NCBI GenBank assembly: GCA_013297755.1
Contig: JAAFIH010000031.1
Coordinates: forward strand, 1-55,451
Direction of reading: 5' to 3'
From: Cytophagales bacterium
GTDB lineage: Bacteria; Bacteroidota; Bacteroidia; Cytophagales; UBA9547
DNA: 55,451 bases
The notes under the pieces: model-generated
What the model saw: the letters and a program-made list of their open reading frames with translations, nothing else
What the model was told of the DNA's origin: nothing
Databases searched by the model: none
Shown: positions 1 to 55,451 of the stretch, piece by piece
Layout of the letters: every line of letters starts with the position of its first letter
Numbering within the stretch: position 1 is the first letter of the stretch
Program-made: the position numbers and the translations under genes

Positions 1-108
1 CAGCTTTAAACTTAATTAATTGCATAACAGCATGAGACTCTAAGCATTGCTCCCTTGGGAGAAATGCGTCTATTTTAGTAATATTTTTATAAAATTAAAA
101 TAAATATC

Positions 109-369
109 TTAAATGCGTTTCCCCTGTATATAATCAGGTCTGTTTTCATTTCTCATTCCTGCATTTATTTTAGGATCACAATCTTCATTTGTTACAGCTG
201 TATAAGTATATGGTTTAATAAGAGGATTTTGTGGATATTCGTTATATACTGTTAGTTCACATTTACATTTTTCTTTATTACAAGAAAATAATAATGTAGT
301 TGCGAAAATTAATAAGATGTATTTTATTGATACACCTGTGTTGATTAAGATTAAGATTGACTTTTTCAT
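109..369 (-). CDS. Small lipoprotein of unknown function
   Basis: I do not recognise the family. The 86-residue protein starts with a Lys-rich n-region and a hydrophobic stretch ending in LLFSC, which reads as a lipobox (Cys near residue 30), so it is probably an outer or inner membrane lipoprotein. The frame is open further upstream to 510, but that extension reads through an intergenic hairpin repeat and C-rich repeats, so I start at the ATG complementary to 367-369. The mature part is short, has two early Cys residues (KCKCEL) and ends naturally. It resembles, in type only, the other small lipoprotein at 3100. Membrane location is inferred; the function is unknown. Confidence 0.55.
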   Translation of the reverse strand: MKKSILILINTGVSIKYILLIFATTLLFSCNKEKCKCELTVYNEYPQNPLIKPYTYTAVTNEDCDPKINAGMRNENRPDYIQGKRI

Positions 370-419
370 TTTATAATATTTAGGATTCAAAAATCTATCT
401 AATTTTGATAGCCACCAAA

Positions 420-439
420 TCTGTGCAAGGTTGCAGAGA
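420..439. repeat. Hairpin repeat TCT(G)TGCAAGG-TTGCAGAGA, copy 1
   Basis: An imperfect hairpin whose core CTGCAAGGTTGCAG recurs as a perfect hairpin at 3029-3050. It lies upstream of the small lipoprotein gene at 109-369. It could be a dispersed REP-like unit or a transcription stop; no T-tract follows. Confidence 0.45.
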
Positions 440-498
440 GTTTGCCAAGTTAGTTTTGCAAAAAATGTACGAATGAAAGGCCCCCAAACCACCTGAAT

Positions 499-527
499 GA
501 AAGCCCCCAAACCCCCGAAGAGGGCTT
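499..527. repeat. C-rich palindromic unit, copy 1
   Basis: Reads GAAAGCCCCCAAACCCCCGA followed by a G-run and CTT, so the ends AAGCCC and GGGCTT can pair. Related units lie at 760-784 and 1564-1592. A short related stretch (GGCCCCCAAACC) sits just before it at 479-490. Confidence 0.55.
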
Positions 528-618
528 AAAAGCGATTTTTTTTTTATTTTTTAGGCTTACGCCTGTTTATTTCTACCAACCTACTATTCTACCAATATCA
601 CGCTAAAAAGGCGAGTTC

Positions 619-668
619 CTACCAACCTACCATTCTACCATTCTACCATTCTACCAACCTACTATTCT
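619..668. repeat. Octanucleotide tandem array (CTACCATT/CTACCAAC)
   Basis: About six 8-bp units of the form CTACCATT or CTACCAAC run in tandem, and three more related units lie just upstream (572-596). It is non-coding and lies among other dispersed repeats. Confidence 0.6.
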
Positions 669-673
669 CAAAT

Positions 674-753
674 GCCCCACCCCCTGCCCCCTCATCCCAT
701 AGGGAGGGGGAAAATAGGATTTTTTTATTTTTTAATGCAAACGCATTTATAAA
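674..753. repeat. 80-bp GC-rich dispersed repeat, copy 1
   Basis: This block starts GCCCCACCCCCTGCCCCCTC and continues through CCCATAGGGAGGGGGA, an A/T run and a short AATGC..ACGCATT hairpin. A nearly identical block of equal length lies at 20388-20467, about 19.7 kb away in the nitrate locus. The GC-rich half is strikingly unlike the AT-rich surroundings. Confidence 0.7.
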
Positions 754-759
754 GCTACT

Positions 760-784
760 GAAAGCCCCCAAACCCCCGAAGGGG
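760..784. repeat. C-rich palindromic unit, copy 2
   Basis: GAAAGCCCCCAAACCCCCGA followed by AGGGG. It matches the units at 499 and 1564, but the closing GGGCTT arm is partly lost. Confidence 0.5.
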
Positions 785-981
785 AAATTGCGATATTAGC
801 AATTTTATTTAAGCCACAATTGTACGAATGTTTATTTCAATAAATTTATTTCAAACCGAAAAATAAAAATTACATTCCTATAATTTTTCTCCCACTTGGG
901 GAGAAATTAAAAGAGGGGTATAAAATAAGAAATATAATATTTGTTTTTCGGTTTAATTTAATTTGCAAATTTTATCAAAAA

Positions 982-1245
982 TTAAAAAAATAGTGTTAAA
1001 ATTTTTTCTTTTAAAACTACACCTATAAAAATAACCTCGCTATTTCTAAGTTGATACCCAACAAAATATTCATCTATTTCTATTGTAAAAAGATAGGGAA
1101 ATCCTGTAATAGATCTTGCATTAAAATCATCCATGGTAGTGGCTATTTTAATATTATTAACGAGTTCTTTAATTTTTGTTTGTGTACTTTTGGGTAATTG
1201 AAGTGCTTGATTAGCAAAACCTTCTTCAAATTTCAATACCATCAA
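982..1245 (-). CDS. RelE/ParE-type toxin of a TA pair
   Basis: The 87-residue protein has the size and pattern of RelE/ParE-superfamily toxins: an N-terminal helical pair (about residues 5-45) followed by beta strands with the pattern FTIEIDEYFVGYQLRNSEV and IFIGVVLKEK near the C-terminus. Family members are mRNA interferases or gyrase poisons; which one applies here cannot be told. Its start overlaps the stop of the upstream 67-aa gene by 4 bp (ATGA type), the usual translational coupling of antitoxin and toxin. The second Met (residue 2) is an equally possible start. Confidence 0.7.
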   Translation of the reverse strand: MMVLKFEEGFANQALQLPKSTQTKIKELVNNIKIATTMDDFNARSITGFPYLFTIEIDEYFVGYQLRNSEVIFIGVVLKEKILTLFF

Positions 1246-1445
1246 CCAAGTTTTTGTAAAAATATCTCGGCTTCGATTTCTGTCAGTAGATTGGTGTCTT
1301 TTCTGTCAAGAAAATAGGCTGCAATTTTATCGTCTTCTAACTTTTTTATGTTTAAAAATTCGCATTTTATTTGCCAGGTCTCTGCCAAAGCTATTAGTAC
1401 ATCCTCTTGGGCTTTGCTTTGTGGTTGAACTATTAGAGTACTCAT
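1242..1445 (-). CDS. Antitoxin partner of the RelE-like toxin
   Basis: A 67-residue acidic protein directly upstream of, and overlapping by 4 bp, the RelE-like toxin. It begins MSTLIVQPQSKAQEDVLIAL, a short strand then a helix, as in many small Bacteroidota antitoxins, and the rest (residues 20-67) would wrap the toxin. No clear DNA-binding motif is visible. The assignment rests mainly on position, size and coupling; sequence alone would be weak. Confidence 0.65.
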   Translation of the reverse strand: MSTLIVQPQSKAQEDVLIALAETWQIKCEFLNIKKLEDDKIAAYFLDRKDTNLLTEIEAEIFLQKLG

Positions 1446-1563
1446 GGTGCTATATTTTATATAAATTTAAACATAATACTCAAAATAACAAAAATTATTT
1501 TATTGTTGCCACGAATGCACGAATGATTTTCTACGAATCTATTTTCGCCACGAATGCACAAAT

Positions 1564-1592
1564 GAAAGCCCCCAATCCCCCGAAGGGGGCTT
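1564..1592. repeat. C-rich palindromic unit, copy 3
   Basis: The best-preserved unit: AAGCCCCC and GGGGGCTT arms can form an 8-bp stem. Just upstream a short phrase GCCACGAATGCACGAATGA occurs at 1508 and again with one change at 1547. Together with the MITE at 1675 this fills the roughly 300-bp gap between the TA pair and the next gene. Confidence 0.55.
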
Positions 1593-1674
1593 AGCTAACG
1601 CAATTTTAAAGCAATGAATGCACCACTGAAATAAACCATCTTGTATTTTACGAATAATATTACATTTTATTAAT

Positions 1675-1765
1675 AAATGTCGTTTACTTAAGAATCAGAT
1701 TATCTTTCTCCTTTGGAGAAAGACTAAGATAGAGGCGTTAAAAATTGCTTAAGTAAACGACATTG
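1675..1765. mobile_element. MITE family 1, copy 1 (91 bp)
   Basis: Perfect 17-bp terminal inverted repeats AATGTCGTTTACTTAAG and CTTAAGTAAACGACATT bound an 89-bp core with a central CTTTCTCC/GGAGAAAG hairpin. Flanking 10-mers TTTTATTAAT (1665-1674) and TTTTATTTAT (1766-1775) match 9/10 and look like a target duplication. Three sister copies are at 2724, 27243 and 38142. It has no coding capacity, so it would need a transposase supplied in trans. Confidence 0.85.
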
Positions 1766-2078
1766 TTTTATTTATTTGAATTTTCAAATAAATGATGTAG
1801 CCTAATAACACAAAAAGTAATAAAGGGTATATAAATATGAAAACTATAAAATTAATTTCTTCATACGTAATATGCAAAATAGCTGCCATATCATGTAGTG
1901 CATACACACATTTATAAAACAAATCATTAATTGATTTTCCAGTAAACAAAGGTTTAAAAAACAAATAAGTTAATTTTAATAATTTATCAAAACTTACAAT
2001 TTTTAAAAACTCAATAATTACAAAAATGATAATAGCATACAATACTAACTTACCAAAAACTTTAAAATACATAACCAT
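1749..2078 (-). CDS. Small membrane protein of unknown function
   Basis: The 109-residue protein has two strong hydrophobic segments, about residues 11-28 (LYAIIIFVIIEFLKIVSF) and 82-101 (FIFIYPLLLFVLLGYIIYLK), with a helical linker. I do not recognise a family. Its stop codon lies inside the terminal repeat of the MITE at 1675-1765, so the last residues were set by the insertion and the ancestral C-terminus may have been longer. The first and third codons are both ATG. Confidence 0.5.
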   Translation of the reverse strand: MVMYFKVFGKLVLYAIIIFVIIEFLKIVSFDKLLKLTYLFFKPLFTGKSINDLFYKCVYALHDMAAILHITYEEINFIVFIFIYPLLLFVLLGYIIYLKIQINKTMSFT

Positions 2079-2200
2079 AATTTAACAGATTTAAAATAAA
2101 ACAACAATACTTTTATATGTTTCTGCCTAGTGAGGTATTTTCGGTTCACAGCCAAACTTTTTGCGTGAAGTTTTGTCGCCTCACAGGGCTCAAAACATAA

Positions 2201-2695
2201 TTATTTAGTTCTCAATACCACAAACCAATTTTGATTTACATCATCATAACTAATGCCTACGCCAATTTTAGTATCTGATTTATGACATTCTTTTACATTC
2301 ATCATGTGTAAACGGTGTCCATCTCCTTTGTATCCATGTTCTTCTATCCAATATTTTACACATTCACTAGGATTACCCACCCAAGCCAAAGATTCATTAC
2401 AAATAACTTTATCTGAAGAGTGGACAAGAAAATAATTGTAATTTTTAATTTTTTTACTCCTTTTTAGTAAATAATCAGCATATTCTTGTGATTCTTTGGC
2501 CAGTTTTTTATCATATTTTAGCATTTTTTCAGATGCTTCAAATTGGCAAATATCAAAATCGTACCTATGTGCATATTTACATGGATTGGTGCGAACTTCT
2601 GTAAGTTCGTAAATAATATTGTTGATTCTATAATCTGTGGTTTGACCTAAAACTTGGATTGAAATAAGTAAGATTGCAAATAAAATAGTTTTCAT
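2201..2695 (-). CDS. Exported CAP/SCP-domain protein
   Basis: Residues 1-17 form a signal peptide ending VLGQ. The rest fits the CAP (SCP/PR-1) fold: a conserved His-Ser (FLVHSS), an acidic ESLAW in place of the usual ENLA, then GDGHRLHMMN and IGVGISYD with a Trp near the end, matching the family's H..E..GH(R)..(M)N..IG(V)G order. Family members are secreted proteins of varied function. It lies alone between two repeat-rich gaps; the region before it (2696-3099) is non-coding and contains the nested MITEs. Only the fold is confident; the role is not known. Confidence 0.7.
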   Translation of the reverse strand: MKTILFAILLISIQVLGQTTDYRINNIIYELTEVRTNPCKYAHRYDFDICQFEASEKMLKYDKKLAKESQEYADYLLKRSKKIKNYNYFLVHSSDKVICNESLAWVGNPSECVKYWIEEHGYKGDGHRLHMMNVKECHKSDTKIGVGISYDDVNQNWFVVLRTK

Positions 2696-2723
2696 AACTG
2701 TAAATAATGAAGTGATTGATTAA

Positions 2724-2936
2724 TAATGTCGTTTACTTAAGGGAACTTCTAAAAACCCATAATTTAATTTCAAAAACCCCACCCAAACCAATTTCTGTTA
2801 CGATGCCACAGAATCCAAGAAGGAGGGCTTTATAGGAATTAGGGTTTTTAGAAGTACCCTTAAGCATTTTTATTGCCTCTATCTAAGTCTTTGTTCAATA
2901 GAGTAAGTAAAACGGATTCTTGAGTAAACGACATTA
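2724..2936. mobile_element. MITE family 1, copy 2, interrupted by another element
   Basis: The outer ends AATGTCGTTTACTTAA and GAGTAAACGACATT match family 1, and the interior (GCCTCTATCTAAGTCTTT) matches the family in reverse orientation relative to copy 1. Removing the nested 119-bp element and one TTAA leaves about 90 bp, the family length. Flanking 10-mers (2714-2723 and 2937-2946) agree at 7/10, consistent with an older insertion. Confidence 0.8.
2741..2859. mobile_element. MITE family 2, copy 1 (119 bp), nested
   Basis: The terminal inverted repeats GGGAACTTCTAAAAACCC and GGGTTTTTAGAAGTACCC differ at one position. The element sits inside a family 1 element and is flanked on both sides by TTAA (2737-2740 and 2860-2863), a clean target duplication. 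A diverged sister of exactly the same length lies at 50990-51108. Confidence 0.85.
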
Positions 2937-3028
2937 GGTTGTTTAGTAATATTTGAATAATAACGAGCCACTATGGCGAACCTTAAATTTTATATTTCTT
3001 ACATACGCTACTTTTTGAGACTGGTTCA

Positions 3029-3050
3029 TTCTCTGCAAGGTTGCAGAGAA
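3029..3050. repeat. Perfect hairpin repeat, copy 2
   Basis: TTCTCTGCAA-GG-TTGCAGAGAA is a perfect 10-bp stem 50 bp upstream of the lipoprotein gene at 3100. Its core recurs at 420-439. It may be a leader hairpin or a dispersed palindromic unit. Confidence 0.55.
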
Positions 3051-3099
3051 TTGGTAGGTATATAAAAACCTATTACGTTTGAAAAAAAAAATATAAATC

Positions 3100-3588
3100 A
3101 TGAAAAAGACAATTATAGTAGCTGCAGCTTTGGTAGCAATGATGGGGTGTGGAAAGCAAACACCAACGCCACAAGGAAGTATAACAACTTATCCTAGAAA
3201 AACAAAAGGAAATATTGAATTTTATATTGGTTGGGAAAGACAACTTACAAACTGTGTTGCTTCTTCTCAGAACCAATTTTCAGTTATTGGCTATTTTACA
3301 AAAGATTCTAGTAAACTAGAAAATGGGCCATATTTTGACACAAAAGATTTTTCAAGTTCTAATGATTATAGGTACTATGGCACTGATATAGAAGAGGGAT
3401 TTTTGTATTATAGGATTAGAAAATATCATTATAACAACTGTTTACCAAAATATAGCAATAATCCTATAATACCTTTAGAAAGAGATAATAGAGGAAAAAT
3501 TTTAATAGAAGGAGGTATGCAAAAAACAATACGCTATTCGTTTGATCGTGACAGTATTACTTCCATAGAAATCAAAGAATATAACTAA
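3100..3588 (+). CDS. Lipoprotein of unknown function
   Basis: The 162-residue protein opens MKKTIIVAAALVAMMGC, a clear lipoprotein signal with Cys17. The mature part is rich in Tyr, Asn and Ser and looks like a small beta-rich periplasmic or surface domain; I do not recognise a family. Its TAA stop (3586-3588) is the first triplet of the 123-bp repeated control block that precedes the PLD gene, so the block was joined right at the gene end. It is probably not part of the downstream operon. Confidence 0.6.
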   Translation: MKKTIIVAAALVAMMGCGKQTPTPQGSITTYPRKTKGNIEFYIGWERQLTNCVASSQNQFSVIGYFTKDSSKLENGPYFDTKDFSSSNDYRYYGTDIEEGFLYYRIRKYHYNNCLPKYSNNPIIPLERDNRGKILIEGGMQKTIRYSFDRDSITSIEIKEYN

Positions 3589-3708
3589 ATATTACATGCC
3601 TACTCCCACCATCTTTTGTGTTTTGGTAATATTGTCAAAGCACAAAAGATTTTTATTTTTGTAATAATTTAATTTTTTATTTTTATAATTGTGGATTAAT
3701 AAATTTTT
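3586..3708 (+). promoter_or_regulatory. Duplicated control block, copy 1 (PLD operon)
   Basis: A 123-bp block repeated with the same length at 6213-6335. It contains a 40-bp inverted repeat (3611-3650), here with three or four mismatched pairs, directly followed by a Bacteroidota -7 element TATTTTTG (3654-3661); a TTG at 3632-3634 gives 19-bp spacing to a -33 element inside the palindrome. That layout fits a repressor covering the promoter. The PLD gene starts 30 bp after the block. Confidence 0.75.
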
Positions 3709-3738
3709 AGGGAAAAATGTTTGTATAAAAATTATTAA

Positions 3739-5010
3739 ATGACTGAAATTAAGGCACATCTTACAAATATAAAAGAACAAATAGAAACAGAACTGCTCAA
3801 AGCAAAGCAAAGTATTTTAGTGGCTTCTGCATATTTTAAAGATGAAGAACTGGCTAATTTATTAATTCAAAAAGCAAAATCTGGTTTGTCAGTAGATTTG
3901 ATTATTTCTGATAGTAAAAAAGTAAATGACGACAGAAACCCTGTTGATTTTGATGCTATCATAAAAGCTGGCATCAATTTTTATCGATTGGGTGAAGAAA
4001 AGTCAAATATCATGCACCATAAATTTTGTATTATTGATTCAGAAACGGTCATTACAGGATCTTATAATTGGACACATGGAGCAAAAGGCAACGAGGAGAA
4101 TATTGTCATTTTTAAGGATAAAACAATTGCAGAACAGTATCAAACAAGATATTATGAATTACGAGCCTTAAAGCCTACTTTTAATTCAGAAACTTTAGAA
4201 ATAGATGTAAACATACATGCAAAAAACACTCTTGTAAGAAAAAACGAATTATTTAAAATAGATTGGGCAACACAAAATGCAAACTTGGTTACTATCAATG
4301 GTGTTGAAAAAAACTTGTCTGATACAGATTATTTTACAATAACTGAAGATACCATTTTTGTACTTGAAGCCAAAAATACAGAAACAGATAGACAGAAATC
4401 AAAATCAATACTTATACGAGTAGTAAAGCCAATAAATATCACATTTGAAATTGAAAATGAATTTATAATTCGATCCCAATCTACAACTTTGCGATGGAAA
4501 GTAGAAAATGCTGAAAGTATTGAAATTTTACCAACTGTTGGTATAGTAGACAACGATGGTAAGCGAAAAATAAATCCATCAGAATCAACCGTTTACAGAT
4601 TGGTTGCTACTGATAAATTAAACGAAATAACTGAAAAACAAATACTCATAAATGTATATCCTACGCCTGTTATTGAGCATTTAATCATACCATCGCCCAC
4701 TGATATAAGAATAGAAGCCGTTTTTGAAACACTTTCGCACACAATACCAAGTACGCTTAATTTGTCAAACATCAAACATCAAAACTTTGATTTTCCAAGA
4801 CTTCTACATATTAATACAAACAATACAAACACAAAACCAACTGTAAAGCAAGTAAGTGAAATTCTCAAAGTACATACAAACGATTTGTATAGATCAATAG
4901 GTGAAGTAGAAAACCTAAAAATGCGTCTCTTTGATTGGCTTGAAAAAATATTTAATAACAACCCTAAAATGACTGAAATAGTCAAAACAATACGTAAACA
5001 TTATGGATAA
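3739..5010 (+). CDS. PLD-like phosphodiesterase with Ig-like C-terminal region
   Basis: Residues 1-145 form a single phospholipase D-superfamily half with one HKD motif: His93, Lys95 and Asp100 in HHKFCIID, followed by GSYNWT (Ser108, Asn110). Single-HKD proteins usually act as dimers and are often nucleases, though phospholipase activity is possible. Residues 150-320 look like two beta-sandwich (Ig-like) repeats, and 330-423 is helical. There is no signal peptide, so it is probably cytoplasmic. It overlaps the DUF4407 gene by 8 bp and sits under the control block shared with the RecQ-like operon, suggesting a joint role, probably in DNA defence or processing (inference). Confidence 0.8.
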   Translation: MTEIKAHLTNIKEQIETELLKAKQSILVASAYFKDEELANLLIQKAKSGLSVDLIISDSKKVNDDRNPVDFDAIIKAGINFYRLGEEKSNIMHHKFCIIDSETVITGSYNWTHGAKGNEENIVIFKDKTIAEQYQTRYYELRALKPTFNSETLEIDVNIHAKNTLVRKNELFKIDWATQNANLVTINGVEKNLSDTDYFTITEDTIFVLEAKNTETDRQKSKSILIRVVKPINITFEIENEFIIRSQSTTLRWKVENAESIEILPTVGIVDNDGKRKINPSESTVYRLVATDKLNEITEKQILINVYPTPVIEHLIIPSPTDIRIEAVFETLSHTIPSTLNLSNIKHQNFDFPRLLHINTNNTNTKPTVKQVSEILKVHTNDLYRSIGEVENLKMRLFDWLEKIFNNNPKMTEIVKTIRKHYG

Positions 5011-6172
5011 TACAATACGCAATTTTTTTTGGTTTTGCTCTGGAGCCAATTTTTCGATTTTAAAAAGATGTCCAACAGATCATACAAAATTTGTCGGAAT
5101 AGGAGCAACAGTTTTTTTTACAGGTTTATTTGCAAGCATTTCTAGTGGGTATGCGTTGTATTTTGTATTTAATGACATTGTAGAAATAAAACAAAGACTG
5201 GGATTAGCCATTTTTTTTGGTATATGTTGGGGTGCTATGATTTTTAACTTAGATCGCTATATTGTTTGTAGCATGAAAAAACATAATAGCAGGTTAAAAG
5301 AATTCTGGATTGCATTACCAAGGTTGATTTTTGCCTTTTTAATAGCTATGGTTATGTCAAAACCATTAGAATTGCAAGTATTTCATACGTCTATTGAATA
5401 CAAATTAGGAGATATGGAACAACTAGAAAGGCGAAAAATAGAAGTATCAAAAGAAAGTAGATATTTAAAGCAAATGAATGAATTAGTTGCTGAAATTGAA
5501 ACATTACAAAATGCTATTGATATAAAAAAAAATAATTTTGATAATTTAATAGCTTCAGCTAATTGCGAGGCTGATGGTACTTGTGGTTCTATGATTAGAG
5601 GTAAAAAAGGGTTGTATTTAATAAAAAAAGCTGCAGCTGATAAAGCTAATTTGGATTATGAATACACTAAAAATAAAAATCAACCACAAATTGACTCAAA
5701 AAATATTAAATTAGATAGCGTTAGGGAGCTATTGGAAAAAGAAAAAAGAAAAATTAAATTTGGATCTTATGATGGATTTGATAAACGATTAGCTGCTTTG
5801 GGTAGTGTTTCAGACGAAAACGAATCTATAAGATTAGCAAGTATGTTTTTGATGTTATTGTTTATGGCTTTGGAAATGTCGCCTATTTTTGTAAAGTTAT
5901 TTTCACCTAAAAGTGCTTATGATGATTTGTTGGAACTAAAAGAACATAACCATGAAATATATAAAATCGAAAAAATGTCTAAAATAAATCAAGCTACAAA
6001 TGAAAGGTTGCAAATAGTGTTGGAATCAAGCAATAATAAAATAAGAACAGAACTAGATGGTAATACAGATTTGATGAAAAGTATAATAGCAGCAGAACAA
6101 GAAATAGCCCAAGTTCAAATAAATCAATGGAAAGAAAATGAAATAGAAAAGATTAAAAATAAGACTTCATAA
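5003..6172 (+). CDS. DUF4407 family membrane protein
   Basis: The 389-residue protein matches DUF4407 in layout: the opening FWFCSGANFSILKRCP, membrane segments at about 28-55, 69-90 and 100-122, a long charged coiled coil (about 130-260) containing Cys residues (ANCEADGTC), a fourth membrane segment near 280-303 and a second helical tail. The conserved NLDRYIV follows the second segment. The family has no settled biochemical role. Its ATG lies within the 3' end of the PLD gene (8-bp overlap), so the two are translationally coupled. It could anchor or sense for the PLD enzyme at the inner membrane (inference). Confidence 0.8.
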   Translation: MDNTIRNFFWFCSGANFSILKRCPTDHTKFVGIGATVFFTGLFASISSGYALYFVFNDIVEIKQRLGLAIFFGICWGAMIFNLDRYIVCSMKKHNSRLKEFWIALPRLIFAFLIAMVMSKPLELQVFHTSIEYKLGDMEQLERRKIEVSKESRYLKQMNELVAEIETLQNAIDIKKNNFDNLIASANCEADGTCGSMIRGKKGLYLIKKAAADKANLDYEYTKNKNQPQIDSKNIKLDSVRELLEKEKRKIKFGSYDGFDKRLAALGSVSDENESIRLASMFLMLLFMALEMSPIFVKLFSPKSAYDDLLELKEHNHEIYKIEKMSKINQATNERLQIVLESSNNKIRTELDGNTDLMKSIIAAEQEIAQVQINQWKENEIEKIKNKTS

Positions 6173-6212
6173 TCAAAATAAAAGAATATATATATATATG
6201 TAAATTTTGCTT

Positions 6213-6335
6213 TAAATATTACATCCCTATCCACACAATCTTTTGTGTTTTGGTAATATTACCAAAACACAAAAGATTTTTATTTTTGTAATAATTTAAT
6301 TTTTTATTTTTATAATTGTGGATTAATAAATTTTT
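6213..6335 (+). promoter_or_regulatory. Duplicated control block, copy 2 (helicase operon)
   Basis: Same 123-bp block as at 3586. Here the palindrome at 6238-6277 is perfect: ATCTTTTGTGTTTTGGTAAT followed by its exact reverse complement. The -7 element TATTTTTG is at 6281-6288, three bases after it. The GTG start of the helicase gene lies four bases after the block end, leaving a leader of only about 45 nt. Perfect symmetry over 40 bp next to a promoter suggests the operator of a dimeric or tetrameric repressor. Confidence 0.8.
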
Positions 6336-6338
6336 GAC

Positions 6339-9300
6339 GTGCAATTCAAAGCTGCTTATATTATAGATGAGTTAAACTTATTGTTAGAAAAAATAATAAG
6401 TAAGGATGTAATTTTTGATTTTTATAGTAGCAAAATAAATTTTAACATAACTGGATTGCCAGAAGTTTTAAATTTTTCAGATGCTACGCCATTATTAAAA
6501 ACTGCTTGGAATATTATTAATAGAGGAGAACCAACACGATCTTCATTAAAAATTGCAAATTTTATATTAGAAAAAAATCTTGGTAATTTATATTCAGGGC
6601 TTACAAGTGCAGGTTCTCTCATAAAATTTAATATTGATAATTCTTTTACCAAGGAAATTGATAATTCAACATTAACTGATTTATTAAAGAATTTTAATAT
6701 AAATCAAGAAAATATAGTTTATGAATCTGGCTTAGGTTGTTTTAAAATATATAGTACACTGAGTGAACTTATTAGTATTGCTCAAATTCAAAAAACAATT
6801 TTACTACTATTGCTACTAGAAAATACTTCTAATGATATAGCAATAAATATTTTAGGTGTAAATAATGAAATTTCTAATCTAATAATTGATGACCTAAATG
6901 AACTTTTCCAAAATTTAAACAATTTGATTCAATCAAATGAAAAAAAAATACCCAAATTACTAAAATCAAATTCTAAAACAGATATTTCAATATCTTACAA
7001 CTTAGATTGTGTTTGCAACTACAAAATTGACTCTTTTATTACACCTATTGAAAATATAAATGATTTTATACTTACAGATAGAAGGATTAAATACAAAAAT
7101 TTAGGTAAAACAAGGGTTGAAGTACAAAAAGAAATTAATGATATTGGCGAGGAAATAGAAAAAAATGTTCATTTTTTTGATTTTGATACCTCAGAATTAA
7201 AGGCATCGATGCTATATTTTTTGCAAAATATTTTTCGAAAAACAGGTTTTAGACCTGGCCAAGAAGCAATTATCGACAAAGCATTAATTGGTGTTGATGT
7301 CATTGGTTTGCTACCAACTGGTGGTGGTAAATCATTAACATATCAAATTTGTGCCATTTTGCATCCTGGGGTTACTATTGTAATAGACCCCATAAATTCA
7401 TTAATGAAAGACCAGTATGATAAATTGATAGAAAATGGCATTACTAAAATAGCCTTTATTAATTCATTTAAAAATAAAGAAGAAAAAGAACAAAGTATCA
7501 TTCATTTAAAAAATAGTAGGTATCTTTTAGTATTTATATCCCCTGAACGATTTCAGATTCAAGATTTTAGAAATTCGTTGTTGAGTTGCACAAACAATAA
7601 TATCCATTTTAGCTATGCAGTAATAGACGAAGCTCATTGTGTATCTGAATGGGGGCATGATTTCAGGCATGTTTACTTGAATTTAGGTGATAATATAAAT
7701 AACTATTGCAAATCTTATAAAATAAAAAAAGTTCCTTTAATAGCCCTTACTGCAACTGCTTCTTTTGATGTGCTAGCAGATGTTCAACGAGAATTAAAAA
7801 TGCCAGAAAATGCAGTTATCAGTTTGCCACCAAACGCTATTGATAGAAAAGAACTTAACTTTGAAATAATTGAAGCCAAAACAGGTGATGTTAATAGAAT
7901 TAAACAGTGGGAACGTGAAAAAAAAATAGGGGCTTTTAAATATCCTATTATAGACCAAATACTACAATCACTTCCTGATAAAATTAAAAAATTAGAAAGT
8001 AAAATTGGTATTATAAATCCAAACCCTTTGTTTTTTACTAAAAACATTGATAACTTATTTTTAAATGCTGGATTAATTTTCTGTCCTACAAAATCAGATA
8101 CTTTACACAATGGTGTTGTAAAATTATACAAAAATCTATCAGAAAATAAAGATTATTTAAAAATAGGTACTTTTATAGGAAATACAGATGATTATAATAC
8201 TGTTGAGAATATAACAATAACTGCTTTTGCCGATAAATCTTACGAAAATCAAGATGAATTTATAAAGAACAAAAGTAATTTAATGATTGCCACCAAAGCA
8301 TTTGGTATGGGAATAGACAAGCCAAATATTAGGTACACAATTCATTATACTTTTCCAAGTTCTGTTGAAAGTTTTTATCAAGAAGCAGGAAGAGCAGGTC
8401 GAGATAGAAGCCCCTCAATAAGTACAATAATATACGACAAAAACGATTTACAAAGTAATTTAGATTTTTTCAAAAATTCATTCAAAGGTATAGAACGAGA
8501 AACAGGGATTATAAATGAAATTCTAAATGAAGTAAAATATGAAGATTGTATTAATTTACAAATATTAAAAGCAATTGTAAAGGAAAAGTATCCAGAAGTA
8601 GAACAAATTAAATTTAATAATAGTAATTTCAGATACCTTTATGTTTATGGCAAATTTAACGCTAACCTTAATGATAGTATAAAAATTTGTTTACTTGACT
8701 TTCATCGTAATTTCACAAGTTATCCTAACTCAACTTCAAATTTTGACATAATTAAAGCAGAAGAAATACGTAAATACATAGAAGATTATTTAATTAAAGA
8801 ATGTAAAGAAAAAAACTATGCTGAATGGCTTAATATAAAATCATCGCCAGGTATAAAAACAATGATTGATTCTAATAAAGAAGAAAAATATTGCTTGTTG
8901 ATAAGTTTTAGTAATGATGTTTTTTCCGAAATAACACGTTTGATAATTAAAAGCGGATATACAAATTTTAAAGAAAATATTACTCGCCACGCTTACCAAT
9001 TTTCTCATAATGTAACAGATTATGTTGATAAATTAAAATATAGATATAAGCAAAGTACAGGAGCATTAGAAGAAGAATTAAATTTAAAAGAAGAAACACT
9101 AGAGTACATCCAAAACAACTATTTTAAAATAAGAGATTTTGCTGACACTCAAAGGATGATATACCGAATGAGTATTGTTGGCATAATTGACGACTACGAA
9201 ATTGATTTCAGTCGTAGAACTTTTACCGTATATTTTAAATCAAAAACTGAAAAAGAATATTTAAAATGTTTTGAAACATACTTACGCAGATATTTGGGAA

Positions 9301-10013
9301 ATAATTCTACCCAAGAATGGATAAAAAAAGTAGCTTCAAGCCAAGGAGAATCTATTTTACATAGAGTTTTATATACAGTTATCGATTTTATAAATGTAGT
9401 AATTGCTCAAAAACGCAAACTTTCTATTGATTTTATGCAAAGTTTATGTGAGTTGGGCACACAAAATGGTGATAAAATTTTTAGAGAAAACATAGTATTT
9501 TATTTTGCCTCTAAATACACCAGAGTAGATTATTTGCCAAAAGATATGAAAGATGATAGTATTACAAATATTGAAATAATCAAAAAATATATTGGCTTTT
9601 TATATCAAGCTCCAGATGGCTTAGGTAGCCAATTAGACAATGCAAAACATTTGAAAGGTGCTTGCGAAATAGCCACTATTTCAATGACTGATTTTAATTC
9701 AAACAAAAAAGTTTCTTTAGATTTATTGACCTGCTTTTGCCTTTTTGCTTTGGATGCCAAAGAAAATATGGCTTCTGACCTCAATAGTCCACTTTTGATA
9801 AAAGCAATTGAATTATATAGAACTGGTTTTAGAAATTTATTGCGTTTAGAAAACGAGTCTTGGGATAGCGTAAAAGATTTATTAAAAATGTATAACGAAA
9901 AAATAATTGACCTAAATCCAATTATTTCAAATCAATTAACAGGGCTTACAAACGAATTATTAGTAAATAGAACAACATATAAATTAAGTAAATTTTTAAA
10001 TTACATATCATAA
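6339..10013 (+). CDS. Large RecQ-like DNA helicase with extra N- and C-terminal domains
   Basis: Residues about 290-720 are a superfamily 2 RecQ-type helicase core: Walker A LLPTGGGKS (Lys331), DEAH box (430-433) in the RecQ hallmark DEAHCVSEWGHDFRHVY, motif III LTATAS, ATKAFGMGIDKPNIR and motif VI QEAGRAGRD (681-689). The core contains an insertion of about 80 residues after motif III. At 1224 aa it is twice the size of housekeeping RecQ: residues 1-280 and 720-1224 match nothing I recognise, and the zinc-binding Cys set and HRDC domain are not evident. The start is GTG at 6339. The stop abuts the ATG of the coiled-coil gene. It probably unwinds DNA in a defence complex (inference). Confidence 0.85.
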   Translation: MQFKAAYIIDELNLLLEKIISKDVIFDFYSSKINFNITGLPEVLNFSDATPLLKTAWNIINRGEPTRSSLKIANFILEKNLGNLYSGLTSAGSLIKFNIDNSFTKEIDNSTLTDLLKNFNINQENIVYESGLGCFKIYSTLSELISIAQIQKTILLLLLLENTSNDIAINILGVNNEISNLIIDDLNELFQNLNNLIQSNEKKIPKLLKSNSKTDISISYNLDCVCNYKIDSFITPIENINDFILTDRRIKYKNLGKTRVEVQKEINDIGEEIEKNVHFFDFDTSELKASMLYFLQNIFRKTGFRPGQEAIIDKALIGVDVIGLLPTGGGKSLTYQICAILHPGVTIVIDPINSLMKDQYDKLIENGITKIAFINSFKNKEEKEQSIIHLKNSRYLLVFISPERFQIQDFRNSLLSCTNNNIHFSYAVIDEAHCVSEWGHDFRHVYLNLGDNINNYCKSYKIKKVPLIALTATASFDVLADVQRELKMPENAVISLPPNAIDRKELNFEIIEAKTGDVNRIKQWEREKKIGAFKYPIIDQILQSLPDKIKKLESKIGIINPNPLFFTKNIDNLFLNAGLIFCPTKSDTLHNGVVKLYKNLSENKDYLKIGTFIGNTDDYNTVENITITAFADKSYENQDEFIKNKSNLMIATKAFGMGIDKPNIRYTIHYTFPSSVESFYQEAGRAGRDRSPSISTIIYDKNDLQSNLDFFKNSFKGIERETGIINEILNEVKYEDCINLQILKAIVKEKYPEVEQIKFNNSNFRYLYVYGKFNANLNDSIKICLLDFHRNFTSYPNSTSNFDIIKAEEIRKYIEDYLIKECKEKNYAEWLNIKSSPGIKTMIDSNKEEKYCLLISFSNDVFSEITRLIIKSGYTNFKENITRHAYQFSHNVTDYVDKLKYRYKQSTGALEEELNLKEETLEYIQNNYFKIRDFADTQRMIYRMSIVGIIDDYEIDFSRRTFTVYFKSKTEKEYLKCFETYLRRYLGNNSTQEWIKKVASSQGESILHRVLYTVIDFINVVIAQKRKLSIDFMQSLCELGTQNGDKIFRENIVFYFASKYTRVDYLPKDMKDDSITNIEIIKKYIGFLYQAPDGLGSQLDNAKHLKGACEIATISMTDFNSNKKVSLDLLTCFCLFALDAKENMASDLNSPLLIKAIELYRTGFRNLLRLENESWDSVKDLLKMYNEKIIDLNPIISNQLTGLTNELLVNRTTYKLSKFLNYIS

Positions 10014-10850
10014 ATGGACGAAAATATAAAAATACAAGAAGAGTTTGAGAGTTTAATTGAACAACTTGAAAAACTAAAAAAAATCAATGAATTGACTTCT
10101 GCAAATACTCAAAATACAGAGTTATTAGTACTTGAATTTAAAACATTTGCACACAAAATAAATGACTTCAAAGAATTTGTGAGTAATGATTTTAATAATA
10201 AATCTCTAGAAATAAATAATCTAACTAAAAACCTTGGTATTGCAATAGATTCAATAAATATACAAGCAGAAGGTATTACAGGTCGTGTAGATGAATCTTT
10301 AAAAAATATAGAAAATGAAATTATAAAAAAAATCACTGATGCTGAAAAAACATTAAACAAAATAATAAACAATAATCAAAAATTAAATATTGAACTTTCA
10401 GAAATATTAAAAAATGATTCTAATGAAAATCAAAAGTTAATTTTTGAAAAAGTAGATACATTATTTAAAGAGATTAAAATTACCAATAAAAAAACATTTG
10501 AAGTTTTAGATGTTTTCAAAAATGAAACAACTATTCTAATTCAAAACACCGAGCAAAATCTAACCACAAAAATTGATAACTTAAAAATACAAGATTCTTT
10601 TGCTTTAATAGCTACTAATTTTGAAACTGTAAATTCAAGTTTTAAATCATTAACTAAAGAAATAATAGAAGGAAATAAAGAAATCAAACTTAAAATTGAT
10701 GCAAATTCTACCCATTTAAAAAACAATCAAGAGGCTATTCTAAAAGAATTTACAACCCAAAAAGACGAATTAACATCAACTAAAAACCTTCTATATTTTA
10801 CTATTTGTTTAGTAATAATTTTAATTACCATCACCCTCACCCTCAAATAA
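10014..10850 (+). CDS. Tail-anchored coiled-coil protein
   Basis: The 278-residue protein is nearly all helical, with long heptad-like runs (residues 10-255) rich in Lys, Glu, Asn and Ile, ending in one hydrophobic segment (LLYFTICLVIILITITLTL, about 258-276) at the very C-terminus. It is thus a cytoplasmic rod held in the membrane by its tail. The ATG follows the helicase stop with no gap, and the next gene starts 6 bp after it, so it is firmly in the helicase operon. A plausible role is tethering the helicase to the membrane or forming an oligomeric scaffold; no enzymatic motif is present. Confidence 0.7.
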   Translation: MDENIKIQEEFESLIEQLEKLKKINELTSANTQNTELLVLEFKTFAHKINDFKEFVSNDFNNKSLEINNLTKNLGIAIDSINIQAEGITGRVDESLKNIENEIIKKITDAEKTLNKIINNNQKLNIELSEILKNDSNENQKLIFEKVDTLFKEIKITNKKTFEVLDVFKNETTILIQNTEQNLTTKIDNLKIQDSFALIATNFETVNSSFKSLTKEIIEGNKEIKLKIDANSTHLKNNQEAILKEFTTQKDELTSTKNLLYFTICLVIILITITLTLK

Positions 10851-10856
10851 CCCCCC

Positions 10857-11954
10857 ATGCCCCTAGTCCTCCAAATATTACTATACTGTATTGTTTTGGT
10901 AGTATTTCTTTTCTTTTTAGTATTTGCGTGTATCATGCTTGTAGAAAGTGTTGTAACACAAGTTAGGGACAAGCTAAAAGGTCGCGGGTATTATAAAAAA
11001 GATGAAATTGAATGGATAATAAAAAGCACCTACACAAATGCTGGTCTTTTTGTGCATCAAACTTTATCCAATACCTATCTGGAGCGAGACTGTATTATGT
11101 ATCTCGAAAGTTCCTACAACCAAGTTTGTAATGAATATATTGCCCAAAACCACGACAATTTGGTGAGTGAATTCAAGAAAAAAGGCTTCAAATTTGTGTA
11201 TCTGCCCAAGTCAATCGCCACCTTAAACCATCAAAACGATATAGCCTATATTAGGTTCAAATATCCACTTCTCCATAACTTATCCGACACCGAAATTTTA
11301 GAAATATATGCCCAATCTACCGCCCAATCAAACTTACAGGCCATGTACGATGCCATTATCCAAAGCCTAGACCTATCCACACTGGCTTTTCCTATTTTGA
11401 TAAAACCACATAATGGAAACATGACCAATCATGCAGTTTTTACAAAATACGACACTCAAAATAAATTTAGAGGCGAACGATTTAGAGAATTTAGGGATAA
11501 AAATATAGATGACAAAATATATTTTAAATACGAAATTATGCAATTTGATACAACAGGATTACTGCCTGAGATAAATGAAAAATTAAAATTGTATCTACAT
11601 TTTTTGTGGAAATACGATAACCTCGAACAAGGAGAATTTATGTTCCAAAAGGTATTGCGGGCTGATGGAAAATATAAACCACCTGAGTATTTTTTAGAGG
11701 ATGAATTTAATAACAAAAATGGACTTTTACCAGAACTCAAAACCCAAATAGATACCCTTTTTGCCAACAACGAATCGCACATTGTGGCCGATGCTATGGT
11801 GTATATGCTATTGCAAATGAAAAATCATAAACCTGAAATATTAAACAAATTGCAACCATTTATAGAAAAAAATAAACTGCAAAACATAGACCAAAATGTG
11901 TATATAAGCAAGCTATATATTACAAATCCAATACTTTCCTTACTGCTTCTTTAA
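10857..11954 (+). pseudogene. Truncated membrane-anchored winged-helix protein, copy 1
   Basis: Residues 1-356 are almost identical (about 14 differences) to the full-length protein encoded at 12675. The DNA from 10854 to 11926 aligns without a gap to 12672-13744. After residue 356 the reading frame runs into the 3' end of the oppositely oriented MazF-type gene and stops after nine unrelated residues, so the C-terminal winged-helix-like domain is missing. The N-terminal membrane helix (residues 6-32) is intact. It starts 6 bp after the coiled-coil gene and would be co-transcribed with the helicase. The truncated product may still be made and be useful as a membrane partner. Confidence 0.75.
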
Positions 11955-12270
11955 TTTCATCAAGCGTATCCTTATCAATGTTTCCGAGTTTTTTAATTAG
12001 CCGTTCTTGTGAGATTGAACGAATTTGAAAGCAATCAGCTGAGGAAATTTTAGATAGTCCGTTTATTGTATTTGGTTCTATTTTTACCATCCATGGAGCA
12101 ATGTCATAGCGGTCTTTCCAATCTGTGATGGGTACAATAACTTTCAAGGGCAGTTTGCCAAGTCTATCATCATTTACAATAATAGCAGGACGTTTTTTTT
12201 GTATTTCAGCACCTTTAGTTGGGTCAAGGTCGATTATCCAAATTTCACTTTGTTTCATAAAACTGTTCAA
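11920..12270 (-). CDS. MazF/PemK-type toxin
   Basis: The 116-residue protein has the MazF/PemK pattern: EIWIIDLDPTKGAEIQKKRPAIIV, then LPLKVIVPITDWKD, a conserved Ser-Asp-like region (ISSADCFQIRSIS) and a C-terminal helix. Members are sequence-specific mRNA endoribonucleases. It overlaps the upstream antitoxin gene by 26 bp if started at the first Met; the second Met (residue 5, KQSEIWIIDL) is the more usual start. Its stop codon lies within the last bases of the duplicated segment of copy 1, so the cassette junction runs through the toxin end. Confidence 0.8.
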   Translation of the reverse strand: MNSFMKQSEIWIIDLDPTKGAEIQKKRPAIIVNDDRLGKLPLKVIVPITDWKDRYDIAPWMVKIEPNTINGLSKISSADCFQIRSISQERLIKKLGNIDKDTLDEIKEAVRKVLDL

Positions 12271-12457
12271 AATCGAGTGTTGTAAATGCAGTTAAGTTTT
12301 TGTCATTTACATAATCGCCATACAATTCATTGGCTGCTATTTCCATTTGGTGGCTCAACTCCTCTTTTTTTATAGACTTGATGGTTTCTTCTACCACATA
12401 AAATCGTTTTGTTATTGGCAAGCGCTGTATTTCTTGTATAATCTCTATTGTTTGCAT
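12245..12457 (-). CDS. Antitoxin partner of the MazF-type toxin
   Basis: A 70-residue protein directly upstream of and overlapping the MazF-type toxin. It starts MQTIEIIQEIQRLPITKRFY, a helical pattern common in Bacteroidota antitoxins paired with MazF or RelE toxins, with an acidic Tyr- and Asp-rich tail that would occupy the toxin. No AbrB/MazE beta barrel is evident, so its DNA-binding mode is unclear. The pair is read opposite to the flanking membrane-protein genes. Confidence 0.7.
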   Translation of the reverse strand: MQTIEIIQEIQRLPITKRFYVVEETIKSIKKEELSHQMEIAANELYGDYVNDKNLTAFTTLDFEQFYETK

Positions 12458-12674
12458 ATTCTAATGTTTTTTTTATCAGTTATTCGAGAACCTTTAAATC
12501 TTAAATTACAAAAAAATAATTAATTTGTGCTACACTTACAAATATACAATTTATTTTACTATTTTTTATCTAACTTTAATCTTTATTTGCATTTGTCTCT
12601 GCACTGGCAGACACCCAAAAAATATATAGTCTGTTTTAGATATAAAATTAAAATTAAAACTAAATCATCAACCC

Positions 12675-14117
12675 ATGCCCCTAATCCTCCAAATATTACT
12701 ATACTGTATTGTTTTGGTAGTACTTCTTTTCTTTTTAGTATTTGCGTGTATCATGCTTGTAGAAAGTGTTGTAACACATGTTAGGGACAAGCTAAAAGGT
12801 CGCGGGTTTTATAAAAAAGATGAAATTGAATGGATAATAAAAAGCACCTACACAAATGCTGGTCTTTTTGTGCATCAAACTTTATCCAATACCTATCTCG
12901 AGCGAGACTGTATTATGTACCTCGAAAGTTCCTACAACCAAGTTTGTAATGAATATATTGCCCAAAACCACGACAATTTGGTGAGTGAATTCAAGAAAAA
13001 AGGCTTCAAATTTGTGTATCTGCCCAAGTCAATCGCCACCATAAACCATCAAAACGATATAGCCTATATTAGGTTCAAATATCCACTTCTCCATAACTTA
13101 TCCGACACCGAAATTTTAGAAATATACGCCCAATCTACCGCCCAATCAAACTTACAGGCCATGTACGATGCCATTATCCAAAGCCTGGACCTACCCACAC
13201 TGGCTTTTCCTATTTTGATAAAACCACATAATGGAAACATGACCAATCATGCAGTTTTTACAAAATACGACAATCAAAATAAATTTAGAGGCGAACGATT
13301 TAGAGAATTTAGGGATAAAAATATAGATGACAAAATATATTTTAAATACGAAATTATGCAATTTGATACATCAGGATTACTGCCTGAGATAAATGAAAAA
13401 TTAAAATTGTATCTACATTTTTTGTGGAAATACGATAACCTCGAACATGGAGAATTTATGTTCCAAAAGGTATTGCGGGCTGATGGAAAAAATAAACCAC
13501 GCGACTATTTTTTAGAGGATGAATTTAATAACAAAAATGGACTTTTGCCAGAACTCAAAACCCAAATAGATACCCTTTTTGCCAACAACGAATCGCACAT
13601 TGTGGCAGATGCTATGGTATATATGCTATTGCAAATGAAAAATCATAAACCAGAAATATTAAACAAATTGCAGCCATTTATAGAAAAAAATAAACTGCAA
13701 AACATAGACCAAGATGTGTATATAAGCCAGCTATATATTACAAAAAATTATGATATATTTCTTACCGATTTTGGTAATAAAGAAGTAAAACTAACAGCCT
13801 TGAGCAAAATAGTATATCTTCTTTTTTTGCGGCACCCAGAGGGTATTTATATCAAACGATTGTGCGAACATCGCCAAGAATTACTAGAATTATACCAAAA
13901 ATTATCCAATAAATCGAGCAACCACGATATAGAAAAAGCCATAGACGATTTGGTAGATTACACCAACCCATCTATCAATCAAAAATGTAGCCGCATAAGA
14001 GAGGCCTTTATATTGAATATGAGCATAGAATACGCCAAATACTATGTAGTTTCGGGCAAGCGTGGCGAGAGGTATAAAATTAATTTGCCACCAGAGCTGA
14101 TTGTTTTTGAATCGTAA
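12675..14117 (+). CDS. Membrane-anchored protein with winged-helix-like C-terminus, full copy
   Basis: The 480-residue protein has one N-terminal membrane helix (about 6-32), a cytoplasmic middle (33-380) with no motif I know, and a C-terminal domain (about 385-480) with the pattern LTALSKIVYLLFLRHPEGIY..INQKCSRIREAF..YYVVSGKRGERYKI. The order of helices followed by a terminal hairpin is like OmpR-type winged helices, and the same domain recurs in many Bacteroidota proteins. If it binds DNA it would be a ToxR-like membrane-bound regulator; this is inference. It is preceded by 217 bp of non-coding sequence and is nearly identical to copy 1 over 1,073 bp. Confidence 0.65.
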   Translation: MPLILQILLYCIVLVVLLFFLVFACIMLVESVVTHVRDKLKGRGFYKKDEIEWIIKSTYTNAGLFVHQTLSNTYLERDCIMYLESSYNQVCNEYIAQNHDNLVSEFKKKGFKFVYLPKSIATINHQNDIAYIRFKYPLLHNLSDTEILEIYAQSTAQSNLQAMYDAIIQSLDLPTLAFPILIKPHNGNMTNHAVFTKYDNQNKFRGERFREFRDKNIDDKIYFKYEIMQFDTSGLLPEINEKLKLYLHFLWKYDNLEHGEFMFQKVLRADGKNKPRDYFLEDEFNNKNGLLPELKTQIDTLFANNESHIVADAMVYMLLQMKNHKPEILNKLQPFIEKNKLQNIDQDVYISQLYITKNYDIFLTDFGNKEVKLTALSKIVYLLFLRHPEGIYIKRLCEHRQELLELYQKLSNKSSNHDIEKAIDDLVDYTNPSINQKCSRIREAFILNMSIEYAKYYVVSGKRGERYKINLPPELIVFES

Positions 14118-14158
14118 ATAAGTTGTAAAACATAGAATTGTAAATAAAAGAAAATACG

Positions 14159-14188
14159 CCCACCAAACACAACCATTTATTAAAATTT
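14159..14188. repeat. 30-bp direct repeat, left of KilA-N gene
   Basis: Begins CCCACCAAACACAACCATTT and recurs exactly at 15092-15121. Weaker similarity continues for about 30 bp past both copies (AAATTCCTA). The pair brackets the KilA-N pseudogene, 933 bp apart. Confidence 0.7.
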
Positions 14189-14243
14189 TATGAGGTTGTG
14201 AGATAGAAATTCCTAAAAATAAACCAATAATAAAACTACATTT

Positions 14244-15050
14244 ATGGCAAAAAAAATTGAAATTGGAGGTAGTGAAATAAGTATTATTTCTGAAAAAGAA
14301 AACGATTATATTTCACTTAGATATGGCTAAAAGCCAAATGCAAGAAGCTATAATCATAAAATGGCTTTCCCTTAAAAGTACGATTGAGTATATTGGAGAA
14401 TGGGAAGCACTGTATAATTCAGATTTTAATTATACCGAATTCGGTACAATTAAAAATAGCTCTGGAAGTAATAATTTTGTTTTATCAGCAAAAAACTGGA
14501 TTGAAACAACCAATGCATAGGGATAATTGCTAAAGCAGGTAGATATGGTGGCACTTATGCCCACAAAGATATTGCTTTTCATTTCGGAATGTGGATTAGT
14601 CCCAAATTTCAATTGCTTTTAGTCAAAGAATTTCAACGCCTCAAAAACGAAGAAAACGATCGCCTTCAATTGGAATGGAATTTACATCGAACTTTATCCA
14701 AGGTTAATTATCACATTCATACAGATGCCATCAAAGAAAATTTAATACCCCAAACAATTACCAAAAATCAAGCCAATTTTATATATGCTAGCGAAGCGGA
14801 TATATTAAATGTGGCGTTGTTTGGAATTACCGACAAAGAATGGAGAGAAAATAATATCGAAAAAAAAGGTAATATCAGAGACTTTGCTGTGCTGGAGCAA
14901 CTGGTTGTTTTGAGTAATTTAGAAAGTATCAACGCATTGCTTATAAGTAAAGGTATATCACAAAGCGAGCGATTGATAGAACTAAATAAGGTAGCTATTA
15001 CCCAAATGAAATCGCTTACAAACAATAAAATTCTAAAAAAAATAAAATAA
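14244..15050 (+). pseudogene. KilA-N domain gene with two frameshifts
   Basis: Three frames together give a KilA-N protein. The start MAKKIEIGGSEISIISEKEN continues to NDYISL; a shift near 14322 moves to the frame reading DMAKSQMQEAIIIKWL and EYIGEWEALYN to NWIETTNA; a missing base near 14519 (expected NAIGII) moves to GIIAKAGRYGGTYAHKDIAF and then the long C-terminal helix (14589-15050). KilA-N domains bind DNA and occur in phage and mobile-element proteins. Two separate shifts make it a decayed gene unless sequencing errors are to blame. The C-terminal part still reads as one open frame. Confidence 0.85.
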
Positions 15051-15091
15051 TAGAAACTATAAAACCCCAACTTTTCTAAAATGAATAACAT

Positions 15092-15121
15092 ACCCACCAA
15101 ACACAACCATTTATTAAAATT
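15092..15121. repeat. 30-bp direct repeat, right of KilA-N gene
   Basis: Exact second copy of the repeat at 14159. Here it continues as AATGGGTGG, so CCCACC and GGTGGG-like arms could also pair. It may mark the boundary of a mobile cassette carrying the KilA-N gene. Confidence 0.7.
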
Positions 15122-15199
15122 TAATGGGTGGATTGGGATATAAAAATTCCTACAATTTTACCACTAAAAATTTTATCTTTGCATTACAATAAAAATTAA

Positions 15200-15829
15200 A
15201 TGCTAAAAAATGAACTTAAAAATATCATTTCAGGAACGGGCAAAGTTAGCCATGGAGAACTTATCCAAGCAACAGCCAATTACCTTAGAAAAAGCCCGTC
15301 AGCAGGTGCAGTGGCTGAAACAAAACAGTGCAACAGACAAAAAGAAACAGAAAAGCTAATTGAATTTATCAATATAAATAACCTTTGGAATTGTAATATT
15401 GATTTTGATTTATTTTTATCGGCAGGTGCAGAACAAAGGGTGTTTATAAAAAATAAAAATAAGGTTCTAAAACTTAACGATGCCATTTATTACTCTTATT
15501 GGACAGATTACTTAGATAATCTTTTGCTACACAATTATTTTTTTTCAGACACTGCCTACACTTTAATAGGATTTTATAAATCAGATGCAAATTTAATTTA
15601 TGCTTTAGTTGAACAGAATTATGTAGAGGCAACAGAACCAACCAAATTAGAAAATGTAAAAGAATATTTACTAAATAATGGTTTTGAATGTACCAAAAAC
15701 AACGATTATTATAACCCAGATTTAGGAATTATTTTAGAAGATCTGCACGATGAAAATGTACTCACTGCAAATGGAATACTTTATTTTATCGACACTGTTT
15801 TTTATATTAAAAATGAGTTCTATTATTGA
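15200..15829 (+). CDS. Polyvalent-protein kinase-like domain protein
   Basis: From residue 70 on it matches the kinase-like domain known from polyvalent proteins of phages and conjugative elements in Bacteroidota: a glycine-containing loop GAEQRVF (76-82), a Lys in VLKLND (Lys91), then LEDLHDENVL (180-188) with the HxxN-type catalytic loop His183/Asp184/Asn186, and FIDT (Asp198) where protein kinases have DFG. Residues 1-60 look like a linker or fusion remnant (GTGKVSHGELIQA). In such elements these domains are thought to modify host factors on entry. As a free 209-aa protein it is probably a remnant excised from a larger one. A TATCTTTG -7-like element lies at 15173-15180. Confidence 0.7.
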   Translation: MLKNELKNIISGTGKVSHGELIQATANYLRKSPSAGAVAETKQCNRQKETEKLIEFININNLWNCNIDFDLFLSAGAEQRVFIKNKNKVLKLNDAIYYSYWTDYLDNLLLHNYFFSDTAYTLIGFYKSDANLIYALVEQNYVEATEPTKLENVKEYLLNNGFECTKNNDYYNPDLGIILEDLHDENVLTANGILYFIDTVFYIKNEFYY

Positions 15830-15985
15830 AATTATACCTTCTTGCAAATCCTTTTTTCTGCTGTTCAAAAACAGGTAATCAAAAGAAGTGGTATTGTATG
15901 TGGGGGATATAAACAAAAGCTACATTTAAGAAACCAAACACAATTTTTTGTTTGAATTTTAAGGGGAATAAAACTTCGATTGAAT

Positions 15986-16017
15986 TTTGTTCATTTATAT
16001 AAAATTACCTATTTTTG
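15986..16017 (+). promoter_or_regulatory. Promoter of the third TA pair
   Basis: TTTG at 15986-15989 and TATTTTTG at 16010-16017 are spaced 20 bp, the Bacteroidota sigma consensus. The antitoxin ATG follows 18 bp after the -7 element, so the leader would be only about 10-12 nt. Confidence 0.65.
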
Positions 16018-16035
16018 ATATAAACTTAAAATAAT

Positions 16036-16236
16036 ATGAACACATTATTGGTGGCCAAACAACAAGTGGCCCAACTATCAAAAGAAGACTTTTTATTGTT
16101 TAGAGATTGGTTTTATACTTTTGATAATCAACTTTGGGACAAAAAAATAGAAAATGATATCCAAAACCATAAAATAGACGATTTGGCCAATAAGGCTTTA
16201 TCTGAATTTAATCAAAATAAAGCAACCAAATTTTGA
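16036..16236 (+). CDS. Antitoxin of a RelE/ParE-type pair
   Basis: The 66-residue protein begins MNTLLVAKQQVAQLSKEDFL, contains FRDWFYTFDNQLWDKKIENDI, and ends with an acidic and polar helix (ALSEFNQNKATKF). This FRDWF..WD..IE pattern is typical of Bacteroidota antitoxins coupled to RelE/ParE toxins. Its stop overlaps the TTG start of the next gene. Confidence 0.75.
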   Translation: MNTLLVAKQQVAQLSKEDFLLFRDWFYTFDNQLWDKKIENDIQNHKIDDLANKALSEFNQNKATKF

Positions 16237-16490
16237 GTCATTTTGCAACCTCAGACTTTTGGGATTTATATCTCAAATTACCAATAGAGGTTCAAAATTT
16301 AGCAGATAAAAATTTTGAGCTTTTAAAACAAAATCCACTACATCCCTCGTTGAATTACAAAAAAAATAACAACTATCGTTCAGTAATAATTGGCTTATTT
16401 TACAGAGCTTTAGCAATAGAAACTGATGAAAACATAATTTGGTTTTGGATTGGGAATCATCAGGATTATGACAAACTTTTAAAGAATTGA
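16233..16490 (+). CDS. RelE/ParE-type toxin
   Basis: The 85-residue protein has the RelE/ParE fold pattern: two helices (about 5-32), then the strand series HPSLNYKKNNNYRSVIIGLFYRALAI and IIWFWIGNHQDYDKLL, with the HxxYDKL ending usual for the family. It starts at TTG (16233) within TTGA, overlapping the antitoxin stop by 4 bp. The expected activity is ribosome-dependent mRNA cleavage or gyrase poisoning; the sequence does not decide. Confidence 0.8.
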   Translation: MSHFATSDFWDLYLKLPIEVQNLADKNFELLKQNPLHPSLNYKKNNNYRSVIIGLFYRALAIETDENIIWFWIGNHQDYDKLLKN

Positions 16491-16513
16491 AATTAAAAAG
16501 ATTTCATTTTTTA

Positions 16514-16630
16514 GACCGATTTTTGTAATAAAGCAGAAAACTAACAGCCTTGAGTAAAATTGTATATCTTCTTTTTTGGCGTCACCAAAAAGTATTTATA
16601 TAAAACGATTATGAGAACATCGCCAAAAAT
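16514..16630 (+). pseudogene. Remnant of a winged-helix-like C-terminal domain
   Basis: The DNA (ACCGATTTTTGTAATAAAGC then CTAACAGCCTTGAG and GTATATCTTCTTTTTT, through GAACATCGCCAA) clearly matches 13764-13880 of the full-length gene, but with indels and stop codons. It therefore encodes only a broken piece of the C-terminal domain. It sits between the third TA pair and the divergent family member, suggesting that another full copy once stood here. Confidence 0.8.
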
Positions 16631-16655
16631 CTATTAAATCAATTATTACAATATC

Positions 16656-18101
16656 ATGGATATACTTCTTTTAATCGTTCACTGGCTTATATTAATTTTA
16701 GGAATGAGTGCAGTCATGTTTTTTTTCTTTATTATGTTTGAAAATTTTATTAATATCAATAAGATTTTATTTCAATGGCACACATCAAAAGAAGGCGAAT
16801 TTTATATTCCTAAAATAAACCAATTTGGAAAAGTAGATTCCAATAAAAACATAGTTTATTACCAAAAAACCTACGATTTGCTCTATTTGCCCGCCAATGC
16901 AGTGATGTATTTGGAACAGGACTATAATCATAATTTCAATCAATATATCGATAAATATTACAAATCTATATGTTATATGTTTGAAGCCAAGAATTACAAT
17001 TTTATATATCTACCTAAGTTGGTGTCCACAATAGATTTTAGTGGCAGTATAGCTTTTTTGAAACATAAATATCCATTATTACACCATTTTTCGGATGATA
17101 TGCTGTTGCAATTATGCAAAAATGAATGTTCGCAAACCAATATGAAAGATTTGTATGGCTTGATTATTGGGCGTATGGGACTACGAAATCATCCAAAACC
17201 CATTTTTGTTTTTAATTATGAAATTGATATTTTTTATTATGGTTTTTTAAGAAATTATTTGCAACCTATTACAGGAGAAAAAGAGTGGTATTGCAGATTT
17301 CCAGTCAGGAAAAAAAACTTAAAAGTAAAAAATCTAAAATTTGGATTTTATGAAATTAACAAAAACAAAGAAAAACAATTTATAATTGAAATAGGTAATT
17401 TTTTAATTCATAATGTTATACAAGATAGATTACGTTTCAAAAATAGTAAACTTTCTAGTGATGAAGATATTGTAAAAAGAAATGCCGAAAGTGACCCAGA
17501 CTATAAATTTTATGAAGAATATGAAAATGATAAAAAATTTATAGATGATATGGAAAATTTTTTAGCTTACAACCCTAGCTACATAGTGGCAGATGCCTTG
17601 ATGGGTAAAATATTTTCTAAAATCAGCCATTACCCAGCATTGATGCCCAAAATAGGGACTTTTATAGAAAAAAGAAAACACTATTCTTTAGAAGACAATA
17701 TTTTTTTAAGTCCAATTACTATAACCAAAAACAACAGATTATTACTAAAAGATTACAACAATCTAGAGATTGTTTTAGATGATTTACCCAAAGCCATATA
17801 CCTGCTTTTTTTGAAACATCCAGAGGGAATTTTAATCAAAGATTTTGAAAAATATAAAACAGAGTTGCACGATATTTATCAAAATATGTCTGAAAAAACG
17901 CCTTCAGACCAAGAATTAGAAATTTTCAATAACTTATTTCTATTAAAAACCAGAACGCTAAATTTCAAATGCCATACAATCCGTAAAACCATTTTGAGAC
18001 TTGTAGGCGTAATTCATGCCAAATATTATATCATCAACGGTAGCCAAGGCAAGCCATTTAAAATACAACTACCCAAAAAGTTTGTATCATTTGAAGCATA
18101 A
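16656..18101 (+). CDS. Membrane-anchored winged-helix-like protein, divergent paralogue
   Basis: The 481-residue protein shares its whole plan with the protein at 12675: N-terminal membrane helix (about 4-30), the conserved YLPANAVMYLEQDYN, FIYLPKLVST and LKHKYPLLHHFSDD blocks, an IVADALMGKI block near 310, and the C-terminal YLLFLKHPEGIL..NFKCHTIRKTI..AKYYIINGSQGKPFKI domain. Identity is low to moderate over the full length, so it is an older duplicate. All structural landmarks are present and it is probably functional. Membrane-bound regulation or partner sensing is inferred from the architecture only. Confidence 0.65.
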   Translation: MDILLLIVHWLILILGMSAVMFFFFIMFENFININKILFQWHTSKEGEFYIPKINQFGKVDSNKNIVYYQKTYDLLYLPANAVMYLEQDYNHNFNQYIDKYYKSICYMFEAKNYNFIYLPKLVSTIDFSGSIAFLKHKYPLLHHFSDDMLLQLCKNECSQTNMKDLYGLIIGRMGLRNHPKPIFVFNYEIDIFYYGFLRNYLQPITGEKEWYCRFPVRKKNLKVKNLKFGFYEINKNKEKQFIIEIGNFLIHNVIQDRLRFKNSKLSSDEDIVKRNAESDPDYKFYEEYENDKKFIDDMENFLAYNPSYIVADALMGKIFSKISHYPALMPKIGTFIEKRKHYSLEDNIFLSPITITKNNRLLLKDYNNLEIVLDDLPKAIYLLFLKHPEGILIKDFEKYKTELHDIYQNMSEKTPSDQELEIFNNLFLLKTRTLNFKCHTIRKTILRLVGVIHAKYYIINGSQGKPFKIQLPKKFVSFEA

Positions 18102-18138
18102 AATAAGCAACGAATACAGGAATTTTAATCAATAATTC

Positions 18139-18232
18139 AATAATCAATAATCAATAATCAATAATCAATAATCAATAATCAATAATCAATAATCAATAAT
18201 TCATAATTCATAATTCATAATTCATAATTCAT
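18139..18232. repeat. Heptanucleotide arrays AATAATC x8 and AATTCAT x5
   Basis: Eight exact AATAATC units (18139-18194) are followed by five AATTCAT units (18198-18232). The preceding sequence GAATTTTAATCAATAAT is shared with the array at 20481. The array starts about 38 bp after the stop of the gene at 16656. With the palindrome at 18333 it makes up the gap 18102-18466. Confidence 0.9.
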
Positions 18233-18332
18233 AACCCAACTGGTTGCAGCTTGAGATACGACCTAAAATAAATAAAGTGTCCACTATTTAAAGTTAATTT
18301 TATATTTTTGCTTAATAATAAGAAATTATATT

Positions 18333-18362
18333 TTTTATATAAAGCGAACGCTTTATATAAAA
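18333..18362. promoter_or_regulatory. Perfect 30-bp palindrome
   Basis: TTTTATATAAAGCG-AA-CGCTTTATATAAAA is a 14-bp perfect inverted repeat about 105 bp upstream of the outer-membrane-like gene at 18467. It may be an operator or a hairpin; it lacks the T-tract placement of a typical terminator. Confidence 0.5.
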
Positions 18363-18466
18363 TAGGTATTGGCAGACGCTAAGAATAGTTAATTCCTTTC
18401 TGATTTACCCAAATGGAAAAGAAAATTGTAATTAAAATTTGTAAATACTTAATAGACATCATAAAT

Positions 18467-19189
18467 ATGAAAAATTTAGCTCTCATTTGTGTTTTTTTGG
18501 TAAGTTTAAATCAAGTTGTGGCACAATATAAATCTGCAAACTATTTTGAGGCCAATGTTACATTTGCAAAAAATAAATATGCTTTGAATATAAATTGGCA
18601 TCATTTACATCCTATTTCCAAAAATAAAAAGCTAAAATTAGGCTATGGATTGCGTTTTACAACTTTTTTTGGAAACGAAAAACATGCTTATTCTAGTGCT
18701 CCTGCAAAAATCGTAAAAAACACGACTGGGCCTGCTGTTTTGTTTAAAAAAGTGATTCCAGAAAACTTAGACTATATTTCAGTTTATGATCCTGCAATAG
18801 CATTTTTAAATACTTACATTATTTTACAATACACCTTTTTTGAAAAAATAGATTTGGGTTTCAATATTGATGTGGTTGGGTTTGGGTTTGGATTAAAAAA
18901 TAGAGGCTATTATTCAATAGTAAAAGAAAGTATGCTTGGGTTACCTACAAGTGGAACTCAATCAAACTTCAATATGCTTTTGATTGATGTAAACGATATT
19001 GGCAGTTTGAATTCCGAACTATATATTCGTTATTGGTTTTCACAAAGGTGGGCAGCCAAACTTGGCGTTAGTCATTTGTTTACAGAAATTACTACCCAAG
19101 GCAATATTCAGCGATTCCCAGCCGAAAACGACAGATTTCGATTGATCTCAAATTTGGTATTAGTTGGTCTAACCTTTAAACCTTGGTAA
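18467..19189 (+). CDS. Putative outer-membrane beta-barrel protein
   Basis: Started at the ATG at 18467, giving 240 residues with a signal peptide MKNLALICVFLVSLNQVVAQ cleaved after Ala-Gln. The mature chain alternates aromatic and small residues in strands (YEANVTF, LRFTTFFG, ELYIRYWFSQRWAAKLGVSHLF, LVLVGLTFKPW) and ends in an aromatic residue, as outer-membrane barrels do. I do not recognise a specific family. An in-frame ATG at 18413 exists, but the added 18 residues would hide the signal peptide. Confidence 0.6.
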   Translation: MKNLALICVFLVSLNQVVAQYKSANYFEANVTFAKNKYALNINWHHLHPISKNKKLKLGYGLRFTTFFGNEKHAYSSAPAKIVKNTTGPAVLFKKVIPENLDYISVYDPAIAFLNTYIILQYTFFEKIDLGFNIDVVGFGFGLKNRGYYSIVKESMLGLPTSGTQSNFNMLLIDVNDIGSLNSELYIRYWFSQRWAAKLGVSHLFTEITTQGNIQRFPAENDRFRLISNLVLVGLTFKPW

Positions 19190-19302
19190 GAGTCAAATAA
19201 AATAATTCAAATATTTTCTAAAATTTACATTCCAATTTCTAAAGGCTCATAAAATAATTGAAATGTTTACCAATAAACTACAATTTTGAATTGATGGAAA
19301 AT

Positions 19303-19332
19303 AAAAAAAACCTGCAAAAACTTACAGGTATT
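19303..19332 (-). terminator. Terminator of the nitrate-uptake operon
   Basis: On the minus strand ACCTGTAAGTTTTTGCAGGT is followed by eight T residues, a standard intrinsic terminator. It lies 24-53 bp after the stop of the ATPase gene. On the plus strand the T-run is weak, so it acts mainly for the minus-strand operon. Confidence 0.75.
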
Positions 19333-19355
19333 TTAAATAAACATAAAAAAAAATC

Positions 19356-20207
19356 TTAATGAATATCTGTAATATCGAATTTATCAAACAACAAATTCAT
19401 CAATTTATTATGGGTAGATATATAATTGGGGTGCTGTACAATTTCTTTTTTATTTCTTAATCTTGGCAAAGGCACTTCTACAATTTCTTTGATAGTTGCT
19501 GCAGGCCCATTATTCATCACTACCACAAAATCAGACAAAAATATGGCCTCATCAATATCATGGGTTACCATAACGATGGTTTTGTTTCTATTATCCAAAT
19601 TCCAAAGTTTAAGCAACTCTATGTGCATAGTGCCTTTGGTGAGGGCATCTAAGGCACCAAAAGGTTCATCCAAAAGCAATACACTTGGATTGATAGCAAA
19701 TGCACGAGCTATGGCTGTACGCTGTTTCATACCACCCGACAACTGACTTGGTAACTTGTCTTTGTGTACCCACAAATTTACCATTCTTAGGTTTTCTTCA
19801 GCTATTTGGGCTAGTTCTATGGCCGATTTACCTTTCAAAACACTTTCTATGGCCACATATATATTCTCATATACTGTAAGCCAGGGCAAAAGCGAATAGT
19901 TTTGAAAAACAATACCTCTATCAGGCCCAGGTCCTTTTACAATTTTATCGTTTGCCCAAACTTCACCATCAGTAGGTTTTACCATCCCAGAAATGGTGTT
20001 CATCAATGTTGATTTTCCACAACCTGAATGCCCTATGATGGACACTATCTGTCCTTTTTTTATCTGTAAACTTACGTTTTTTACTGCACAGTAAACACCT
20101 TTGGGGGTATCAAAACTTATAGTTACATCTTTTATATCTATACAAACAGGCTGTAAAAGTTTGTTTTTTTCATAAGCCTCTTCGTAAGCAATTTGTTGTG
20201 CATCCAT
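19356..20207 (-). CDS. nrtD: Nitrate-type ABC transporter ATPase (NrtD/SsuB family)
   Basis: The 283-residue ABC ATPase has Walker A GHSGCGKST (59-67), Q-loop FQNYSLLPWL, signature LSGGM (156-160), Walker B LLLDEP (Asp180, Glu181) and the switch His in VMVTHDIDEA. The closest family pattern is the nitrate/sulfonate/taurine group (NrtD, SsuB, TauB). It is a single ATPase domain without the NrtA-like fusion seen in NrtC. It energises uptake by the permease encoded upstream. A gap of 362 bp with repeats separates it from the permease gene, unusual within an operon. Confidence 0.85.
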   Translation of the reverse strand: MDAQQIAYEEAYEKNKLLQPVCIDIKDVTISFDTPKGVYCAVKNVSLQIKKGQIVSIIGHSGCGKSTLMNTISGMVKPTDGEVWANDKIVKGPGPDRGIVFQNYSLLPWLTVYENIYVAIESVLKGKSAIELAQIAEENLRMVNLWVHKDKLPSQLSGGMKQRTAIARAFAINPSVLLLDEPFGALDALTKGTMHIELLKLWNLDNRNKTIVMVTHDIDEAIFLSDFVVVMNNGPAATIKEIVEVPLPRLRNKKEIVQHPNYISTHNKLMNLLFDKFDITDIH

Positions 20208-20387
20208 TTTTTATGTTTTTTTATTTATTTATAAATTTTTTAAAATTATTTTAATTTAATTGATTTAATCAAATGAAATATTACTTATACCAACTTGAAA
20301 TATTATTTATATCAACTTGAAATATTATTTTAATGCTCTACCAAAACTTTGCTAAAGTAACTAAAATTTAAAGGAATAATCAATTAA

Positions 20388-20467
20388 GCCCCACCCCCTG
20401 CCCCCTCGTCCCATAGGGAGGGGGAAATAGGATTTTTTTTAATTTTTAATGCTAACGCATTTATAAA
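20388..20467. repeat. 80-bp GC-rich dispersed repeat, copy 2
   Basis: Nearly identical to 674-753 and the same length and orientation. It lies between the permease and ATPase genes, inside what should be one transcription unit, just downstream of the heptamer array. Confidence 0.7.
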
Positions 20468-20487
20468 CCAAAATTACACGAATTTTA

Positions 20488-20571
20488 ATCAATAATCAAT
20501 AATTAATAATTAATAATCAATAATCAATAATCAATAATCAATAATCAATAATCAATAATCAATAATCAATT
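20488..20571. repeat. Heptanucleotide array AATAATC/AATTAAT
   Basis: About twelve 7-bp units, mostly AATAATC with some AATTAAT. The last unit provides the stop codon of the permease gene (TAA complementary to 20570-20572). The left flank GAATTTTAATCAATAAT is the same as at the 18139 array. Confidence 0.85.
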
Positions 20572-21379
20572 AAGCGTAGCTAAATTTCTTTTGCAAGAAA
20601 TTAAAGAATTTGTCTAAGATTAATCCTGCAATTCCAATCAAGAAAATGGCCATGATTACTTTTTCTAATGCCCCTCCATTGTAGCTATCCCATACAAAAA
20701 AGCCAATACCCTGTCCGCCAGAAAGCATTTCGCCAGCCACAATTACCATCCAAGCCACACCTATACTCAAGCGTAAACCAGTAATGATGTAAGGCAAAGA
20801 ATAAGGAATTAATATTTTTGTAACAAACTTAAATGTAGAAAAGCCAAATGCCTTGGCCACATTTTTGTGGTCTGAGGGCAAAGACGAAACCCCAAGTGCT
20901 GTATTGATTAGCGTTGGCCAAAGGGATGTAATAAATATCATAAATATAGTAGCACCAGAAGCACTTTTGAGAGCAATCATACCCAAGGGAAACCAAGCTA
21001 GTGGCGATACTGGACGCAATGTTTGAACAATAGGATTAAAAATATTCATCCACATTGTACTACTGCCCATCAAAAATCCAATAGGAATAGCCACAAGGCT
21101 ACCCAACAAAAATCCAGTAAATACCCTCAGGAGAGAACCCCACATCATGATTAAAATTCCTTGTGTGTTAGGATCTTGCGGATCGCTATAAAAAGGACTC
21201 ATGTCAATAAAAAGTTCTTGTACAGCCAATAGACCTGCCGATGGTGGAGGTATATCGCCATTTGTTTTCCAAGAGAAAAAAGCCCAAAGTAATATTAAAA
21301 CGATAATACTACCCATAAAATATATAAATGGAGCAATTTTCATCCATGTATATTTGAGTGTGTTGTGTACGATTGGCAT
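20570..21379 (-). CDS. nrtB: Nitrate-type ABC transporter permease (NrtB family)
   Basis: The 269-residue inner-membrane protein has about six hydrophobic segments and the binding-protein-dependent permease signature region around residues 140-200, including LRPVSPLAWFPLGMIAL and the EAA-like loop HKNVAKAFGFSTFKFVTKILIPYSLPYIITGLRLSIGVAW. It best fits the nitrate/bicarbonate/taurine group. A periplasmic loop (about 40-75) follows the first segment. Its ATG directly abuts a 280-bp heptamer array on the upstream side, so no normal leader is present; expression probably depends on the operon promoter or on the array. Confidence 0.85.
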   Translation of the reverse strand: MPIVHNTLKYTWMKIAPFIYFMGSIIVLILLWAFFSWKTNGDIPPPSAGLLAVQELFIDMSPFYSDPQDPNTQGILIMMWGSLLRVFTGFLLGSLVAIPIGFLMGSSTMWMNIFNPIVQTLRPVSPLAWFPLGMIALKSASGATIFMIFITSLWPTLINTALGVSSLPSDHKNVAKAFGFSTFKFVTKILIPYSLPYIITGLRLSIGVAWMVIVAGEMLSGGQGIGFFVWDSYNGGALEKVIMAIFLIGIAGLILDKFFNFLQKKFSYA

Positions 21380-21664
21380 AGTTAATGGTTAATGGTTAAT
21401 GGTTAATGGATAGTGGTTAATGGTTAGTGGATAATGGTTAATGGTTAATGGTTAATGGATAGTGGTTAGTGGTTAATGGTTAATGGTTAATGGATAGTGG
21501 TTAGTGGTTAGTGGTTAATGGATAGTGGTTAATGGTTAATGGTTAATGGTTAATGGCTAATGATTAGTGGTTAGTGGTTAGTGGTTAATGGTTAATGGTT
21601 AATGGTTAATGGTTAATGGTTAATGATTAGTGGTTAGTGGTTAGTGGTTAGTGGTTAGTTTAGT
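21380..21664. repeat. Large heptanucleotide array GGTTAAT/GGTTAGT/GGATAGT
   Basis: About forty 7-bp units in a nearly unbroken run, with sequence variants interspersed (TTAATGG, TTAGTGG, ATAGTGG). It fills the gap between the four-helix-bundle gene and the permease gene and touches the permease start codon. This is the longest simple array in the window and should be length-variable. Confidence 0.9.
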
Positions 21665-21725
21665 GGTTAATAATATTTAGTTTTTTTTAAAACATTATTT
21701 AATAATATTTTAAAAATTTTTGAAA

Positions 21726-22082
21726 TTAGCAATTTGCTTTAGTTGATTTTATTATTTTTGTTAATAACTTTATAACTTCAACGGCATCGTTATTAATACT
21801 ATTAAATTGATCTGTTGTAAGATAATTAGTTTCATTAAGTAATTCAAGCCAATAAATTGTTTCATTAATTTCTTTTTGAGCAATCGACATTTTGTGTTTA
21901 AAATCTAATTTACTTTCAGCATGTTCTGCTTCTCTTACTAATGCTCCTACTGAAGTACCGCTTCTTAATAGCTGTTTAGAAAGTACAAATTCTTTTTTTG
22001 TGTCACACAAAAATTGATAAAGTTTGACAATACGTATTGCAAAAGCAAAACTTTTATCTTTTATCGCATTTTCCATATTCAA
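21726..22082 (-). CDS. Four-helix-bundle protein (23S IVP/S23 family)
   Basis: The 118-residue protein has the family hallmarks FAIRIVKLYQFL, LSKQLLRSGTSVGALVREAEHAES and FKHKMSIAQKEINETIYWLELL. Relatives are encoded in 23S rRNA intervening sequences, occur as stand-alone genes in Bacteroidota, or serve as Avd in diversity-generating retroelements. Neither rRNA nor a reverse transcriptase is near, so this is the stand-alone type. It is placed between the binding-protein and permease genes of the nitrate locus in the same direction, apparently as an insertion. Its function there is unknown. Confidence 0.85.
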   Translation of the reverse strand: MNMENAIKDKSFAFAIRIVKLYQFLCDTKKEFVLSKQLLRSGTSVGALVREAEHAESKLDFKHKMSIAQKEINETIYWLELLNETNYLTTDQFNSINNDAVEVIKLLTKIIKSTKANC

Positions 22083-22159
22083 AAATCAAATTATTAATGT
22101 AACCTCTAAAACCTCTATATTATAAGACATATACAAAAAAGTATTTTAAAGGTTACATT

Positions 22160-22208
22160 AACAATTAACAATTAACAATTAACAATTAACAATTAACAAT
22201 TAACAATT
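22160..22208. repeat. Heptanucleotide array AACAATT x7
   Basis: Seven exact units. The TAA stop of the binding-protein gene (22207-22209, minus strand) overlaps the last unit. Confidence 0.9.
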
Positions 22209-23412
22209 ATTTTTTGCATTTCGATAAATAATCGCTTGGATTATTGGCATCGAATGGCGTTTTATCCATAGCTATTGTAAATGGTTTCATATCATCTGTT
22301 TGCAATGGTATGTTCATTTCTTTGGCTACTTCTTCGTACAAATCATCCATGATGATATTGTCGGCAATTTTTTTGTAATCAGCTGGCAATTCTTTCAAAT
22401 AACCAAAACGTACATATTGCGACATAAACCAGATACCATGTGCTTTGCGAGGCATATTTACAAAACCTTTGTTGTGAAACAACATGTAGTCATCTTTGTA
22501 TTTTTGCACACCTAAATCACAGCCCAAGTCATTAGAACCCATCAATCGAGCTTCTATCACTGGTAATTGAGCATTTACATAATATGGTTTGGTAAGCCAA
22601 GCAGCTGCTTTTTTACGATTACCCATTACATCTAACCATATACTAGCTTCCATGACAGCTTTCATTACTTTTTTCAAGTCTTCACGTCTTTTGGCAGCAA
22701 ATTCTTTGTTTACAACCAAGGCTTTTTCTGGGTGATGTTTCCAAATATCTTGCGAAGCTACATGGGTATATCCCACATTTTGAGCAGCAGCTACACCATT
22801 CCAAGGTTCGCCTACACAATAGCCTTCCATATTGTCTACACGCATATTAGCCACCATTTGTGGAGGAGGTATAGTAATAATACCTACTGATTTTTGGTTG
22901 ATTCCACAAGCTGCAAGCCAAACTCGAAGCCACATATCATGGGTGCCGCCAGGGAAAGTCATAGCAAAGGTTACATCAGCTTTTTTAGATTTTACTACGT
23001 TTACAGCTGTCGATACTTTGGCTATTTCTCTAAATCCAACTTCGCCACAAAAATCTCTCGAAAGGGTAATACCTTGTCCATTATTGCTTAGTACCATAGC
23101 TATTTTCATTTCTTGTCCTTCTTTGCCACCAACGCCAGTATAGACCGAAAATGGCATTCCAAACAAGCAATGTGCTCCATCTAATTCGCCAATAAGCACT
23201 TTATCACGAATGTTTGCCCAAGATGCTTCTTTTGATAAAATAACATCTACACCATATTTTTTGAATAAGCCCAACTCTTTGGCAGCCACCAATGGTGCAC
23301 AATCGGTAAGTGGAATAAAACCTAACTTGATAGGATCAGACTGAGCTATCATTTGTGTAGAAGAGAATAGCGAAACTGTTACTACGATTGCTTTTTTAAA
23401 TATTTTTTTCAT
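22207..23412 (-). CDS. nrtA: Nitrate-type ABC transporter substrate-binding protein (NrtA/CmpA family)
   Basis: A signal peptide (about 1-23, ending MIAQS) precedes a binding-protein fold typical of NrtA and CmpA: KLGFIPLTDCAPLVAAKELG at the start, ASWANIRDKV, LDGAHCLFGMPF, FPGGTHDMWLRVWLAACGI and EGYCVGEPWN. These positions line the nitrate or bicarbonate site in the family. There is no lipobox, unlike the cyanobacterial proteins, so it should be soluble in the periplasm, as expected downstream of an outer-membrane porin. Nitrate is the most likely substrate, but bicarbonate or another anion is not excluded. Confidence 0.85.
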   Translation of the reverse strand: MKKIFKKAIVVTVSLFSSTQMIAQSDPIKLGFIPLTDCAPLVAAKELGLFKKYGVDVILSKEASWANIRDKVLIGELDGAHCLFGMPFSVYTGVGGKEGQEMKIAMVLSNNGQGITLSRDFCGEVGFREIAKVSTAVNVVKSKKADVTFAMTFPGGTHDMWLRVWLAACGINQKSVGIITIPPPQMVANMRVDNMEGYCVGEPWNGVAAAQNVGYTHVASQDIWKHHPEKALVVNKEFAAKRREDLKKVMKAVMEASIWLDVMGNRKKAAAWLTKPYYVNAQLPVIEARLMGSNDLGCDLGVQKYKDDYMLFHNKGFVNMPRKAHGIWFMSQYVRFGYLKELPADYKKIADNIIMDDLYEEVAKEMNIPLQTDDMKPFTIAMDKTPFDANNPSDYLSKCKK

Positions 23413-23426
23413 ATTTTATTGATTTG

Positions 23427-23453
23427 ATAATTTATAATTTATAATTTATAATT
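23427..23453. repeat. Heptanucleotide array ATAATTT x4
   Basis: Almost four units of ATAATTT fill most of the 39-bp gap between porin and binding-protein genes. The porin stop codon (23452-23454, minus strand) overlaps its end. Confidence 0.75.
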
Positions 23454-25170
23454 AGTTTTTAATTGCTACTGGTTTTTGGAACAAGAAATCTGGTCGAATG
23501 TTGATCATCAAATAAGCCCATTGATTAAATGAATCAGTAGCTCTTACTCTTAAAGGTTGTGCGCCACCGCCACCTGCAGCAACGCCTGGTGTACCAGCTT
23601 TGGCAAATTCAGTAGCTTCTGTTGAAAAGAATACAGAATATCCAGCCTCAAGGTTTACAAATTTATTTACGTGCACATTGCAAATTAAATCTATTTCAGT
23701 TCCTAAGTTCATAACACCATTTCTAGTTACTGTTTCTTTATTAATTAATAAGGAATAACTCATAGAATTTTGACTATAAAACGCATGGGCATCAACCGAT
23801 ACAAAGAAAGATTTATGGGTATATTTTCCTTTTAAGTAGAAGTTTTGTAATCCAGCAGCTGGACCACCAGTACCTACATAGAAATAATCCATATATCCCC
23901 ACCAACGGTGTGGAGTGCCATATAATGGGTCGAAACGATGATCTAAAGCATCTTGAGCATAATTTGCATTAGAGCCTTTGTTACCTGAAAGAATATCAAA
24001 ACCTGGACCAAACGACCAATTTCCAATAGAAGCAGTAGCGTAACCAAATACATGAGAAGATCTAACACTTCTATTTCTAAAAACTAAATCAGGTCTAGTA
24101 CCAGTTGTTAATAATGTGCTTGGCGTTTGCCCAAATTGGTAATATCCACCAAGGTTGAAGAATATTTTGATACCTTCAGTAGAATTTCCAAATTGGGAAC
24201 TTACTTGCCCACCCACTGTGTAGCGTGAATTTACTCCATTACCATTTTCAAATCTATAATCTCGAGTGGCAGTACCTTGGTTTCCAAGAGTTGCAGGTGT
24301 TACATTTATCAATTTATATTTTTGAAAATTATCATTCAAAGCCAATACAGATACTTTTGTCTGATTGAATTTTTTGCTTAAATATAACATCAACATAGAT
24401 TTGTACATATTTTGAGCTCCATTTGTACCTAATGGACCAGTCCAAGCAGTTACACTTCCAGCACCTGGAGTGTTTCCTGAACCAGCAGCATTTACAGGAA
24501 TAGTACCAACAGCAGTACCAGCAGGCACATTGGCAGGGGTATATAGTGTACCATAGTTTCCAAAATTATCGTTGTTTTGATTGAAAGCTACACCAAAATC
24601 GGCTTGGTATCCACGATGCAAAAATTTCAACAGAGCCATATCATGTCTGCGTCCTTGTTGTAACCAATCTAAGTTTCCAAGCAAGCGAGAGTCATCATAT
24701 ATTAATTCTTGGCGACCTACTTTGAGCGAAAGGTTATCTACTTTTAGTTTGCAGTTGGTATCAGCAGCCGAGGCCACTATAAACTCGCCCCAAGCCTGAT
24801 GCAAAAATAATTTGTTACCATCAGCATTGTTGATAGTAGCAGCATCTTGTCCCCACACACGCACATCACGTATGTCGAGGCCAAAAAGTAATTTGTCCCA
24901 ACGATAACCAATATTAAGATTGGTACGTTGCGATGTAAATATGTTAGGAGCAGCACCTACATAAGCAGGGTTTCCTAATCCATCTCTAAATTCTGTTCGT
25001 GTGCGAACTTGGCCAGTAATATTCCAAAGGGGCATACCAGCAGGTTGAAATGTGGGTTGTGGTTGTAGTGCTAGTGGGGGTGGTGGTTGGATCTGTCCGA
25101 TTGCAATTTGCGAAGCAGTTACACACACAGCCGCGAGTAGACTTGACTTTTTTGGTAAATTGTTAATCAT
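23452..25170 (-). CDS. Alginate-export-family outer-membrane porin
   Basis: A signal peptide (about 1-26) precedes a 572-residue chain with the alginate-export (AlgE-like) porin pattern: NITGQVRTRTEFRDG, an LNIGYRWDKLLFGLDIRDVRVWGQ block, LKVGRQELIYDDSRLLGNLDWLQQGRRHD and the C-terminal GTEIDLICNVHVNKFVNLEAGYSVFF. Members form 16-18-strand barrels; in Bacteroidota they often accompany nitrate-type ABC transporters and probably serve as the outer-membrane anion channel. First gene of the operon, with a candidate promoter at 25376-25406. Confidence 0.85.
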   Translation of the reverse strand: MINNLPKKSSLLAAVCVTASQIAIGQIQPPPPLALQPQPTFQPAGMPLWNITGQVRTRTEFRDGLGNPAYVGAAPNIFTSQRTNLNIGYRWDKLLFGLDIRDVRVWGQDAATINNADGNKLFLHQAWGEFIVASAADTNCKLKVDNLSLKVGRQELIYDDSRLLGNLDWLQQGRRHDMALLKFLHRGYQADFGVAFNQNNDNFGNYGTLYTPANVPAGTAVGTIPVNAAGSGNTPGAGSVTAWTGPLGTNGAQNMYKSMLMLYLSKKFNQTKVSVLALNDNFQKYKLINVTPATLGNQGTATRDYRFENGNGVNSRYTVGGQVSSQFGNSTEGIKIFFNLGGYYQFGQTPSTLLTTGTRPDLVFRNRSVRSSHVFGYATASIGNWSFGPGFDILSGNKGSNANYAQDALDHRFDPLYGTPHRWWGYMDYFYVGTGGPAAGLQNFYLKGKYTHKSFFVSVDAHAFYSQNSMSYSLLINKETVTRNGVMNLGTEIDLICNVHVNKFVNLEAGYSVFFSTEATEFAKAGTPGVAAGGGGAQPLRVRATDSFNQWAYLMINIRPDFLFQKPVAIKN

Positions 25171-25854
25171 TTTTTAAAATTAATTAGTTTGGTAAGAAAT
25201 AAAACAAATAAATGTATATACATGGGTTTAAAACGAAAACGATGTTATTTTATAACTAAAGCAAGTATCTATTAAAAAAATACTTAAAATTAAAATATAG
25301 TTTAAAATCAAACTAAATTCTAATAAAAAAGATATTTTTTCTAAAAAACCACTTTGTTTTTTAACTTCATTTCGACAAAAGTATATTTAAGAAATTAAAA
25401 TCCAAAACATTTTAAAGATATATTTGAAAAAATAAGTGATAAATCAAGATTTCCATCTAATAATTAAATTCTATATAAATTTAATCCTATTTTAATATTA
25501 ATTTAACATTAAATTAACTTTGAAACATTTTCTATCCTACATCAGATGGATATTATTTTGATGTATTGTTTCAAATGTCATTATTAAAAAACTTAATATT
25601 TAATTTTTAAAACCTCCCCAAAAACTCCTATCACAAATACTGTATGAAACTTGTCTTTAGCTATAAAATTGAGAAAATCAAAGAAAAAGTGATATTCAAA
25701 AGACAAAAAAAGTAATATTATTTATTATTATATAAAATATGATGTTAATTTCATGTTACCAAAAAATGTTAGCTTAACATTTTTATAATGATTTGATAAA
25801 ATCCATTTTTACGTTTTGATATTTTAATTGCAGACCTTTGCTGTCATAAATATC
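25171..25854. other. Intergenic region between divergent operons
   Basis: 684 bp without a gene, very AT-rich. Besides the candidate porin promoter I see no recognisable site. A phrase near 25639-25700 (CTGTATGAAACT..CTATAAAA..TTGAGAAAA..AAGTGAT) loosely recurs at 28478-28525, perhaps an old dispersed repeat. Confidence 0.5.
25376..25406 (-). promoter_or_regulatory. Candidate promoter of the nitrate-uptake operon
   Basis: On the minus strand TTTG (25406-25403), 19 bp, then TACTTTTG (25383-25376), matching the Bacteroidota consensus. The leader to the porin ATG would be about 200 nt, enough for post-transcriptional control. Confidence 0.5.
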
Positions 25855-27051
25855 ATGGAAATGACATTTGCAAATATCATAAAAAAAAATGTGTTTTTGA
25901 TTTTTATCATAGTAATATTTAATAGTTTTACAAGTTTATATTCTCAAGATGTATTTTCAACTGCATTGGAGTATTATGATTCAAAAAAATATGATTTGGC
26001 CCTAAAAAAAATCAATCAAATTTTAACTAAAGATGATAAAGATAGAGATGCACTTATATTAAAAGTCATTTGCAAAATCGAGCAACATCAAAACAACGAA
26101 GCACTTGATTTGATTATGGTTTTGCAACAGCTGAACCCTCAGGATGGAGAATTGTTTTTTTTGAAAGCTTTTACAGAATGGCGTCTCACTAGAAATCAAA
26201 TGGCTATGAAATCGCTTTCGCAAGCATTAGAATATCAACCAGATAATAAGTTTGCGATTTTTTTGGCTGGTATTTTATATTATGAATTAAATTTATATGC
26301 CATAGCAAAGGTACATTTCGACCAAGCCAACGATGTGTCAAACGAATTGACACCAAATCATTTTTCAAAAAAAAGATTGATAAAAAAATATAAATCATTG
26401 TATACCCTACAACATAGAGTTTTTGAACATCTGACAATAAACGAAAATCAAAACTATAGAATTTGGTTTTATAAAGGACTTTTCAAAGCAATTTCAAATG
26501 ATAATTGGAGTGCTATATTAGATATTGAAAAATCTATTGAGATTAATCAACATTCAGAATTACCTCACTTTTATAAAGGATATACTTATGCTACAATCAA
26601 AAAATTTGATAAAGCATTAGAACATATCAGTCATTTTCATAGCAAATCTGACAATAAATACAATACACACGAGATGATTTCTTCTTTGAAAAAAACATTA
26701 GAAATTACTAACATCATATTTGATGGAGTAAACGAAAAACCCTTATTAATTGCAGAAAAAATGCCAAAATTTGGCACTGAAGACAATCATTTGCAACAAT
26801 TCTTGGCCTCTAACATTGTGTATCCAAACTTGGCAGCTATCAATGGCGTTGAAGGTACTGTAGTAGTAAGTTTTATTGTAGATAGCAATGGTAGTATACA
26901 AAATCCTATCATTGTAAAACCTATTGGAGGTGGCTGCGAGGTAGAGGCTTTGCGCGTGATTTTGAAAATGCCAAAATGGACTCCTGGCTCTCAAAATGGG
27001 AAAAATGTGTCAGTAAAACTAACCATACCTATCAAATTTAAACTTAATTAA
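25855..27051 (+). CDS. TPR protein with TonB C-terminal domain
   Basis: Started at ATG 25855, the protein has a signal anchor (about 5-30, ending SLYSQ), then TPR-like helical repeats (about 35-280, including ALEYYDSKKYDLALKKINQIL and LEYQPDNKFAIFLAGILYY), and a TonB C-terminal domain in the last 90 residues (VEGTVVVSFIVDSNGSIQNP, EVEALRVILKMPKWTPGSQNG, KLTIPIKFKL). Such periplasmic TPR-TonB fusions are common in Bacteroidota and are thought to contact outer-membrane receptors or act in envelope signalling. The open frame extends to a TTG at 25828, a less likely start. Confidence 0.8.
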   Translation: MEMTFANIIKKNVFLIFIIVIFNSFTSLYSQDVFSTALEYYDSKKYDLALKKINQILTKDDKDRDALILKVICKIEQHQNNEALDLIMVLQQLNPQDGELFFLKAFTEWRLTRNQMAMKSLSQALEYQPDNKFAIFLAGILYYELNLYAIAKVHFDQANDVSNELTPNHFSKKRLIKKYKSLYTLQHRVFEHLTINENQNYRIWFYKGLFKAISNDNWSAILDIEKSIEINQHSELPHFYKGYTYATIKKFDKALEHISHFHSKSDNKYNTHEMISSLKKTLEITNIIFDGVNEKPLLIAEKMPKFGTEDNHLQQFLASNIVYPNLAAINGVEGTVVVSFIVDSNGSIQNPIIVKPIGGGCEVEALRVILKMPKWTPGSQNGKNVSVKLTIPIKFKLN

Positions 27052-27155
27052 TAGAATGTTATTCTAATAAATTGACTTCTTCAAAACTCAACTTTTGAAA
27101 TTGAAAGTAATAGAAGTTTCAAAAAAAATGTTTGTAGCATATAAACAATAATATT

Positions 27156-27190
27156 ACTTTACTTTACTTTACTTTACTTTACTTTACTTT
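27156..27190. repeat. Pentanucleotide array ACTTT x7
   Basis: Seven exact ACTTT units about 105 bp after the stop of the TPR-TonB gene, the only array of this set with a 5-bp period. The gap 27052-27439 holds this array and a MITE and nothing else I recognise. Confidence 0.85.
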
Positions 27191-27242
27191 ACGTTACATA
27201 AACCTGATAGATATTTTTAAAAGACTTTATTAATTTAGTAAG

Positions 27243-27333
27243 CAATGTCGTTTATTTAAGAATCTGATTACCTTTTTCTTTTGGAGAAAAACTAAAATAG
27301 AGGCAAAATAAAATGGTTAAGTAAACAACATTA
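27243..27333. mobile_element. MITE family 1, copy 3
   Basis: Ends AATGTCGTTTATTTAAG and TTAAGTAAACAACATT and interior CTTTTTCTTTTGGAGAAAAA match family 1, same core length (89 bp). Flanking 10-mers ATTTAGTAAG (27233-27242) and AATTAGTAAG (27334-27343) agree 9/10. It lies 107 bp upstream of the disrupted lipoprotein gene. Confidence 0.85.
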
Positions 27334-27439
27334 AATTAGTAAGATATATTTTTATAATATTTATTGGGATTTGAAAAAAACTTTTTACATTTGTTTTACA
27401 AAACTAATTCATAAACTTACTTTCATAAATTAATCTACC

Positions 27440-28306
27440 ATGAAATCAATTAAATTTTTATCTTTTTGGGTTACTATGATTTTATTTTCTTGAAATAAAG
27501 ATAAAACAGAAAATCCTACACCTGAAAAATCTAAGGCTGGATATTTTATTTTGAACCAACCTACCTCTAATGGAAGATTAGAAAGTTCAAACGATGAATT
27601 TTTAGAATTTGATTTAGGAGATATTCGCTCGAGTAAACATTTTGGCTTTAATCTTGCTAATGGCGGACAAAATAGCATCAATGACATATCAATCATCTCT
27701 GATAATGATTTTTTTAATTTTTCGCCAACAAAAATCAATTCTTTAAAAAGTGTTTCTATTGGTTTAACACAAATTATTGGTTTAGATGTAGTACATGGTA
27801 AAGCAATCAATGGTTCTGCTTTGTCAAATATTCAAAATAAAGGCGATAACTATTGTAATGTAACTATTACAGGCACTACCAAAGATGACAAAAATCAAAC
27901 TATCCAACTCAAAACTGTTGTAAAATTTAAAATAAACGCCAAAGTTATGGATTTAAGTTTTTATGATGGCTCTCAAAAAATTTACTATGAAACCATTTCT
28001 GGTTCTTGTTTGTCGTGCATCAAAGGAAGTGGAGCAACTACGCTATGGTGCGATTCTACTAAAATGACATTAGAAAATACAGGTAATGTAAATATAAAAG
28101 TAAATTATGGAGAATCTTCAAATGATATTAACACATCTGAAACTGTAGAAATAGGCAAAAAAATAACTTTTAATTTGAGTAATAAAATTTACTATTTAGA
28201 AATTGATGGTTCAAACACAGTTGTTGATGAAAATAAATTCAAATATTTTAAAAATGGCAAAGTTTATTTTATATCAGGAAATTTTCCTGGCCCTCCTAGA
28301 AATTAA
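27440..28306 (+). pseudogene. Lipoprotein gene with TGA at the lipobox cysteine codon
   Basis: From ATG 27440 the frame reads MKSIKFLSFWVTMILFS, then TGA (27491-27493), then NKDKTENPTPEKS and on without further stops to 28306. The residues before and after are exactly those of a lipobox (LFS-Cys-NKDK), so a TGT or TGC codon appears to have become TGA, removing the acylated Cys. The distal 251-residue frame from TTG 27551 lacks any signal peptide. The mature part is beta-rich with a CLSC motif (DSISGSCLSCIKG-like, around 28005) and belongs to no family I know. Confidence 0.75.
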
Positions 28307-28550
28307 ATTTTGAGCTTTTTGTATTTTTTGAGTTTTGGGAATCCAAAATAATTATAAAAAAAGTATTCGCTTTCAAAGCAGATAGATATTTAATAATATT
28401 CTCCTATTTTTATACACAAAGCTAGTTTGATTGTTGTGGTAAGTAAAACCCACAGCCACATTGAAGGTTTACAAAATGTAAGCACTATATGAAACCAACT
28501 ATAAAAGTTGAGAAAAATAAGTGATTCTATCAAAAAAAATAGAAGTTAAT

Positions 28551-30008
28551 TTATATATCCGCAAAAATATTAAAACCTATAGCATGATAATTGGCTCCAT
28601 TTACTGACCATTCAAGCCTGAAAACAGAGTTATAAAACGTAACAATATTTAATCCCAGGCCAATACTTCCAAGTGGTTTGTTGCTAAATTTATCATTTCT
28701 AAAAAACTCTGTACTCAAAGTTGAATTATTGACAACATAGCCTGCATCTGAAAACAAACTAAAATAAACATCCACTGGGATATATCTAAATTGGCGAACA
28801 AACATCAACTTTCCTAAATTAAATAGTTTGGAAAATACTTTAAACCTAAGCGAATTTCTCCATAAAAGATAGTGTTGTCCATCAATTTGGTAAATATCGT
28901 AGCCACGAACCAAATCTTGTCCTGCACCCAAAGCCCTAAAATCTACAAATGGCTGAATATCAGGGAATGAGAGTTTGCCTTTTATTCTTCCTGCATACGA
29001 AAAACGTTTGCTTAATGGATAAAAACGAGCATGTGTGGCCGTAAGCCTAAATACATTTTGGGTTTCAAAAGGTGTAAGTCCTAACTGTTCCACATCAATT
29101 CTTGTGGCATATCCTTTTAGTGCAAATTGGCGAACATCTCTGCGATCGTCATTATAGACATAGTGCAAATAAAAATAGCGTTGCTTACTTTGACCTTTTA
29201 AAAAATATTCTGGATTTATTTTTGCAATGGTGTCATTAACAAGTGTGTTATGATAATATGCGATTTCAAAAAAATGATTAGTAAAAAAACCTGGTCTGTA
29301 GTTTATTCCACCTCCTATTCGAAACGATTCTCTATTAATTCTATCTTTCAAATAGCTGTAATTGCTAAACGAATTTGAATCCAAGCTTTTCCATTTGTTT
29401 TCAACAGTGGCATAATTCAAGTTTCTATTATTAGAAATGGAAGTATACACAGTTAATCCTAGTGTTTGTTTTTTGTTAATAAAAGGAATTTCATACGAAA
29501 CATCAATATTTCGCGTAAATCCAGCTTGAATCGTTAGCCTCAAGGTTTGGTTTCTACCAAAGCAATTGCGTTGAAATAGCTTTCCACCAAAGTTTACTTT
29601 ACTCAAATCTCCTTTTAGTTCTCTAAAAAAATAATTATAATTTTGATTAGGAACATCAAATACCAGCTGGGGAACTGTATACCACTGTTCACGCACAAAT
29701 ATTTTCATATCCATAAAATTGGAAGTAGAATCTGTATTGACCAGTTTCACATCTACGGTTACAAATAAATTGGTGTTAAAAATTTTGTTTCTTTCCCAAA
29801 GCAATATAGAATCCAATTTGGCTTTATATATAGTGTCTCCCTCCTGGTATTGGAGTTCACGCCTTATAATTTTTTCTTTGGTGCGTTTGTTTCCCTGAAA
29901 AACAATGTTTTTGATAATTACAAACTCCTTCGTTTTGATTTGAGTAGTATCTTGAGCAAAAGTCGAAAAAAAAAGTAATAAAAAACTAGAAACTAATACA
30001 AACCTCAT
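28551..30008 (-). CDS. Omp85-family outer-membrane protein with one POTRA domain
   Basis: A signal peptide (1-18, TFAQ) is followed by one POTRA domain (about 25-110: IKNIVFQGNKRTKEKIIRRE, KLDSILLWERNKIFNTNLFVTVDVKLV) and a long barrel region to residue 485 ending in DI. Strand sequences, the DRRDVRQFALKGYATRIDVEQLG turn and RGYD in LVRGYDIYQIDG (the conserved Omp85 loop) support an Omp85/TamA-type barrel. It is shorter than BamA and probably inserts or exports envelope components. Its ATG overlaps the holA stop by 4 bp. Confidence 0.8.
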   Translation of the reverse strand: MRFVLVSSFLLLFFSTFAQDTTQIKTKEFVIIKNIVFQGNKRTKEKIIRRELQYQEGDTIYKAKLDSILLWERNKIFNTNLFVTVDVKLVNTDSTSNFMDMKIFVREQWYTVPQLVFDVPNQNYNYFFRELKGDLSKVNFGGKLFQRNCFGRNQTLRLTIQAGFTRNIDVSYEIPFINKKQTLGLTVYTSISNNRNLNYATVENKWKSLDSNSFSNYSYLKDRINRESFRIGGGINYRPGFFTNHFFEIAYYHNTLVNDTIAKINPEYFLKGQSKQRYFYLHYVYNDDRRDVRQFALKGYATRIDVEQLGLTPFETQNVFRLTATHARFYPLSKRFSYAGRIKGKLSFPDIQPFVDFRALGAGQDLVRGYDIYQIDGQHYLLWRNSLRFKVFSKLFNLGKLMFVRQFRYIPVDVYFSLFSDAGYVVNNSTLSTEFFRNDKFSNKPLGSIGLGLNIVTFYNSVFRLEWSVNGANYHAIGFNIFADI

Positions 30009-31120
30009 CCATGCAAGATATTAAACACAAGTTCTTTCATCACTTGAGTGTCATCGTTTGTACCTACACCATATCCTTTAGATTTCATATCTGCCTCACG
30101 AAGGTAAGTAAAAGTATTTAATATTTGCGAAGAATTATACTTTTGTGCTGCAGCAAGATAATCTTTGGCAATAAAAGGCACTACACCTAGTATTTTTGAG
30201 GCATCAAATTCGTTGGCAGGTTTGTTGCTTTTTACTAACAATAACTTAGAAAAATAACTAAATAAATTACCAATAGTCATCTGAATTGGATTTTCTTTTG
30301 GATTTTCGGCAAAATAATTAATTATTTTATTACACAACAATACATTTTTTGTACCCAAGGCTTTTTGTAGTTCAAATACATTATACTCTTTGCTCACGCC
30401 TACATATTGCACTACATGAGCATCTGTAATAAGTGTTTTTTGAGTAATATTTACACATATTTTATTTATTTCGTTAGAAATTCGAGTAAGATTATTACCT
30501 ACAAATTCGCAAATAAGCCTTATGGCTTGGTCGTTGGCTTCAAAGCCAATAGATTTGATATAACCAGCCACCCAACCTGGCAACTCGTTGTCGTATAATC
30601 CTTTGGAGGTAAACAAAATTGCATTTTGTTCCATTACTTTGGCCAGTGCTTTGCGGCCATCCAAAGTTTTGTATTTGTAGCACAATACCAAAATAGTAGA
30701 TTGCAAAGGATTTTTAGAATACTCTTCAAGAGCATTAAATTCTATTTCTTTGCCGCCCACTTTACTTTTTACATATTTTTCTATGTCAGGCACATCTTGG
30801 GCTTCTTTTATCAACACTACTTGCTTGTTGGCCATCATAGGAAAACGCTTTGCCGAAGTAATAATTTGACTAATTGTGGTATCTTTGCCATACATAATAG
30901 TTTGATTAAAACCCTTATCTGCATCAGATAAAGCGTGTTTTTCGATGTAATCAGATATTTGGTCAATAAAAAATGATTCAGTGCCTTGCAAAAAATAAAT
31001 GGGAGCAAATTTGCTCTGTTTTATATCTTTTAAAATAGCCTCTGAGGTAATTCCTGCTAATTTTGCCAATTTATTTTTAAATTTTTGTGCAATTTCTAAA
31101 GAATTATTTGATATTTGCAT
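30005..31120 (-). CDS. holA: DNA polymerase III subunit delta
   Basis: The 371-residue protein fits HolA, the clamp-loader delta subunit: FAPIYFLQGTESFFIDQISDYI at the N-terminus of the AAA+-like domain, RFPMMANKQVVLIKEAQD, LPGWVAGYIKSIGFEANDQAI, LVGNNL-like EFVGNNLTRISNEINKI, and the C-terminal collar region with KALGTKN. As in the family it lacks a functional Walker A. About 30 extra N-terminal residues precede the usual start; a later start is possible (no Met until residue 75, so the given one is retained). It is coupled to the Omp85 gene. Confidence 0.9.
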   Translation of the reverse strand: MQISNNSLEIAQKFKNKLAKLAGITSEAILKDIKQSKFAPIYFLQGTESFFIDQISDYIEKHALSDADKGFNQTIMYGKDTTISQIITSAKRFPMMANKQVVLIKEAQDVPDIEKYVKSKVGGKEIEFNALEEYSKNPLQSTILVLCYKYKTLDGRKALAKVMEQNAILFTSKGLYDNELPGWVAGYIKSIGFEANDQAIRLICEFVGNNLTRISNEINKICVNITQKTLITDAHVVQYVGVSKEYNVFELQKALGTKNVLLCNKIINYFAENPKENPIQMTIGNLFSYFSKLLLVKSNKPANEFDASKILGVVPFIAKDYLAAAQKYNSSQILNTFTYLREADMKSKGYGVGTNDDTQVMKELVFNILHG

Positions 31121-31214
31121 TTGAAATGCAATTTATTATTTGTTATTTCACTTTATGGATTCAAAAACTATACATTTTCTTTTAACCTATTCACATTTAA
31201 TTTTTTAGTTGCCC

Positions 31215-32519
31215 ATGCTATTTGACATTTTAGTAGTTGTAGTATTGGTATTATTAAACGGCTTTTTTGTAGCTGCCGAATTTGCCATAGTCAAAGTTAG
31301 ACATTCGCAAATCGAGCTCAAGATGCAAGAAGGAAGCAGTGCCGCCTACACAGCCGACCATATTCTCAAAAATCTTAACGCCTATTTATCGGCTACCCAA
31401 TTAGGTATAACACTGGCTAGTTTAGCTTTAGGGTGGTTTGGCGAAGAAGTAGCCAATAAATTTGTAGAAAACATTTTTACGATGATGGGCTACAACGCAC
31501 ACTCTAGTCTTTCGCACACCATTTCTGGCACTATATCATTTTTATTGATTACAACAATGCACATTGTGTTTGGCGAACAAGTACCCAAAACTATGGCTAT
31601 TAATTCGCCAGAAAAAACAACTTATGTCATAGGTTTTGCTTTAAGAATGTTTTATAATGTGTTTCGTCCTTTTATTTGGGTATTGAATGGAGCCTCCAAT
31701 GTGGTGGTAAGATTATTTGGATTTTCAAGCACATCGCATACCGAAGAACATAGTACTGAAGAGCTAAAAATGTTGCTCGAAAAAGGCAAAGAAACAGGTG
31801 CAATACAAAACTCAGAACATGAATTGATTGAAAATGTGTTTCAATTTAATGAAACAACTGTCAAGCAAATAATGATTCCTCGTACCCAAATGGTGGCCTT
31901 AGAGGCAAGCACACCAGATGTAAAAATATTGGAACTGATTGATAGTGAAGGATTTTCGAGGTTGCCAGTGTACAAAAACAAGATAGACGATGTAGTAGGA
32001 ATAATCAGCACAAAAGATATTTTGAAAATGGTAAGTCGTGGCGAAACTATCATTTTAAGCAACCACCTAAGACCAGCTTATTTTATACCAGAAACAAAAA
32101 AAATAAACGAGTTGATGAAAGATTTTCAAAGAAAAAGACTTCACATGGCCGTTGTAATTGATGAATTTGGTGGCACAGCTGGTATAGTAACCATGGAAGA
32201 TGTAATAGAAGAATTGGTTGGCGAAATTAGCGATGAAGACGATGACGAAGAAAAACCAATTGTAGTTAAAGTTACTGAAACTGAATATCACGTGAGTGGC
32301 ACTGCCGCCCTAGTAGATGTAAACGATCACCTTAGGTATCCCCTACCCGAAGCCGATGGCATAGAAACTGTGGCTGGTTTGATGAATTTTATATATGGCA
32401 AAATACCCGAAGAGGGCGAACAAAAAGAATTTGGCGGCTATCACTTTACGGTACTCAAAACTACCCAAAAAGTAATTCAAAGTGTTAAATTAGAAGAATT
32501 ACTCAAAGAAGATGATTAA
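31215..32519 (+). CDS. CorC/HlyC family membrane protein (DUF21-CBS)
   Basis: From ATG 31215 (an in-frame TTG lies 6 bp earlier) the protein has a DUF21/CNNM membrane domain (about 1-190, starting VVVVLVLLNGFFVAAEFAIV), a CBS pair (about 205-330: IMIPRTQMVALEAS, FSRLPVYKNKIDDVVGII, HMAVVIDEFGGTAGIVTMEDVIEELVGEI) and the C-terminal CorC/HlyC domain. The family is linked to magnesium/cobalt efflux and membrane integrity; despite the 'haemolysin' label, lytic activity is not established. Complete length, inner membrane. Confidence 0.9.
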   Translation: MLFDILVVVVLVLLNGFFVAAEFAIVKVRHSQIELKMQEGSSAAYTADHILKNLNAYLSATQLGITLASLALGWFGEEVANKFVENIFTMMGYNAHSSLSHTISGTISFLLITTMHIVFGEQVPKTMAINSPEKTTYVIGFALRMFYNVFRPFIWVLNGASNVVVRLFGFSSTSHTEEHSTEELKMLLEKGKETGAIQNSEHELIENVFQFNETTVKQIMIPRTQMVALEASTPDVKILELIDSEGFSRLPVYKNKIDDVVGIISTKDILKMVSRGETIILSNHLRPAYFIPETKKINELMKDFQRKRLHMAVVIDEFGGTAGIVTMEDVIEELVGEISDEDDDEEKPIVVKVTETEYHVSGTAALVDVNDHLRYPLPEADGIETVAGLMNFIYGKIPEEGEQKEFGGYHFTVLKTTQKVIQSVKLEELLKEDD

Positions 32520-32668
32520 TAATATAGTGGTTTGTGTTAAAATCTGCCATGTATATTAATAACTATCTCAAAGCCAGTATAAAGTTAGCATTATTTTATG
32601 AAATGAGTTTTTTTGAAACTGACCAGATATTAATATCCAACAAATTTTAATTAACTCGAATTAATATT

Positions 32669-33424
32669 TTGGCACAGAATATTCGATGTATTGTATGTAA
32701 CTTTTCTATTTTTTTGTTGATAATATCTCAAAATGTAGCTTTGGCTCAGTTCAATGATTCTACTTTTTATCATTTTAATGTAGCATCTACAGGAATTATA
32801 AATAAAACAAATATTGGAGCTTCTTACTTATTGAATAATTCCATCAAGTTTAGTTACTCCAAAAAAAGTATTGTAGTCAATACCCAAAATGCTTGGATGT
32901 ATGGCAAACAACAAAATATTGTATCTAATAATGATTTTTCGTCAAGTGCCGATTTTAATCTATATAAAACTATAAAACACTTTTATTATTGGGGTATGGC
33001 CAATTACGACAATAGTTTTTCGTTGAAAATACGACATAGATTTCAAGGAGGCATTGGCATAGGATACAATATATTAAACAAAAAAACTGCAACTTTACTT
33101 ATTAGCAATGGTATTTTGCTAGAAAGAGGTTCGCTATTTGACAAATTAGATAAAGATTGGCGTGATTACTCAGTAGTAAGAAATTCTTTTAAATTAAAAT
33201 TTAGATTTACAATTAAGGATAAAATAATTTTTGATGGCTCCAACTATGTGCAACATTCATTAGAAGATTTGCAAGATTATATTATACGATCAAACACCAA
33301 CATCAATGTTAAAATACTAAGATGGCTCACTTTTACTACAACATTTAATTACAATAAAATAAGTGTAACCCAACGAGAAAATATCCTTTGGAGTTTTGGC
33401 TTGGGGGTTGATACTTATTTTTAG
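32669..33424 (+). CDS. Outer-membrane barrel protein, DUF481-like
   Basis: TTG start at 32669 (no ATG nearby), signal peptide to about residue 26 (NVALAQ). The mature chain is made of regular alternating beta strands (FNVASTGIINKTNIGASYLL, SLKIRHRFQGGIGIGYNIL, TFTTTFNYNKISV) and ends GLGVDTYF with a terminal aromatic, as expected of a barrel. It resembles DUF481-type proteins that appear in Bacteroidota envelopes. The role is unknown. Confidence 0.65.
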   Translation: MAQNIRCIVCNFSIFLLIISQNVALAQFNDSTFYHFNVASTGIINKTNIGASYLLNNSIKFSYSKKSIVVNTQNAWMYGKQQNIVSNNDFSSSADFNLYKTIKHFYYWGMANYDNSFSLKIRHRFQGGIGIGYNILNKKTATLLISNGILLERGSLFDKLDKDWRDYSVVRNSFKLKFRFTIKDKIIFDGSNYVQHSLEDLQDYIIRSNTNINVKILRWLTFTTTFNYNKISVTQRENILWSFGLGVDTYF

Positions 33425-33478
33425 TTTAAAATTGCAAATAAATGAATATAATAAGATATTTTAAGTTAAAATAACAAA

Positions 33479-34474
33479 ATGAAAGATATTTTAAATCAAC
33501 TCTTTGAGGGCCAAAGTTTAACTTCAGAACAAGCCAAAACTACACTGATTGACATAGCTAAAGGTGTCTATAATCAATCACAAGTTACTGCATTTATTAC
33601 CAATTATTTAATTCAAAAAATTACACTAGCCGAGCTTGCTGGGTTCAGAGAAGCCCTTTTGGAGTTGTGCATTCCTGTAGATTTGCAAGCATTTGAACCC
33701 ATAGATTTGTGTGGCACAGGTGGAGATGGCAAAAATGCTTTCAATATTTCCACCATTTCGTCTTTTGTGGTGGCAGGAGCAGGTACTTTTGTGGCCAAAC
33801 ATGGCAACTATGGTGTGTCGTCTTTGTGTGGCTCATCAAATGTTTTGGAATACTTAGGTGTAAAATTTACAAACGACCCTTTATTACTAAAAAAACAAAT
33901 CGAAACGACCAATTTGTGTTTTTTGCATGCCCCACTTTTTCATCCAGCACTCAAAAATATGGCTCCCATTCGTAAAGAATTAGGATTAAAAACATTTTTT
34001 AATATCCTTGGACCAATGGTAAATCCTAGCAAACCAAAACATCAATTAGTGGGTGTTTTTAGTTTAGATTTGCTGCGATTGTATGCCAATTTATATCAAA
34101 AACTAGGCAAACAATATACCATTGTTCACTCCCTAGATGGGTTTGATGAGATTTCGCTTACTTCTTACATAAAAACAGCTACTCCTCAAGGCGAGGCCAT
34201 GTTTCATCCTATGGATATAGGTCTACAACAACTTCCATTAAAAGCACTATCAGGTGGAAATAGTGTCAGAGAATCTGCACAAATATTACTTTCAGTATTG
34301 AATAATGAAGGCACAAAAGCCCAAAACGATGTTGTGCTAGCCAATTCGGCTATGGCTCTGAAAACCAAAAATCCTCTTTTAGATTTTTCAGAGGCTATGG
34401 CTCAAGCCAGAGAATCGCTACAATCAGGCAAGGCAAAAGAAGTATTTGTAAAAATTGTTGAAATGGACGATTAA
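33479..34474 (+). CDS. trpD: Anthranilate phosphoribosyltransferase
   Basis: 331 residues, the usual family length. The PRPP-binding GTGGDGKNAFNIST (about 79-92) and the KHGNYGVSSLCGSSNVLE segment, in the form common in Bacteroidota (Tyr where other phyla have Arg), are present, as are the LGPMVNPSKPKHQLVGVF block and DGFDEIS. It joins anthranilate to PRPP in tryptophan synthesis. No other trp gene is adjacent; upstream is a DUF481-like gene (54 bp gap), downstream the convergent PspC gene is 4 bp away. Confidence 0.92.
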   Translation: MKDILNQLFEGQSLTSEQAKTTLIDIAKGVYNQSQVTAFITNYLIQKITLAELAGFREALLELCIPVDLQAFEPIDLCGTGGDGKNAFNISTISSFVVAGAGTFVAKHGNYGVSSLCGSSNVLEYLGVKFTNDPLLLKKQIETTNLCFLHAPLFHPALKNMAPIRKELGLKTFFNILGPMVNPSKPKHQLVGVFSLDLLRLYANLYQKLGKQYTIVHSLDGFDEISLTSYIKTATPQGEAMFHPMDIGLQQLPLKALSGGNSVRESAQILLSVLNNEGTKAQNDVVLANSAMALKTKNPLLDFSEAMAQARESLQSGKAKEVFVKIVEMDD

Positions 34475-34478
34475 AATT

Positions 34479-36011
34479 TTATTGAAGTATATCTTCATGG
34501 TCTGTGATTAAAATAAAATTATTTTTAATTTTTAAAGTTTTATTAAATAAAAATTCTTGATTTATTCCTTTTTCAAGTTTTAAATTTGGCAAGTTTAGTT
34601 GTAATCGCTTCATAAAAATATCTAATCTAAAAAGCTGATTTTCAGGAATTTCTAGTGTTATTTTTACAGATTGATTTCGCCAAAGTGCTTTTGGTGATAA
34701 CTTAAAATAGTCGCCTATCAACAAACGATTATTTATTGTAGAAAACTTATATTGTATTGAATTTATGTTTTGCAAAGCAATGTCGTCATTTTTTCCATCG
34801 GCAGAAGCTGTATAATCCAACACAATAGCATTAGTTTCAGATTTTTTTATTTCTAAAGTAATATTGTTTACAAAAAGACCACTATCAGCCAAAACTACAC
34901 CTATATTAAATAGATTTAATTGCAATTTTGAATTTCCAATAATACTATCACTTTGGTAAGGTAAAATAAAAAGAATATCATCGTTTTTATAAGAAATAAT
35001 ACTCTTTTGAGTAATTGATTTTGAGGTTGAAAATTCGTTTTTTAATTTTAAAATACTCCAAATTGAAACAATAGAAGACAAAATTATTGTAAAGATTAAT
35101 ACCAAGTGCATACTTTTACTCGTTTTCATTTGTCCTTTGATAAGCCAAAATGAAAACATAAAAGCATAAAATAAAGCGATAGAAACTGCAATTACAGTGC
35201 TATAACACAATACTTTAAAATCAAAAATATCATCATATATTAATTTGGTGCATTCTTGTAATGATATATCGCTACCATTGAAATTAAAATTATTACTAGA
35301 ATAAATAAGAAAAACTAAAAAAACTAAAAAAACACAAACAAAAGCAACCAAGATAATACCAGCACCAGTAAATTTTCGAGCGACATTTAATATAGCTTTC
35401 ATTAAAAACATCACACTTCCAAAAATTGGATTAAAAAAATCAGTAAACTTACCATTTTTTAATTTTTCAAATGTAGAAATTATCGATTTCCATATATCAT
35501 TTGGAGAAGCTGGTTTGCCTTGCATAGCGAGTTTATCAGCCTCGCTTTTTGCTTTAGGTATAGCCACCCAAAGTAGTAGATAGATTAGAAAACTATAATT
35601 TTGCCAATAAACCAAAAGTACTAAAGCAATTCTCACAACCCAAAGCTGAACTCCAAAATAAGCAGCCAAACCAGAACAAACCCCACCTAAAACCCTATTT
35701 GAGGGGTTTCTTAAAAATTTAATTTTTTCAACTGCGAGACTTTTAGTTGAATTTTCGGTAGCTAGATTGGGATTAGCAATACCTAAATTTTGAATACTAA
35801 GTTGCACAAGAGGCATTGAAACAATAGCATTGGCATATTTTGAATTGTTTTCTTCAAACATTTGACAAAGCTTTAGTTCAATTTGTGGGCCAGATTCCGC
35901 CAAATTTGGATTTGATTGTATACTTTCTAAGTAATCTTTAAGTAGCTTGTGTGCATTTTCTTCTATATGAAAACTTACATTGGCTAGTTGTATTAAAATT
36001 ATTTTTTGCAT
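34479..36011 (-). CDS. PspC-domain membrane protein
   Basis: The 510-residue protein has an N-terminal soluble region (1-90, IEENAHKLLKDYLESI, often found before PspC in Bacteroidota), the PspC domain (about 96-155: LRNPSNRVLGGVCSGLAAYF, then VVRIALVLLVYW), further membrane segments near 210-235 and 270-320, and a C-terminal beta-rich domain (370-510). PspC proteins respond to membrane stress; the C-terminal part may face the periplasm. Ends 4 bp from trpD, tail to tail. Confidence 0.8.
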   Translation of the reverse strand: MQKIILIQLANVSFHIEENAHKLLKDYLESIQSNPNLAESGPQIELKLCQMFEENNSKYANAIVSMPLVQLSIQNLGIANPNLATENSTKSLAVEKIKFLRNPSNRVLGGVCSGLAAYFGVQLWVVRIALVLLVYWQNYSFLIYLLLWVAIPKAKSEADKLAMQGKPASPNDIWKSIISTFEKLKNGKFTDFFNPIFGSVMFLMKAILNVARKFTGAGIILVAFVCVFLVFLVFLIYSSNNFNFNGSDISLQECTKLIYDDIFDFKVLCYSTVIAVSIALFYAFMFSFWLIKGQMKTSKSMHLVLIFTIILSSIVSIWSILKLKNEFSTSKSITQKSIISYKNDDILFILPYQSDSIIGNSKLQLNLFNIGVVLADSGLFVNNITLEIKKSETNAIVLDYTASADGKNDDIALQNINSIQYKFSTINNRLLIGDYFKLSPKALWRNQSVKITLEIPENQLFRLDIFMKRLQLNLPNLKLEKGINQEFLFNKTLKIKNNFILITDHEDILQ

Positions 36012-36425
36012 ATCAATTTGGAATTATCAGGAAGGTTTGAATCAAAAATTTTGATAAAAGTAGTTTTTTTATGTCAAAAAAATATAATTTATACAAAAAT
36101 AAAGAATGTTTAATCTGTTTTAGGTTAGTAATTATTTATGAATAATTTAACTAAAACATATAGAACAATTCAATTTTGTTAATAAAAAAATAGCAAATCA
36201 ATTTCATAATAAATTCTATATTTTAGAAGTAATTTATTTAAAATCTTAGTTTTTTTAATAAAATAACTCAAAAAAGGTTCAATAAAATGCTCAAAATAAT
36301 CATAAATATCATTTGGATTGGTTAAAATGTAATCTTTTTGAAAAGATTTGAAACAAGTTGAAAAATAAATTTGATGGATTGAAAATATAAGAACAAGCTA
36401 CTTAAATAAACTTTTTAAATTTATA
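36012..36425. other. AT-rich gap between pspC-type gene and rpmH
   Basis: About 410 bp with no open frame or recognisable RNA. It must hold the promoter of the minus-strand PspC gene; I could not place it. The rpmH promoter follows at its right end. Confidence 0.4.
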
Positions 36426-36457
36426 TTGTATAAAAACAAAATTATTTCTTATATTTG
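36426..36457 (+). promoter_or_regulatory. rpmH promoter
   Basis: TTG at 36426-36428, 21 bp, then TATATTTG (36450-36457), a full TAnnTTTG -7 element. The rpmH ATG follows 31 bp later. Confidence 0.65.
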
Positions 36458-36488
36458 CAACCCGAAAAAAATTAGAATAAAATAAGAT

Positions 36489-36644
36489 ATGAAACGTACA
36501 TTTCAGCCTTCGAGAAGAAAAAGAGTAAACAAACACGGTTTTAGAGAAAGAATGGCTACTGCCAATGGCAGACGAGTATTGGCTGCACGTAGACGCAGAG
36601 GTAGAAAAAAATTGACTGTTTCGAGCGAACCAACAGGCAAATAG
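36489..36644 (+). CDS. rpmH: 50S ribosomal protein L34
   Basis: 51 residues with the invariant L34 pattern [38 protein letters not shown] and RKKLTVS, plus a short SEPTGK tail common in Bacteroidota. It belongs to the large ribosomal subunit. It has its own promoter and terminator and is not followed by rnpA; ccmE comes next. Confidence 0.97.
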
Positions 36645-36664
36645 TTTTTTGCTCTACTTTATTT

Positions 36665-36699
36665 GCCCACCATATCAATATGTTGGGCTTTTTGTTTTA
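36665..36699 (+). terminator. rpmH terminator
   Basis: GCCCACCATAT-CA-ATATGTTGGGC forms an 11-bp stem with one mismatch followed by TTTTTGTTTT, a clear intrinsic terminator 20 bp after the rpmH stop. Confidence 0.8.
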
Positions 36700-36719
36700 T
36701 ACTAAACTACCATTAAATC

Positions 36720-37130
36720 ATGAAAACTTCTTATATTATTGCTCTAGTTGTGATTGGCATTGCCATTAGCATTATAGTAACTACAGCTGGCGATGCTAGT
36801 AGCTATGTATCGTTTGAAGAGGCAAAAAAAATGTCGCTTGATGGCAACGATACCAAAGTTCATGTTGTAGGAAAATTATCAAAATCGGCCAATGGACAAA
36901 TTCAAGGCATGGTTTATGCCCCTCAGTTAGATGCCAATTATTTTGAATTTCAACTAGTTGATCAAAAAAATGAAACCTACAAAGTAATTTATTCTAATCC
37001 CAAACCTCAAGATTTTGAACGCTCAGAGCAAGTTGTGATTATAGGAAGTATGAAAAACGATGTGTTTGTGTGTGATAAAATTTTGATGAAATGCCCATCC
37101 AAATATCAAGATACAGAGATAAAATCTTAA
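36720..37130 (+). CDS. ccmE: Cytochrome c maturation protein CcmE, Cys type
   Basis: 136 residues: one N-terminal membrane anchor (about 4-22) and the OB-fold haem chaperone domain (30-125: VHVVGKLSKSANGQIQGMVY, EFQLVDQKNETYKVIY, QVVIIGSM). The haem-binding motif is Cys125-Pro-Ser-Lys-Tyr129 (CxxxY) instead of the enterobacterial HxxxY, as in the system I* variants. It carries haem covalently in the periplasm to the c-type cytochrome ligation complex. No other ccm gene is in the window. Confidence 0.88.
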   Translation: MKTSYIIALVVIGIAISIIVTTAGDASSYVSFEEAKKMSLDGNDTKVHVVGKLSKSANGQIQGMVYAPQLDANYFEFQLVDQKNETYKVIYSNPKPQDFERSEQVVIIGSMKNDVFVCDKILMKCPSKYQDTEIKS

Positions 37131-37141
37131 AATTAAACTCT

Positions 37142-38044
37142 TTAAGGAATTAATGAGGTTTTTGAAGAAGTATTGGTAGTTGATTTATTCCCAAAACTAT
37201 AATTCAACGAAATGGCATTACTGAAACCAAGTTTTTCGTGTATCATGGCAGAATAATTGAGTTCAAAACCATGATAGGCATAGCCAATGCCAAAATGAGC
37301 AAAAAATATAGGTGCACTTATTCCTGTTCTTACTTTAAAATTTTGAATAATTTCATATTCTGTACCAAAATGAAAACTAGCTTGTCGTTCTACATCTTTT
37401 TGGACTTGTGCATTGAGCATTAATTTTTCGTAAGGCCTGTAGCTTATTCCAAGTGCCATTACTGTTGGCAATCGCTCGTCTGTGTATTTGGCAAGCGATG
37501 CTTGATTGATGTTTTTGATAGTAGCACCAAATTGCAAAGAATTGGTAATGCGTGCCATTCCACCAAAATTAATCATTAAATTATTTTTTGAACCAAACTC
37601 CGAAACGTAAGATTGCACATATTCTAATTGAATACCAAGCGACACCCACTCTATTTTATGTGCATAGCCTAAAGCAATATTTGTGCGACTAAAGTGCTGA
37701 TTTCCAAATCGTTGTAAAACCATACTGGCATTACCAAGTTTGTAAGTAGGTTGCACAACAGCAAAACCAATAGTATTAAACGATGACTGAAAAAAACGAT
37801 TATCATAATGCAACCCTACACTGGATTTGTCGAGCTGTGCCGAGGCCGCTATGTTATTGGATGCAGCCCAAACATCTGAAATTGTAATGCTGGTATAAGC
37901 CAATCCACTTGACCTAGCTCCCAAATTTTGAGCTTTAGATAGGTGTATTGCCATACAAAAAATGAAAATATAATATAAAATTTTGATATTTAATAATTTA
38001 AAACATTGCAAATAAAGTAAAATAATAATATTTTTAAGCATCAA
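37142..38044 (-). CDS. PorV/PorQ-like outer-membrane barrel protein
   Basis: The long N-terminus (residues 1-38, two hydrophobic patches, ending HLSKAQ) is probably a signal peptide with an over-long start; a Met at residue 31 (MAIHLSKAQN) is alternative but leaves a poor signal. The mature chain starts GARSSGLAYTSITISDVWAA and contains GMARITNSLQFGATIKNINQ and LMLNAQVQKDVERQASFHFG, the pattern of PorV/PorQ (UPF0164-like) barrels associated with type IX secretion and gliding. It is convergent with ccmE (11 bp gap). Confidence 0.65.
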   Translation of the reverse strand: MMLKNIIILLYLQCFKLLNIKILYYIFIFCMAIHLSKAQNLGARSSGLAYTSITISDVWAASNNIAASAQLDKSSVGLHYDNRFFQSSFNTIGFAVVQPTYKLGNASMVLQRFGNQHFSRTNIALGYAHKIEWVSLGIQLEYVQSYVSEFGSKNNLMINFGGMARITNSLQFGATIKNINQASLAKYTDERLPTVMALGISYRPYEKLMLNAQVQKDVERQASFHFGTEYEIIQNFKVRTGISAPIFFAHFGIGYAYHGFELNYSAMIHEKLGFSNAISLNYSFGNKSTTNTSSKTSLIP

Positions 38045-38141
38045 AAATAGATTTAATAATTACATAATATCAAAAAAAAAGAATTTGAAGATTAATAATT
38101 AAAATTATTACTTAAAATTCTTTTTTTATAGATTTAGAAAT

Positions 38142-38232
38142 CAATGTCATTTACCTAAAAATTCGATTACCTTTCTCTTTTGGAGAAAAACTAAGATAGA
38201 GACAATAAAAAATGCTGAAGTAAACGACATTG
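38142..38232. mobile_element. MITE family 1, copy 4
   Basis: AATGTCATTTACCTAAA and GAAGTAAACGACATT ends with CTTTCTCTTTTGGAGAAAAA inside, 89-bp core. Flanked by a perfect 10-bp duplication ATTTAGAAAT (38132-38141 and 38233-38242), the clearest of the four. It lies in the divergent gap between the PorV-like and polyketide synthase genes, 60 bp before the latter's ATG. Confidence 0.9.
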
Positions 38233-38292
38233 ATTTAGAAATAAGCAAACATATTCTAAATTATAAAGTTAATACTCAAACACATATATATA

Positions 38293-39357
38293 ATGGCATC
38301 AATAGCTGCAATAGGAACTGCTTTGCCTGACTACGAGGTTAGTATTTTTGAAATTTATTCATTTATGGCCGATTATTGCCATTGGAGTGAAGCAGAAAAG
38401 AAAAAATATAAACAACTATATATAAATAGTGGAATTACAAAAAAATACAGTGTACTTCCTGATTTTAATTTGAGTTATTTGAAAGAAAAAACTTTTAAAT
38501 TATCTGAGCCAGTATCTACACACAAACGTATGGAGTTGTACAAAAAAAAAGCCCTTGATTTGGCCATAAAATGCGTAAATCATGCTTTGGGAGTTGATTT
38601 TGATTATTCTCAAATAACACATATCATAACAGTAAGTTGTACAGGTATGTGGGCACCTGGGCTCGATATTGCATTGCTACAAATGCTAGGAATGAAATCT
38701 ACCACAGAGCGAACTTCTGTCAATTTTATGGGTTGCTATGCTAGTATTCATGCCCTCAAAATGGCCAAATATATCTGTCATTCAAATGCAGATGCTCAAG
38801 TTTTAGTGGTAAGTGTCGAACTTTGTACTTTGCATCTTCAATCAAAAAACACGATTGATAATTTGGCTGCAAACCTACTTTTTGGCGATGGAGCTGCCTG
38901 TGTTTTGATTAATAATTCAAAAGATAAGATTCAATTAAAAGAGTTTTATTCTGAAATAGATTTATCTGCCAGTGCTTTGATGCGATGGGATATATCTGAT
39001 GAAGGTTTTGAGATGGTTTTGGATAAAAAAATACCAGAAATGATAGCCAAAAATGCTATTTCATTGGTAGAAAAAGCAGCATTTAAAAATAATTTATCTA
39101 AAAATGATATTAAAACGTACGCTATTCATCCTGGAGGACGCAAAATTTTGGATGTATTTGTACATCAACTACAGCTGGATTTTCAACAAATAGATACTTC
39201 GTATTCCATATTGAACAATTTTGGGAATATGTCTTCTGCCACTATATTATTTGTGCTAAAATATATATTAGAAAATAAAGATAAAGCTATCACACCTATA
39301 TTTTGTGCTGCTTTTGGGCCAGGTTTGTGTATGGAAACGGTAATTTTAGATTATTAA
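38293..39357 (+). CDS. Type III polyketide synthase (chalcone synthase-like)
   Basis: 354 residues with the thiolase-fold type III PKS triad: Cys148 in NFMGCYA, His279 in YAIHPGGRKIL and Asn312 in NFGNMSSATILFVL, plus LLFGDGAACVLI and the closing FGPGLCMETVIL. The enzyme elongates a CoA starter with malonyl-CoA. Bacteroidota homologues often sit beside methyltransferase or oxidoreductase genes, but here it is alone, so the product (for example an alkylresorcinol or pyrone) cannot be named. A MITE lies in its promoter region. Confidence 0.88.
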   Translation: MASIAAIGTALPDYEVSIFEIYSFMADYCHWSEAEKKKYKQLYINSGITKKYSVLPDFNLSYLKEKTFKLSEPVSTHKRMELYKKKALDLAIKCVNHALGVDFDYSQITHIITVSCTGMWAPGLDIALLQMLGMKSTTERTSVNFMGCYASIHALKMAKYICHSNADAQVLVVSVELCTLHLQSKNTIDNLAANLLFGDGAACVLINNSKDKIQLKEFYSEIDLSASALMRWDISDEGFEMVLDKKIPEMIAKNAISLVEKAAFKNNLSKNDIKTYAIHPGGRKILDVFVHQLQLDFQQIDTSYSILNNFGNMSSATILFVLKYILENKDKAITPIFCAAFGPGLCMETVILDY

Positions 39358-39665
39358 AGTTTTAAATTATCAACATTACTATTAAAATAACCTTAAAAAT
39401 AAGTAATATTTTGATAATATTAAAAAACTTAGTTATTATTTTTAAGAAATTAAATCAAACTACAGTATATAAAGCCAAATTATTTTAGAACTTTTAAAAA
39501 AACAATTCAAAAAAATAGTCTTCAATTATATATTGGGAGCAAACTACAAATTAAACAAGATTGAGTAGGGTTTTGAAAAATAAAAAAGAAGTTTTTGCAA
39601 GTTCCTTTGAATATTTTTTGATAATTCAAACCTTTAGTTATAAATTGCGTCCCTTATTTTAAAAT
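39358..39665. other. AT-rich gap before ppiD-like gene
   Basis: 308 bp with no open frame, hairpin or repeat that I can recognise. Confidence 0.4.
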
Positions 39666-41774
39666 ATGGCATTAATAGGCAAAATTAGAGAAAAAACAGG
39701 TTGGACAATAGGTATTATAGCTGTTGGCTTGATACTATTTATCGTTGGCGGAGATATATTATCCCCCAGTTCGATATTGAGAGGCAATAATGAAAGAAAT
39801 GTTGCCATAATTAATGGCGAAAAAATAGCTCCTGCTAGATTTGATGCCGAAATGAACGAGTTGCGATACAATTATTATATCAATACTACCAAAACCCCCA
39901 CTGCTGCCGAAGATGCACAATTTATGCCACAGGCTTGGAATAGTTTGATATTCAAAACAGCTTTTCAAAAAGAATTTGATGCCCTTGGTTTGGTCGTAGG
40001 CGATGAAGAAAAGATAGATATGGTTCAAGGAAGAAACATACATCCTGCCATTTTTCAATCGTTTAGAAACCCAGAAACAGGTCAGTTTGACAAATCTTAT
40101 GTTCAAAGATATTTGCAAAATGTACCTAAAATGGATCAAAAACAACAAGCCAGTTGGTTTAATTTTGAAAAACAATTGGGTCCTGATAGACTTCGTATGA
40201 AATATGAAGCACTCATTAAAAAAACAGTTTATGTAACAACTGCAGAGGCACAGAGAGATTATATGGCTCAAAATTCAAAAGCTGAAGCGAAATATTGCTT
40301 TATACCATTTTCGGCCATACCTGACAATGAAATTCAGTTAACTGAAACATCTATTGATGAGTATCTTGATAAAAATAAATCAAAATTTTCGACAGATGCC
40401 AGTGCTAATATAGAATATGTGGCTTTCCCTATCATAGCATCTGCCTTGGATACTGCCAATTTTTTTAAGGATTACAATGATATAAAAGCTGAATTTAAAA
40501 CATCCACAGATGATTCATTATTTGCAGCCATGAATGCTGATAACCCAGCCATACCCGCTTGGATGAACCCAGGAGAGTTGCCACCAGCACTTTCTAAAGC
40601 TAGTGTATTACGAAAAGACAGCATTTATGGCCCCATCAAAGATGGACAAACGTATAGAATGTTTAAAATCTCTTCTGTCAAAGATGATACAGCTTTTGCT
40701 GCAAGAGCAAGCCATATTTTGTTTAGATGGGATAGCGAAAGTGCCGAAGACAAAGCCAAAGCCATGGATAAATGCAAAGAAGTATTAGCAAAAATAAAAA
40801 AAGGCGAATCTTTTGAAGCCATGGCCGCTCAATATGGTACTGATGGTACAGCTCAACAAGGAGGAGATTTAGGTTGGTTTGGGCAAGGCAGAATGGTAAA
40901 AGAATTTGAAAAAGAAGTTTTTGCTGCTACCAAAAAAGGACTTATTGATTATCCAGTTGCTACTCAGTTTGGTTATCATATTTTGAAAGTTACTGAAACT
41001 AAAACAAATAAAAAATATTTTGTAGCTCAATTAGACAAAGCCATTACGGCAGGAAGCGAAACCTTAGATAGTGTATCTGCCAAAGCAGAAACACTTATAT
41101 CTCAAAGTAAAGATGCCGAAGGATTTGACGCTTATATCAAACAAAATCCTTTAATTCAAAAAATGAGTGCTGCCAATATTCTAACCACTGCAACAAATGT
41201 TAATAACTTATCAAATCCAAAAGAACTAATTCGTTGGGTTTTTACAGAAGCTAAAGAAGGAAATTTATCAAGTGTTTTTGAAATCAATGATAATTTTGTG
41301 GTTGCAATACTAAAAAATAAATATGAAAAAGGCACAATAAACAAAGAAGCAGTAAAATACCAAGTTTCTTATTTTGCAGCAAATGAACTAAAAGCAGCAA
41401 AAATAATCGAAAAAATAGGTGCTGATAATACCAACCTAGAAGATGCTGCAAAAAAAATAGGTGCAACTGCCCAACTAAACTCAGCCACAGATTTGAGCCT
41501 TGCCACAGGTACACTTGGAGCTGCTGGTTTTGAAGCTGAAGCTGTTGCTGCTGCCTTGGGACTTAAACCATCAACTAGTTCTAAACCAATAATAGGAAAT
41601 GGTGGTGTTATTTTGGTACAAACCACATCTGTAACAAAAGCTACAGAAACTAAGGATGTGAGTATGTATAAAAATAATCTATTAAATTCTAATATTTCTA
41701 AAAACGAATACTTTATCAATGAAGCCATCAGAGAAAAAGCACAAATAGAAGATTTTAGATATAAATTTTATTAA
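39666..41774 (+). CDS. ppiD: PpiD/SurA-type periplasmic peptidyl-prolyl isomerase
   Basis: The 702-residue protein starts MALIGKIREKTGWTIGIIAVG, the PpiD signature: a short cytoplasmic part, one membrane anchor (about 13-31) and a SurA-N-like chaperone region (40-330). A parvulin domain follows (about 345-450: ARASHILFRWDSESAEDKAK, GDLGWFGQGRMV, ATQFGYHILKVTET), and then a long helical tail. It assists folding of outer-membrane and periplasmic proteins. Complete by family standards; ends before a bidirectional terminator. Confidence 0.88.
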   Translation: MALIGKIREKTGWTIGIIAVGLILFIVGGDILSPSSILRGNNERNVAIINGEKIAPARFDAEMNELRYNYYINTTKTPTAAEDAQFMPQAWNSLIFKTAFQKEFDALGLVVGDEEKIDMVQGRNIHPAIFQSFRNPETGQFDKSYVQRYLQNVPKMDQKQQASWFNFEKQLGPDRLRMKYEALIKKTVYVTTAEAQRDYMAQNSKAEAKYCFIPFSAIPDNEIQLTETSIDEYLDKNKSKFSTDASANIEYVAFPIIASALDTANFFKDYNDIKAEFKTSTDDSLFAAMNADNPAIPAWMNPGELPPALSKASVLRKDSIYGPIKDGQTYRMFKISSVKDDTAFAARASHILFRWDSESAEDKAKAMDKCKEVLAKIKKGESFEAMAAQYGTDGTAQQGGDLGWFGQGRMVKEFEKEVFAATKKGLIDYPVATQFGYHILKVTETKTNKKYFVAQLDKAITAGSETLDSVSAKAETLISQSKDAEGFDAYIKQNPLIQKMSAANILTTATNVNNLSNPKELIRWVFTEAKEGNLSSVFEINDNFVVAILKNKYEKGTINKEAVKYQVSYFAANELKAAKIIEKIGADNTNLEDAAKKIGATAQLNSATDLSLATGTLGAAGFEAEAVAAALGLKPSTSSKPIIGNGGVILVQTTSVTKATETKDVSMYKNNLLNSNISKNEYFINEAIREKAQIEDFRYKFY

Positions 41775-41795
41775 TTTAGACAATTAATTATCCTA

Positions 41796-41824
41796 TAAAA
41801 AAAGCCTCAAAAGAGGCTTTTTTT
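41796..41824. terminator. Bidirectional terminator between ppiD and terB-like genes
   Basis: AAAAAAGCCTC-AAAA-GAGGCTTTTTT is a perfect stem with A-run before and T-run after, placed between two convergent genes, so it serves both. Confidence 0.9.
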
Positions 41825-41838
41825 ATGGGCATTTAAAA

Positions 41839-42267
41839 TTAAAGTAATTGAATTAATTCGTTTTTTATATCTATAAAATTACTATTATTTCTTGAAAATT
41901 CAACCATTTGCATAATCAATGGATTGATTTTAGAAGTAGGAATATGAAGAGTTTCGGCTATTTGTTTGCACAAGTCAAGCTCTTTTAAATTGATAGTATC
42001 ATCGGCCAAAGTTACAGTGATAAAGTCGTAAAGTTGCTCTAATTTCTCTTCAGAGGTTGCAGGTACAATATAAAGTGCCTCGTATCCATCCCTGACCAAC
42101 TCTACCAAATCTGCCTTAGGAAATCCATATCGCTCGGCAATCGAAAGCATAATACCTACTTCAGATTTGGATAATTTACCATCAATCATTACCAGCTTGG
42201 CAAGGCTGCCAATATGATTTTTAATTTTATATTTTTCTAATTCTGAAAGTTGGGTGTATGATTTCAT
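41839..42267 (-). CDS. TerB-like domain protein
   Basis: 142 residues, all helical, with the TerB/DjlA-like pattern LAKLVMIDGKLSKSEVGIML, acidic turns (DGKLSKSE, DDTINLKEL) and paired helices. The fold binds metal ions in TerB; the acidic positions are compatible. It stands alone, without other ter genes, so tellurite resistance should not be assumed. Cytoplasmic. Confidence 0.7.
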   Translation of the reverse strand: MKSYTQLSELEKYKIKNHIGSLAKLVMIDGKLSKSEVGIMLSIAERYGFPKADLVELVRDGYEALYIVPATSEEKLEQLYDFITVTLADDTINLKELDLCKQIAETLHIPTSKINPLIMQMVEFSRNNSNFIDIKNELIQLL

Positions 42268-42388
42268 TATTTTTTTTCTAAATCTACAAATTATTTTTAA
42301 AAGTAGAAATAAATGAATAAGAATTTAGTAAAATAAGACCATTTAATATTATGAAAATAAAAAAATGAGGGTAAAAATAGTACACATT

Positions 42389-43528
42389 TTACTCGCCAAG
42401 GATTCTTACTAAGTCAATGTTTACAAAATAATCATTTCCACTGATTCGCTTTTTTTGTAAAATATTGTAAGGTTTTTTTTCGAGTATTTCTAAGTATTTT
42501 CGTGCAGTATTTTCTGCATACATTTTAGCATCTGTAAAATGCTTGACTTTGCTGTAAGGTTGCATAAAAATCATATCAGAAAGAGCTTCAGGTCTCGCAA
42601 AATCTTTACTTTGTATTAAAATATCAGTAATAGATTTTTTTAATTCAAGAATCTCGTTGAGTTTTTGGTAAGCCATTTTTGCGGTTATTTCTACAGCTTT
42701 TAACATATACAATAACCAATTTTTCCAATCGCCACGTTGCGACACCCCAGCTAAATAGCTATAATAAAGATCTTTGGTTTCTAAAATATATTTACTTAAA
42801 AACAAGATAGGCATATCAAGTTGATTTTTATGAGTAAGAATATGAATATTTAGCACCCTTCCTACACGTCCATTTCCATCCCTAAAAGGATGAATTGCCT
42901 CAAACTGAAAATGAGCGATGGCCATTTTGATTAATGGATCTATTTTATAGTTCTGATCATTTTCAATAAACTCCAATAGATTGTCTATGAGCTGTAATAC
43001 AATGTCGTTTCCTTGAGGTGGAGTGTACACTACCTTGCCAGCATTTGGGCCTGTGCCACCTTGTTTAATATAAATATTTGATTGAGGTGGCCTTATTCCA
43101 TCGTTTGCTTTTTTCACAGTTTGATACATTTTAACCAAATATTCAAAATCAATTTTATTTGATTGATTAATGTGGTCAAGCCCTTTCCAGATGGCTTCTC
43201 TATAATGCAATACTTCTTTGACACTGCCTTTTTCGGTCTCTTCATTTTTGTTTTCGCCAAAAGCCTTATACAACTCGTCTTCTGTTGTGAAAATATTTTC
43301 AATTTCGGCAGAGGATTTTGCCTCTTGCAAAATGATTGTATTTACCAAAATAGCTGGATTGGGTATAGCAATAGCCCGCCCTTGTAGTTTTCCAAGTTCT
43401 GATTTAGCGGCTATCAAAGCCTCCAAGATGTCTATATCACGATAAAGTGCAGCTTCGATGGGCAAAGGCGGCAGATTGTTCCAAGCAACATTTCTATCTG
43501 GGTTGATATTATACAGTGATTGTTTCAT
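42389..43528 (-). CDS. Fic-family AMP-transferase, class II autoinhibited
   Basis: 379 residues. Fic motif HPFRDGNGRVGR (His213-Arg224) matches HxFx(D/E)GNGRxxR completely, so AMP transfer is expected. An N-terminal inhibitory motif SAEIEN (Ser73, Glu77, Asn78) fits [S/T]xxxE[G/N] of class II Fic proteins, whose Glu blocks ATP placement. A C-terminal winged-helix-like region (about 310-379, RKYLEILEKKPYNIL) is typical for the stand-alone DUF4172-less type. Target unknown. A 71-bp tandem array occupies its upstream region, starting about 110 bp before the ATG. Confidence 0.9.
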   Translation of the reverse strand: MKQSLYNINPDRNVAWNNLPPLPIEAALYRDIDILEALIAAKSELGKLQGRAIAIPNPAILVNTIILQEAKSSAEIENIFTTEDELYKAFGENKNEETEKGSVKEVLHYREAIWKGLDHINQSNKIDFEYLVKMYQTVKKANDGIRPPQSNIYIKQGGTGPNAGKVVYTPPQGNDIVLQLIDNLLEFIENDQNYKIDPLIKMAIAHFQFEAIHPFRDGNGRVGRVLNIHILTHKNQLDMPILFLSKYILETKDLYYSYLAGVSQRGDWKNWLLYMLKAVEITAKMAYQKLNEILELKKSITDILIQSKDFARPEALSDMIFMQPYSKVKHFTDAKMYAENTARKYLEILEKKPYNILQKKRISGNDYFVNIDLVRILGE

Positions 43529-43639
43529 AAATGATATATTTAAAACCTATCTAACATTAAAGTAAGTGAAAAATTGATGTACGTAATGATTTGCAAATGT
43601 AAAACAAAAATTTAATATACATTAAAAAAATATAAATTT

Positions 43640-44621
43640 TAATGTTTACTCTAGATATGGCATTACGTTTGAGGTCAAAAAACAAGCTAACATTAAAATA
43701 ATTCATAATTTAATGTTTACCTAAGATATAGCATTATGTTTGAGGTCAGAAATCGAGCTAACATTAAAAGAAATAATATTTTAATGTTTACCTAAGATAT
43801 AGCATTATGTTTGAGGTCAAAAAACAGGCTAACATTAAAATAATTCATAATTTAATGTTTACCTAAATTATAGCATTACGTTTGAGGTCAAAAAACAAGC
43901 TAACATTAAAATAACCCGTAATTTAATGTTAGCTAAAGATTTGACATTAAGTTTGAGGTCAAAAAACAAGCTAACATTAAAATAAATGATAATTTAATGT
44001 TTATACAAGATTTGGTATTACGTTTGAGGTCAAAAAACAAGCTAACATTAAAATAATTTATAATTTAATGTTTATGCAAGATTTGGCATTAAGTTTGAGG
44101 TCAAAAAACAAGCTAACAGTAAATAATTCATAATTTAATGTTAACCTAAGATATAGCATTACGTTTGAGGTCAAAAAACAAGCTAACATTAAAATATTTA
44201 TAATTTAATGTATAGCTAAGATATAGCATTATGATTGAAGTCAAAAAATAAGCTAACATTAAAATGATTTATAATTTAATGTATAGCTAAGATATAGCCT
44301 TATATTTAAGGTCAGAAATCGAGCTAACATTAAAAAAAATGACAATTTAATGTTTATACAAGATTTAACATTACGTATGAGGTAAAAAAACAAGCTAACA
44401 TTAAAATAAATGATAATTTAATGTTTATACAAGATTTGGTATTACGTTTGAGGTCAAAAAACGAGCTAACATTAAAATAACTCGTAATTTAATGTTAGCT
44501 AAAGATTTGACATTAAGTTTGAGGTCAAAAAACGAGCAAACATTAAAATAAATGATAATTTAATGTTTGCTCTATTTTTTGGAAATACTTTTGATGTAAA
44601 AAATCAAACTAATATTAAAAA
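43640..44621. repeat. 71-bp tandem array, 13 units plus a degenerate 14th
   Basis: Unit starts (TAATGTT) at 43640, 43711, 43782, 43853, 43924, 43995, 44066, 44136, 44206, 44277, 44348, 44419, 44490 and 44561: spacing 71 or 70 bp. Each unit has the right arm AGCTAACATTAAA and left arm TTTAATGTT(A/T)nCT, which can pair, around the core GTTTGAGGTCAAAAAACA; another TTGAC..GTCAA pair is present in some units. Units 5-6 and 12-13 share variants, so units were copied in blocks. It fills the 1.16-kb gap between the DUF4296 gene and fic. Confidence 0.93.
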
Positions 44622-44693
44622 AATATCATATTAAATAAAAGGCTACAAAAAAAATCTATGTTTTTGAAAACATTGGAATTGAAAAAAAAATGA

Positions 44694-45035
44694 CTACAAT
44701 TTATTCAACTGTTCTCTCAAGCTGAGACTATCAACTACACGAGCGTAAATATCGTCAAATTCAGAAAGATTGTTCATATAATATTGATAACTATTTAAGT
44801 AAGATTGTTTCGATATTTTATATTTAATAAATAATTCGTTTTCCATTCTAGCATAAAGCGTTTTGGCAGTGTCTCCACGCAAAAAAGATTGACCACACTT
44901 GGCTTCACAAAGATGAATGTCTACCAATATTTTTACCATTTTATCTTTATCTAAGATATTGTCGGGTATAGGATTGTTTTTAGCACAGCCTAGAATCAAA
45001 CTTATTATGATAGTGAGGATAAAATATGGTTTCAA
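44694..45035 (-). CDS. DUF4296 lipoprotein
   Basis: The 113-residue protein has a lipoprotein signal (MKPYFILTIIISLILGC, Cys17) and the DUF4296 pattern IPDNILDKDKMVKILVDIHLCEA and YKISKQSYLNSYQYYMNN...FDDIYARVVDSL. The family is confined largely to Bacteroidota and has no known function. Its start lies only 23 bp from the divergent kdtA start, so the two promoters must overlap the opposite genes. Confidence 0.85.
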   Translation of the reverse strand: MKPYFILTIIISLILGCAKNNPIPDNILDKDKMVKILVDIHLCEAKCGQSFLRGDTAKTLYARMENELFIKYKISKQSYLNSYQYYMNNLSEFDDIYARVVDSLSLREQLNKL

Positions 45036-45058
45036 TGTTTTAAATTTGATGCAAATTA

Positions 45059-46288
45059 ATGCAAATTATGCTTTTATACCAACTTGGAATTGGAATTTAT
45101 GGTATTTTAATTCGTTTTTTTTCACTTTTTAATACTAAAGCAAAAATTTGGATTAAAGGAAGGAGTAATATTTTTGAAAATCTAAAAAATTGTAACTTTC
45201 AAAATCATAAAAAAATAATTTGGTTTCATTGTGCCTCGTTGGGTGAGTTTGAGCAAGCACGCCCATTAATTGAATTTTTTAAAAAAAATCATCAAGACAT
45301 AAAAATATTACTTACTTTTTTCTCTCCATCTGGCTATGAAATCAGAAAAAATTATGCTTTGGCCGATTGGATATTTTACTTACCACTGGATACAAAGGCT
45401 AATGCACACCAATTTGTCGAAATTATAAATCCAAGATTAGTAATCTTTGTAAAATATGAATTTTGGTACAATTATATAAACCAACTACATAAATTAAAAA
45501 TTCCAACCTATTCAATAGCAGCTATTTTTAGAAAAAATCAATATTATTTTAATCTTGTGGGTAATATTCTACCCAATCCATTATATTTATTTACTCATAT
45601 ATTTGTCCAAAATAACAAGTCGAAACAATTATTAAAATCTTTAAAAATAGAAGCGACAATTGCCGGTGATACACGTTTTGACAGGGTAGTAGATATAGCC
45701 AAAAGCAATAATTTAAAACCAGAAATTGAAATTTTTAAATCAAATAAAAAATTACTTATTATAGGAAGTGCATGGCCCGAAGATATTAAAATAATTTTTA
45801 ATCGAGAAAATGAAATTATTACCAAAATTAAAGTCTTAATTGCACCTCATAACATAGATGGAGCAAGTATAAATTCTATTATTAATTTATTGCCCAAAGA
45901 TGTTGGTTATTATTCGAAAAAGCAATTTGACAAACCTATTTTGATATTAGATAATATAGGAATGTTAAACGATATTTACAAATATGCAGACATAACTTAC
46001 ATAGGTGGTGCCTTTGGTAAAGGACTTCATAATATATTGGAAGCAGCTATTCATGCCAAACCCATTGTTTTTGGCCCAAAATACACAAAATTTCAAGAAG
46101 CAATAGATTTGATAGCCCTCAAAGGTGCAGTTTCAATTAAAGATAACGCTAGTTTGAATCATATTTTGAAGCATTGGTTGGAAAATAGTGTAGAAGCAAA
46201 AATGGCTGGAAATGCAAACCAAAGCTATGTTCATGAAAATATTGGTGCTGTACAAAAAATATATAATCACATTAAAAATCATATATAA
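45059..46288 (+). CDS. kdtA: 3-deoxy-D-manno-octulosonic acid (Kdo) transferase
   Basis: 409 residues. N-terminal membrane anchor (LGIGIYGILIRFFSLF), then the glycosyltransferase N domain with IIWFHCASLGEFEQARPLIE (the conserved H(C/A)ASxGE with its base Glu), LPLDTKANAHQFVEIINPRLVIFVKYEFWYN and the C-terminal GGAFGKGLHNILEAAIHAKPIVFGP. It adds Kdo to lipid A precursors on the inner membrane. A -7-like TAAATTTG at 45041-45048 implies a leader under about 15 nt; the ATG at 45068 (MLLYQLG) is an alternative start. Confidence 0.9.
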   Translation: MQIMLLYQLGIGIYGILIRFFSLFNTKAKIWIKGRSNIFENLKNCNFQNHKKIIWFHCASLGEFEQARPLIEFFKKNHQDIKILLTFFSPSGYEIRKNYALADWIFYLPLDTKANAHQFVEIINPRLVIFVKYEFWYNYINQLHKLKIPTYSIAAIFRKNQYYFNLVGNILPNPLYLFTHIFVQNNKSKQLLKSLKIEATIAGDTRFDRVVDIAKSNNLKPEIEIFKSNKKLLIIGSAWPEDIKIIFNRENEIITKIKVLIAPHNIDGASINSIINLLPKDVGYYSKKQFDKPILILDNIGMLNDIYKYADITYIGGAFGKGLHNILEAAIHAKPIVFGPKYTKFQEAIDLIALKGAVSIKDNASLNHILKHWLENSVEAKMAGNANQSYVHENIGAVQKIYNHIKNHI

Positions 46289-46295
46289 TTTCTTT

Positions 46296-48203
46296 ATGTT
46301 CTTACTATTTGTTTTTCAATTTTTGAGTTTTGGACAAGATTCTATTTTTTTAATATCATCAGATAATATCAAAAAATTTGCTACGCTTGTTGATACTAAT
46401 TTTACCACAAAAGATATATTTATTACATTAAAAAAAAATAATTATGAAACTGATAATTCAATTATAATTCGTAAGATAAATAAAGAAAATACATTTTCAA
46501 TATGTACTCAAAATTTTAATAATGGGCAAATACCTAATTTTCGTAGTTTTGAACTATTTAGCAAAAATGCTCTACTGATAAAATCAGATACTGGTAGTGG
46601 TTTGATGAGTACACAAGGAAAACAATTAAGTAAGTTTTATTACTCTGAAATTAAAAATGAAAATGCTATTTTACTTGCAAAAAGAGAAAATAGTATAGTT
46701 TTGTTTCCTATCACAAAAGGCCATCCAAACACAAAACTAATGGCAGTAGATAATATAGAGGGAATTTCTAAAAATCTATTTATTAGTAATAAAAGCTCGA
46801 AGTTTGGTGTGTATGACTGTTCAAAATCGAGGTACATAATAGCTCCTGATTTCGATGATATTAAATTTTCTAAAAACTGCTTTATAGTAGAGAAAAACAA
46901 TAAAAAGGGGCTATTCGATATTCAAGGAAAGCAAATTGTACCATTGATGTATGACAAAATTTTGCCAGATACTTTAAATTATTTTAAAACTTGCAATACC
47001 AATGTTAGTAGCCATCAACAATTAGAAAACTTAAAATTTGTGGATGACAAGTGGGGATTAGTTGATGGGAATGGCAAAATAATCATACCAAACGAATTTG
47101 TAGACATTGGAAAATATGCTTTGGGATACTTTGCAGTAAAAAAAAGTGATTTTTTTGAATTTTACTCTACCAATGATAATATAATCGTTGCTATAAAATT
47201 CAAGAATATATTACCTACCAACAAAAAATTTGCTCCAGTGCAAGTAGGATTTTACTGGGGTGTGATAAACGATATGTTGCAATGGAAAATACCGCCATCG
47301 TATAGTGAAATATTACCAATATCAGACAGTATATGGATTTTGAAGAAATCAAAAAATATGAGTTTCTATCTGCCCTATAAAAATGAAATAATTTCACCTT
47401 CTTACGAAGAAATTATTACTACTTCAGGTGGGTATTTTAAAATCATAAATAATGGATTGATTGGTTTATTATCCCCAAAATTGCAACCTATCATCCCTGC
47501 CATTTATACAAAAATAAAAGTTTTTGAAAAAGATAATATTATATTGACAAATAAACTAAATTATTACTCTATTTTTTATATGAATGGAAATTTAAAAGTA
47601 AGGATGCACTATACTTTTGAAAAATATTTAGATTATGTAGAAGGCCTAGCCCAAGTACAACATAAAGGAAAATGGGGTTTTGTAAACACAGATGGGCAAA
47701 TTGTAGTTTCAACGCAGTATGATGAGTGTAAAGATTTTAGTAATGGCAAAGCCGAAGTAAGAATTGGCAATAAATGGGGCTATGTATCGGCCACCGAAAA
47801 ATTGATAGTATCGCCCTATTATGATGAAACTAAAAAGTATAATATAGGTAGTGGATGTGTAAGAAAAGGTACATTTTGGGGATTTGTTGATGCCCTTGGC
47901 AAAGAGGTTTATAAACCTCAATTTGAATCTGTAAAAGAAACAAATAGTAATAAATATATTGTTTATAAAAATGGAAAAAAAGGAATTTTTGATGAAAATG
48001 GTATTGAATTGATGAGTCTTTTTTATAAAGATTGCGAAGAGTTGATGCCAAATTATTATAAAACAAGACTTTTTGGAAAATATGGACTCGTAGATGCCAA
48101 AAACAATAAAATTATTGACTTTTTGTACGATAACATTACTTGGGATGAAAAATTACAATCATTTGTATTATATAAAATTGGCGATTGGCAAGCCTTAAAA
48201 TAG
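46296..48203 (+). CDS. WG-repeat protein, exported
   Basis: Started at ATG 46296, just after the kdtA stop; the longer frame from 46212 would overlap kdtA. A signal peptide (about 1-16, QFLSFGQ) is followed by many degenerate WG repeats: KFGVYDCSKSRYIIAPDFDD, NKKGLFDIQGKQIVPLMYDK, DKWGLVDGNGKIIIPNEF, GKWGFVNTDGQIVVSTQYDE, NKWGYVSATEKLIVSPYYDE and more, giving a beta-propeller-like surface. Likely periplasmic or surface-exposed; binding partner unknown. It may be co-transcribed with kdtA. Confidence 0.8.
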   Translation: MFLLFVFQFLSFGQDSIFLISSDNIKKFATLVDTNFTTKDIFITLKKNNYETDNSIIIRKINKENTFSICTQNFNNGQIPNFRSFELFSKNALLIKSDTGSGLMSTQGKQLSKFYYSEIKNENAILLAKRENSIVLFPITKGHPNTKLMAVDNIEGISKNLFISNKSSKFGVYDCSKSRYIIAPDFDDIKFSKNCFIVEKNNKKGLFDIQGKQIVPLMYDKILPDTLNYFKTCNTNVSSHQQLENLKFVDDKWGLVDGNGKIIIPNEFVDIGKYALGYFAVKKSDFFEFYSTNDNIIVAIKFKNILPTNKKFAPVQVGFYWGVINDMLQWKIPPSYSEILPISDSIWILKKSKNMSFYLPYKNEIISPSYEEIITTSGGYFKIINNGLIGLLSPKLQPIIPAIYTKIKVFEKDNIILTNKLNYYSIFYMNGNLKVRMHYTFEKYLDYVEGLAQVQHKGKWGFVNTDGQIVVSTQYDECKDFSNGKAEVRIGNKWGYVSATEKLIVSPYYDETKKYNIGSGCVRKGTFWGFVDALGKEVYKPQFESVKETNSNKYIVYKNGKKGIFDENGIELMSLFYKDCEELMPNYYKTRLFGKYGLVDAKNNKIIDFLYDNITWDEKLQSFVLYKIGDWQALK

Positions 48204-48250
48204 TATTTTGAAGGATTAAAATAATATTTTTTAGTAAATTTTAATTCATT

Positions 48251-48282
48251 TTTGCAACTAAGCACATAAAAAAATATATTTG
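48251..48282 (+). promoter_or_regulatory. cysN promoter
   Basis: TTTG (48251-48254), 20 bp, TATATTTG (48275-48282): a full match to the Bacteroidota consensus, 20 bp before the cysN ATG. Confidence 0.75.
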
Positions 48283-48301
48283 CACCCAAATTTTATAAAG
48301 C

Positions 48302-49558
48302 ATGAGTAGTTATTTAGATATGGATTTGCTTAGATTTACCACCGCTGGCAGCGTTGATGATGGAAAAAGCACCTTGATTGGACGGTTGTTGTATGACACA
48401 AAATCTATTTTTCAAGACCAATTAGAGGCCATAGAAGATGCAAGTACTCGAAAAGGCAAAGAATATGTAGACTTGTCGCTGCTGACCGATGGCCTGAGAG
48501 ACGAGCGAGCCCAGGGCATAACAATAGATGTGGCCTATCGCTATTTTGCTACTCCAAAACGAAAATTTATCATTGCAGATACGCCAGGACACATTCAATA
48601 CACACGCAACATGGTAACTGGAGCCTCAACCGCAAACCTAGCCATTGTGTTGATTGATGCACGAAAAGGTGTAATCGAACAAACATATCGCCATTCTATC
48701 ATTGCTTCTTTGCTCAATATAAAGCATATTGTGGTGGCAGTCAATAAAATGGATTTAGTAAGTTTTGACAAAGAAATATACGATAAAATAAAAGCAGATT
48801 ATTTAAAATTTTCGTTACAATTAAACATAAAAGATATACATTTTATACCCATGTCGGCACTTTTGGGCGACAATGTAGTAGAACCCTCCTCAAATATGGA
48901 TTGGTATAAAGGCAAATCTCTGCTTGGAACGCTAGAATCAGTGGATGTGTCGCATGATTTGAACGAAAACGATTTCAGATTTCCTGTTCAATATGTGATA
49001 AGACCACATTCTACAGAATTTCACGATTATAGAGGATATGCAGGCAAAATAGAAGGTGGCTCTATACAAGTTGGCGATTCAGTGCAAGCCATGAACTCTG
49101 GAATGTCTTCAAAAGTAAAATCTATCAACTTTGGTCGAGAGAATTTGCAAAAAGCTACTGCTGGTATGTGTGTATCTATTACATTAGAAAATGAGATAGA
49201 TATAAGTAGAGGAGATATGTTAGTAAAATTAGATAAATTACCACAATCGTCTCAAGAAATAGAAATGATGCTGTGTTGGCTTAATGAAAAAAAAATAATG
49301 CCTAACTCAAAATACATACTTCGACATACAGGAAAAGAGGTTAAATGTGTCATAAAAAACATAGATTACAAACTCAATATTAGTACTTTGGAGCAAGAAT
49401 CAAATGCAAGTATTGGAGTAAACGATATAGGAAAAGTAAAAATAAAAACGGCAAGCCCTTTGTTTTTTGATGCATACACCACCAACAGAGTAACAGGTAG
49501 TGTGATTTTGGTAGACGAGTTTACCAACGAAACTGTGGGTGCAGGTATGATAGTGTAA
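48302..49558 (+). CDS. cysN: Sulfate adenylyltransferase subunit 1 (GTPase)
   Basis: 418 residues, translation-factor-like GTPase: P-loop GSVDDGKST (16-24), effector RAQGITIDVAYR, DTPGH (93-97), NKMD (148-151), then two beta-barrel domains (from about 225). This length is the plain CysN without the fused APS kinase of CysNC. CysN-GTP drives ATP sulfurylase with CysD, making adenylyl sulfate. cysD would normally be just upstream but is absent here, replaced by the WG-repeat gene. Own strong promoter. Confidence 0.92.
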   Translation: MSSYLDMDLLRFTTAGSVDDGKSTLIGRLLYDTKSIFQDQLEAIEDASTRKGKEYVDLSLLTDGLRDERAQGITIDVAYRYFATPKRKFIIADTPGHIQYTRNMVTGASTANLAIVLIDARKGVIEQTYRHSIIASLLNIKHIVVAVNKMDLVSFDKEIYDKIKADYLKFSLQLNIKDIHFIPMSALLGDNVVEPSSNMDWYKGKSLLGTLESVDVSHDLNENDFRFPVQYVIRPHSTEFHDYRGYAGKIEGGSIQVGDSVQAMNSGMSSKVKSINFGRENLQKATAGMCVSITLENEIDISRGDMLVKLDKLPQSSQEIEMMLCWLNEKKIMPNSKYILRHTGKEVKCVIKNIDYKLNISTLEQESNASIGVNDIGKVKIKTASPLFFDAYTTNRVTGSVILVDEFTNETVGAGMIV

Positions 49559-49787
49559 TTTTTTTGGAACAAATTTGACTTTATTCAAAACATTTTAAAA
49601 TATATAATAATATTAAAAAAAATATTTTTACTTCTTATACTTGCAATATTAGTAATAAATTATAAAATATTATTCATACATTTATATTATTTTGTATATA
49701 GACAACAATAAAAATCAATTATTTATAAAATAAATTATACTTTGCGAAATAATTACATATTTTTGTTTCAAATAATTTTTAAAAAAA

Positions 49788-50951
49788 ATGCAAGAACTTG
49801 AAAATTTAAAACAAAATATAAGTAATAAATTTACAAACACTTTTAATGAATCGCCTGAGATGATATCTGTAGCTCCTGGCAGAATAAATGTGATTGGCGA
49901 ACATACAGACTACAACTTAGGATTTTCGATGCCTGCCGCCATCAATCGTTGGGTTATCATTTGTTTTTCTTATAGAAATGACAATATTATAAAAATTTCG
50001 TCCGAAAGTTTTGGTTCTACAATGGAATACCATTTGGGAAAGCATTTTGAACCTAGCCAAAGTTGGATGCAATATATGCAGGGTGCGATAGAAATATATC
50101 AAAGAACCGAAAAAATAGATAGAGGATTTAATGCTTACATTTGGGGCAATGTGCCACTTGGCTCTGGGGTGTCGTCTTCGGCCGCTCTCGAAGTAGCCAC
50201 TATGGCTCTACTTCGCACGGCATATAAAGGTAATTTTGACGATGTTAGTCTAGTAATAAATTGCCAAAAAATAGAGCATGAATATTTAGGTGTAAAATCA
50301 GGTTTGCTCGACCAATATGCCTCACAATTATCAAAAGCAGGCAAATTGATGTCGCTTGATTTTCAGAGTCTTACACATTCTTATTTTGATGCTGCCATAG
50401 GTAAATACTGTTGGGTTTTAGTAAACACCAAAGTCAAACGTGAGTTAGCAGGTAGCAAATATTCTGAACGAGTAGAAGAAACCCAAGCAGGACTCAAAAC
50501 TCTAAATACATTAAAATCAACAATAAAAAAATTTAGAGATATTACTATCAATGATATAGATTTATTAGAGAATAAAGTAATAAAAAAGCGAATAAAACAC
50601 TTTGTAACAGAAAATCAAAGAGTAATTGATACAGCCAAAGCATTTGAAACCAATAACCTTGATTTGGTTGGAAAATTGTTACTTCAAAGCCATGAATCAT
50701 TAAAAAATGATTATGAAGTAAGCTGTGTAGAACTTGATTTTTTAGTAGAAAAATCTTTGCAATTTGATGGTTTCTTGGGTGGACGCATGATGGGTGGCGG
50801 TTTTGGAGGTTGCACAATCAATTTAGTCGAAAAAACAAAACTCTCTCAGTATGAATCATATATTTTGCCTGCTTACAAATCAAGATTTAATATTGAAGGC
50901 GAGATTTATGCATTTGATATGGTAGATGGTGCTTCTGTGGAAGTATTTTAA
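49788..50951 (+). CDS. galK: Galactokinase
   Basis: 387 residues, GHMP-kinase family with galactokinase hallmarks: PGRINVIGEHTDYNLGFSMP near residue 25-45 (sugar-binding), the ATP loop PLGSGVSSSAALEV (about 122-135), catalytic Asp in SGLLDQYAS and the C-terminal MMGGGFGGC. It phosphorylates galactose in the Leloir pathway. No galT or galE lies adjacent. A TATTTTTG -7-like element is at 49758-49765. Confidence 0.92.
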   Translation: MQELENLKQNISNKFTNTFNESPEMISVAPGRINVIGEHTDYNLGFSMPAAINRWVIICFSYRNDNIIKISSESFGSTMEYHLGKHFEPSQSWMQYMQGAIEIYQRTEKIDRGFNAYIWGNVPLGSGVSSSAALEVATMALLRTAYKGNFDDVSLVINCQKIEHEYLGVKSGLLDQYASQLSKAGKLMSLDFQSLTHSYFDAAIGKYCWVLVNTKVKRELAGSKYSERVEETQAGLKTLNTLKSTIKKFRDITINDIDLLENKVIKKRIKHFVTENQRVIDTAKAFETNNLDLVGKLLLQSHESLKNDYEVSCVELDFLVEKSLQFDGFLGGRMMGGGFGGCTINLVEKTKLSQYESYILPAYKSRFNIEGEIYAFDMVDGASVEVF

Positions 50952-50989
50952 TTTATAACAGACAACTTCTGAAATTTATATTTAATTGT

Positions 50990-51108
50990 GGAAATTTCTA
51001 AAAACCTTAAATATATTTTTAAAAGCCCCATCCAAATCTGTTTTTGAATTGATACCAAAGAATCCAATAGGTTGGGCTTCATAAAAGTGGGGGTTTCTAG
51101 AAATTATC
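50990..51108. mobile_element. MITE family 2, copy 2 (119 bp)
   Basis: Matches the nested element at 2741-2859 end to end at the same length: TTTCTAAAAACCT...AAAGCCCCATCCAAATCTG...GATACCAAAGAATCCAA...GGGCTTCATAAAAG...GGGTTTCTAGAAA. It is diverged and no clean TTAA duplication remains. It lies between galK and the glycosyltransferase gene, in the gap 50952-51274, which otherwise shows nothing. Confidence 0.8.
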
Positions 51109-51274
51109 ACTTATTTTTGAGTTTTAAATGACAAAAATCAATAGTAGTATTAAATTTTTGAGGCATAAAAGATAATTTTTTTATTCTAATTTAATTTTAT
51201 CCATTGCGTATTGTTGATTAATATTTTTGACAATAATTTAATTTTTTATGATAAAGCGTTAATTATTTTTGTAG

Positions 51275-52096
51275 ATGGAGATTTCAGTAATAATTCCAGT
51301 TTTTAATAAAATAGAAATTATACAAAATTGTATTAGTCTAAATATAAGACATGCTTCTAAACCATGCCATTGGATTATTATTGACAATAATTCTGATTTT
51401 AAAACCAAAAAGGGGCTTTTAGAACTCAAAGATGAAGCCTTAAATACAGGTCATTCTTGCGAAATTATTACTGAAAATGAAAATACTGGTGTTGCCATAG
51501 CTTGGAACAAAGGGCTTGCATTAGTCCATACAAAATATGTATGTATTTTGAACAATGATTGCGTAATGATGCCTAGGTGGGATATTTCTCTGATTGAAGT
51601 TGCCGAAAAAAATATTTTTGACATTTTATCACCCATGGTTCTTGAAACAAATATCTTACTAAACTACACATTAGAGCAATTCTTAAAAGGCAAAGAATCA
51701 TTTCAAAAATATTTGAAAATAAATCAAGATAGAACCAGAAAGGGCTTGTTTGGAGGAGTAATAATTTTTGGAAAAAAATGCAACTTTGATAAAGTAGGGA
51801 ATTTTGATACCAGATTATGGATTTCGATGGAAGATATGGATTTTTTGTGGGCGGCCATCCAAAAAAATATTAACATTGGCATTGTAGGGTCAGTTTTGGC
51901 CTTTCATTTTGTAAGTATTACTAGAAAAGAAATAAAATTTGATTATCAAAAAAATCAAAAAATATTTGAACAAACTTGGGGTTGGAATTTTGAATTGAAT
52001 GAAAATACTTTTACAAACAAAATGATAAAAAGTTGGAATAAGTTTTTGTTACGAAAATTTAAGATTCTAGGTTCTATGAACCCATTTATGCCTTAA
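51275..52096 (+). CDS. Family 2 glycosyltransferase
   Basis: 273 residues, GT-A fold: VIIPVFNKIEIIQNCI (nucleotide-binding strand), IIDNNSD, NENTGVAIAWNKGLA, then LNNDCVMMPRWD, where NND stands for the DxD metal motif, and a later ISMEDMDFLWAAIQK (ED acceptor motif). It lacks membrane segments and is probably a peripheral enzyme of surface polysaccharide synthesis. The sugar and acceptor cannot be told. No sugar gene cluster surrounds it. Confidence 0.85.
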   Translation: MEISVIIPVFNKIEIIQNCISLNIRHASKPCHWIIIDNNSDFKTKKGLLELKDEALNTGHSCEIITENENTGVAIAWNKGLALVHTKYVCILNNDCVMMPRWDISLIEVAEKNIFDILSPMVLETNILLNYTLEQFLKGKESFQKYLKINQDRTRKGLFGGVIIFGKKCNFDKVGNFDTRLWISMEDMDFLWAAIQKNINIGIVGSVLAFHFVSITRKEIKFDYQKNQKIFEQTWGWNFELNENTFTNKMIKSWNKFLLRKFKILGSMNPFMP

Positions 52097-52196
52097 TAAA
52101 ACCTTTAAAAAAACATGACCCTTTCTTTATGGCTTTATGCACAAAAAAAAGAGTTATTGGAGTTTATTGAATAAAAATTGAAAATTCTAATGAAGC

Positions 52197-52796
52197 CTAA
52201 TTAGATTTTGAATGATACAAAGCAGGATTCAATGTTTTATCGTTGTACATTTTCATTTGGCGGTAAACTTTAAAATACCTATTTCCATTTTCAATATCAA
52301 TCAACAACTCATCCAAACAAGTACACATATCTACTCTTTGTTGAAGCAAAATATCTAACTTTAATTTACACTTTTCAATATGAACTTGATCAACGTCAGA
52401 GCGTAGTGTCTGCTCTTTCATGTGATAAATTTTTAGTTCTAAAATACTCATCCTGTCTATCAACCAAGCTGGAGTTTCAGAATTCATTTTAGCGTTAATG
52501 TTTTTTTTGCTATGTTTATAAAAGTCAAAAATCAAATCATCTAATTGCTCTACCCAATCCGTTCTTTGTTGGTTGAGGGCATCAATTTTTCTTTTACAGG
52601 CCACAAAATCCTCTGTTGAAATATCATTTCTACGAATTTCGTCTTCCTGATGCCATTGAGTGGTGTCAATTTGATTTTTATTAAAACAGAGAAATTCTAA
52701 ACTTTGCAAAGGGTAAGGATTTTCAAATTGGTTATTGTGCCAAGATTGAATAGATTTTTCAAAAACCTGTACAATAATTGATGAATTTAATTTCAA
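52197..52796 (-). CDS. DUF4254 protein
   Basis: 199 residues, helical, with the DUF4254 pattern VQVFEKSIQSWHNN, LEFLCFNKNQIDTTQWHQED and WVEQLDDLIFDFYK. The family has no known biochemical role; in Bacteroidota it is often found near cell-surface glycan genes. It follows gldC at 6 bp, so the two are one operon here. Predicted cytoplasmic. Confidence 0.8.
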   Translation of the reverse strand: MKLNSSIIVQVFEKSIQSWHNNQFENPYPLQSLEFLCFNKNQIDTTQWHQEDEIRRNDISTEDFVACKRKIDALNQQRTDWVEQLDDLIFDFYKHSKKNINAKMNSETPAWLIDRMSILELKIYHMKEQTLRSDVDQVHIEKCKLKLDILLQQRVDMCTCLDELLIDIENGNRYFKVYRQMKMYNDKTLNPALYHSKSN

Positions 52797-52802
52797 AGTA
52801 GA

Positions 52803-53165
52803 TTATATTTTAGATTGATTTTCTATATACTTACCTAATCTGTCGCACAAATCGTTGATTTCTGAAACCATAGTTTGGTCGCCAGTAGCTCTATCCAAGC
52901 TTTCGGCCAGGCCTCCAATAGTTTCTATATAAAATCTTTTCATGTCATCCACAGGCATTTTGTCGGTCCATAAATCTATTTTAAGGGTATTCTGAACATT
53001 TGCATCCCATATCGAAACACAAATTGCTTTTGACTCTTGGTTTGCTTTTGATTTAATTTCTGAGGCATTCCATTCTATTTTTGAAGGGATATTGTCTTTA
53101 TCAGTTTCTATGATAAAATTTATTTCTGATGTCTTCAATTTTTTTTCTTCAAATATATCTACCAA
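52803..53165 (-). CDS. gldC: Gliding motility protein GldC
   Basis: The 120-residue protein matches GldC in size and sequence: EINFIIETDKDNIPSKIEWNA, AICVSIWDANVQNTLKIDLWTDKMPVDDMKRFYIET and SLDRATGDQTMVSEINDLC. GldC is a soluble accessory protein of the Bacteroidota gliding machinery and occurs also in non-gliding relatives. The start is taken as TTG at 53165 because no ATG is available before the conserved region. First gene of a two-gene operon with DUF4254. Confidence 0.88.
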   Translation of the reverse strand: MVDIFEEKKLKTSEINFIIETDKDNIPSKIEWNASEIKSKANQESKAICVSIWDANVQNTLKIDLWTDKMPVDDMKRFYIETIGGLAESLDRATGDQTMVSEINDLCDRLGKYIENQSKI

Positions 53166-53604
53166 TTACAATATTTCAAAATAATAGATTGATTTTAATG
53201 AAATTTATTAATTCTAAATTTATATGCAATAGCTAATGTTTATTACTGAAAAAAAATAATTTTAATAGTATTAATAGCTAGTTTTTAATTATTTTTAGAA
53301 TCCAACTTGATTTCTAGTGATATTTAGCAAGAATGTAAAAATATTAGTTTTTTTATAATAATTTCTGCTAAAAACATATTTTTTTAACATCAAATATATG
53401 GTTTTTATGTATTGATTTAGATATTTTATAAGCACATTGTACTATAATTGGATATTTATTCTTCAATTAATATTGATGACTTTGCCATTTTATTAAAAAA
53501 AATCTATTAAAATTGTTTTTATTTATTAATTTTATGTTGTCTTTATTTTTATTGAATATATAGTATTTAGTAATAGATAAATAAAATTTTTTATTCAAAA
53601 AGAA
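53166..53604. other. AT-rich divergent gap, gldC to GGGPS
   Basis: 439 bp with no gene, repeat or hairpin that I recognise; it must hold the divergent promoters of the two flanking units. Confidence 0.4.
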
Positions 53605-54321
53605 GTGAAATTACAGAGTATATATACTCAATTTTTTGATTTTTATAATAGTAATCACAAAGCGTTTGCGATTTTGATAGATCCTGACAAGTGTACTTCA
53701 ATGCATTTAGATAGGATTATTAGCATTTGTAAGACAATAAAAGTAGATTTTATATTTGTTGGTGGAAGTTTGATTTCAGAAAATTCTTTGCAAGAGGTGG
53801 TTTCACGAATAAAATCTAACATTGATTTACCTATTTTGCTTTTTCCTGGAGCATCTACACATATAAGTAACGATGCAGATGGTATTTTATTCTTATCCTT
53901 ACTATCAGGTAGAAATGCTGATTTCTTGATTGGACAACAAGTATTAGCCACGCCTACGTTAGCAAAGTCTAATTTAGAGGTTATTTCGACTGCTTATTTG
54001 CTCATAGATGGAGGTAAATCTACAACAGTATCCTACGTAAGTAACACAGTGCCTATACCAAATGACAAACCTGAGATTGCTGCTATAACAGCTCTTGCAG
54101 GTCAGTATTTGGGAATGAAAGTAGTTTTTTTGGATGCTGGAAGTGGAGCCACATATCCTGTATCGCCCAAAACGATAGCAATGGTAAAAAGTAACATTTC
54201 TTTACCGTTGATTGTAGGTGGTGGTATCAAATCTATGGCTCAGGTTGAGCTTGCTTGGCAGGCTGGTGCAGATATTGTTGTGGTGGGCACTGCCATCGAA
54301 AACGATACTTTTAATTTTTAA
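53605..54321 (+). CDS. Geranylgeranylglyceryl phosphate synthase family protein
   Basis: 238 residues, TIM barrel: AILIDPDKC (PcrB/GGGPS hallmark, here near residue 22), FIFVGGSLI, LPILLFPGAS, ADGILFLSLLSGRNADFLIGQQV, then YLLIDGGKSTTV and VFLDAGSGATYPVS and IVGGGIKS. This is the archaeal-lipid-type enzyme that joins glycerol-1-phosphate to a polyprenyl chain; Bacteroidota have a distinct group of it. The start is GTG at 53605. The stop overlaps the convergent histidine kinase stop by a few bases. Confidence 0.88.
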   Translation: MKLQSIYTQFFDFYNSNHKAFAILIDPDKCTSMHLDRIISICKTIKVDFIFVGGSLISENSLQEVVSRIKSNIDLPILLFPGASTHISNDADGILFLSLLSGRNADFLIGQQVLATPTLAKSNLEVISTAYLLIDGGKSTTVSYVSNTVPIPNDKPEIAAITALAGQYLGMKVVFLDAGSGATYPVSPKTIAMVKSNISLPLIVGGGIKSMAQVELAWQAGADIVVVGTAIENDTFNF

Positions 54322-55352
54322 ACTTTAGCACTTATTGGCAGAGTAATAGCGAAAGATGTACCTTTTTTGGGTTCACTATTAACAGTAATAATTCCTTTAT
54401 TTTTATCAATAAATTCTTTACAAATTTTGAGACCAAGTCCAGTACCTTCTTCTTTGTTTGTGCCTTTTGTGGAGTGTTTAAAATCAATTGAAAAGATTTT
54501 ATTGGCTATTTCTTGTGGCATACCTATACCATTGTCTGTGATAGAAATTTCTACGAATCCATCCTTGGTGATAGAGTAAAAGTCAATTTTTCCACCTTTG
54601 TCAGTAAACTTAATAGCATTTGATAAAATATTACGAAGTACAGTGATAATCATATTTTGATCTGCAAAAACTTTGGTGTCAGGTTTGATAAAATTATTTA
54701 TCTCAATTTTTTTGGTTGAGGCATTGATAGATTGGTGTCTGATTACATCAATTGCTATTTTATGAATATCCATTTCTTCGGGTGCAATGTCTATTTTATT
54801 CATTTGTATTCTCGACCATTTCAATAAATTATCCAAAAGTGAACTCAAATTATTGGCCGAGCTAGATATCATTTGGGCAAGTTTTGTGGCATCGTACGTT
54901 TTAGATTCTTTGTTTGAAAGCATCAATTCCGACATCAAGGCAATGTTTTTGACTGGATTTCTCAAATCATGGCTTATAATAGAGAAAAATTTATTTTTAT
55001 TTTCATTTAATTCTTTCAACTCTTTTTCTTCGACTGCCCTACTTTTGATGTACTGGCTAAAAAATAAATAAATAAAAATTATCATACAAATAGTAGCCAT
55101 GGCTACCACAGAAATAATTATTCTCGAAGAATAAAGTGCATTTTGAGTTGATGATCGTTTTTGATTTAAAGCCAAAATCTTTACATTAATTATTTTATCT
55201 TCTAAGTTTTTGATTTGTTCCATCAACTCTGTACCTCTTCTAAGACTAAAGAAAAGTGAGTCTTGGTTTTTTTTATTAAAATGAGCTATTTTTTGATTCA
55301 AATTATCTAACTTTTGATTAGCTAAGGGATTGTTAAACAATAAACAATACAA
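54318..55352 (-). pseudogene. Sensor histidine kinase, 5'-truncated
   Basis: The frame encodes the second half of a CHASE3-like sensor (residues 3-75), a membrane segment (78-99), a HisKA dimerisation domain with His128 in FFSIISHDLRNP, and an ATPase domain with NAIKF, DNGIGMP and GTGLGL motifs, complete to the C-terminus. The first membrane helix and first half of the sensor domain are missing: the frame is closed by a stop just before TTG 55352, where the end of a transposase-like gene begins. The kinase domain is intact, but signal reception is probably lost. A cognate regulator is not seen. Confidence 0.7.
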
Positions 55353-55451
55353 TTAAGGCAATATTGTGTAGTTCCAATCTCCTCTAAATTCGTTTCGAGA
55401 AAGATTAATGTTTTCTAATTCTTCATCAGTTATTTTAATACTTTTTTTATA
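55353..55451 (-). CDS. C-terminal end of a transposase-like gene (partial)
   Basis: Running off the window edge, this frame reads ITDEELENINLSRNEF and RGDWNYTILP before a TAA at 55353-55355. The ending resembles that of ISAzo13-family (Rhodopirellula-type) transposases, which close with a (F/H)xG(E/D)WNYTI motif. Only 32 residues are visible, so the family call is tentative. It directly abuts the truncated histidine kinase frame. Confidence 0.5.
   Translation of the reverse strand, partial: YKKSIKITDEELENINLSRNEFRGDWNYTILP

Follow-up and report, generated by a model that had tools for sequence, protein, structure and literature searches.

The window analysed here is a stretch of 55,451 nucleotides from a Cytophagales bacterium (GCA_013297755.1, contig JAAFIH010000031.1). 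It contains two adjacent gene pairs, each preceded by a copy of one control block (Table 1). The first-pass annotation had described a single-HKD PLD gene overlapping a DUF4407 gene, and a RecQ-like helicase gene abutting a gene for a tail-anchored coiled coil; both pairs were confirmed. The first two genes overlap by 8 bp. The PLD protein matched PF13091 (E=5e-26), with the PLD domain at residues 17-137 and one HKD motif, HHKFCIID, at residue 93. Profile matches showed that its C-terminal part resembles tandem modules of other PLD/kinase proteins, modules that we call Ig-like by inspection. The DUF4407 protein matched PF14362 (E=1.4e-78) and has four hydropathy peaks (residues 30-48, 66-84, 101-119, and 279-297). 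The coiled-coil gene starts on the base after the helicase gene ends (10013/10014), and its product carries a hydrophobic segment at residues 253-271 of 278. Further downstream, a PemK/MazF-like toxin gene (11920-12270) lies between a truncated (10857-11954) and a full copy (12675-14117) of one gene. Our R-M and McrBC queries found no R-M, McrBC, or BREX genes within 7 kb of the window helicase.

Table 1. Genes and control blocks of the locus, in window coordinates.
Feature	Position	Strand	Description	Source
Control block A	3586..3708	+	123 bp, upstream of PLD gene	alignment with block B
PLD-family gene	3739..5010	+	423 aa	ORF list
DUF4407 membrane protein gene	5003..6172	+	389 aa	ORF list
Control block B	6213..6335	+	123 bp, upstream of helicase gene	alignment with block A
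RecQ-family helicase gene	6339..10013	+	1224 aa, GTG start	ORF list
Tail-anchored coiled-coil gene	10014..10850	+	278 aa	ORF list

The helicase was assigned to the RecQ family by TIGR00614 (260.6 bits, cut-off 219.8) and fell below both RecQ equivalog cut-offs (TIGR01389, 291.8 vs 640.2; PRK11057, 233.8 vs 1015). DEAD and Helicase_C were the only Pfam domains above cut-off; Cas3 was below it (E up to 1). The RecQ core spans residues of about 294-706, with PTGGGKS at 326 and DEAH at 430. It is flanked by family-specific ends, an N-domain (about 1-290) and a C-terminal region (about 707-1224). The family C-region profile, which includes the window protein, matched it at E=1.9e-97. Structure models of the N- and C-regions had mean pLDDT values of 90.4 and 84.0, and Foldseek against the PDB returned nothing at E 0.001 or better for either. 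In a second structural comparison, the best Z was 3.6 for the N-region and 8.2, to helical stretches, for the C-region. Phage records matched only the RecQ core, none over 80% of the query, and the C-region had no relative in viral contigs.

We found that the gene after the helicase encodes a hydrophobic C-terminal tail in 70 of 77 loci, compared with 23 of 357 control ORFs. Among the seven exceptions, L184, L203, and L147 have no next gene, and in L172, L201, L150, and L152 the next gene lacks the tail; L184 and L201 stop at a contig end. The partial L018 and L148, and also L155, belong to neither the 77- nor the 70-locus set. The helicase and coiled coil thus form a conserved two-gene module of a widespread, apparently unnamed family. 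It was present in 8/198 and 23/395 genomes of the phylum and is also carried on plasmids. No named system with this make-up was found in PADLOC-DB 2.0.0 (2023), Pfam, NCBIfam, or the literature searches. The word RecQ is absent from the main text of PMC12839542, PMC12458937, PMC13092281, and PMC9519451.

Most helicase homologues carry a fused DUF559-like nuclease domain, and the clade of the window helicase does not. Scores of the nuclease profile were bimodal, with fused members at 45.6 bits or more (the 45.6-bit protein is cut by its contig; the others reach at least 71.9) and all others at 1.7 or less. The family's own nuclease profile found no such domain in the window helicase at E up to 10. 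The nuclease-less helicases form one clade of 18 rows (support 100/100) plus the separate row L019. Two of them have an additional N-terminal domain, which in L145 had no Pfam match and in L019 matched Methyltransf_31 below cut-off.

Nuclease-less helicases are associated with restriction genes. Type I R-M or McrBC genes lay on the same strand within 7 kb at 9 of 17 nuclease-less loci (window excluded) versus 3 of 44 nuclease-bearing loci (Fisher 2.0e-4), a count whose queries came mainly from nuclease-less loci and so favour an association, and whose loci are not independent because the nuclease-less clade is one lineage. The HsdM query alone gave 6/17 versus 2/44 (p=0.004). Seven partial helicases (L158, L184, L187, L193, L203, L204, and L215) and three duplicates (L140, L017, and L143) were excluded from the count. 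In L167 the order is HsdM-HsdS-McrB-McrC-119 aa-helicase-coiled coil-HsdR with gaps of at most 13 bp, in L142 it is helicase-coiled coil-McrB-McrC, and in L019 the helicase pair is followed by BrxA, BrxB, and BrxC. A PLD gene was beside a nuclease-less helicase pair once above the Pfam cut-off (L160, 30 bp downstream of the coiled coil) and once below it (L165). The pairs of Rufibacter hautae (L161) and Pontibacter mangrovi (L160) also lie in type I R-M operons. The count detected no restriction genes at nuclease-less loci L170, L173, L145, and L016. It also missed defence-type genes near nuclease-bearing members, namely a PLD protein (L144), a type I R subunit (L155), and a DUF1998 protein (L154).

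The PLD-DUF4407 pair also recurs. A search of 29 DUF4407 loci together with 1.5 kb on either side gave no PLD match, which first suggested a one-off pairing. This was overturned by later searches, in which PLD-Ig-DUF4407 pairs were found in at least 12 of 390 order-level genomes. The HKD motif is missing from 8 of 12 PLD partners of DUF4407 and kept in the window, L231, L293, and L294, so nuclease activity is not a conserved trait of the pair. DUF4407 gave no match in the plasmid search or in PADLOC, and the literature text search met it in just three papers and found no function for it. The first-pass annotation had proposed that both pairs belong to one system, with co-occurrence in other genomes as a test. 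However, the 9-18 kb examined at each of the 11 other PLD-DUF4407 pairs contained no homologue of the helicase or the coiled coil. Nor was DUF4407 found at any of the 20 nuclease-less helicase loci besides the window (search of L159-L173 and the neighbourhoods of L016, L019, L142, and L145). Both pairs recur elsewhere but apart, and a single four-gene system was therefore rejected; what was supported is that both enzyme/membrane pairs are conserved and have a control element in common.

As first proposed, the two 123-bp blocks are nearly identical, aligning without gaps at 115 of 123 positions (8 mismatches), and block B ends 3 bases 5' of the helicase start. Block B contains a perfect 42-bp palindrome (6237-6278); that of block A (3611-3651) is imperfect, with 4 mismatched pairs. 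TAnnTTTG is the Bacteroidota promoter consensus. Block A has a promoter-like match of this type, TTG (3632) - 19 - TATTTTTG (3654-3661), and block B has TATTTTTG at 6281-6288. This match carries little weight, because the window has roughly 1.5 copies of TAnnTTTG per kb. A 31-base pattern derived from the element matched exactly at three places in the 4.24-Mb genome. Allowing as many as 3 mismatches added only the opposite strand of block B, and the reversed pattern, used as a control, had no match. The third copy (C), a poor palindrome, lies on another contig before a broken type ISP restriction-modification gene. All three copies thus precede restriction- or nuclease-type loci. Among the matches listed from outside this genome, only the AT-rich tail was covered and never the palindrome. 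Nine related helicases have small upstream inverted repeats of their own, seemingly unrelated to the window palindrome.

We next compared the locus with known systems. No already named system with its make-up was found, as first suggested; the matches to DpdF, PsyrT, DrmC, and MkoC/MkoB were single shared domains or fell below NCBI cut-offs. The window helicase shares its core with the RecQ family (TIGR00614), but its additional N- and C-regions gave no confident fold match, and its membrane partner looks obligate. The RecQ core is also common to PsyrTA/RqlHI, a RecQ-PRTase toxin with a DprA-like antitoxin. Like that system, enterobacterial members of the family have an upstream DprA-family gene (PF02481 in the enterobacterial member), and the ShosT toxin model matches within their helicase. 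In contrast, the window helicase adjoins DUF4407 and coiled-coil genes, has no DprA neighbour, and lacks a phosphoribosyltransferase domain (Pfam) or ShosT-type match. The abstract of PMC4670107 describes PsyrTA with no membrane coiled coil. DpdF models of Dpd were the best PADLOC matches of the window helicase, whereas the NCBI equivalog NF041063 gave 154.3 bits against a cut-off of 550. Since this score is so far under the cut-off, we infer that the PADLOC DpdF model, which as PDLC02868 spans residues 471-1471 of the E. coli family member, may itself include members of this helicase family. Nuclease-less relatives are encoded in or next to type I R-M, McrBC, and BREX operons; within 7 kb of the window helicase no such gene was found. 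In Zorya, too, a coiled-coil membrane protein adjoins a helicase (weak ZorA match, 0.0058), but the window protein has a single, C-terminal hydrophobic segment, and neither ZorB nor any other Zorya protein was matched in PADLOC by six locus proteins. The PLD domain is of the type found in DISARM DrmC and Mokosh MkoB and MkoC. The PLD protein scored 25.1 bits against DrmC (NF038319, cut-off 133) and matched MkoC at 3.8e-07 and MkoB at 0.001 in PADLOC; its helicase and DUF4407 partners differ from those of DISARM and Mokosh. The 25 families that PADLOC listed for the window helicase include no Mokosh model (helicase MkoA/MkoC).

We give about even chances to the reading that the locus is a tandem of two modules, each conserved independently of the other and both placed under a duplicated operator/promoter, with the PLD enzyme as a candidate nuclease in trans. 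The coiled coil, with its C-terminus fixed in the inner membrane, would hold the helicase where foreign DNA enters. The helicase would unwind, or move along, the incoming DNA, and a nuclease would cut it, in cis in most family members and in trans at the window locus. For this role the strongest candidate is the PLD enzyme together with its membrane partner DUF4407, because it is adjacent and under nearly the same control block, and the PLD protein is perhaps such a nuclease. That 0/11 other PLD-DUF4407 pairs examined adjoin a helicase pair speaks against cooperation of the modules, for which adjacency and shared control DNA are the grounds. The gene pairs, the presence or absence of the nuclease, the genomic associations, and the common control DNA were observed directly, while a defence role, a membrane location, an operator role of the block, DNA as substrate of the PLD enzyme, and joint action of the modules are inferred. 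The same facts could arise if two unrelated defence loci had accreted in one island and the second had taken over a duplicated promoter/operator, leaving them co-regulated and not cooperating. We regard accretion as a serious possibility, though short of an even chance. In other genomes either pair is found on its own, and the element precedes the unrelated type ISP gene, so it travels or is not confined to a single system. With 94% identity remaining between the blocks, their duplication may be recent. However, identical control of neighbours is equally expected for cooperating modules, and the absent nuclease of the helicase clade and the neighbouring PLD domain fit each other.

Other alternatives concern single parts of the locus. 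The block may be a transcription terminator or small mobile palindrome instead of an operator, given its three dispersed copies and, in both window copies, a long inverted repeat and T-rich sequence right behind the upstream stop codon. We consider this distinctly unlikely, as the identity extends past the hairpin almost to the helicase start and the palindrome is overlapped by a promoter-like TTG-19-TAnnTTTG (copies A and C; in B the TTG is TTA). The PLD-Ig-DUF4407 pair might be a receptor or anchor in the membrane whose front domain varies (active PLD, dead PLD, or kinase), not a nuclease module, and part of a contractile injection system in some genomes. The frequent loss of HKD agrees with this. 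So do tail sheath, tail tube, and Pvc16_N genes near the L298 pair, a Pvc16_N gene near that of L300, and flanking genes shared with these two at L230 and L301. At L302, VWA, PP2C, and kinase genes adjoin DUF4407 genes, and the kinase bears the same C-terminal modules. Yet the sequence read at the four HKD-bearing loci, including the window, shows no injection genes, and we think the receptor or anchor reading unlikely. A role of the helicase pair in DNA repair or replication rather than defence appears very improbable. It would suit the RecQ core and, by our reading of the sequences, several nuclease-bearing members among seemingly housekeeping genes; the sparse distribution, plasmid carriage, and positions within R-M, McrBC, and BREX loci argue against it.

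Returning to the tandem-module reading, known Bacteroidota restriction operons would, if it is right, include a pair of membrane-bound helicase subunits that has gone unnoticed. One gene family would connect stand-alone nuclease-helicases, R-M, McrBC, BREX, and the DprA-regulated enterobacterial version, and whether some restriction occurs at the site of DNA entry would become directly testable. A more tentative and somewhat doubtful extension is that the helicase and coiled coil make up a DNA translocation unit, tethered to the membrane and portable, which combines with different cutting systems (its own nuclease, type I R-M, McrBC, BREX, or, here, PLD-DUF4407), with loss of the built-in nuclease accompanying the borrowing of another. 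Membrane restriction would then be a common add-on of otherwise unrelated defence systems. The recurrence of the other pair also gives DUF4407 a recurring partner, a PLD-type protein.

Re-reading the window sequence bore out all four genes of the first-pass annotation and both of its 123-bp control blocks. Their coordinates are listed with those of the other features discussed here.

Coordinates of features in the window and at other loci
Feature	Sequence	Position	Strand	Content
Block A	window	3586-3708		control block
PLD gene	window	3739-5010	+	HKD protein with Ig-like C-terminal modules
DUF4407 gene	window	5003-6172	+	membrane protein
Block B	window	6213-6335		control block
Helicase gene	window	6339-10013	+	RecQ-like, nuclease-less
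Coiled-coil gene	window	10014-10850	+	tail-anchored protein
Truncated gene copy	window	10857-11954		365 aa; repeat starts at 10854
PemK/MazF-like pair	window	11920-12457		between the truncated and full copies
Full gene copy	window	12675-14117		480 aa; repeat starts at 12672
Kinase-PolyVal domain protein	window	15200-15829		PF18762, 2.7e-61
Type ISP restriction-modification gene	L023 (contig C67, same genome)	5967-11346		Type_ISP_C, ISP_coupler, Mrr_cat_2, ResIII, Eco57I
Helicase-family member	L016	8637-12439		Walker A and DEAH motifs lost
DUF4407 locus	L302	6599-12889		VWA, PP2C and kinase genes, then two DUF4407 genes
PLD-DUF4407 locus	L231	6831-12020		PLD-DUF4407 pair, then a 169-aa gene, then a caspase-domain gene

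DEAD and Helicase_C were the only Pfam domains of the helicase. The window protein passed the RecQ subfamily cut-off and missed the RecQ and DpdF equivalog cut-offs. Its C-terminal region as sole query had matches in 8 of 198 phylum genomes, a profile search found the family in 23 of 395, and scanning the GTDB species collection yielded 58 helicase loci, which record titles place in Bacteroidota and several other phyla. We found that the gene directly 3' of the helicase encoded a hydrophobic C-terminal stretch at 70 of 77 loci (window counted, three duplicates taken out), compared with 23 of 357 other ORFs of 130-380 aa at the same loci. This next gene had a median length of 226.5 aa and a median gap of -4 bp. 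A congener genome also carries the helicase, with 45% over the N-region and cut by the contig end; DUF4407 was not found in that genome. The helicase at L016 has lost its Walker A and DEAH motifs yet retains the two end regions and its coiled-coil partner, a combination that hints at a role other than catalysis.

Most helicases of the family carry a DUF559-like PD-(D/E)XK domain ahead of the RecQ core. L022, L153 and the E. coli protein passed the Pfam DUF559 cut-off, and matches were weaker in L017 and L020. With the family's own nuclease profile, fused proteins scored at least 45.6 bits, a minimum set by a protein cut at a contig end, and the rest at most 1.7 bits; since the profile seeds came mostly from the fused set, it is only the separation of the two score ranges that carries information. 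A tree of 69 helicase cores required two changes to account for the rows lacking the nuclease, which formed one clade of 18 that includes the window (support 100/100) plus a separate row, L019. With the root placed at the midpoint, loss of the nuclease is a likelier reading than gain.

The neighbourhoods of the two architectures were compared at loci whose flanks totalled 3 kb or more. Same-strand R-M, McrBC or PLD genes lay within 7 kb of 10/18 nuclease-less versus 3/44 fused loci (Fisher 7.3e-5). With the window and PLD left out, the counts were 9/17 versus 3/44 (2.0e-4); restricted to HsdM, they were 6/17 versus 2/44 (0.004). These p-values flatter the association, as most queries derived from nuclease-less loci and a single lineage makes up the clade. 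At L167 the order is HsdM-HsdS-McrB-McrC-119 aa-helicase-coiled coil-HsdR, based on Pfam for HsdR and on Pfam of homologues for McrC, HsdM and HsdS. The pair follows McrB-McrC at L171 and precedes it at L142, and L164 and L168 have HsdM, HsdR and a protein of 585-589 aa whose nuclease matches stay below cut-off. At L160 and L165 the next gene after the coiled coil is a PLD gene (above the Pfam cut-off at L160, below it at L165), and BrxA, BrxB and BrxC lie downstream of the pair in L019. Genes on the opposite strand encode a methylase-specificity protein and a WYL regulator at L163 and a DrmD-like helicase at L159. The 7-kb search found no R-M, McrBC or PLD gene at L170, L173, L145 or L016. 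Fused members have defence neighbours too: a PLD protein upstream in L144, a DUF1998 protein downstream in L154 and a type I R subunit upstream in L155.

The enterobacterial members, which include L155 and L156 and were found on Raoultella, Klebsiella and E. coli plasmids, have a DprA-like gene followed by a 1558-aa helicase and a 162-aa tail-anchored protein whose C-terminal part includes a hydrophobic stretch. Model matches were to HAD, ShosT-like and DUF559 for the helicase and to ShosA and PsyrA for the DprA protein. In this one lineage, the family is thus tied to toxin-antitoxin-like control. A near-identity search of 5,426 E. coli genomes gave 7 carriers (3 chromosomal, 4 plasmid). The PADLOC model for DpdF, PDLC02868 (1078 positions), aligns with aa 471-1471 of the E. 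coli helicase, the greater part of that protein. Some family members may thus already be filed under another name, and the model may be a mixture of DpdF and the present family. No system in PADLOC-DB 2.0.0 (2023) matched the helicase module, and no description of it was found in a literature search that covered few subscription journals. The module would be a form of helicase-nuclease restriction in which the membrane partner is the new element.

DUF4407 is common, being present in 57 of 198 phylum genomes, and no PLD gene stood beside it in the 1.5-kb flanks of 29 well-scoring loci. With profiles of the longer, window-like form, adjacent PLD-DUF4407 pairs were found in at least 12 of 390 order-level genomes, window counted. 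The HKD motif is intact in four of the 12 (window, L231, L293, L294) and absent in eight. The PLD-like proteins of L298, L300, L230 and L301 have lost it. Contractile-injection genes (sheath, tube, Pvc16_N) lie near L298 and L300, with which L230 and L301 have flanking genes in common; contractile injection systems may have DUF4407 as a membrane component. At L302, a kinase with the PLD protein's C-terminal modules takes the PLD position, beside VWA and PP2C genes.

The observations comprise the paired genes, helicases with and without a nuclease, their genomic contexts and the control DNA common to both pairs. In the proposed mechanism, the coiled coil would tether the helicase to the inner membrane and the helicase would act on incoming DNA. 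The fused nuclease would do the cutting or, in the nuclease-less clade, a partner would, the nearest candidate in the window being the PLD protein. Nearly as likely, the window holds two independent defence loci with a travelling promoter in common. Blocks A and B have 8 mismatches over 123 positions, and each holds a 42-bp palindrome whose two arms match perfectly in block B. In the 4.24-Mb genome, of which the window is one entire contig, the element core had three exact occurrences; with up to three mismatches, the same genome gave no extra match except the opposite strand of block B. The third copy (about 60 bp, 88-90% identity) lies on contig C67, about 250 bp upstream of the type ISP gene, which has an in-frame stop close to its start. 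All three copies thus stand before nuclease- or restriction-type loci. The promoter consensus is TAnnTTTG; a promoter-like TTG-19-TAnnTTTG overlaps the palindrome in block A and in the third copy, a poor palindrome, and TTA replaces TTG in block B. Stretches of 9-18 kb around the other 11 PLD-DUF4407 pairs yielded no homologue of the helicase or of the coiled coil. The putative operator suggests joint expression of the two pairs, which is not proof of joint action.

Downstream of the locus, the 365-aa gene starts 7 bases past the coiled-coil stop and repeats the 480-aa gene in truncated form, with a PemK/MazF-like pair between the copies. The Kinase-PolyVal domain protein is encoded a few kb downstream of the locus.
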